Position numbers and translations under genes: made by a program. The notes under the pieces were generated by a model. It saw only the letters and a list, made by a program, of their open reading frames with translations. It had not been told where the DNA came from and did not search any database. From Gammaproteobacteria bacterium (lineage in GTDB: Bacteria > Pseudomonadota > Gammaproteobacteria > Steroidobacterales > Steroidobacteraceae), in NCBI GenBank assembly GCA_015655465.1, contig JAATEY010000302.1, positions 1 to 37,407 of the forward strand: 37,407 bases of DNA, in the 5' to 3' direction. This document shows, piece by piece, positions 1-37,407 of this stretch (position 1 is its first letter; each line of letters starts with the position of its first letter).

Positions 1-480
1 AATCTGCAGGGCGCGTATGGCTACTACGCCGAGAAGTCGCTGTGGTCGGACATCGTCCCGCTCTTCACGGAAGACGGGGTTCTGGAGATCGATGATGTGC
101 AGCATGCGGGCCGCGATCGCATCCTTGCCTTCCTGAAGGAGTCCGGTCCCGAAGGTCCCGTCAAAGGTGCGCTGAACAGCCAGCTGCAACTGCAGCCCGT
201 GATCCATGTCGCCGCCGACGGGCACACCGCAAGAATGCGCTCTCGCTTGCTGCAGCTGACGCGGGACGCGCAGGGCCGCCCGATGTGGGGCGGCGGTATC
301 TACGAGAACGAACTGGTGAAGGAGAATGGCGTCTGGAAGTTCAGGCGCCTGCACCTGTACCGGACCTACCTGGTCAACTACAAGGGCGGATGGGCGACTC
401 CGGGCGAGGTCGAAGGACAGCGGTTCCCATCCCGGTTCACGCCTCCTTTCCACTATCGCAATCCGGCAAGCGGCAGATAG
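1..480 (+). CDS. SnoaL/NTF2-like protein, C-terminal part (5' truncated by window edge)
   Basis: Frame 1 open from base 1: NLQGAYGYYAEKSLWSDIVPLFTEDGVLEI...GGIYENELVKENGVWKFRRLHLYRTY. Strongly resembles domain 2 of the CDS at 12728-14908 (NLQSAYGYYADRKMWDDVVDLFAKNGVVEI). Stop TAG at 478-480. Confidence 0.85.
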   Translation, partial: NLQGAYGYYAEKSLWSDIVPLFTEDGVLEIDDVQHAGRDRILAFLKESGPEGPVKGALNSQLQLQPVIHVAADGHTARMRSRLLQLTRDAQGRPMWGGGIYENELVKENGVWKFRRLHLYRTYLVNYKGGWATPGEVEGQRFPSRFTPPFHYRNPASGR

Positions 481-486
481 CCACGG

Positions 487-1692
487 ATGCGCAAACTCGC
501 CAGCAGGATTTCTCTTGCGATGGAAGAGCGGCGGCGATTGCGCGGGCGCTCCCCTTTTGCCATCGCCATCGCTGACCGATTTTCGCAACTTTCCGGCGAG
601 ACCTGGAGCATTGCGACGGCTGGAGGCAGCTTCTTTCACACGGCCGGTTATCAACGGATGTTCGAAGGCGTGCGTCCTCCCAATGTGGAGCCGCGCTACG
701 CGCTGATCAGCGATGGCGACGCGCCCGTCGCGGCGGTGTGCCTGCAGGTCGTCACGCTGGATCACACGCAGCTGGGCGATCCAAAGCGCCGTCAGGCGCT
801 GCGCAAGTTGGGTACGGGAATTCGTCCGCGCGTGCTGGTGTGCGGCAATCTGCTGGTCTACGGATTACACGGCGTGAGCATTGTGCCAGGCGTCAATCGT
901 GATCAGGCCTGGCAGGCCGTGAGCGAGGTGGTGTATCGCGTGCGCCGCGCCGAGAAACTGGCTGGCAGCACAGATATCGTGCTCATGAAGGATTTCGACC
1001 GCGAAGCGCGCGGGGACAGCGCAGTGCTGGCGAAGTTGAGCTATGGAGCGGTGGAAACCGAGCCCAACATGATGCTCAGCCTGGATCCTGCATGGCGGAG
1101 CCACGAGGACTACCTGCAGGGCCTGACATCCAGGTTCCGCAGCGATATCAGGAACCGGGTCTTCAGGAAATTCGATGCAGCCGGTTGCCAGGTCGAGGTG
1201 CTGACAGACGTCGCGTCGCAGGCGAGCGTCTTGCAGGACCTCTACCTTCAGGTGCATGGCAACGCCGGTCTCAGGCCTTTCACTCTTCCGGCAAACTACT
1301 GGCCGGAACTCGCGGCGCTTGGCGGAAAGAACCTGCGAGTGCACGTGGCGCGCAGGGGTGCCGACATGCTCGGCTTCATCGTCACGCTCAAGGATGGCGA
1401 TACGGCGCTGGCGTACCACATAGGATTCGATCGATCCGCAGCCGCCGATGGCGTGCCAGTCTATCTGCGCCTGCTGCACGCCTCGCTTGCGCAGGCGATC
1501 GAATTCGGCTGTCAGCGCGTGTCCTTCGGTCGTACGGCGCTCGAGCCGAAGGCGCGCCTGGGTTGCCGGCCGGAGGCGACGATTATCTGGGCGCGACATC
1601 GGCACCCGTTGCTGAATCAGCTGCTGCAGCCGATGTTGCGCCTCATCGAGCACGACGAGGCGCCGGGCATCGAGCCGTTCAAGACTGCGTGA
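487..1692 (+). CDS. GNAT-like (BioF2-like/PF13480-type) acetyltransferase domain protein
   Basis: 401-aa ORF 6 nt after the previous CDS; region SRFRSDIRNRVFRKFDAAGCQVEVL...LGFIVTLKDGDTALAYHIGFDRS...VYLRLLHASLAQAIEFGCQRVSFGRTALEPKARLG is typical of this superfamily. Confidence 0.7.
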   Translation: MRKLASRISLAMEERRRLRGRSPFAIAIADRFSQLSGETWSIATAGGSFFHTAGYQRMFEGVRPPNVEPRYALISDGDAPVAAVCLQVVTLDHTQLGDPKRRQALRKLGTGIRPRVLVCGNLLVYGLHGVSIVPGVNRDQAWQAVSEVVYRVRRAEKLAGSTDIVLMKDFDREARGDSAVLAKLSYGAVETEPNMMLSLDPAWRSHEDYLQGLTSRFRSDIRNRVFRKFDAAGCQVEVLTDVASQASVLQDLYLQVHGNAGLRPFTLPANYWPELAALGGKNLRVHVARRGADMLGFIVTLKDGDTALAYHIGFDRSAAADGVPVYLRLLHASLAQAIEFGCQRVSFGRTALEPKARLGCRPEATIIWARHRHPLLNQLLQPMLRLIEHDEAPGIEPFKTA

Positions 1693-1727
1693 AGAAGCCG
1701 GGAGTTGCTCGCGTTCATGGCGGGTCC

Positions 1728-2729
1728 TCAGCGGATGGTCCGCGGCTCCTCCGAAATACCCTGCTCGTAGGTGCTCCAGCCGGAGTTGATGCCGAAGGGC
1801 GCGCGGTGGAACACGGCCTCGATGCGGCGGATCTTGCCATCCTCGATCTTGAACAGCTCGCCGAGCTGCCAGGTCCAGTTGATGTTGTAGTGATCGAAGA
1901 AGCCGAAGGCGAACACGATGCCGCGCTCACGATCCACCGCCACGAAGCGGCGGTCGCGGATGCGCGAGACGATGCCCTTGAGCGAATTCTCGAACTGCTT
2001 CTTGCACTCGCGCGTGGTCACCATGCCGTTCTCGAAGCGCACGCAGTCGTCGGTGAAGGGGTAGTAACCCTTGCCATCGTTGCGCTGCAGGCCGGCAAAG
2101 TAGTAGTTCGCCGTCTTGATCAGTTCGTCGCGCGAGGCGCGCTTGGCGACGGGGATCTCCTCGAAGAACACCTCATGCGGCTTGCCCATCTTGTCGATGG
2201 CTTCGGGTGCTGGCGGGAAGCGCGAACCCCCTGCGGCTGGCGCAGCGGCGGCGACAGGTGCAGCACCAGCCGCATTGGCCGGAGGACGGGCGCCACCGGT
2301 CACCTGGTTGGTGTTGTCGGGCCGCAGCACGATCTGTTCGGCTTCGGTGATCTTGTTGTTCACGATCTTCAGGCGCAGCGCGATCGCCACCAGGTTGCCC
2401 TGGCCGTTGCCGCGGAGGTCTTCCTTGAGCGTGCCGATGAACGCGATCTGCTGCGTTTCAATGTCCGGTACGTAGAACTTGTAGTTGCCCTTGCCGGACA
2501 TGCCGTACCACAGGCCTTCGCCGCCCAGCGGCAGCTGGATGCCGTCTTCGGTGAATTTCGTGTTCTTCGCGAACAGCTCATCGGTGGGCTTGTTGGCATC
2601 CATGGCGTCGAGGTACTTGTCGACAAAGCCCTCGAGGCAGGCGCGATCACATTTGGGCGCGGCACCCTGCGCCAACGCCGGCAGTGTCGCGACCCCCAGC
2701 AGCAGACAAGCGGCAATCCCCGTTTTCAT
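1728..2729 (-). CDS. Exported two-domain SnoaL/NTF2-like protein (CDRACL paralog A)
   Basis: ATG at 2729 gives MKTGIAACLLLGVATLPALAQG signal peptide, then CDRACLEGFVDKYLDAMDANKP and a second NTF2-like half ending FKIEDGKIRRIEAVFHRAPFG. The tracked ORF extends to 3131, but that extension overlaps the divergent gene. Confidence 0.85.
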   Translation of the reverse strand: MKTGIAACLLLGVATLPALAQGAAPKCDRACLEGFVDKYLDAMDANKPTDELFAKNTKFTEDGIQLPLGGEGLWYGMSGKGNYKFYVPDIETQQIAFIGTLKEDLRGNGQGNLVAIALRLKIVNNKITEAEQIVLRPDNTNQVTGGARPPANAAGAAPVAAAAPAAGGSRFPPAPEAIDKMGKPHEVFFEEIPVAKRASRDELIKTANYYFAGLQRNDGKGYYPFTDDCVRFENGMVTTRECKKQFENSLKGIVSRIRDRRFVAVDRERGIVFAFGFFDHYNINWTWQLGELFKIEDGKIRRIEAVFHRAPFGINSGWSTYEQGISEEPRTIR

Positions 2730-2755
2730 TTCGAATTCTCCATTGGATGACTTAC

Positions 2756-2793
2756 GGCAGGCGCGAAATAGTAGCGTATTCTCGCGCCTTGCC
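2756..2793. promoter_or_regulatory. Long interrupted palindrome between divergent CDRACL paralogs (candidate shared operator)
   Basis: ggca-ggcgcga-aata-gtagcg-tatt-c-tcgcgcc-t-tgcc: arms of 4+7+4 bp pair with two 1-nt bulges around a 6-nt centre; lies within the 87-bp intergenic gap 2730-2816. Confidence 0.55.
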
Positions 2794-2816
2794 AACACCT
2801 GGAACCAGGGGGAGCC

Positions 2817-3806
2817 GTGGACCGTATGCATCCGTTCCGATTCCTGACCGCAATGCTGCTCGCTGCGGCGGGTATTTGCCTGGCGTTGCCAGCTGCGGCG
2901 CAGTCGGCGCACTTCGCCTGCGACCGCGCCTGCCTGGCGAAGATCGCCGACAGCTATTTCGCCGCGCTGGCCGCGCACGATCCGTCGAAGCTGCCGCTGG
3001 CGCCCAATGTGAAATACACGGAAACCGGCGTGGTGAAGAAGCTCGGCCAGGGCTTGTGGACCACTGCCGCAGGCCTGCCCCGCTACCGCCTGAATCTCTA
3101 CGATCCGGAAACCGGCGGCATCGGTATCCACGCGGTGCTGCCCGAACGCGGCATCGAGACCATGGTGTCGCTGCGGCTGAAGGTGGAGAACAAGCTCATC
3201 ACCGAGGTGGAGGCAATGGTCATCGCCGGCGATTCACCCATCGTCGGCCACCAGCCTGAAGACCTGACGCAGCCGCCGCGTTCCTGGGCGCGCACCATTC
3301 CCGTGTCGGAACGCAATTCGCGCTTCGAAATCCTGGCGGCGGCGGATGCCTACTTCCGCGGCTTCGAGACCAACGGCACGCCGCAGTACATCGCCGCGCC
3401 GCTGCTGCCGGAAACAGACCGGCGCGAGAACGGCATTCTCTACACCAACACCCGCATCGGCAGCTCGGTGGTCGGTACAGCCCGTTCGGGTTTCGATGCC
3501 GGCAACTTCAAGGGCATGCAGGTGCGCGACCGGCGCTATCCCGTAGTGGATATGGAAACGGGCGCGGTGATGAGCCTGGTGCGTTTTGGCGATCCGATGG
3601 GCAAGCTGTCGCCGGCATCGCTGCCGATGGATCGCAACGGCAAGCCGCAGAAGGCGCCGGATGTGCTGGTGGGTGCGGCATTCGTGAGCGAGATCTTCCT
3701 GGTGTCGCAGGGAAAGATTGCGGATATCAACGCCTTCTGGATTCCCTCTGAAGGAAATCTGCCTACGCCATGGCCGACGGGAACGGTGCCGACGAGGGAC
3801 TGGTAG
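2817..3806 (+). CDS. Exported two-domain SnoaL/NTF2-like protein (CDRACL paralog B)
   Basis: Signal peptide then CDRACLAKIADSYFAALAAHDPSKLPLAPNVKYTETG; second domain ...DRRYPVVDMETGAVMSLVRFGDPMG...SQGKIADINAFWIPSEG. GTG start at 2817 or ATG at 2826. Confidence 0.85.
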   Translation: MDRMHPFRFLTAMLLAAAGICLALPAAAQSAHFACDRACLAKIADSYFAALAAHDPSKLPLAPNVKYTETGVVKKLGQGLWTTAAGLPRYRLNLYDPETGGIGIHAVLPERGIETMVSLRLKVENKLITEVEAMVIAGDSPIVGHQPEDLTQPPRSWARTIPVSERNSRFEILAAADAYFRGFETNGTPQYIAAPLLPETDRRENGILYTNTRIGSSVVGTARSGFDAGNFKGMQVRDRRYPVVDMETGAVMSLVRFGDPMGKLSPASLPMDRNGKPQKAPDVLVGAAFVSEIFLVSQGKIADINAFWIPSEGNLPTPWPTGTVPTRDW

Positions 3807-3813
3807 TTCAGGT

Positions 3814-6138
3814 TTATGCGGTGAGTGCCGCTGCCGCGGGAGGATTGCGGCACAGCAGGTCGAACTGCTCCGGCGGCACCGGTCTGCTGAACAGGAAGCC
3901 CTGCGCCTGGGTGCAGCCAAAGTTCTGCAGCAACTGCCATTGGGCGGTGGTTTCCACGCCTTCGGCCACCGTGGTCAGACCCAGTTCGTGCGCCATCTGG
4001 ATGACGGCCCGCGCCACGCCGGCGTCGCGCGATTGCGTATCGATGTCCCGGATCAGCGACTGGTCCAGTTTCAGTTTGCCGGCCGGCAGGCATTTCAGAT
4101 AAGCGAGACTCGAATAGCCGGTGCCGAAGTCATCGATGGCAACGCGCACACCGAGCTTGCGCAGCCGTTCCAGCGTCGCGGTCACCATGTCGCGTTCTTC
4201 CATCAACACCGATTCCGTCACTTCCAGCTCCAGCAACCGGGGCGGCAGGCCGCTGGCGCGCAGCGCGCTGGTCACCGACTTCTCGAGGTTGCCGCGGCGA
4301 AACTGCAGCACGGACAGATTCACGGCGATGGTCATCGGAGCGAGGCCAGCCGACTGCCAGGCCGCGCCCTGGCGACAGGCCTCCTGCAGCACCCAGTCGC
4401 CGATGGGCACGATCAGCCCGCTTTCCTCGGCCATCGGGATGAAACTGGCGGGTTGAACCAGCCCCAGTTCGGGGTGCTGCCACCGCAACAATGCTTCGGC
4501 GCCGGCAATTGCGCCGCTTTGCATGTCCACTATCGGCTGGTAGTGCAGCAGCAGCTCGCCGCGCTCCGATGCCCGCGCCAGGCGGCCGCGCAGCTGCACA
4601 CGGTCGGAGGCATCGGCGCTCATCTGCGTGTCGTAGAAGCGGTAGCCGTTGCGGCCCACCGCCTTGGCCTGGTACATGGCGATATCCGCACACTGCAGCA
4701 GGGTTTCGAAGCTGTGCGCGTCATGTGGATAGAACGCGGCGCCGATGGACAGCGACAGCGGCAATTCATGTCCATTCACCATTGCGCTGCCACCCGCCAT
4801 GCGCATGATCTTGTCGTTGATGCGCACCACCTCGGCAATGTTCCTGATGCCGGGCAGCACGATGGCGAACTCGTCGCCGCCATGCCGGCATACCGTGTCG
4901 CCGTGGCGCACGATATTTTCCAGCTGCCGTGCCGTGTGGGTCAGCAATGCGTCGCCGGTGGCATGTCCGAGCGTGTCGTTGATTTCCTTGAACTGGTCCA
5001 GGTCGATGAACAGCAGCGCCACACCCCGGCCCGTCTGGTCCGCCGTGGCAATGGCCTGGTTCGCGCGCTCGCGCAGCATCGCCAGGTTGGCAAGCCCGGT
5101 CAGCGCGTCGTGATGCGCCAGGTATTCGAGGCGTGCGCGGCTTTCGGCCAGGCCACGTTCGGCTTCGAGCAGACGATCGCGCTCGCTGAGCTGCATCGAC
5201 TGCCGCAGCGGCGCCGACAGCAGCGGGATCAATGCCAGGCCCAGCAGGATCGCGCGCAGCACATCCGGCAGTCCCTCTGCCAGCACCAGCAGACCGACGG
5301 CCGTGGAAGTCATGGCCACCATCGCCAGCGGCATCTGCCGGATGCAGCCCTCGCAGAACCGGTCGAATTTCGCTTCGGTGTTGACCTGCAACCGCCAGCC
5401 TGCAGCACCCCAGCCCAGCAGCAGCGTCAGCACGGAGAAGGCCAGATTCAGGTTCGCGCCTGCGGTCAGGGTGTTGTCGAGTGTCCCGCTGTTCCACAAC
5501 ATCCATACGATGCTCTGTCCGACCAGCCCGCCGAACACGGCCATCCAGCGCCATGTCCAGCGCAGGCGCAGGTACAGCTGGATGATGAGCCCGGCGGCAC
5601 TGGCCGACAGCAGCAGCACCGGGTAGGCGGTCAGCACGGTCAGCTGCAGCGCGGAGCTCTGCGTGCCGCGCGGCAGATACATCACCAGCACCAGCGCCAG
5701 CGCCGCCAGCGCGAATCCCGCTACGTCCAGCAATGCCAGGCGCTGCTGCCGTGCAGGCAGCCGCCGCCGCCCGATCTGCGCGAAAGCCATCAGGGCGCAC
5801 AGGCCCGGCAGCACGAAGGCCGCATCCGAAGGTCCCGGAAAGGGATTCCAGCCAAGGTAGACCTGCAGGTCCCAGATCCATTGCCCGACGGCGAGGCAGG
5901 AGAGGGCAATGGCGATCCAGCGCCGCACGCTGCGGTCGTCGGCGTTACAGTCGCGCAGCGCAAGCCAGACCATCAGGGCCGCGAAACTGTAGGCGAAGGT
6001 CCAGTGGATATTGTCGAGCAGCGTGGCCCAGGGTCCGCCCGGATTGAGCGCCACCTGCAGCCATACGGTGAACACCAGCAACAATGCGCCGATCAATACG
6101 GCGGGACTGCCGGGCCGGAGGTGCCGGCCGGTCTTCAT
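3814..6138 (-). CDS. Membrane-bound GGDEF-EAL diguanylate cyclase/phosphodiesterase
   Basis: 774 aa; multiple hydrophobic N-terminal helices; GGDEF motif CRHGGDEFAIVLPG with RxxD (RHGD) five residues upstream; EAL motif GAEALLRWQHP; NLS, ELEVTES, DDFGTGYSSL, LKLDQSLI, VAEGVET. Confidence 0.95.
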   Translation of the reverse strand: MKTGRHLRPGSPAVLIGALLLVFTVWLQVALNPGGPWATLLDNIHWTFAYSFAALMVWLALRDCNADDRSVRRWIAIALSCLAVGQWIWDLQVYLGWNPFPGPSDAAFVLPGLCALMAFAQIGRRRLPARQQRLALLDVAGFALAALALVLVMYLPRGTQSSALQLTVLTAYPVLLLSASAAGLIIQLYLRLRWTWRWMAVFGGLVGQSIVWMLWNSGTLDNTLTAGANLNLAFSVLTLLLGWGAAGWRLQVNTEAKFDRFCEGCIRQMPLAMVAMTSTAVGLLVLAEGLPDVLRAILLGLALIPLLSAPLRQSMQLSERDRLLEAERGLAESRARLEYLAHHDALTGLANLAMLRERANQAIATADQTGRGVALLFIDLDQFKEINDTLGHATGDALLTHTARQLENIVRHGDTVCRHGGDEFAIVLPGIRNIAEVVRINDKIMRMAGGSAMVNGHELPLSLSIGAAFYPHDAHSFETLLQCADIAMYQAKAVGRNGYRFYDTQMSADASDRVQLRGRLARASERGELLLHYQPIVDMQSGAIAGAEALLRWQHPELGLVQPASFIPMAEESGLIVPIGDWVLQEACRQGAAWQSAGLAPMTIAVNLSVLQFRRGNLEKSVTSALRASGLPPRLLELEVTESVLMEERDMVTATLERLRKLGVRVAIDDFGTGYSSLAYLKCLPAGKLKLDQSLIRDIDTQSRDAGVARAVIQMAHELGLTTVAEGVETTAQWQLLQNFGCTQAQGFLFSRPVPPEQFDLLCRNPPAAAALTA

Positions 6139-6282
6139 GAGTCGTTCCCGCCACGGACTGCTGCCAGGGCAAGGGTCAATGCAGCCGGGCGTGACAGCAC
6201 GTGGATCATCCCCGCCTATCGGCCGGCAAGCGGGAAAATTGATGCGCTGCTCCCATTCCTGTGGCGTGGTTATCGCAGGAAA

Positions 6283-7365
6283 TTACTTGTAGGTCTTCAG
6301 GTTGAACCAGGCCGCCTCGATGTTCGCCACCCGCAACTGCTCGTAGTGGCGCCAGTCCTTGTAGGGTTCCAGCCGGATCGACTGCTTCATCTGCGCAAGG
6401 CTCAGCCCCTTGCTCATGGCGGTTTCGACCTCGTGCTTGAGGTATTCCATGAACCCGCGCCCTTCGGCGAGATCGCGCTTCGTGAACAGCGCGCTGCCAT
6501 GTCCGCCCACCGAGATATCGAAGTCCAGCGCTTCCAGCGTGCGGTAGGACTTGATCCATTCGTCCATCGGATGACCGTCGAAGGGGCCGCAGGCGCTGGG
6601 CAGCGAGCGCATGCTGTCCTGTACCAGCGCATCGGCCGGGAAGTCCACGGTGAACAGCACGCGCTCGTCGGTGAACAGCACGGCGGTGCCATCATTCGCG
6701 TGGTTCCTGCCGGGGAATACCAGTTCGATGGTCTTGCCGCCGAAGCGCAGCGTCATCCGGTCGGAATACACGATGTCCGGCCGCGGTGTGTCGGCAAAGA
6801 ACTCGGCCGGCGAAGCGCGGCCATCGCCGTCCTTGTCCTTGCTGGTGACCGAATTGCCGCCGGCTCCGCAGTACCGGGGGCGTTCGCGCGCGGGGTTCTC
6901 GAACTCGGCCACATCCAGGTAGCCATCGTTGTTGCGGTCGGTGATGTCGCCGGGCAGCGCCGGGTAGCGTCCATCCATGTTGCGGAGAAAGCCTTCCTGG
7001 GCAAGGAACAGTGCCGTGTCCGCGAACACCTTTCCTCCCTCGGTGTGGTCCCAGTGGCTGTGGCTCAGGATCACGTACTTCACCACCTTGCCCGGAAACT
7101 TCTTCGCCAGCTCGTCCTTCAGCCATTTCGCAAACGGCACGTTCAGCGTGTCGACCAGCAGCAGCCCGTCCGGCGTATCGAGGATGCCAACGTACCAGCC
7201 GCCATTGCTGGCGCGATACACATCACCCTTCACCTGCGTGATCGCCCGCGCTGGTGCCACGAACATGCCGGGCGGCGGTGCATCGGCGGCCGATCCGGCC
7301 TGCGCGAGCAGTGCGAGCAGCACGACGCCAGGTATCAGCCCCGGCAGGAGTCTGGTGGTATTCAT
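6283..7365 (-). CDS. Exported MBL-fold metallo-hydrolase with two EF-hand-like loops
   Basis: Start ATG at 7365 (MNTTRLLPGLIPGVVLLALLAQAGSA). MBL motif SHSHWDHTEGG, then RNHANDGTAVLF, FTVDFP, GGHGS. Loops DRNNDGYLDVAE and DKDGDGRASPAE fall between the first and third MBL motifs. Confidence 0.9.
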   Translation of the reverse strand: MNTTRLLPGLIPGVVLLALLAQAGSAADAPPPGMFVAPARAITQVKGDVYRASNGGWYVGILDTPDGLLLVDTLNVPFAKWLKDELAKKFPGKVVKYVILSHSHWDHTEGGKVFADTALFLAQEGFLRNMDGRYPALPGDITDRNNDGYLDVAEFENPARERPRYCGAGGNSVTSKDKDGDGRASPAEFFADTPRPDIVYSDRMTLRFGGKTIELVFPGRNHANDGTAVLFTDERVLFTVDFPADALVQDSMRSLPSACGPFDGHPMDEWIKSYRTLEALDFDISVGGHGSALFTKRDLAEGRGFMEYLKHEVETAMSKGLSLAQMKQSIRLEPYKDWRHYEQLRVANIEAAWFNLKTYK

Positions 7366-7529
7366 CGGTGGGCCCCGGCTCGATCGGCAGAACGCTACGG
7401 CGGATTTCAGGTCCGCCAAACGTACTATCCGCCGGGCACAAGGACAACATGAGGGTCCCGTGCGCGCTGGTGTTCGCCAATCTGCCACGCAGGCTGTAGT
7501 GTTCTCTCCACAACCAAAAGGGGGCAGGC

Positions 7530-8429
7530 ATGACGCGCGTCGGCTTTATCGGCGTCGGCACCATGGGCACGCCGATGGCGGCCAATCTGGTCAGGAAGGG
7601 GTTCGCGGTCACGCTGCATGATGCTGCGGCGGGGCGGGCTGCGCAGGTTGCAGGCGAGCTGGGCTGCGCCTTCGCTGAATCGCTTGGCGGGCTCGGAGCC
7701 TGCGAGTTCGTCATCACCATGCTGCCGGACGGCAAGGTGGTGCAGGAAGTGTTGACGCGGGCGGAAGGGCAGGCGCTGCTCAATGTGATGCAGCGCGGCA
7801 CGGTGTTCATCGACATGAGCTCCGCGGAGCCCATGCTGACGCGCGAGACGGGCGCCGTGCTCGCAGGGCAGGGATTGACGCTGGTCGATGCGCCGGTGTC
7901 GGGCGCCCGCATGCGCGCCGAGACGGGCACGCTCGCGATCATGATCGGCTGCGGTCCGGATGAGTTGCTCGCGAAGGTCACGCCCGTGCTGTCCGCGATG
8001 GGCAGCCAGCTGTTTGTCCTGGGCGGGCTCGGCAATGGTCATGCGATGAAGGCGATCAACAACATCATTGCGGGCGCGACGATGATCGCTGTAGCCGAAG
8101 GGTTGGCGCTCGGCGAGAACTTCGGCCTCGACCCCAGGTCGATGGTGGATGTGCTCAACGCCTCGACCGGACGCAGCTTCGTGACGGAACTCGTAGCCAG
8201 GGACCATGTGATCACCGGCAGGTTTGCAACCGGCTTCGCGCTCGGCCTGCTGGCCAAGGATGTGCGCATTGCCGCCGATCTCGGCGAGGAGATCGCGCTC
8301 GATCTGCCGCTGTTCCGGCTCGCACGCGAGCGCTTTGCCTTTGCGCGCGAAGTGGAAGGGCCAGCCAGCGACAGCTCGCGCGCCTTTGTTGCGATCGGGG
8401 CGTCCGCAAAATCGAAACGGGAGGGATGA
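7530..8429 (+). CDS. NAD(P)-dependent oxidoreductase, 3-hydroxyisobutyrate dehydrogenase family
   Basis: 299 aa; N-terminal Rossmann motif VGFIGVGTMGTPMAANLVRKG; DAPVSGARMRAETGTLAIMIG; GNGHAMKAINNIIAG. Confidence 0.93.
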   Translation: MTRVGFIGVGTMGTPMAANLVRKGFAVTLHDAAAGRAAQVAGELGCAFAESLGGLGACEFVITMLPDGKVVQEVLTRAEGQALLNVMQRGTVFIDMSSAEPMLTRETGAVLAGQGLTLVDAPVSGARMRAETGTLAIMIGCGPDELLAKVTPVLSAMGSQLFVLGGLGNGHAMKAINNIIAGATMIAVAEGLALGENFGLDPRSMVDVLNASTGRSFVTELVARDHVITGRFATGFALGLLAKDVRIAADLGEEIALDLPLFRLARERFAFAREVEGPASDSSRAFVAIGASAKSKREG

Positions 8430-8430
8430 G

Positions 8431-8811
8431 ATGGACAAGAAGCTGGAAGAAGCGGGCCTTGCGCTGCGCCGCCACATGTTCGGCAAGGCCGGCGCGGAGG
8501 ATGCGCTGAACAACGCCACGCCTTTCAGGCGCCGCTTCGAGGAGATCGTCACCGAGCAATGCTTTGGCGACGCCTGGAACCGCGGGACGCTGGACCACAA
8601 GACACGCAGCATGCTGACGATTGCAATTCTCGCGACGCTGGGGCGCAGCCCGCAGCTGCGTTATCACGTGCAGGGTGCGATCGCGAACGGCGTGTCGAAG
8701 GAAGAGATCCGCGAGACGCTCATGCAGGTCTGGCTGTATGCCGGCATCCCGGCGGCCGCTGAAGGCTTCAATGTCGCCGGCGCCGTGCTGAAGGAAATGG
8801 GTCTGGATTGA
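8431..8811 (+). CDS. Carboxymuconolactone decarboxylase family protein
   Basis: ATG at 8431, 1 nt after the upstream stop; LDHKTRSMLTIAILATLGRSPQLRYHVQGAIANGVSKEEIRETLMQVWLYAGIPAAAEGF is the CMD/AhpD-like signature. Confidence 0.93.
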   Translation: MDKKLEEAGLALRRHMFGKAGAEDALNNATPFRRRFEEIVTEQCFGDAWNRGTLDHKTRSMLTIAILATLGRSPQLRYHVQGAIANGVSKEEIRETLMQVWLYAGIPAAAEGFNVAGAVLKEMGLD

Positions 8812-8845
8812 AGCACAACGCCGGCCGCCTGGCAGGGGAGGTTGC

Positions 8846-9172
8846 GTGGCCAGTATCGCCTTCGGTCTGAGCTGTCTTGGCTGTCTGTTGCTCAGCCTGT
8901 CGCTGCAGCGGCATTACCGGCAGGTATTTGCCGACGAATCCGCATACGGGCGGCGCCTGTGGCCATTGCGCGCAGCGGGCTACGGCTGCGCGCTGCTGGC
9001 GCTCTGGCCCTGCGTCCGCCAGTCCGGTCCGTGGATCGGCCTGATACTGTGGATTTCGATCCTCGCGCTGGCCGCGTTCCTGCAGGGCATGCTGCTGACC
9101 TATCGTCCGCGAAGCAGCGCTGTGTTCGGTGGCCTCGGCGTCGCATTGATCGCACTGGGGTTCGCGCTGTGA
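8846..9172 (+). CDS. DUF3325-like small membrane protein
   Basis: GTG start; 108 aa, hydrophobic; position directly upstream of DUF3649-like and PepSY genes matches known iron-uptake neighbourhoods. Confidence 0.7.
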   Translation: MASIAFGLSCLGCLLLSLSLQRHYRQVFADESAYGRRLWPLRAAGYGCALLALWPCVRQSGPWIGLILWISILALAAFLQGMLLTYRPRSSAVFGGLGVALIALGFAL

Positions 9173-9468
9173 AGGCCGTCGTCGATGCCGCGTATCGCTG
9201 GAGCGTGCTGTCCCGCTGTATCGCTGCAACCGCCGGCGGCTACGCAGTGGTGACGCTGCTGCACCTGGCGATGATCGCCGTGCTGCCGTGGGACGATTAC
9301 AAGGCGCTGCTGTTCGCGTCGCAGACCGGCTATCTGTACTACACCGGCATCATCATCTGGTGCTTTGCCGCCCGCAGCGCGAAGCGGGCGTGGTTCGGGC
9401 TTGGGCTGGTGGCGTTGCCGCTGGCGCTGATCGATGCGTGGTACCTGGTCCACAGAGGTCTCACATGA
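9169..9468 (+). CDS. DUF3649-like small membrane protein
   Basis: GTG start overlapping the upstream TGA (gtga); MKAVVDAAYRWSVLSRCIAATAGGYAVVTLLHLAMIAVLP...TGIIIWCFAARSAKRAW. Confidence 0.75.
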   Translation: MKAVVDAAYRWSVLSRCIAATAGGYAVVTLLHLAMIAVLPWDDYKALLFASQTGYLYYTGIIIWCFAARSAKRAWFGLGLVALPLALIDAWYLVHRGLT

Positions 9469-11081
9469 AGGAAGGGTTCCGCCAGTCGATGTCCTGGGCG
9501 CACACCTGGCTTGGCCTCGTCATCGGCTGGGTGCTGTACTTCGTCTATCTCACCGGTACGCTTGGCTACCTCGACAAGGAGATCGACTACTGGATGACGC
9601 CGGATCGGCCGTACTTCGCGGCGGCCGGCAGCCAGCGTGAGCAACTGGCGGTGGCGCAGATTCATCTGCAAAAGGTTGCACCGGATGCGGAGCGCTGGAA
9701 CATCCAGCTGATCGGCGGCCGCGAAGCGCCGTCGCTCGATGTGGCGTGGACCGATCTACCGCAGGGCGGTGTCCGCGGTGTCACGCACCGCGAAACACTG
9801 GATCCACACACCGGCCAGCCCATCGACTACAGCGCGCGTGCCACCGGCGGCGGCCAGGTGCTGTACAAGATGCACTACCAGCTGGCCTATATCCCGTACG
9901 ACAAGGCCATCCTCATCATCATGGTCTGCACGCTGGTGATGTTCGCGGCAATGGTCACCGGCATCATCGTGCACAAGAACATCTTCAAGGACTTCTTCAC
10001 CTTCCGTCCGCGCAAGGGGCAACGCAGCTGGCTCGATGCGCACAACCTGCTCAGCGTCACCGCGCTGCCGTTCCACCTGGTCGTCACCTACAGCGGCTTC
10101 CTGTTCTTCACCTACCAGTTCATGCCGTCGGTGCCGAACCTGCTCTATGAAGGGGGCAGCCGCTCGGCCGGCGGCCAGTTCTACCAGGGCGTCTACCCCT
10201 ATCCGCAGCCGAAGCTGCCGCAGGCGGCCCATGTCGCGGCGCCGCTGGTGGCGCTGCCACCGATGTTCTACGAGGTTGACCGCGCCTGGGGCAGGGACGT
10301 CGCCACAGCGGTGGAAGTGCGCAATCCGGGCGATGCCAACGCGCGCGTGCTGTTCAGGCCGCAGGAGACGGTGAGCATTGCATTCCCCGAGAACATGCTG
10401 GTGTTCGATGGCGCCAGGGGCAGATTCCTCGAGAACTTTCAGGCCGATCATTATCCATCGGCCAACGCGGACCATGTGATGAAGGGCCTGCACAAGGGCC
10501 TGTTCGCCAACTGGTTCCTGCGCGTGCTGTTCCTGTTCATGGGCGTGGGCGGCACCGCGATGATCGGCACCGGCCTGCTGCTGTGGGGGAATGCGCGCCG
10601 GACGCGGTTGCTGGCTGCGCAGCAACCGCTGCACTTCGGCATCCGGCTGGTAGACCGGCTGAACATCGGCACCATCATCGGCATGCCCATCGCCATTGCC
10701 GCGTACTTCTGGGCCAATCGTCTGCTGCCGGTCGGGATGACGACGCGTGCCGCATGGGAAGTGCACGCGATGTACCTGACGATGGCGGCAATGTTCGCCT
10801 GGCCGATGCTGCGGTCGCCAGAGAGAGCGCGCGTGGAAATGCTCTGGCTGTGCGCGGCCGCTTACGGGCTGCTGCCAGTGTTGAACGCGCTGACGACGTC
10901 ACGCCATCTCGGCCACAGCCTGCCGCAGGGCGACTGGATCATGGCGGGGTTCGACCTGACGGCGCTGGCCTGCGGCGTGATCGCGGCGGTCTGTGCATTG
11001 AAGGTGCGCCGGAGCGCCGCCACTGCAACAGTGCGCCGACGCCCGAAGAGCCTGGCAATGTCCGGGCCCGTGGCGTCGTAG
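9465..11081 (+). CDS. PepSY-associated TM helix domain protein
   Basis: ATG overlaps upstream TGA (atga); MSWAHTWLGLVIGWVLYFVYLTGTLGYLDKEIDYWM; MHYQLAYIPYDKAILIIMVCTLVMFAAMVTGIIVHKNIFKDFFTFRPRKGQRSWLDAHNLLSV; several TM segments. Confidence 0.92.
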   Translation: MKEGFRQSMSWAHTWLGLVIGWVLYFVYLTGTLGYLDKEIDYWMTPDRPYFAAAGSQREQLAVAQIHLQKVAPDAERWNIQLIGGREAPSLDVAWTDLPQGGVRGVTHRETLDPHTGQPIDYSARATGGGQVLYKMHYQLAYIPYDKAILIIMVCTLVMFAAMVTGIIVHKNIFKDFFTFRPRKGQRSWLDAHNLLSVTALPFHLVVTYSGFLFFTYQFMPSVPNLLYEGGSRSAGGQFYQGVYPYPQPKLPQAAHVAAPLVALPPMFYEVDRAWGRDVATAVEVRNPGDANARVLFRPQETVSIAFPENMLVFDGARGRFLENFQADHYPSANADHVMKGLHKGLFANWFLRVLFLFMGVGGTAMIGTGLLLWGNARRTRLLAAQQPLHFGIRLVDRLNIGTIIGMPIAIAAYFWANRLLPVGMTTRAAWEVHAMYLTMAAMFAWPMLRSPERARVEMLWLCAAAYGLLPVLNALTTSRHLGHSLPQGDWIMAGFDLTALACGVIAAVCALKVRRSAATATVRRRPKSLAMSGPVAS

Positions 11082-11099
11082 CGACGCGAGGCTCGGGCT

Positions 11100-11894
11100 T
11101 CAGAAATTCTCGTCCGGACGCAGGTAACGCCACTTGCCCACCGGCAGACCACCTAGCGGCACATTGCCGCTGCGCACGCGCTTCAGCCCGGTGACATACA
11201 GACCGACCAGCTCGCACATGCGGCGGATCTGGCGCTTGCGTCCCTCGCGCAGCACGAAGCGCAATTGATCGTCGTTCTGCCATGACACCTGTGCCGGTTT
11301 GAGCACGACGCCATCGAGCATCAGCCCATGCTGCAGCCGCTTCATGCCATCGTCCGAAAGTCTTCCCTCGACGCGCACCAGATACTCTTTCTCGATCGCG
11401 GAGTTCTCGCCGATCAGCTGCCTGGCGACGCGCCCGTCCTGCGTGAGCACCAGCAGCCCGGTCGAGTTGATGTCCAGTCTTCCGGCAGGTGCGAGTCCGC
11501 GCAGGTGGACGCTCTGGAACCGCGTGGGTGATGGATCGGCAGACCAGCGGTTTTCCGGGCGGATCAGCACCACGGCTGGTTCATGGCCGTCTTCGGCCTG
11601 CCCCGACACATAGCCCACCGGTTTGTGCAGCAGGATAGTCACCTGCGTGCTCTGGTGGTCCCGCGCCGCCCGGTCGATTTCGATATGCGCCTGGGGCGAG
11701 ACCCGCACGCCCAGTGTGTCGACAACCTTGCCGTCGACCTTCACCCACCCGTTCTCGATCCAGCGGTCAGCCTCGCGGCGCGAACACAGGCCGAGCTCGC
11801 CCATCCGCTTGGAGAGTCGTGGATTTTCCGGGTTGTCATGCTGCACCGCCACCTCCGGATCATACCTGTCCTTAGGCTTGCAGGACTTTCGCAT
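11100..11894 (-). CDS. RsuA/RluF-type pseudouridine synthase
   Basis: S4-like RLSKRMGELGLCSRREADRWIENGWVKVDGK; catalytic region GRLDINSTGLLVLTQDGRVA; KEYLVRV; LREGRKRQIRRMCELVG. Likely start ATG at 11894 (tracked ORF extends to 11984). Confidence 0.93.
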   Translation of the reverse strand: MRKSCKPKDRYDPEVAVQHDNPENPRLSKRMGELGLCSRREADRWIENGWVKVDGKVVDTLGVRVSPQAHIEIDRAARDHQSTQVTILLHKPVGYVSGQAEDGHEPAVVLIRPENRWSADPSPTRFQSVHLRGLAPAGRLDINSTGLLVLTQDGRVARQLIGENSAIEKEYLVRVEGRLSDDGMKRLQHGLMLDGVVLKPAQVSWQNDDQLRFVLREGRKRQIRRMCELVGLYVTGLKRVRSGNVPLGGLPVGKWRYLRPDENF

Positions 11895-11914
11895 CCCGGC
11901 GTAGGATTCAGCAC

Positions 11915-11971
11915 ATGAAGCGCATGCACATGACGATTCTGGTACTGACCACCACGAGGTGGACTGCCTGA
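11915..11971 (+). CDS. Putative 18-aa leader peptide MKRMHMTILVLTTTRWTA
   Basis: Short ORF absent from the ORF track; AGGA at 11903-11906 sits 8 nt upstream of ATG; 5 of 18 residues are Thr plus Ile, Val and two Leu; its stop overlaps the first of a series of alternative hairpins preceding a terminator. Confidence 0.55.
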   Translation: MKRMHMTILVLTTTRWTA

Positions 11972-12020
11972 TCGTGTGCGACATCCAGGCAGCTCGTTGA
12001 AACGCGATGCCTGCCGACTG

Positions 12021-12054
12021 AAGACCCCGGAAGGCTCGCCAACCGGGGTTTTTT
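12021..12054 (+). terminator. Intrinsic terminator/attenuator hairpin upstream of GNAT gene
   Basis: aagaccccgg-aaggctcgccaa-ccggggtttttt: 10-bp stem (one G-U), T6 tract ending one base before ATG at 12055; GGGG at 12045-12048 is also the only SD-like sequence for that ATG. Confidence 0.75.
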
Positions 12055-12552
12055 ATGGACGCAGGGAAACTCGAGATCAGAAGCGCAGAGCCCGACGACT
12101 TCGGAGCGCTGCAGGTGCTGCACGCCCAGCCGAAAGTCGTCTACGGCACCATGCAGGTCCCGTTCACTTCACGTGAAGTGTGGCGGAAGCGTTGCATCGA
12201 GCGGCCCGAAAACATGCGCGTGCTCGTCGCCTGCGTGCAGGGCGGGGTCGTGGGCTGCGCCGCCGTCACGATTCCGCTTGCGATCCGCCGTCGCCACGTG
12301 GGCGAACTGGGTCTGGTCGTGCACGACGCCTGGCATCGCCGCGGGATCGGTGCTGCGCTGCTGGGTTCGCTGCTGGATCTTGCCGACCAGTGGCTCAACC
12401 TCACGCGACTCGAGTTGACGGTCTACACGGACAACGCACCGGCCATTGCGTTGTACGAGAAGCATGGATTCGTGCGCGAAGGAAAGTTCGACCGTTACGC
12501 ATTCCGGAATGGCGAGTACGTGGATGTGTTTGCCATGGCAAGGTTCAGGTGA
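12055..12552 (+). CDS. GNAT family N-acetyltransferase
   Basis: 165 aa; LEIRSAEPDDFGALQVLHAQPKVVYGTMQVPF; GELGLVVHDAWHRRGIGAALLGSLLDLAD (acetyl-CoA loop RRGIGA); LTVYTDNAPAIALYEKHGFVREGKFDRYAFRNGEYVDVFAMAR. Confidence 0.95.
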   Translation: MDAGKLEIRSAEPDDFGALQVLHAQPKVVYGTMQVPFTSREVWRKRCIERPENMRVLVACVQGGVVGCAAVTIPLAIRRRHVGELGLVVHDAWHRRGIGAALLGSLLDLADQWLNLTRLELTVYTDNAPAIALYEKHGFVREGKFDRYAFRNGEYVDVFAMARFR

Positions 12553-12658
12553 AGAGGGTTGCCCTGCGCGCTGAAGGTCGTCGCCGACAGGCTCATCCAT
12601 GGGGCGGGCACAGCACCTACTTGCACCAGACGGAAGTAATCCCTGCAAGGGTGGACAT

Positions 12659-12672
12659 CTGCCTGCAGGCAG
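12659..12672. promoter_or_regulatory. 14-bp perfect palindrome with a nearby half-site copy
   Basis: ctgcctgcaggcag (12659-12672); ctgcctgca recurs at 12687-12695, just upstream of the triple-NTF2 gene. Confidence 0.35.
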
Positions 12673-12727
12673 TTGATTCTGCCCACCTGCCTGCAAGAAG
12701 AATACGGAAATGCACAGGAGAGTGCCG

Positions 12728-14908
12728 ATGACGCGCCCGCTCGCCCCGATTTGCGCAATGCTTGCCCTGTTGCTCGCCACGTCCGTCCACGCCGATACCG
12801 CACTCGATGGCTTCGCCCGCGATGTCGAGCGCACCGAAAGCGTTCGCGCGGTCAAGAAGCTGCAGGCGAGCTATGCGCAATACGCGCAATATGGCCTGTG
12901 GAGCCAGGTCGGCGCGCTGTTCGCCACCGATGGCAGCTTCGTCTTCGACGGCATGATCAAGCCGGCCGAGACCGCGAAGGGCCCCGTCGCAATCGCCTCC
13001 TTCCTCCGCACCCGCTACGGCGGCGGCCATGAAGGTGTGAAGGCAGACGATCTCTCGTCGATGATGATCGATGCGCCGGTGCTGAATCTCGCGGCCGATG
13101 GCGGCAGCGCCAAGGTCCGCTGGCAGGCCATCATCTTCCATGGCCACGGCGACAAGGCACGCATCGAGGGCGGTGTCTTCGAGAACGACTATGTGCGCCA
13201 GGCCGGCGTCTGGAAGATCGCGACGGCGCACTATTTCCCGCAGTACGACGGCCCCTATGAAGACGGCTGGATCAACTGGGGCGGTGGCGACCTGCCCGTG
13301 GTCCCCAAACATTTCGATCCCACCACCGCCGGCATCCCCATTGCGCCCGCGACCGGCACTGCTCCCGCGACGAAGGCGACGCTGGCGGCGTTGCAGAAGC
13401 GGGTCGATACGCTCAACGACGAAGACCGCGTCCGCAACCTGCAGTCGGCCTACGGCTACTATGCGGACCGCAAGATGTGGGACGACGTGGTCGACCTGTT
13501 CGCGAAGAACGGTGTGGTCGAGATTGGCGGACAGGGCATCTGGCGCGGACCAGCGGGCGTGCGCCGCTGGCTGGAGAGCATCGGCTCTGCCGGACTCAGG
13601 CATGGCCAGCTCAATGACCGCCTGCAGAATGATGTGACCGTGACCATCGCGCCGGGCGGCAACGAGGCATTTGCGCGCGGCATCGAACTCGGCATGCTCG
13701 GCGAGGCGGATCAGGAGAAGGGCTGGTGGGAGGTCGCCACCTTCCATACACGCTTCGTCAAGGAAGACGGCGTGTGGAAGATCCGCGAACTGCGCCGCTT
13801 TCCGCTGATGAAGACCGACATCTTCCAGGGCTGGGGCAGGAGCCGCATCGTCGATGCGGTGCCGGCCGGTGCCAATGCGCCGGATGCGCCGGTTCCCGCT
13901 GCAGATGCTGCTGCGCCGGGCCTGACGATGCCGGCCTTCCTCGGCGTGCATCCGGTCACCGGCAAGGCCGTCAAGGCGGCTGGCAGCGCAAAAATGGTGG
14001 CGACCGGCGTGCTGACTGGCGCGATCGCAGCGGGCAAGTCCACGCCGGTCACGCTCGACGAAGCCCGCCGCCGTCTCGCGCGTTCCGCCGCCTGGGATGG
14101 CGCCACGAATGTGTCGGCGGCCTATGGCTACTATGTCGACGATTCCGACAATGCCGGCTGGGCCAATGTCATGGCGTCGAAGGGATTCAAGGAGACGCCA
14201 TTCCAGGGCTATCACATCGGCCGCGACCGGCTCATCGCCGCGCGCGTGCGGGGCCCGGGCCCGGAAAAGCAGGCCGGCATTTCGTATCACTGGCTGATAC
14301 AGCCCGTGGTGCTGGTCTCCGAAGATGGCCGTTCCTCAACGGGCCGCTTCAAGCTGTTCCAGCCGCGCACCGGCAAGACGGTGGGCAAGGCGGGCGACTT
14401 CTTCGCCGCCGCGTTCTGGGGCGGCATGTATAACGACCGCTATGTGCTGGAGGATGGCGTGTGGCGCATCTGGGAGCTGACGCTCGACGAGCCCTACATC
14501 ACGCCGGTGGCGTGGAAGGATGGCGTCTGGGCGAAGGCGAAGGATCCGGCTCCCCGCACTCCCGCTCCCCGCGCTGCTGCACCGGCACCGGCTGCACCAG
14601 TCGCACAAGGCGCAGCCGCCGCAGCCGCACCCGCACCCAGGCCAGCTGCCGCCGGCAACGCGGCCGTAGATGTCACGCTGGCGTCAATTGGCAAGCGCGA
14701 AGAGCATTTCCAGGGTGGGACGGGTGAGCAATGGCAATGGCCGACCATCCTGCCCATGTGGTTCACCTACACCAATCCGGTGAGCGGGCGCGTGCCCGAA
14801 CTGCACCAGCCGGATTGCGTGCCCTGCGCGCTGCGCCCCGAGTTGCGGCTCGATCGCAATGGCTACCAGGAGCCGCCGGATGCGCCGGCTGCAAACAAGT
14901 CACCCTGA
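12728..14908 (+). CDS. Exported protein with three SnoaL/NTF2-like domains
   Basis: Signal peptide MTRPLAPICAMLALLLATSVHA; three successive domains beginning AVKKLQASYAQYAQYGLWSQVGALFATDG, VRNLQSAYGYYADRKMWDDVVDLFAKNG, VSAAYGYYVDDSDNAGWANVMASKG; Ala/Pro-rich linker before the C-terminal tail. Confidence 0.85.
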   Translation: MTRPLAPICAMLALLLATSVHADTALDGFARDVERTESVRAVKKLQASYAQYAQYGLWSQVGALFATDGSFVFDGMIKPAETAKGPVAIASFLRTRYGGGHEGVKADDLSSMMIDAPVLNLAADGGSAKVRWQAIIFHGHGDKARIEGGVFENDYVRQAGVWKIATAHYFPQYDGPYEDGWINWGGGDLPVVPKHFDPTTAGIPIAPATGTAPATKATLAALQKRVDTLNDEDRVRNLQSAYGYYADRKMWDDVVDLFAKNGVVEIGGQGIWRGPAGVRRWLESIGSAGLRHGQLNDRLQNDVTVTIAPGGNEAFARGIELGMLGEADQEKGWWEVATFHTRFVKEDGVWKIRELRRFPLMKTDIFQGWGRSRIVDAVPAGANAPDAPVPAADAAAPGLTMPAFLGVHPVTGKAVKAAGSAKMVATGVLTGAIAAGKSTPVTLDEARRRLARSAAWDGATNVSAAYGYYVDDSDNAGWANVMASKGFKETPFQGYHIGRDRLIAARVRGPGPEKQAGISYHWLIQPVVLVSEDGRSSTGRFKLFQPRTGKTVGKAGDFFAAAFWGGMYNDRYVLEDGVWRIWELTLDEPYITPVAWKDGVWAKAKDPAPRTPAPRAAAPAPAAPVAQGAAAAAAPAPRPAAAGNAAVDVTLASIGKREEHFQGGTGEQWQWPTILPMWFTYTNPVSGRVPELHQPDCVPCALRPELRLDRNGYQEPPDAPAANKSP

Positions 14909-15930
14909 TGCGGAAGTTCCCCATGACAATGAATCGATCCTTCAGCCGGAATACCACCCTGGCCATGCTGTTCACCATGGCAGGCCTGCTGCTGGGTTGC
15001 GCGTCAACCGGCAAGAAAGAGGCGAAGAACGAAGCGCCGCTGGTTCCCATCAAGGTTGCGGGCGCCCGCTGGATCGAGCTGTCGCCGGTGGTGGTGGCAG
15101 CCAACAGCTTCTATCCGCAGCAGCTCACGGTGCCTTCCGGCGGAGTTGTCAGCAGCACCTCGGGTGCAGCCGATCTTGCCACCAATGCGGAAACGCAGCT
15201 GCTGCGCGAGTCGGTGAACAATCCGGACCTGCGCATCATCATGACTGTCAGCGAAAGCTTCTATCGCCTGGTGGCGCGGCGTTCCGCAGGCATCAACAAG
15301 CTGGCCGACCTGAAAGGCAAGCGCGTGCTGGTGCCGCGCATGACCTCGGCCCAGTACTACCTGGTGGCGATGCTGCGCAGCGCGGGGCTGAAAGAGGAGG
15401 ATGTGGTACTGGTCAATCAGCCACCGACTCCGGCCGGCCAGCCGGCGGGCAAGTTCCGGATGGCGGAGGCGCTGGCACGCGGCGATGCGGATGTCATTGC
15501 CACCTTCGAGCCGGAGCCCGAATACGCCGTCCGTCTGCTGGGGAAGGATGCCATCGTGCTGCAGGATCGCAAGGTGTACCGCGAAGCATTCAACCTGCAC
15601 GCCAGGGGAAAGGACCTGGCAGATCCGGAGAAGCGCCGCGCGATTGTCGCTTTCGTGCGCGCCGTCGCCCAGGCGAGCAAGGCCCTGAAGAAGGATCCCA
15701 AGCCGTATTGGCCGCATATTTCAAGCGTGATCAACTTCGACCTCGAGCAGATCGGCTGGGGCTGGCCGGAGACGGAATTTCCCGTCGAGATCATTCCCGA
15801 CATGCTCGATGTGCTGGTGACGGAAGAGGCCTGGGTCGCCAAGGTGAGCAACCGCGCTCCCCGCAGCCGTGAGGAACTCGCGAAATTCATCGACAGGTCT
15901 GTGGTCAAGGAAGCGCTTTCATCCAGGTGA
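14908..15930 (+). CDS. ABC-transporter substrate-binding-like lipoprotein (NMT1/SsuA-like)
   Basis: Overlaps the upstream stop (tgatg); lipobox AGLLLGCAS; SGAADLATNAETQLLRESVNNPDLRIIMTVSESFYRLVARRSAGINKLADLKGKRVLVPRMTSAQYYLVAMLRSAGL is typical of this fold. Confidence 0.85.
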   Translation: MRKFPMTMNRSFSRNTTLAMLFTMAGLLLGCASTGKKEAKNEAPLVPIKVAGARWIELSPVVVAANSFYPQQLTVPSGGVVSSTSGAADLATNAETQLLRESVNNPDLRIIMTVSESFYRLVARRSAGINKLADLKGKRVLVPRMTSAQYYLVAMLRSAGLKEEDVVLVNQPPTPAGQPAGKFRMAEALARGDADVIATFEPEPEYAVRLLGKDAIVLQDRKVYREAFNLHARGKDLADPEKRRAIVAFVRAVAQASKALKKDPKPYWPHISSVINFDLEQIGWGWPETEFPVEIIPDMLDVLVTEEAWVAKVSNRAPRSREELAKFIDRSVVKEALSSR

Positions 15931-16005
15931 GCGGGCCACTGTTCCAGGATCCATGGCATCGCCGTGCACCCTTGCGGATTCATGCAAGCGACGCGGGCCC
16001 CGGTT

Positions 16006-16443
16006 TCATGCTCTGCCCCACGGATTGACTACCGTCATGCCAAGGCCCTCGAAGTCACTGGTGTTGCGCGTGACCAGGGCAAGGCCCGCCGTTTGCGCGG
16101 TGGCGGCAATCTGCAGATCCACGGCACCGCGGGGCGCGCCACGCTTTTCAGTTTGCGCCCTGAGGTGGCCCCAGGCCGCCGCTTGTGATGCGCCGAATTC
16201 GATGACGCGACCGGCGAATTGATTCCTTACGTCCACCTTCAGCCATAGTTCGAGCCGCTCACGGCGTGAACTCGCTGGCAGTCGTGCAATGCCGTAAACG
16301 AATTCTCCGAGGCTGATGGCCGACAGATGGAGCGACTCTGCATTCTGCCGCTTCAGCCAGTGCACTACGCTGGCGTTGGGTGATTCGCGTATGAACTCAC
16401 TGATGACGTTTGTATCGAGCAGGTAGCCATGCCTGGTGCTCAC
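16006..16443 (-). CDS. vapC: PIN-domain ribonuclease toxin (VapC family)
   Basis: 145 aa, GTG start; GYLLDTNVISEFIRESPNASVVHWL, GEFVYGIARLP, RGAVDLQIAATAQTAGLALVTRNTSDFEGLGMTVVNPW: conserved PIN acidic residues present. Confidence 0.93.
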   Translation of the reverse strand: MSTRHGYLLDTNVISEFIRESPNASVVHWLKRQNAESLHLSAISLGEFVYGIARLPASSRRERLELWLKVDVRNQFAGRVIEFGASQAAAWGHLRAQTEKRGAPRGAVDLQIAATAQTAGLALVTRNTSDFEGLGMTVVNPWGRA

Positions 16444-16757
16444 AGTGGTGAGTCGCGACCCGTGCTCCTGTCACGCTCCATATCCAGCCCGAGGCCAACC
16501 AGCGGCGAAGCGCGAAAGAAGGAGAGCAATTCCGCTCCGGTGCGGGCTTTGGTGCCGGCAATCAGGGGAGCAAGCGCTGCTCGTATCTCACCCGCGGCCG
16601 CACCACCGGCGCGCAATTGTCCGGCAAGTGCGCGGACCAGTTGTGCATCGTTTGCCGGCAGGCCGACTTCAACCCTGACCAGACCGCTGCGCTCCTGTCG
16701 GGCGCGAAACCGTTGCAACCGGCGGGTGCCGGGGTGTGGTGTGGTGATGTTTTTCAT
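16440..16757 (-). CDS. Type II antitoxin, VapB-like
   Basis: 105-aa ORF from ATG at 16757; stop overlaps the toxin GTG; QERSGLVRVEVGLPANDAQLVRALAGQLR DNA-binding-like N-terminus and toxin-binding-like tail ASPLVGLGLDMERDRSTGRDSPL. Confidence 0.8.
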   Translation of the reverse strand: MKNITTPHPGTRRLQRFRARQERSGLVRVEVGLPANDAQLVRALAGQLRAGGAAAGEIRAALAPLIAGTKARTGAELLSFFRASPLVGLGLDMERDRSTGRDSPL

Positions 16758-16778
16758 GGGCAACGTGGTTCCATGTTT

Positions 16779-16790
16779 GTTTCCGGAAAC
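16779..16790. promoter_or_regulatory. 12-bp palindrome upstream of the TA operon
   Basis: gtttccggaaac, perfect palindrome 22 bp upstream of the antitoxin ATG; typical position of a TA autoregulatory operator. Confidence 0.5.
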
Positions 16791-16940
16791 GTTACCGGAG
16801 TATGCCGGGACTGGCAACAGGAATAGCCCGTGCAGACACGCAGATTTGGGGCGTGGGCCGGCGGCGAGACTGCCGACCACGAACGGCGTTATGCTGCTCG
16901 CCGCTCGGCCAACGAGGTTGGGCAATTGAGGGGGCAGAAG

Positions 16941-17741
16941 ATGAACAAGGACTGGAACAAAGGTCTTGTCACAGTCGTGCTTTGCGCCTTGCTGACCGGC
17001 AGGGCAGCGCACGCACAGCTGATCGAACAGTTTGCTCCCCAGAAACCGGCAGGTTGCTGCCTGCTGAGCAATGCCACCCGGCTGACAGAACAACTCGCCG
17101 ACTGGAACCAGCTGGGGCGCTACCAGCAGGCCAACATCGAGTTGCTGCGCCAGCCGCTGCCCAGGGATCGCGTGGTGTTCATGGGCGATTCCATCACCGA
17201 TGGCTGGAAGCTGGCGGAGAGTTTTCCGGGCAAGCCGTATGTGAACCGCGGCATCGGCGGGCAGACCACTGCGCAGATGCTGGTGCGCATGTATCCGGAT
17301 GTCATCGCGCTCAAACCCGCCGTGGTCATCATCTTCGCAGGCACCAATGACATTGCCGGCAACAATGGCCCGCAGACCCTGACCATGATCCAGCAGAACC
17401 TGATGGCGATGGTCGAACTGGCCAAGGTGCATGGCATCAAGGTGATCCTGTGTTCCGTGATGCCGATTACCGACGCCAAGGTCAATCCGCCCGAGCGTGG
17501 CGGCGGACCGATCAACCAGTCCGCCACGCGACCCCCGGCCGATATCCTCAAGCTCAATGCGTGGCTCAAGGCCTACGCGCAGACTGCCGGTGCCGGCTTC
17601 GCCGATTACTACACCGCGACCGTCGGCGCGGATGGCATGCTGCGCGCGGATCGCACCTCCGATGGCCTGCATCCCAACGCTTCCGGGTACGAGCTGATGG
17701 TGCCGGTGGCAAGCGCTGCGATCGCAGCGGCGCTGAAATAG
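16941..17741 (+). CDS. Exported SGNH/GDSL-family hydrolase
   Basis: 266 aa; signal peptide; block I DRVVFMGDSITDGWKLAESFPGKPYVNRGIGGQTT; GTNDIAGNNG; block V DGLHPNASGYELM. Confidence 0.95.
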   Translation: MNKDWNKGLVTVVLCALLTGRAAHAQLIEQFAPQKPAGCCLLSNATRLTEQLADWNQLGRYQQANIELLRQPLPRDRVVFMGDSITDGWKLAESFPGKPYVNRGIGGQTTAQMLVRMYPDVIALKPAVVIIFAGTNDIAGNNGPQTLTMIQQNLMAMVELAKVHGIKVILCSVMPITDAKVNPPERGGGPINQSATRPPADILKLNAWLKAYAQTAGAGFADYYTATVGADGMLRADRTSDGLHPNASGYELMVPVASAAIAAALK

Positions 17742-17817
17742 CCCGGCGCAGAACCTCCCGCTTGCAGTGGAACCGCATCATCGGAGCCGCAGCCCTTGGG
17801 CGGCATGGTGCGCGCTG

Positions 17818-19620
17818 CTATCTGGCCGGTGCTGCGGTTCCACCCGCGCCCGACTTTTGCATTGCCGCTTCCAGAGCCGCGACGACTGCAGCGCGGCCGC
17901 CACCCGCTCCGCCTGCTGGTCCGCCCCGACCTCCCGCTGGTGCAGCTGCAGGGGCTGCGGGTGCCGCTGCGGCTGCAGCCGCCCCTGCTCCGGGTGCCGC
18001 TGCCGGCGGGGCAGCGCGGGCATAGTCGAGGGCGGTCTTGCCGGTTGCATCGCGGATGGTCGCGTCGGCGCCGCGTTCAAGCAGGTGCTTGACCACCCTG
18101 TCCGCTCCCCCTTCCGCCGCAGCAAACAGTGCCGTGCGACCTTCCTGATCGCGGCCCGCAACATAGGCCATGATCACGGCCGTGTGGGTATGGCTGTTGG
18201 TGACCTGGGCGTTGATGTTCGCGCCGGCGTCCAGCAGCAGGTCGATGGACTTGATGGTGCGTGCCTGGTCACCGGCGGCGCCACCACGACCCGTGCCTCT
18301 CATGCCAGCGGCGATCATCAGCGGCGTCATCTGGAACACATTGTTCAGGTCCACCTCGGCGCCGTGCTTCAGCAGCACCTCCATCGCCTCGTGGTCGTTG
18401 GCCAGTGTCGCAATGAACAGGGGGCCAGCACCACCGCGCATGTCGTAGTCGGTGAAGCGGGCCCTGCCATTGCCATAAGGCCGCTTGCGGGTGAGCTCGT
18501 GATTGACGTCGACGCCCATGTCCAGCAGCCGGTGGACGACATCCATCGCCGTGACACCGGGTGCGCGACCGGCGCCGCCCGGACCACCAGCGCCACCGCC
18601 TGTCCCGCCACGACCGCCGCCAGGACCTCCCGGTCCGGCGCCGCCGACCACGCCGCCAATGCCACCCGGGTTGACGGCGCCGCCCGGGCCACCACCCCCG
18701 CCACCACCGCCCCTGTAGGAGTTCATGTCGACGGCGACATAGACCGGAGTGCGGCCGCTCATGTCCCAGGTGTTCGGGTTGGCGCCCTGGTCGAGCAGGT
18801 ACATCGCAATGTCGAAGTGCCGGTTGTCGATCGCATTGATCAGCGGCGTGACACCGTCCGGATTGGGCTTGTTGACGTCAGCGCCCGCCTTGACGAGGGA
18901 AACGACGCAGCGATTGCAGCCGCCGCGAATGGCATAGAGCAATGCGGTGAGTCCGCCGGTCTGCCGGGTTCCGAACTGGGCCCGCGGCTCCTACGTCATC
19001 TGGCGCGACCAGTCGTCGTATTTCGCACGCAGGTTCACCTGGTCGGCAGCGCCGCGCGCCAGCAGCAGGTCGACCATTTCCGGCTGGTTGCCGGCGGCGG
19101 CCCACATCAGCGCAGTCTGGTCGCGGAAGGTTTCGATCGCCTTGACGTCCGCCCCGCGCTCGATCAGCAGCTTCGCCATCTCCTGGTTGCCCATGCTGAT
19201 GGCCAGCATCAGCGCGGTCTGCTTGTCCAGGTTGGGCGAATCGACATTGGCGCCGGCATCCAGCAGCGTGCGGAACAGCTCCATGTCCTCGAGCTTCACG
19301 GCTTCGGTGAGTGCGGTATCGCCGTACTTGCTGGTGACATCGGCTTTGGCGCCGGCTTTCAGCAGCGCGCGCACCAGTTCACGATCAGCGCCGAAGGTCG
19401 CCCACATCAGGGCGGTGGAACCGTCGGGCGCCTTCGCATTGACGTCGACGCCAGGCGAGGCGATTGCGGCCAGCACGGCTTCGCGCTTGCCTGCGCGCAC
19501 CAGATCGACAAGCGTCTGCGACTGGTCTGCAGCCGCTGCAATCGCCGCTGCTGCGAACGACAGCAGGCCGATGGCGGCGATGGTCCGGAATCTCCGGACA
19601 CGGTGGGTGAACTTAGACAA
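17818..19620 (-). pseudogene. Exported ankyrin-repeat protein interrupted by one in-frame TAG (18991-18993)
   Basis: ORFs 18991-19620 and 17818-18942 share a frame and form a continuous ankyrin array: ...YDDWSRQMT*EPRAQFGTRQTGGLTALLYAIRGGCNRCVVSLVKAGADVN... The N-terminal part has a signal peptide; its start overlaps the upstream MBL gene by 8 nt. Confidence 0.8.
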
Positions 19621-20572
19621 CGTTGCCCCCGAAATTGGTGTAATGGGCCTGAAAACCCTTCGCGACGTCGTAGAGGAAACGGGCCGGATCCTGGAACTTG
19701 CGGCCCACCTGGTTCAGGACACCGTCATTCATCATGTCCTTCGCATCATGGCCGCGATGCACCAGGTCCGCGGTCAGGTCGTAGAGCTTCTTCATCAGTT
19801 CGCACTCGGCCTTCAGCTCCGCGAACGTCATCACCGCTCCGTAGGCGGGCACGATCCGCGTCTGGTCATTGGCGAGTTTGACCAGGTCATCCATGGCGTC
19901 GGCGCGGCCACCGAGCCAGGCGCCTGCGAACCAGTCGAGCACCGGATCGCGCAGCGGCGAGACCACGTCGCCGGCCACCAGCACGTTGGAATCGCGGAAG
20001 AACACGTAGGCATCGCCGCGGGTGTGGGCTTCCAGCAGATAGCCGAATTCGACGCGCTCCGCGCCGGCCTTCATCTCGCCCTTGCCCCGGAACGTCACCT
20101 TGGGCACGGCTTCTTTCGGAGGCGCCTTCACCCAGCGGTCTTCGGCCGGCACGTAGTAGTCGGCCGCCAGCCATTGTTTGGTGATGGTATGGGCGTGTAT
20201 CTCGGCGCCTGCTTTTGCGAACAACGCGTTTCCGCCGGTCTGGTCGGCGTGGTAGTGCGTATTGAACAGGGTGCGCACGGCAGCGCCGCCGAGGCGCCTC
20301 TGCACGGATGGAGCCAGCTCCACCGAACCGCTGTCCACCAGCAGCACACCGTCCCCGGTATTCAGCACGGTCACATTGCCGGGGGCGTCGGCGATGACGC
20401 TGACCCGGTCCGAAACCTTCGTGATCGACAGCGCCTTCGCGCGCGCCGGTTCTGCAGACTGACTGACGGGAAGATGCTGGCAGCCTGCAAGGCCACCCAG
20501 CAGCGGCACCGACGTAAGCCCGGCGACCCCACCCAGCGAGCTCTTCAGGAAGTTTCTGCGGTCAAGCGACAT
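19613..20572 (-). CDS. MBL-fold metallo-hydrolase-like protein with Tat-type signal
   Basis: MSLDRRNFLKSSLGGVAGLTSVPLLGGLAGC; NTHYHADQTGGNALFAKAGAEIHAH; EAHTRGDAYVFF; NVLVAGDVVSP; RIVPAYGAVMTFAEL. Confidence 0.9.
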   Translation of the reverse strand: MSLDRRNFLKSSLGGVAGLTSVPLLGGLAGCQHLPVSQSAEPARAKALSITKVSDRVSVIADAPGNVTVLNTGDGVLLVDSGSVELAPSVQRRLGGAAVRTLFNTHYHADQTGGNALFAKAGAEIHAHTITKQWLAADYYVPAEDRWVKAPPKEAVPKVTFRGKGEMKAGAERVEFGYLLEAHTRGDAYVFFRDSNVLVAGDVVSPLRDPVLDWFAGAWLGGRADAMDDLVKLANDQTRIVPAYGAVMTFAELKAECELMKKLYDLTADLVHRGHDAKDMMNDGVLNQVGRKFQDPARFLYDVAKGFQAHYTNFGGNVV

Positions 20573-20573
20573 T

Positions 20574-21917
20574 TCAAACCTCGGTGAGCAGGCCGGTGCT
20601 GTTGCCGAAACTCGGCTGCCCGATGCCGAGCTTGTCCAGCATCGTCAGATGAATGTTCGCGAGCGGCGTGCGTTGCGGCAGCGTCAGGTTCTTGCCGCCG
20701 ATGTGCCTGCCATTGGCGCCTCCGATCAGGATCTCCGGAATCGGATAGTTGTCATGCGCATTGCTGTTGCCCATGTTCGAGCCATACAGGAACAGCGAAT
20801 GGTCGAGGATGCTGCCTTCGCCCTCCCTGGAATCGGCCAGTTTCTGCAGGAACTCCGCGAAGCGCTCCATGTGATAGCGCTGGATCTTCAGCAGCCCGTC
20901 GATGCGATCGCGCTGATTGGAGTGATGGCTGATCGGGTGGAAGCCGCCGGGAACCTTGAGATTCGAGTATTCGCGGGCAGTGCCTTCGGCAGCCTGGACG
21001 AAGGTCGCCACGCGCGTCAGATCCGCCTGGTAGGCCAGCGCAATCAGGTCGAACATCATCTTGAGTTGCTGGTCGAAGTCTTCCAGCTGGCCGACTGGTG
21101 CATCCGGCACCTTGACGTTCCCCATGTCCCTGCTGCCTGCCATTTTCACGCGCCGTTCGAGTTCGCCGACGGTGTCGAGGTAGTCCGACAGCGCCCGCTT
21201 GTCGCCCGGGCCCAGGTCGTTGGACAGCGACTTGGCGCGCTCGGAAATCATGTCGAGGATGCTGGCGTTCTTGCGCAGCAGCGATGCGCGTTCCGCCGCC
21301 GTGTCGCCTTCGCCCACCAGCTGGATGAACACCTTGCGCGGGTTGTACTCCATCGGCAGCGGCTTGTTGGGGGCGGCGAAAGACGCCGTGACGGCATAAA
21401 AGCCGCCGTTGCCCGCCGCGATCTGGACGGTGGTCTCCGATGTCAGTTCCAGCGATGGCAGCGCGGTCTGCTGCCCGAGGCGCTGGGCGATGACCTGATC
21501 CAGCGTCGTGGCCATGCTGGCGCTCGATGAGGCCGTATCCGGACGCACGCAGGAAAGCCAGGTCGCCGGATTGAGCACGTGCACCGAGCCACCGGCGGCG
21601 GAGTTCTCGATGTTGTCGAAGGTCGTGAGGTACTTCTTGAGGGGTTCCAGCGGTGCGATGGTGCGGCCCAGCTTGAAATCCGCGCCCTTGCCGGAGGAAG
21701 TCCAGCCGTCGACCTCCTTGCCGAAGGGCGTGTTGTTCATGATCGCGCCATGCGGCAGGTAGAAGAAACCCGCGCGGGTTTTGGGTGCAGCCGCAGTCGC
21801 GGCCAGCGCCGTGGCTGCCGGCACCATGGCATCAAGGAACGGCAGTCCCAGTGCCACGCCACTGCCGCGCAGGAACGTACGCCGCGACAGGTGCTTCTTG
21901 GTCAGGAAAATTGCCAT
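20574..21917 (-). CDS. DUF1552 domain-containing protein
   Basis: 447 aa; SRRTFLRGSGVALGLPFLDAMVPA Tat-like N-terminus; AGFFYLPHGAIMNNT; KGADFKLGRTIAPLEPLKKYLTTFDNIEN; LFLYGSNMGNSNAHDNYPIPEILIGGANG. Confidence 0.93.
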   Translation of the reverse strand: MAIFLTKKHLSRRTFLRGSGVALGLPFLDAMVPAATALAATAAAPKTRAGFFYLPHGAIMNNTPFGKEVDGWTSSGKGADFKLGRTIAPLEPLKKYLTTFDNIENSAAGGSVHVLNPATWLSCVRPDTASSSASMATTLDQVIAQRLGQQTALPSLELTSETTVQIAAGNGGFYAVTASFAAPNKPLPMEYNPRKVFIQLVGEGDTAAERASLLRKNASILDMISERAKSLSNDLGPGDKRALSDYLDTVGELERRVKMAGSRDMGNVKVPDAPVGQLEDFDQQLKMMFDLIALAYQADLTRVATFVQAAEGTAREYSNLKVPGGFHPISHHSNQRDRIDGLLKIQRYHMERFAEFLQKLADSREGEGSILDHSLFLYGSNMGNSNAHDNYPIPEILIGGANGRHIGGKNLTLPQRTPLANIHLTMLDKLGIGQPSFGNSTGLLTEV

Positions 21918-21929
21918 CGCCGATCTCCC

Positions 21930-24404
21930 TTAAGGGTTCTGTGCAGCGGCATTGCCGCTGGTTACCGTGGATGCCACAGTCTGTTTGATCTGCTTGCGCT
22001 CTTCGGCGCCCTGGCGCCGGAACGCGTCGCTGTTCACGATGCCATTGACGATGGCGCTGAACTTGTAGTTGCTCGCGGCGGCGGCGCGCACGATCTGCCG
22101 GACCTGGGGCATGTCGTAATACGCCAGCTCGCGGTTGAGCGCGTACATCATCAGGCGCCTGGTAACGGTGGTGGGGAACTGGTCGGCATGACTGGTCAGG
22201 TAGTGGCGCAGGTCCACCGGACCGTTCAGCACGATGCCGCTGGTCAGTTCCGTCCTGGCATCGATGGGCGCGCGCGCGGCCTGATCGATGTCGCGCCAGC
22301 GACCCGTATTGTCGAAGTTCTCCAGCGCGAGGCCAGGCGGATCGATCAGGCCGTGGCAGGCCTTGCAGGTCGGATTCGTGCGGTGCAATTCCAGCCGCGC
22401 GCGGACGGTGGTGGGCGCCTCACCCTCCTTGATCGTCAGATCCGTCGCCACGTTGGGCGGGGGCGGTGCCGGCGGGGCGCCCACTATCTTGTCGAGCACC
22501 CACTGGCCGCGTCGCACCGGCGAGGTACGGTCGCCATACGAGGTGCCCATCAGCACGGCTCCCTTGCCGAGCAGTCCGAAGCGATTCTGGTCCGTGAGCG
22601 TCACGCGCCGGAACTGCGAGCCGCGCACGCCGCGAATGCCGTACCGCTGGGCAAGATCGGCGTTGACGAAGGTCCAGTCTGCGTTGAGCAGGTCGACCAC
22701 GCTGCGATCATCGAGCAGCACGCTTCCCAGGAACAGGCGGATCTCGGTATCCAGATTGGCCCGCAACGCGGCATTGGCATCCGGTCTCGAATCGGTGGGT
22801 TCCACCTGGTCCAGGTCGAGGCTCAGCCAGGACTGTGCGAAGTTATCCACCAGCGCGCTCGCGCGCGGATCCTTCAGCATGCGCGCGACCTGTGCCTGTG
22901 TGACTGCAGGGTCGGACAGGCGTTTGGCGGTGGCCAGATCGATCAGTTGCTGGTCCGGTCCGGTGTTCCACATGAGGAACGACAGGCGCGAGGCCAGTTC
23001 CAGATCGGTCAGCAGGCGCGATTCATTCGGCTTCGTCGACGCCGGGATGGCGCGATAGAGGAAGTCCGGACTCGACAGCATGGCCGTGACCAGTTCGGTG
23101 ACGCCGGAATCGAAACCGCCAGCCTCGGTCCTGCCGCTGTCGTAGAACGGCATCAGCAGCTTCAGATCCGCGTCGGTCACGGGACGGCGGTAGGCCTGCG
23201 CGGCCAGGTGCCGCGCGATCTTCTCGGCGCAAGGCCGCTCCTCGGCAGCGTTCTTCGGCTGGCAGACGAAGATCTTCGCGCGGCTGGTGTTCATCGAAAG
23301 TCCGTGGGGCGAGAACGGACCCTCGACCACGACGGAGGTCTGGATGATGGGCATGTTCGAGACCCGGCCACCGCCGCCGAACCCGCCGCCGCCGCCGGTT
23401 GCATCGTTGCTCAGGCTCCGTGCGCGTTCGATGAAGGTCATGACCACCTTGTGCGTGCCCGCCTTGATCTGGGCGGTGCTCGCCGCCTTGGCGAGGACGG
23501 CCTTGGCGCCGGCGGGGCCGTCGCGGTCGAGCAGATCCAGGTATTCCGGTCCGCCGAGCACCTTGCGCACCACTTCCATGTCGTCGACGAGGATGACGAG
23601 CGTGGCAGGGGTTTCAGCGCCCCGCGGGTAGAGGCCCATGTCCAGGAAATCCTCTGCCGGAACGCTGAAGCGATACTCCCCGTCGGCCGGGAAGACATAG
23701 GTAAAGCTCACGCCACCTCCGCGTCCGCTTCCACCACGCGTACCCAGCGGGAAGTCGGCCGCCGTTGCCGGCGTGACCGGAATGGTGGTCTTGGCCATCT
23801 TCGGCACCGGCTGGCCCACGGCGAGCACCACGGCACTGCGCACCGTCGACAGGTACTGCTCCATGAACGAGGGGGAGACGGCCAGCGCGCTGGCGATATT
23901 GGTGAATCCGTCGAGCGCGACTTCGGTGGGGAGGGCCTTCTTCGCGTCGATATCGACGCCGATCAGCGACTTGACCGTTGCCGCGAACTCGCCGCGGTTC
24001 AGGCGCTCGATCGGAACGTGGCCGATAGTGGGAGTCTTCTGGGCGCCATCGACGGAAGTCTCGAGATAGGCGACGAAGGCGTCGATATCGGTCTGGGTCG
24101 GCTGCTTCTGTCCAGCAGGGGGCATGAGCCGGCCGCGAAGCTTGGTGATGGCCTTTTCCCACACTGCCGGATCCTGGCCGGCATGACCCAGATCCATGGT
24201 GTCCAGGGCGAGGCTTCCGGCCCAGTCCTCGGTATTGTGGCATTTGACGCAGTTGTTCTTGATCAGGCCGTTTAACGCCTTGACGTCGGGCTTCACGGCA
24301 CCCTGGCCAAATGCATCCCCGGCCGCAAGGGCGAGGCAGGCCAAAGGCACGCAGGCACCGGTCAGCTTCAGCGCATACCCGAACAATGGTCCGCTCTTGC
24401 CCAT
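21930..24404 (-). CDS. Planctomycete-type cytochrome-associated protein (DUF1587/DUF1592/DUF1588/DUF1585 architecture)
   Basis: ATG at 24404 (MGKSGPLFGYALKLTGACVPLACLALAAGDAFGQ); CxxCH motifs NCVKCHN and CKACHGLIDPPGLALENFDNTGRWRD; AQAYRRPVTDADLKLLMPFYDSGR; SLDLDQVEP; RLMMYALNRELAYYDMPQVRQIVR. Confidence 0.92.
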   Translation of the reverse strand: MGKSGPLFGYALKLTGACVPLACLALAAGDAFGQGAVKPDVKALNGLIKNNCVKCHNTEDWAGSLALDTMDLGHAGQDPAVWEKAITKLRGRLMPPAGQKQPTQTDIDAFVAYLETSVDGAQKTPTIGHVPIERLNRGEFAATVKSLIGVDIDAKKALPTEVALDGFTNIASALAVSPSFMEQYLSTVRSAVVLAVGQPVPKMAKTTIPVTPATAADFPLGTRGGSGRGGGVSFTYVFPADGEYRFSVPAEDFLDMGLYPRGAETPATLVILVDDMEVVRKVLGGPEYLDLLDRDGPAGAKAVLAKAASTAQIKAGTHKVVMTFIERARSLSNDATGGGGGFGGGGRVSNMPIIQTSVVVEGPFSPHGLSMNTSRAKIFVCQPKNAAEERPCAEKIARHLAAQAYRRPVTDADLKLLMPFYDSGRTEAGGFDSGVTELVTAMLSSPDFLYRAIPASTKPNESRLLTDLELASRLSFLMWNTGPDQQLIDLATAKRLSDPAVTQAQVARMLKDPRASALVDNFAQSWLSLDLDQVEPTDSRPDANAALRANLDTEIRLFLGSVLLDDRSVVDLLNADWTFVNADLAQRYGIRGVRGSQFRRVTLTDQNRFGLLGKGAVLMGTSYGDRTSPVRRGQWVLDKIVGAPPAPPPPNVATDLTIKEGEAPTTVRARLELHRTNPTCKACHGLIDPPGLALENFDNTGRWRDIDQAARAPIDARTELTSGIVLNGPVDLRHYLTSHADQFPTTVTRRLMMYALNRELAYYDMPQVRQIVRAAAASNYKFSAIVNGIVNSDAFRRQGAEERKQIKQTVASTVTSGNAAAQNP

Positions 24405-24608
24405 TACCCCATCCTTGTCTATCGTCGACAATATTCTGTACAGCAGTCGTCCGATGCGACTCGCCAAGGTAGTGGACGATAGGGGATCGACCTTGATGAG
24501 TCCATCGCAATTCAGACATCGCCGAAGTGCGAAAATTCCCTCAATTCGCCCCATGGGGAACTGAGGGGGAATACCGCAATCAGGATCAGCCAGGGATGGT
24601 GGCAGGAT

Positions 24609-25328
24609 ATGTACACAACCATACGGCGCCGCAGTGTGGACGCCCTGTTTGTCATGCTGGCCGGCCTTGCTGCCTGGTCGACTCCTGCGCTGGCGCAGGT
24701 CGAATCAGGGTCGCGCTGGTGGCTGGGAGCGGGGTTGGGCGGCGCGGCGGTGGATTCGCTTGCGCCGGCGCCATCCGCTGATCGCAGGGGCCTGGCCGCC
24801 AGCGTCGAATTCGGCTACCGGCTCACGCCGCAACTGGGCCTGGGGCTCGAGTTCGGCGCGGTAGCGCCGCTGGGCGGGTGCGCGGACTGGGGATGCGGCG
24901 ACTCCGCCACCAGTTTCGCGCCGAACTTCACGCGCATCCACGCCTTCGGCGAATTCCGGCCGCCCGACAGCGGCTGGCGTTTCCGCGCTGGCGCTGGCGT
25001 ATCGCGTTTCTGCTACCGCAGGCACTGGTCCGCTTCCGCCTGGGGTTGGGGAGACACGCTGGGCGTGGCGCTGGCGGCGATCCTGGACGACGAGCCTGAC
25101 GTGTACAGTTCCGACGGCAGCGGCGCTTACAGCTGCGATGGCCGGATGAAGGCCCTTGGCGGCACGCTGTCGGTGGGCTACGACTGGCCGGTGTCTGTAC
25201 ATGCGCCGGTGTCGGTGGGTTTGCGGCTCAGTGCCGAAGCGGCCAACTTCGGCGCTACGCCAGCCATCGACCTGCCCGCGTTCCGGCACCGCGCCGTGAT
25301 GCTGACGCTGCATCTGAACATCAACTAG
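24609..25328 (+). CDS. Outer-membrane beta-barrel-like protein
   Basis: Signal peptide; WWLGAGLGGAAVD, VEFGYRLTPQLGLGLEFGAV, FRAGAGVSRF, terminal VMLTLHLNIN: alternating barrel strands. Confidence 0.65.
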   Translation: MYTTIRRRSVDALFVMLAGLAAWSTPALAQVESGSRWWLGAGLGGAAVDSLAPAPSADRRGLAASVEFGYRLTPQLGLGLEFGAVAPLGGCADWGCGDSATSFAPNFTRIHAFGEFRPPDSGWRFRAGAGVSRFCYRRHWSASAWGWGDTLGVALAAILDDEPDVYSSDGSGAYSCDGRMKALGGTLSVGYDWPVSVHAPVSVGLRLSAEAANFGATPAIDLPAFRHRAVMLTLHLNIN

Positions 25329-25395
25329 CACCTGCAACCAGGACCTGCGCACCTGGACGATGGCCCTCTGCTGATCGAAGGATGCGACGGCAGCG

Positions 25396-26484
25396 CTACC
25401 GCTTCAACATCGGCAACGTGCGCCTGAATCCACTGGACAGTTCGGCGATGCGCGCAATCGCCTTCTGCCTTTGCCTGCCACCCAGAACAAAAGGCTGAAA
25501 CGGCGCATCGGGCCAGTTGGTGTATTGCACCGGCACGACGCCGGCTTCCACGCGTTTGTGGTCAATATGCAGCTGCGCAATCATGGTGAGTGTGTCTGCC
25601 GGGTTTTTCGCTCCGCCATAGACGAAATTGCCCAGCGAATAGAAAATCGGCGCGCCTTCGTACACTTCCACTCCGTGCAATCGATGTGGATGAGCGCCCA
25701 GTATGGCGCGCGCTCCCTGCTTGATGCACAGGTGGGCGATTTCAGTCTGATATCTGCCTACAACGTACTTGCCTTCCTTGCCCCAGTGAAAGAAGGGAAT
25801 CACGGCGTCGACGCTGGAGGCCAGTTCGCCGATGTCTGTGCTGACCATCGCCTTGATCTGCTCCAGATCGAGGTAGCAGCCGGACACGCCGGGGCTGTTG
25901 TCGAGTGCGTGGATTCCCGGTGGCTCGATCATGTCGTCGGCATTCTGGAAGTAGTAGCCGAGAAAGCCGACGCGAAAGCCATTGCGTTCCACGATGAGCG
26001 GCCGGCGCGCTTCGCCCAGATTGTTCCCCGTGCCGAAGTGGGCGATGCCGGCGTCGTCGAGGGTCTTGCGGGTGTCATTCATGCCATCCGCGCCGAAGTC
26101 CATGGCGTGATTGTTGGCAACCGATACGGCCTTGATGGCAGCGCGTTTAAGCATTTCCACCATCTCGGGGCGCGCGCGGAAATTGAAATTCTTGGGCAGC
26201 TTCTCGCCGCGGTCGGTGAATGGGCATTCCAGGTTCACGATGGCGATGTCGGCCTTGCCGAGCACATCGCGCACACCACGGAAATACAGATCGAACAGCT
26301 CATCCCGCGAGCGTCCCAGTGCCAGCTGCTCGTCGAAATGATCCTGGAGGTTGAACCCCAGAACGGTGTCGCCCGCCGCGGCAATGGTGATGGATGGTTC
26401 GCTGCCCTCCGCCAATACGGGCAGCGCAACACCAAGTTGCCCCAGGGTGGCGAGTGACCGGAACAGGAACGCGCGGCGTTTCAT
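25396..26484 (-). CDS. CapA-family (poly-gamma-glutamate biosynthesis-type) protein
   Basis: ITIAAAGDTVLGFNLQDHFDEQ; ADIAIVNLECPFTDRGEKLPKNFNFRARPEMVEMLKRAAIKAVSVANNHAMDFGADGMNDTRKTLDDAGIAHFGTGNN; DAVIPFFHWGKEG; ARAILGAHPHRLHGVEVYEGAPIFYSLGNFVYGG. Confidence 0.95.
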   Translation of the reverse strand: MKRRAFLFRSLATLGQLGVALPVLAEGSEPSITIAAAGDTVLGFNLQDHFDEQLALGRSRDELFDLYFRGVRDVLGKADIAIVNLECPFTDRGEKLPKNFNFRARPEMVEMLKRAAIKAVSVANNHAMDFGADGMNDTRKTLDDAGIAHFGTGNNLGEARRPLIVERNGFRVGFLGYYFQNADDMIEPPGIHALDNSPGVSGCYLDLEQIKAMVSTDIGELASSVDAVIPFFHWGKEGKYVVGRYQTEIAHLCIKQGARAILGAHPHRLHGVEVYEGAPIFYSLGNFVYGGAKNPADTLTMIAQLHIDHKRVEAGVVPVQYTNWPDAPFQPFVLGGRQRQKAIARIAELSSGFRRTLPMLKR

Positions 26485-26549
26485 CTGGATGGGTGCCACG
26501 GGGCCAGGGAATCGTGGATCGATGATACAGCCGCCAGCTCTTGTCGTGC

Positions 26550-29150
26550 ATGGGTGGCTCGACCATCATCTGCCCGATGGTCGCTGCAAGAACACGGACG
26601 TTGAAATGGCGACCCCCGAATGCAGGTCGGGTCGTCGCGGCGATGGCCGGCGTTGTGGCCTCCTTCGCCCTGCCTGCAGCAGCGGGCGAGTACGCCTACG
26701 ACCAGCCGGGTGACAGGCGCTTCGTGAGCAATACGGCGGTGCTCGAGCGCAATGGCACCGACAACCGGAGCACAAGGATTACTGCGCCGAGAGCCCAGGT
26801 GATGGCGAGGTTTACGCGCCGGCCCGTTATCGTCGACGGCGTCCGTGAAGCCGCCTGGGATGCGGCCACCGCGTATCCCATCACCAACAGGTTCAACGCC
26901 GACATGACGGCAGCCGCGCCGGATGCCACAGCGCATGGCACCCTGCGGATGCTGTGGGACGGGCCGGTGCTCTACCTGCTGGTGGAGGTTGCCGGCGACA
27001 GCACCCGCTCCGACTCCGCCACGCCGCAGTGGAACCGCGGCGGCTATGCGCCCGGGAGCGATGGGCTGTTCGTGTTCATGGATGTCTTCGACGATCAGTG
27101 GGGAGTGGAGACAGACACTCAGGGAGTCTTCTTCCTCGGCGCGAACCCCGGTCTTTCTGCGGTGACTTCGTACATCAACGCCGGCATTCCTTCGCTGGGC
27201 TCGTTCTTCAATGCAGGCCACCAGGATCATTCGCCACGACTGCAGGCCTTCAAGTCATCAGGTTATCGCGAAGGCGTTGGGGCGGGGAGCATCAACTACA
27301 CCTATGAGATGGCGCTGCAGATCGAGGGCTGGGGCGATGCATGGAATCGCGAACTCACCAACGGCACACGCATCGGTCTCGAGGTCGGCATCGCCGACCA
27401 GGGGCAATCCTTTGCATACCTGAGCAAGACGCAGCTGGATGCCGGACGCGAAGGCAACTCGAACCTGCCGAATTCCGAGCGCGTGCGCAATCGGGACTGG
27501 GGTGTGGTCACGCTGTCCGGCTGGAACCGCGTTGCCCCGTTTGCTTTCAGCGGATGGCGTGCCGATGAGGCCATCCGTTTCTGGAATTCGAAGAGCAATC
27601 CCGGCGACCTGGTGTGGTCGGCACGCTCCAGGGACCGGATGCTTGCGGCGATGAGGGCGTATCGGGCACTGAAGCCCGATGCCAGCCTGGCGCGCAAGCG
27701 CGCCGCCGTGCGCGAAGTCTGCGAGGCGTTCGCGGCGCTGCGCTGGGTCGACACGAAATTCCCCGATCCCCACGACCTGCCAGTGGTGCATGCCCTGCCC
27801 AATGTCTGGCAGTTCTTCGACAGGAAGAAGGGCACGAAGGGCATGGTGACAAATGCGCAGGAGTGGACTGCGCGCAAGCGTGAGCTGCTGGAGCTGGCCC
27901 AGTTCTACGAGTACGGCTACAAGCCGCGGCTGGGCGCGGACTACACCATCACGCTCACCGACAACAGCTACAGCGGTGCCGGCAATGCCAGCGTCAGCGC
28001 GCAGGTGACGCCCACCAATGTCCGCTTCGCCGGCGGCATGCCGCTGGACGTGACCATCAACGTGACATTGCCGGCGGCGGTGCCCGGAGATCAACGCGCA
28101 CCCATATCCTTCGGCGGCAACTGGACCGCCAACGGCATCGCCAGCGTCGCGTTTCCCAACTGGGCGGGCGACAGTCGCACCGATGCGGGAGCCTGGGGAA
28201 GTCCCAACCGCACCGGCACGTTTTATCGGCTCTTTCCCTACGCACGCAACAGTGCGTTGGCCGATTCCAGCATCCTGATTGCCAATGCCACCGCGGTGTC
28301 GATCCTGCTCGACATCCTGCAGCTGGCAGTCGCCGCGAATCCCCGGTTGCAGGCGAAGATCGACCCGGCCCGCGCGATCACCAAGGGTTTCTCCATCGGC
28401 GGCAAGAACGCCTTCGTTGCAGCTGTTTTCGATGAGCGCGTGAAGGTTGCGGTGAACGGCGGATCAGGAGCCACGGGCCCGGCCAGCTGGCGCTACAACG
28501 CGCAGGGGCAGGAGTACGATTTCAGCGATACGCCGTTCTACAACCCTGGCGCGGAGGACATCGTTGCGCATGGCACCGAAGGGCCGGGCAACAGCTATCG
28601 CCACAACCGTGTGCGCGAGACGGAGCTGTTCCGTCATTTCATGCCGTATGGACACATGTACGCCCACGAAGAGGGATCGTACGCGTATGGCGGCTACGGC
28701 CGACTGCCCTTCGACCAGGCGTTGCTGGTTGCCACGCTGGCGCCGGATCGGGCAATCCTGATCGACACCAACCTGAATGACTACAACGATGGGTCCATGA
28801 CCGACAACATGAGTCTGCAGATCGCCAGGGGCGTGTACCGGACACTGGGCGTGAACCCCGACGACTTCGTCAAGTTCAACAATGGCAACTATGTATCGAA
28901 GGGAGACCCGCACGGCGCGGCAGGCGCTGCGGTCGAAGGCAGGTATCTCAGCGACTTCTTCTTTGGTACGCAGACTCTTGACCAGGCTGAAGCCGACAGG
29001 CTCAATACCGATCCCTACCTGCTCAAGGTCTCGAACAACCGGACCCAGAGCCCGTATGAGTATTACTGGGGTGGATTCAACACCATCACCGGCGGGCGCA
29101 AGGGTGTCGCAGGGTCGGACGGGTGGTATTTCTACAGGTTTGATCGTTGA
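26550..29150 (+). CDS. CBM9-like domain fused to CE15 (glucuronoyl esterase)-like domain
   Basis: N-terminal RRPVIVDGVREAAWDAATAYPI...GTLRMLWDGPVLYLLVEVAGDST; C-terminal FSIGGKNAFVAAVFDERVKVAVNGGSG, LPFDQALLVATLAPDRAILIDTNLNDYND, IARGVYRTLGV. Start uncertain (26550 or 26577). Confidence 0.75.
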   Translation: MGGSTIICPMVAARTRTLKWRPPNAGRVVAAMAGVVASFALPAAAGEYAYDQPGDRRFVSNTAVLERNGTDNRSTRITAPRAQVMARFTRRPVIVDGVREAAWDAATAYPITNRFNADMTAAAPDATAHGTLRMLWDGPVLYLLVEVAGDSTRSDSATPQWNRGGYAPGSDGLFVFMDVFDDQWGVETDTQGVFFLGANPGLSAVTSYINAGIPSLGSFFNAGHQDHSPRLQAFKSSGYREGVGAGSINYTYEMALQIEGWGDAWNRELTNGTRIGLEVGIADQGQSFAYLSKTQLDAGREGNSNLPNSERVRNRDWGVVTLSGWNRVAPFAFSGWRADEAIRFWNSKSNPGDLVWSARSRDRMLAAMRAYRALKPDASLARKRAAVREVCEAFAALRWVDTKFPDPHDLPVVHALPNVWQFFDRKKGTKGMVTNAQEWTARKRELLELAQFYEYGYKPRLGADYTITLTDNSYSGAGNASVSAQVTPTNVRFAGGMPLDVTINVTLPAAVPGDQRAPISFGGNWTANGIASVAFPNWAGDSRTDAGAWGSPNRTGTFYRLFPYARNSALADSSILIANATAVSILLDILQLAVAANPRLQAKIDPARAITKGFSIGGKNAFVAAVFDERVKVAVNGGSGATGPASWRYNAQGQEYDFSDTPFYNPGAEDIVAHGTEGPGNSYRHNRVRETELFRHFMPYGHMYAHEEGSYAYGGYGRLPFDQALLVATLAPDRAILIDTNLNDYNDGSMTDNMSLQIARGVYRTLGVNPDDFVKFNNGNYVSKGDPHGAAGAAVEGRYLSDFFFGTQTLDQAEADRLNTDPYLLKVSNNRTQSPYEYYWGGFNTITGGRKGVAGSDGWYFYRFDR

Positions 29151-29189
29151 GCCAGCGGAACCGTTGCGCGTTGCATGGCCGGAATCCCT

Positions 29190-29729
29190 TCAGTCATAGA
29201 CCAGCGCCGCGCGCAGCGCCAATCCATTCCAGCGCAGTCCGGGCATGAGCTTGAGATCGATGAGTGCCACGAGGGCGCTTACCTGGAAGCCGGACCGCAA
29301 ACACAGTTCGGTGGCGGCGGTCAGCGTTCCGCCCGTGGCCATCACATCGTCGACGATGACGACGCGGCCGGACCCCGGCTGCATTTCAAGCGTGGCAGTG
29401 CCGTATTCGAGCTGATACGGCAGGCTCGACACCGGCGGCGGCAACTTGCCCTGCTTGCGGATGGGGATGAAGCCCTTGCCCCGGCGCAATGCCAGCGCTG
29501 CTCCCAGGATGAAGCCGCGCGATTCGACTCCGGTGATGGCATCGACCTGCGCCCACTCATCGGTGGAGAGCAGGCCATCCAGCGCAGCAATCGTGGGTTC
29601 GAATTGCGCCTTGAGCAGCGGCATGATGTTGCGAAACAGAATGCCAGGCTGCGGGAAGTCCGGCACGGCGACGATGTATTGCTTGAGGTCAATCACGGCT
29701 GGCTCGCCGACCAGCCGACGTTCCAGCAT
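29190..29729 (-). CDS. apt: Adenine phosphoribosyltransferase
   Basis: YIVAVPDFPQPGILFRNIMPLL; ITGVESRGFILGAALALRRGKGFIPIRKQGKLP; PRPP motif VVIVDDVMATGGTLTAA. Confidence 0.97.
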   Translation of the reverse strand: MLERRLVGEPAVIDLKQYIVAVPDFPQPGILFRNIMPLLKAQFEPTIAALDGLLSTDEWAQVDAITGVESRGFILGAALALRRGKGFIPIRKQGKLPPPVSSLPYQLEYGTATLEMQPGSGRVVIVDDVMATGGTLTAATELCLRSGFQVSALVALIDLKLMPGLRWNGLALRAALVYD

Positions 29730-29735
29730 GGCTGC

Positions 29736-31490
29736 TCAACGAATCAACGGTGATGGAACCACCGGCGGCTTCTGGGCTACTTCGCGCATGGGCTGAATCT
29801 CCAGGTCATTGACGATAAGGCCCGGGGCGATTACCGACACCGGCACCTGGCGACTGCCGAGCGAACCCGGCGCCGGTGCTATGGCGGGCGAGCCGCGGTA
29901 GGTAAGGAGCTCGCGTTCCGACGATGCGCCAAGCACGTTCCTGAAGATGTTCGGCGTCAGGGCACCAAAGCGCATCCCGCGCACGACCTGTTCTGCGCCG
30001 TCTGGCGTTACCCGGATGATCTGCGGAATCACCGGACCGCTGGGACCGCCGGCTCCTCCCTGGAGCCCTCCCCCGGTCAGCAGTGCCAGTATTTCCGAGA
30101 CATCGGTGGTGGATCCCGCGAGCGCCGCCGGTGATGCAAGCGAACGCACGATGTAGCCGAACGGCCTTCCTTCCTTCTTCAACAACGCCAGGTATGAGGC
30201 TTTCAACTGCGCGGACGGCACCGCCGCGGCGCTGGTCATCTGCACCACGCCGGCCTGCACCGAACCGCCCCTGCCGTGGCCGTTCGACTGTGGCAGGTTG
30301 CGTTGCGGGACACGGTTGGTGAGCAGCGTCAGGAGCTTTCCATTTTCCACCAGCGGCACGTCCTGCGCGGGAACTCCTTCGTCGTCGAGCTCGTACGCGC
30401 CAGCTACCGGCCGCGCGCCGAAACGCTTGAGGGACGGGGTGTCGGTTACCGACAACTCGTCCGCCATCACCCGCGAACCGATGCGGGACAGGAATGGTGG
30501 CACCGGCCCCTGTGTCGAGCGCTCATTGTCCGGCGCGCGCGTGGCCAGCAGCGCCGGCACCAGCACCTGCGCGGTCAGTTCAGCGCCGGCGCGCCCTTCG
30601 AACAGCACGGGCCCGGTGTACTCCTCGCCGACGCTGACCGCCCGCGCTGCCGTCAGGCGTGTCGCGAACTCGCGGGTGCGCGCAACCAGGTCGGAGGTTG
30701 CGGGCATGTCGGACAGCGTGGGCTCGAAGATCTCGAAGAAGTCCCGGACCGGCAGACCGTCGACCGCCTGCGTGTCGGCAATCACGCGCATTCCGGCAAT
30801 GCCGACAGGCGTCACGATACTGAAGCCCTCGCTGTTGACGTAGTAGCGACGCCCGCGCTCCTCGGTGAGGTTGACCTCCGATGACAGGATTTCCGGGCTC
30901 GACAGGAACACGCCGGACAGTTGTCGCACCCGCTCGGTCCAGTCGGTCCAGGCTGGCGCCGACAAGGTGGGCAAGGTCGGCGCCAGCACCCGCTGGACCG
31001 GCGTTGCTTTGGAGAAATCGGGAATCGATTCGCCGGCCTTGCGGTTCTGGAATGCGGCCTTCTTCCGGGCGAACACGTTCACTGCGCGCTTGTATGCGGC
31101 GTCCGTCAGCAGCCAGATCTGCCGGCGCAGTACGTCGTAGTCATCGTCCAGCGCCCCGGCCACGGAATCGGCGGCGAAGCTGCTGGTGCTGGTGAAGCGC
31201 GAACTGTCGAAATCGTAGTCTCCCACCCGCACTTCCACACGCAGTACCCGGTTGCGGCCAGTACCTTCGTCGGAAACTTCTCCGAGCCGGGCGGTCAGCC
31301 GGCGGCCGGATGTGTCATCGAGCTGGCAGGCGATGTAGTAAGGCACCGGTTGCCCTTCGATCCGCAACCCCGACATCGACCGCTGCAGCTCGGCCTGCAT
31401 CGCGGCGATAATGGGATCCTCCTGTGCCGCCATCGACGGGCCGGCCATACCCAGGGCACAGACCACCATCAGCAGAATGCGTGTGCGCAT
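29736..31490 (-). CDS. TldD/TldE(PmbA)-like protein lacking the HExxxH motif, with signal peptide
   Basis: 584 aa; parallels the next CDS across its length; RRYYVNSEGF, LDDEGVPAQDVPLVENGKLLTLLTNRVPQRNLPQSNGHGR; region equivalent to HEIFGHRIEGHR reads LTAQVLVPALLATR. Confidence 0.85.
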   Translation of the reverse strand: MRTRILLMVVCALGMAGPSMAAQEDPIIAAMQAELQRSMSGLRIEGQPVPYYIACQLDDTSGRRLTARLGEVSDEGTGRNRVLRVEVRVGDYDFDSSRFTSTSSFAADSVAGALDDDYDVLRRQIWLLTDAAYKRAVNVFARKKAAFQNRKAGESIPDFSKATPVQRVLAPTLPTLSAPAWTDWTERVRQLSGVFLSSPEILSSEVNLTEERGRRYYVNSEGFSIVTPVGIAGMRVIADTQAVDGLPVRDFFEIFEPTLSDMPATSDLVARTREFATRLTAARAVSVGEEYTGPVLFEGRAGAELTAQVLVPALLATRAPDNERSTQGPVPPFLSRIGSRVMADELSVTDTPSLKRFGARPVAGAYELDDEGVPAQDVPLVENGKLLTLLTNRVPQRNLPQSNGHGRGGSVQAGVVQMTSAAAVPSAQLKASYLALLKKEGRPFGYIVRSLASPAALAGSTTDVSEILALLTGGGLQGGAGGPSGPVIPQIIRVTPDGAEQVVRGMRFGALTPNIFRNVLGASSERELLTYRGSPAIAPAPGSLGSRQVPVSVIAPGLIVNDLEIQPMREVAQKPPVVPSPLIR

Positions 31491-31492
31491 GT

Positions 31493-33211
31493 TCAGGATC
31501 CCTTGCGTGACGACGGCGCCGGCAGGATCGGCAGGGTTTCCTGCGACTGGCTCTTCTTCTGCACCTCGACCTCGCTGATCAGCAGCGCCGGCGAAGCCGC
31601 CGAAACCGGCACGCTGCCGCTCTCGGCCCCGCAGGTGCCGTTGAAGACTTCCATCCGGTTGTCCGTGGCCATGATCTTGCTGAAAGCCGCGAGCGGCGTG
31701 CCGATGAGATCGACACCACGCACCAGCTCCCGGGGCCGGTCGTCCGCATATACCCGGTACACGACATTCGGCAGCACGTTGAACGCGTTGGGCGTGGTCC
31801 GCCCCGTCTGCGTAAAGCCGCCTTCGATGTTCTCGAAGTAGAGCCCGAACGGCTTGCCCTGCTTCCTGATCTCCTCTTTCAGCATCGCCAGCAGCCGCTC
31901 CGGCGCAACTGTCTGCGAAGACTGGACCAGCAGGTTGGACTGCCGTGACACCGGTTTCGATCCCGGCTGCGCCCGGCCATGCCCGTTGGATTGCGGGAAC
32001 GCCGCCAGTGGTGTGCGTCCCAGCAGGAACGTCTTGAGGATGCCTTTGTCGACCACGGTCACCGGCCGGGCGCGCACGCCCTCGTCGTCGAACTGGTAGT
32101 AGCCATTGAGCGCCACGTTGCCCAGCCGCTCGAGCGTCGGGTCGAACACGACGCTCAGGAACGGCGGCAGCACTGCCTCGTTCAGCCGCTTGGCAAAGGT
32201 CTGTGCGTCGTCAGCGCTCTTCTGGCGATGTCCCTCGATGCGGTGCCCGAAGATCTCGTGGAAGAACACGCCCGCGGCGCGGCCGGAAAGAATGGCCGGG
32301 ACGGTGGCCGGATCGACCAGCGGCGCTTTGCGCAGGCGCGCCAGCTGCGCCACCATCTCCCGCGCTTCACGGACCAGTTCCGCTTCTGCCGGCAGGCCTT
32401 CCGCCGTGCGGGCGAAATACGTGGCGTACAGCGGCAGCTCCATGCCGTCGTCGGCCTTGGTCGCAGCCTGGATGCCCACGCGCCAGACCACGCCCGATGT
32501 AGAGAGGTTCGAGCCCTCGCTGTTGCTGTAATAACGCGTGGTCGACTCGATCGATATCTGCACATCGCCACGGAAGACCAGTGGGTCCTGGGCAAACTCC
32601 GCCGAGATGCGGCGCGCGCGCCGTTCCCATACGGCCTTGTCCACCGTGTAGGTCGCCGGCTGGGCGACCGACGACTGTGGCTGCTCGCGCGAGAAGTCCG
32701 GCGCCGGGCTTTCATCCTTCACCGTGGCCGCGACATTGGCCCGCACGCGGGTAAGCGCCTCGGTAGCCTGCTTGAAGGCGCGGTCGGTGGCCCGCCAGAA
32801 TGCGGCACGGATCGGTGCCTCCACATCGGTGAGCGGCAGCGGTACGCGGCTGGGCCCCTGGGAGCTGAGCAGGGTCTCCAGAGCGGACGTGCCGCCGCGC
32901 AGTGCATGGGTGCTGTCGAGTGTGTAGTCACCCGCGCGTACTTCCACCGTGCCGAACCGGTTCCGGCCCTGCTCGCTGCGCTGGAGCGCACCAAAGGATG
33001 CCTGGATCACGGTGCCGCTCAGATCCTGAATCGTGTAGCTGACGAAGTACGGTGGAATCGGTTCCCGCGCGAGCCGGTCGAAATTCCGCCGCAGTTCGGA
33101 CTGCAGGATGTTGCCAAGTGCGGAGCTGGTATCGCTGCGGGTTGCCGGCACAGCGGCCCCGGTAGTCATGGCAAGGAGACTGACCAGAAACACCCGTTTC
33201 AACATTGACAT
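31493..33211 (-). CDS. TldD-like metalloprotease with HExxxH motif and signal peptide
   Basis: ATG at 33211 (MSMLKRVFLVSLLAMTTGAAVPA); AAGVFFHEIFGHRIEGHRQK; FDDEGVRARPVTVVDKGILKTFLLGRTPLAAFPQSNGHGRAQ. Confidence 0.92.
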   Translation of the reverse strand: MSMLKRVFLVSLLAMTTGAAVPATRSDTSSALGNILQSELRRNFDRLAREPIPPYFVSYTIQDLSGTVIQASFGALQRSEQGRNRFGTVEVRAGDYTLDSTHALRGGTSALETLLSSQGPSRVPLPLTDVEAPIRAAFWRATDRAFKQATEALTRVRANVAATVKDESPAPDFSREQPQSSVAQPATYTVDKAVWERRARRISAEFAQDPLVFRGDVQISIESTTRYYSNSEGSNLSTSGVVWRVGIQAATKADDGMELPLYATYFARTAEGLPAEAELVREAREMVAQLARLRKAPLVDPATVPAILSGRAAGVFFHEIFGHRIEGHRQKSADDAQTFAKRLNEAVLPPFLSVVFDPTLERLGNVALNGYYQFDDEGVRARPVTVVDKGILKTFLLGRTPLAAFPQSNGHGRAQPGSKPVSRQSNLLVQSSQTVAPERLLAMLKEEIRKQGKPFGLYFENIEGGFTQTGRTTPNAFNVLPNVVYRVYADDRPRELVRGVDLIGTPLAAFSKIMATDNRMEVFNGTCGAESGSVPVSAASPALLISEVEVQKKSQSQETLPILPAPSSRKGS

Positions 33212-33370
33212 GGCGCTACGATCCTTCGTTGACGCAGACGATTCTTTTGCAGTATCTCGTGCCACGCTGATTTTCGCCATCGGCATGCGTGACCGGCATT
33301 GTTGCCGTGCAGCAGAGTATCCGGCGACACGCGATCCTGCGAAAAGCAAATAATGACAAGGGAGGCAGTC

Positions 33371-33946
33371 ATGAAAGTACATCGCTCCATGGGCCATGTT
33401 GCGCTTGCAACGCTGGCCGTCATGCCGGCGCTCGCGATGCCGGCCATTGCCGTGGCCCAGGCCAGCAGGCCCACGATCGAACAGCGGCTGCAACGCGTGG
33501 AGGACGAACTCGCCATCCGCCGCGTGCTGGTCGACTACTCCGCCACGCAGGATGCCCACGACTATGCCGGCTATGCCGCGCTGTTTGCCAGGAACGGCGA
33601 ATGGGTGAACGGGAAGACTGTGCACAAGGGTCGCGAGGCGATCCTCAAGATGCTGATCGACCTCTACGGTGCTCCGCCACCCGGCTACGTCAACAACGAG
33701 AGCTTTCACATCAGCTCTAATCCCGAGATCGATGTGAACGGCGACCGGGCGACGGCACGCTCGCGCCATCTGCTCGTCATGCGTGGGCCCAAAGGCGAAC
33801 CGACACCGGCCCTGGCCGGTCGTTACGAGGACGAATTCATCCGCGAGGATGGCAAGTGGAAGATCCTGCGCCGCGTCGACTATCCGGTCATGCCGACTTC
33901 CGGGGAATGGATGAAGTTCATCGGCGAGCGCAAGACTGCACAATGA
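33371..33946 (+). CDS. Exported single-domain SnoaL/NTF2-like protein
   Basis: gggaggcag SD then ATG at 33371; signal peptide; RVEDELAIRRVLVDYSATQDAHDYAGYAALFARNGEWVNG...GRYEDEFIREDGKWKILRRVDYP. Confidence 0.92.
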   Translation: MKVHRSMGHVALATLAVMPALAMPAIAVAQASRPTIEQRLQRVEDELAIRRVLVDYSATQDAHDYAGYAALFARNGEWVNGKTVHKGREAILKMLIDLYGAPPPGYVNNESFHISSNPEIDVNGDRATARSRHLLVMRGPKGEPTPALAGRYEDEFIREDGKWKILRRVDYPVMPTSGEWMKFIGERKTAQ

Positions 33947-35460
33947 GCCTGCGTCGCCGCGCTGCAACCCGTTTCCCCTTGACCGTGTGTGTCGCGCTGT
34001 GGAGTAGCGCGGCGCTCTGTGCCGGGCCGGCGCAAGTGACCGGCGACATGCCGCTGGCGGAGTACGCGCGTCATGCCGAGGGGAAGGAGTTCTACGGGCT
34101 GTATCTCTTCGGCAGCAAGGCAGGGTGGATGGTCGATGAATCGCGCGTCGCCGACTATCAGGGCAAGCCGGTTTTCGAGAACCTGATCGAGATGCACGTG
34201 GAGCTGAAAGTGCTCGACTCGCGGAAGAAAAGCGACCACACGAGCGTGACGCGTTTCGCGCTCGAAGGTGAGGGGGCGATCGTTTCGGTCGTGGAGACCG
34301 ACGTGGAGGATGGCGCCAGCGTGGAACGCGAGGCCGCGCGTGAGGGAAACAGGCTGCGAATCACCACCCGCGAGAATGGCGCAGCCAGCGAACGCGTGGT
34401 GCCGTTGCCGCGCACCACGCTGCAGCAGACGCGTGACGCCGAGGTCTGGCTTGCCAGACGGCCGGGGAAGGGCGAGACGTTCAGGACACACGAGATCTCC
34501 CTGGACCAGGACAAGGTCGAAACAGAGCAGATCATGGAGTTCATCGAGGCGGTGCCACTGGTCTGGGGAGGTGTGCCGGTGTCGGCCAGCCGCGTCATGC
34601 TGAATCAGGATGGCGGCCGGATTGAAGCGCTGCTGGGGCCCAACAGCAAGTTGTTGCGCGGCACGGTCGGAGGGGCGTTGGAGATTCGCGCGGAGGATGA
34701 GGCGATCGCCAGGGCGCAAGGCGGCGCTGCGATCGACATGCTGACCGCCTCTGCGATCAAGGTTGCCGAGCCGCTCGGCGACGGCAGGCTGATCACCGGA
34801 CTCACGCTGGAACTCTCCGGTCTTGGCGATTTCCACGTTCCATCCAGAGGCCGGCAGCGTGTGCAGCCGCTGGGCAATGGGCGCGCGCTGGTGCAGCTCT
34901 CACGCGAGGCGGATGCGCCGGAGCCCACCCGCCTCAGCAGGAAAGAGCGCGAGTATTTCCTGCGCGCGACGCCGAGCGTGCAGAAGGATGATGAGGCGAT
35001 CAGGAAGCTCGCCGCGGAGATCGTCGGTGACGAGAAAAACCCGGTGCGGATCGCTGCGAGAATCGTCGACTGGATCGCCGGGAACATTCGCCCCACCTAT
35101 GCGGCGGACGCCTCGACTGCCACCGCCGTCCTCCGGCAGAAGGCCGGTGACTGCACCGAACATACGCTGCTGTTCACGACACTGGCACGTGCCGCCGGTG
35201 TCCCCGCGCGGCAGCTTGGCGGCGTGGTCTACTCGGATGAGCCGTCGCCCCTGTTCGCCTGGCACGCCTGGGCCGAGGTCCACGACGGACAGGGATGGAT
35301 CACGGTCGATCCGACCTTCAAGCAGCTGCGTATCGACCCGACGCACCTGCAGCTGGGTGTGGACGATGGCGACGACATGGAAGGCAACGAACTGTCCTGG
35401 GTCAACATCCTTGGCGCCGTGAAGATCGACGTGAGAAAAGTGGATCGAGGCCGGCAATGA
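33943..35460 (+). CDS. Exported transglutaminase-like domain protein
   Basis: ATG overlaps upstream TGA (atga); catalytic-type motifs KAGDCTEHTLLFTTLARAAGVPAR, FAWHAWAEVHDGQGWITVDPTFKQ. Confidence 0.92.
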   Translation: MSLRRRAATRFPLTVCVALWSSAALCAGPAQVTGDMPLAEYARHAEGKEFYGLYLFGSKAGWMVDESRVADYQGKPVFENLIEMHVELKVLDSRKKSDHTSVTRFALEGEGAIVSVVETDVEDGASVEREAAREGNRLRITTRENGAASERVVPLPRTTLQQTRDAEVWLARRPGKGETFRTHEISLDQDKVETEQIMEFIEAVPLVWGGVPVSASRVMLNQDGGRIEALLGPNSKLLRGTVGGALEIRAEDEAIARAQGGAAIDMLTASAIKVAEPLGDGRLITGLTLELSGLGDFHVPSRGRQRVQPLGNGRALVQLSREADAPEPTRLSRKEREYFLRATPSVQKDDEAIRKLAAEIVGDEKNPVRIAARIVDWIAGNIRPTYAADASTATAVLRQKAGDCTEHTLLFTTLARAAGVPARQLGGVVYSDEPSPLFAWHAWAEVHDGQGWITVDPTFKQLRIDPTHLQLGVDDGDDMEGNELSWVNILGAVKIDVRKVDRGRQ

Positions 35461-35546
35461 TCAGCTCCTGCAAGGACCTGACGAGCCTGCTGCAAAGGTC
35501 CGTGCTAGCCTCGGCAAAGTAGAACAAGCAGGGAAACGGGGGTGTC

Positions 35547-36587
35547 ATGACTACAACGATGCGTGCATCTGCATGGGGCAGGATCGCGGTGACTGCGGCC
35601 ATGGCTTTCACTGTGGCGCTGGTACACGCGGCCCAGCCGCCGACCGCTGCTGCACCGGGTGCGCTGGCGGCACCGCCTGCGCCGCAGCCACCCAGGGCGC
35701 CGCTGGTGCCGCAGATTCCCGCACCGGCCTGTGACCGCGCCTGCCTCACCAGGCTCATCGACGCCTGGTACGCGGCGCTGACGGCCAACAATGCGGCCGG
35801 CCTGCCGCAGGCCGCAGGCGCGCGCATCACCGATAACGGCAAGGAGAAGAAACTCGCCGACACCTTCTGGGCCAGTGCCGAGCAGGTGATCTGGCGCTTC
35901 GACATCGCCAATGTGCACCGCGGCGATACCGGCACGCAGGCGGTGGTGCGCAATGCCGACGGCAGCAAGACCATGCACCTGCTGCGCCTCAAGGTGAAGT
36001 CCGGCGCCATCACGGAGATCGAGATCATCAAGTGCAACCAGGGTGAAGCCGATCGCCTGTGGGGCCCGGACCAGCTCACCACGGTGTCGCCACTGCTGAC
36101 GCTGTCGCTGCGCGAACAGGAGCGCGAGTCCTATTACGACCTGATCGGCGCGGCGGAGAGCTACTGGCGCGCCTTCCAGACCAATGGCACGACGCTGTAC
36201 CGTCGCGCGCGCATCGCCCCGGATGCGCAGCGTTTTGAAAACGGTTTCCAGACCACGGGCATCATGCGCAACGGCGTTTTCAACGACACACAACGCGGCT
36301 TCGACGAAGGCGCATTCATCGGCCGCAATCTCTGGGGCCGCCGTTATGCCGTGGTGGATGAAGAGCGTGGCGTGGTGCTGTGCATCGTGCGCTTCGGCCT
36401 CAAGGCCGGCGCGACGAGCCAGAGCGTGGCGACCTCGAATGATCGGCTGGTGGGCGAATTCTTTGCAGTCAAGAACGGCCAGATCTCGCATATCCAGGCC
36501 GTGCTGTTCAACCTGCCGGATGCGCAACCGACAGGCTGGCCAACCACGGACTATGGGCCTGACCGCGGGTCGTCAGATTTCTATTGA
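35547..36587 (+). CDS. Exported two-domain SnoaL/NTF2-like protein (CDRACL paralog C)
   Basis: Pro/Ala-rich exported N-terminus then CDRACLTRLIDAWYAALTANNAAGLPQAAGARITDNG; second domain GRRYAVVDEERGVVLCIVRFG...VKNGQISHIQAVLFNLPD. Confidence 0.85.
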   Translation: MTTTMRASAWGRIAVTAAMAFTVALVHAAQPPTAAAPGALAAPPAPQPPRAPLVPQIPAPACDRACLTRLIDAWYAALTANNAAGLPQAAGARITDNGKEKKLADTFWASAEQVIWRFDIANVHRGDTGTQAVVRNADGSKTMHLLRLKVKSGAITEIEIIKCNQGEADRLWGPDQLTTVSPLLTLSLREQERESYYDLIGAAESYWRAFQTNGTTLYRRARIAPDAQRFENGFQTTGIMRNGVFNDTQRGFDEGAFIGRNLWGRRYAVVDEERGVVLCIVRFGLKAGATSQSVATSNDRLVGEFFAVKNGQISHIQAVLFNLPDAQPTGWPTTDYGPDRGSSDFY

Positions 36588-36616
36588 GCCTTGACGGCCG
36601 CGATATGCGGCGCTGA

Positions 36617-37405
36617 TCAGCCCGGCGCTGGTGGCAGCTGGTCGCCCGGCACCCAGAAGCCATGCACCTGCGGAGCTGCGCGATACGGCAGCTTCACGGT
36701 GGCCACCGGGCCTTCGGTCAGGTGCTGGGTATCGACGATCAGCAGGTCGGAGCGGTTTTCCTTCGTGCGCGTGCACACGCCGACGAGGTAACCATCGCCT
36801 TCGGCAGCGCCCTTGCGCCGCGGCACGAAGCACATCTCCGACACCGACGCATCCGGGCCCGGCTTGAACACATCCACCTTGCTGGTCTGGTGATCCACAC
36901 GCGCCCAGCCGCCACCACCGAGCAGGAAGCCGTAGCGATAGGGCACGGTGTGATAGCGGTCATCCTGGCGCGCCAGTCCGCCGGTGAGCTCGGGATACAT
37001 GATCTTCATGTCGAAGCTGCCGACATTGCGCTTCGAGGTGTCGAAGGAGAAGCGGCGGACACGGCCGGTGGCCTTGACGCCGTCGAACTTGTCGTCGGGA
37101 TTGGGACTCGGGAAGAACGGAAACTGGTTGCCGTCGCCACCGTCCATGTCCACGTACACGGTGTTGCCGTCGGTCCAGCAACCCATGGTGTGCGTGCACA
37201 TGGTCTGCGGACCCTTCGCCCACTGGATGTCCTTGCCGTCGCCATCGCGGCGCATCACGCCGAGCCAGGTGTCGCGCGTGGAATCCCAGCCCCAGTGCAC
37301 GCCGCCCGCCTTCATGCGCTCCTCGCCGAGATAGGCCAGTGGATAGACGAGGAACACGATGTGCTTCTCGGTGATGGCGTAGTCGTGGATCTCGCTGCAG
37401 TAAGG
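36617..37405 (-). CDS. Carotenoid cleavage oxygenase-like (RPE65 family) protein, C-terminal part
   Basis: Open to the window edge: PYCSEIHDYAITEKHIVFLVYPL, GVHWGWDSTRDTWLGVMRRDG, AKGPQTMCTHTMGCWTDGNTVYVDMDGGDGNQFPFFP, TGRVRRFSFDTSKR, PELTGGLARQDDRYHTVPYRYG, VHGFWVPGDQLPPAPG. Confidence 0.9.
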   Translation of the reverse strand, partial: PYCSEIHDYAITEKHIVFLVYPLAYLGEERMKAGGVHWGWDSTRDTWLGVMRRDGDGKDIQWAKGPQTMCTHTMGCWTDGNTVYVDMDGGDGNQFPFFPSPNPDDKFDGVKATGRVRRFSFDTSKRNVGSFDMKIMYPELTGGLARQDDRYHTVPYRYGFLLGGGGWARVDHQTSKVDVFKPGPDASVSEMCFVPRRKGAAEGDGYLVGVCTRTKENRSDLLIVDTQHLTEGPVATVKLPYRAAPQVHGFWVPGDQLPPAPG

Positions 37406-37407
37406 CG

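Follow-up and report, generated by a model that had tools for sequence, protein, structure and literature searches.

Leaders in which a ribosome on a short ORF decides whether RNA polymerase enters the gene behind it belong to a well-known type of switch. The thr operon leader joins a short Thr-rich leader ORF, with some Ile, to an intrinsic terminator ahead of the gene. In the his operon attenuator of enteric bacteria the stems B:C and D:E let the polymerase read on, E:F makes it stop, and untranslated RNA defaults to the stop; its off state comprises three stems, terminator included, and its on state two bridging stems (PMC4046918). In ermK-type attenuators, stalling of the ribosome in the leader ORF leads to an antiterminator ahead of a single enzyme gene (PMC5418344), and in Sinorhizobium meliloti the trpL leader RNA starts at the very ATG of its leader ORF (PMC7298713).

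The leader described here lies in the window (the whole stretch of 37,407 nucleotides analysed) and is composed of an 18-codon ORF, the alternative stems 1:2 and 2:3, and an intrinsic terminator abutting the start codon of a GNAT acetyltransferase gene (Table 1). Judged from its sequence and from that of its relatives, it is probably a ribosome-mediated transcription attenuator of narrow distribution controlling this YhhY-like GNAT; despite the familiar type of switch, this copy and its gene are not yet catalogued. The leader shares with the his attenuator the three-stem off state and the two-stem on state, but it lacks a run of control codons and serves a single acetyltransferase gene; moreover, its stem 0 excludes 1:2 by crossing it rather than by sharing an arm, and its antiterminator takes the loop of the terminator. 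Thr-rich ORF, some Ile and terminator are found in the thr operon leader as well, whereas the window leader has no Rfam match, its five Thr codons do not form a run and its gene is not biosynthetic. Antitermination upon stalling in a leader ORF, ahead of a single enzyme gene, is proposed for the window as it is known for ermK-type systems, although the examples found of the latter come from Bacillus and Streptococcus and concern macrolide genes, and the window leader has no link to a drug; finally, an RNA start at the ATG of the ORF, as in trpL, is only predicted for the window leader, which differs from trpL in sequence, gene and, presumably, signal.

Anatomy of the leader and of the gene behind it

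Table 1. Features of the leader and the adjoining gene, in positions of the window
Feature	Position	Strand	Remarks
-35-like hexamer TTGCAG	11878..11883	+	weak consensus match; TTG at the same place in G044 and G311, 17-18 nt ahead of the -10-like hexamer
-10-like hexamer TAGGAT	11902..11907	+	TAGGAT in G044, TAGCAT in G311, 9-10 nt ahead of their leader ATG
Leader ORF MKRMHMTILVLTTTRWTA	ATG 11915 to TGA 11971	+	G044 retains start, frame and stop although a 3-nt indel separates the two; predicted, probably leaderless
Stem 0, 5' arm CGCATGC	11921..11927	+	pairs with 11974-11980
Small hairpin CCACC/GGTGG within the leader ORF	11949..11962	+	also in G044, with a larger loop and invariant pairs
Segment 1 CTGCCTG	11964..11970	+	overlaps the stop codon of the leader ORF
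Inner pairs of 1:2, TCG/CGA	11972-74/11979-81	+	
Stem 0, 3' arm GTGTGCG	11974..11980	+	pairs with 11921-11927
Segment 2 CAGGCAG	11986..11992	+	partner is segment 1 or segment 3
Segment 3 GCGATGCCTG	12004..12013	+	partner is segment 2 or segment 4
TGCCTG of segment 3	12008-12013	+	inner TCG/CGA of 2:3 at 11994-96/12005-07
Intrinsic terminator	12021..12054	+	AAGACCCCGG (12021-12030) with CCGGGGTTTT (12043-12052); T run 12049-12054
Segment 4 AGGCTCGC	12032..12039	+	in the terminator loop; pairs with GCGA-U-GCCT 12004-12012 (antiterminator 3:4)
GNAT acetyltransferase, 165 aa	12055..12552	+	PF00583 E 1.3e-18; PA1377 E 4.7e-40; NF007527 166 bits

All the coordinates given by an earlier, sequence-only reading of this DNA proved correct when checked against the sequence. 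Counted in nt from the ATG, stem 0 occupies 7-13/60-66, 1:2 50-56/72-78, 2:3 72-77/94-99, 3:4 90-98/118-125 and the terminator 107-116/129-138. The 142-nt leader RNA folds better than 200/200 dinucleotide shuffles (z -3.45), and 0.7% of shuffles contain a 6-mer that, like segment 2, has pairing partners on either side. The T run of the terminator touches the GNAT ATG, and the gene has no Shine-Dalgarno-like sequence ahead of it other than the GGGG in the 3' arm of the terminator. Since the gene upstream of the leader, a pseudouridine synthase, is divergent, the terminator can act solely on the leader transcript; the upstream gene is also divergent in the related genomes G044 and G025. The Rfam covariance search of the leader yielded no match at the gathering score and no riboswitch; up to E 5, leader families were likewise absent.

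The AGGA at 11903-11906, formerly read as the Shine-Dalgarno sequence of the leader ORF, is probably something else; indeed, it sits inside the -10-like TAGGAT, and the AGCA found at the same site in G311 (a genome of another family of the same order) suits a -10 element rather than a Shine-Dalgarno sequence. The arrangement is TTGCAG-18-TAGGAT-7-ATG in the window, TTGTCC-18-TAGGAT-9-ATG in G044 and TTGCGC-17-TAGCAT-10-ATG in G311. Because the AGGA belongs to a conserved -10-like hexamer placed 7 nt before the ATG, the leader ORF is probably leaderless, and transcription would start at or close to its ATG. The hexamers are weak and were not reported by a scan for consensus promoter patterns, the case for them being their conserved place.

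The gene after the leader encodes a GNAT acetyltransferase, as the sequence-only reading had it, with a match to PF00583. The best family by far is YhhY (PRK10140; NF007527), with a score of 166 bits that stays below the curated equivalog cut-off of 236, so that the protein is to be regarded as a relative of YhhY and not as its named equivalent. The protein also lies close to PA1377. YhhY itself acetylates amino acids, Phe and Met among them; the literature collection searched contained no paper on YhhY substrates.

Relatives of the leader and their genomic company

Among the 98 related genomes searched, leader DNA was found in G044 (77% identity) and G025; with the exception of a short match in pepA, the carriers in the family are 3 of 217 genomes, namely the window's own and these two. 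A covariance search for homologous leaders, proposed as a check together with the original reading, was run with a model built from the three leaders and did add a further one, in G311; the homology is complete only in part, as G025 and G311 share just the 3' portion. G044 keeps the start, frame and stop of the leader ORF, which overlies the first switch segment; in G025 the ORF is gone and the GNAT gene carries an in-frame TGA, gene and leader ORF having decayed together; in G311 segments 1 and 2 are absent or fall inside a 2-N assembly gap, and the ORF is not seen. The complete leaders are two, those of the window and G044, both from draft genomes. In G025 (L004 and L048) a single in-frame TGA is what breaks the gene, and the terminator and the 3:4 arms have hardly diverged from those of G044; in G311 the true length of the two N (L018, 1563-1564) decides between a leader ORF fused in frame to GNAT and a stop codon overlapping the GNAT ATG.

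The terminator is kept in G044, G025 and G311. In each of these three genomes the leader is followed by a GNAT gene of the type seen in the window, and the encoded protein shares 50-61% identity with that of the window. The divergent neighbour is leuA in G044 and G025 and not leuA in the window, so that leader and GNAT stay together in different surroundings. Identity at the DNA level amounts to 74% for the leader versus 63% for GNAT; when G044 is compared with G311, the 3:4/terminator part is 75% alike and GNAT 61%.

The narrow distribution makes the reach of the finding modest. GNATs of the window type occur in 7 of 396 genomes of the order, and the regions upstream of relatives outside the leader-bearing group (G261, G288, G067, G080 and nine class-level loci) are devoid of the leader. 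A scan of a genome collection with a 20-nt core returned the G025 and G044 records and three matches in Hymenobacter and Rhizobium; nothing was found in the viral contigs searched, nor by a GNAT protein scan of the genome contig collection. A wider leader family was considered and rejected, since the inspected covariance hits in the order and class proved, G311 excepted, to be coding sequence or ordinary terminators, such as that of a transporter gene at L073. Among the GNAT relatives, the hairpin preceding L059 terminates an upstream gene on the same strand. The leader was also rejected as a copy of a biosynthetic leader of the same genome (82% complete), in which a search with the leader model revealed no further copy. 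The leader sequence GAGGTGGACTGCCTGATCGT is nearly identical to the beginning of pepA in G130 (L009 1501-1527) and G126 (L030), which belong to the same genus; there it encodes LEVDCLIV. Despite this 25/27-nt match, an origin of the leader from the 5' part of pepA was rejected, since in the window's genome, G044 and G025 pepA codes for something else at this place and the match is probably due to chance.

Alternative stems and the proposed switch

The sequence-only reading had overlooked the stem 3:4, in which the terminator loop pairs with segment 3. It comprises 11 perfect bp in G044 and 8 bp with a bulged U in the window, the difference being one whole pair missing from both arms and one half-pair lost. 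When the upstream sequence was shuffled, the same complementarity was obtained in 0/1000 cases for G044, 0.1% for G025, 0.8% for G311 and 19% for the window, the four sequences being related and hence not independent tests; from the window alone, 3:4 is not remarkable. This antiterminator crosses the terminator helix; its pairing is weaker in the window than in G044, G025 and G311, where it is strong. A further stem, named stem 0, pairs leader codons with the sequence past the stop codon and crosses 1:2; between the window and G044 it keeps 7/7 pairs, 4 of which have varied (three on one side, one on both sides). In shuffles of the ORF columns, a test set up after the stem had been seen, a conserved helix of at least 7 pairs arose in 9%, one with a double change in 1.2%, and one with equal variation in 1/5000. 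The stems 1:2 and 2:3 hardly vary, so that their conservation carries little information.

Two crossings, of stem 0 with 1:2 and of 3:4 with the terminator, sort the stems into two exclusive sets, {stem 0, 2:3, terminator} and {1:2, 3:4}. Crossing of the terminator by 3:4 largely resolves the original caveat that the exclusion is not textbook. The full-length fold without a ribosome is stem 0, 2:3 and the terminator. At equilibrium the terminator of the window always wins (P at least 0.98), and the choice must therefore be kinetic, made before the terminator completes. Folding of the RNA left uncovered by a ribosome, with the 3' arm of the terminator still missing, gave 1:2 and 3:4 for a ribosome on any of window codons 3-13; once it stood on codon 14 or later, up to the stop codon, 2:3 formed instead. 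Folding of G044 counts against the model, since 3:4 prevails there over 2:3 even for a ribosome that has reached the stop codon.

According to the proposed mechanism, in RNA free of ribosomes stem 0 would lock segment 1, 2:3 would form and transcription would stop; a ribosome reaching the stop codon would cover segment 1, again allowing 2:3 to form and transcription to stop. A ribosome slowed at about codons 4-12 would open stem 0 and let 1:2 form, whereupon segment 3 may capture the terminator loop (3:4) and RNA polymerase would read into GNAT. The initial proposal of an attenuator-like leader ahead of GNAT is supported by a terminator that has no other transcript to act on, by the company of leader and GNAT elsewhere and by the alternative stems that are kept, some of them with paired changes. 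It is possible, albeit doubtful, that the leader represents a novel family in which a leaderless leader ORF would sense slowing of the ribosome by his-type logic and so control an amino-acid (or drug) acetyltransferase, with a terminator that also hides the gene's only ribosome-binding sequence, a single hairpin blocking both transcription and translation. If the attenuator reading holds, leader-peptide attenuation would not be confined to biosynthetic operons but would also serve a single gene for a YhhY-like acetyltransferase, the inducer would hint at the substrate of the GNAT, and another probable leaderless leader ORF would stand beside the rhizobial case.

Signal and other readings of the locus

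Two leader peptides are intact, MKRMHMTILVLTTTRWTA in the window and MNRAFTTIMQLATFTRWTA in G044. They agree in the final five sense codons, a stretch that is, however, part of the paired region; outside the paired 3' end seven codons differ, all of them changing the amino acid and none silent, one codon is inserted, and T7, I8, L11 and one ACC Thr codon are common to both, each peptide counting five Thr. The Thr/branched-chain control codons suggested earlier thus gain no support from conservation, and sensing of these amino acids is unproven because the peptide is not conserved; nor does the likeness to an amino-acid biosynthetic leader extend to the downstream gene, a GNAT which does not make the amino acid. 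Given a real switch, a ribosome slowed by shortage of Thr, Ile or Leu, the amino acids of the shared codons, may serve as a tentative first guess.

The divergence of the peptides would also be expected of an ermK-like sensor of general ribosome slow-down, and the same switch might answer to a ribosome-targeting inhibitor or to general slowing of translation, with the GNAT inactivating that compound or a related amine. The conservation of ORF and stems, but not of the peptide, fits such a sensor without codon specificity, and leader-ORF attenuators do control drug resistance genes, acetyltransferases included (PMC5418344); this explanation is nonetheless unlikely, as the best GNAT family is YhhY and not a resistance family, there is no sign of a drug as substrate, and the five Thr codons of each leader are left unexplained.

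Control without a ribosome, in which a protein, a metabolite or a translation-level switch would act on 3:4 and the terminator hairpin, with the ORF being incidental, is quite unlikely. What is kept in all four genomes is indeed 3:4 with the terminator, whose GGGG is the sole Shine-Dalgarno-like sequence for GNAT and would be hidden in the hairpin, and the leader ORF is missing in G025 and not seen in G311; however, the lost ORF of G025 is no argument, its GNAT being broken, while G044 preserves start, frame and stop across a 3-nt indel, stem 0 ties the ORF to the switch, and no Rfam riboswitch matches. Absence of any regulation, with a plain terminator shielding GNAT from stray transcription and with an ORF and repeats that arose by chance in GC-rich DNA, would agree with the narrow distribution (3/217 family genomes), with the frequency of short ORFs and GC-rich hairpins in such DNA and with a terminator scan that finds chance sites at the expected rate, but is very improbable in view of the paired variation of stem 0, of leader DNA better conserved than GNAT and, between G044 and G311, of a 3:4/terminator part that likewise exceeds GNAT in identity.

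Two minor observations concern the DNA past the GNAT gene. The single chain of a 732-aa protein encoded at 12710-14908 of the window, adjoining an NMT1-type binding protein, contains three SnoaL_4 stretches; no NCBIfam family covers it as a whole. Between GNAT and the next gene lies a perfect palindrome, CTGCCTGCAGGCAG (12659-12672), in which the leader motif CTGCCTG/CAGGCAG recurs. It is flanked by GGTGG and CCACC, as well as by a second TGCCTG, and is on the list of the terminator scan.
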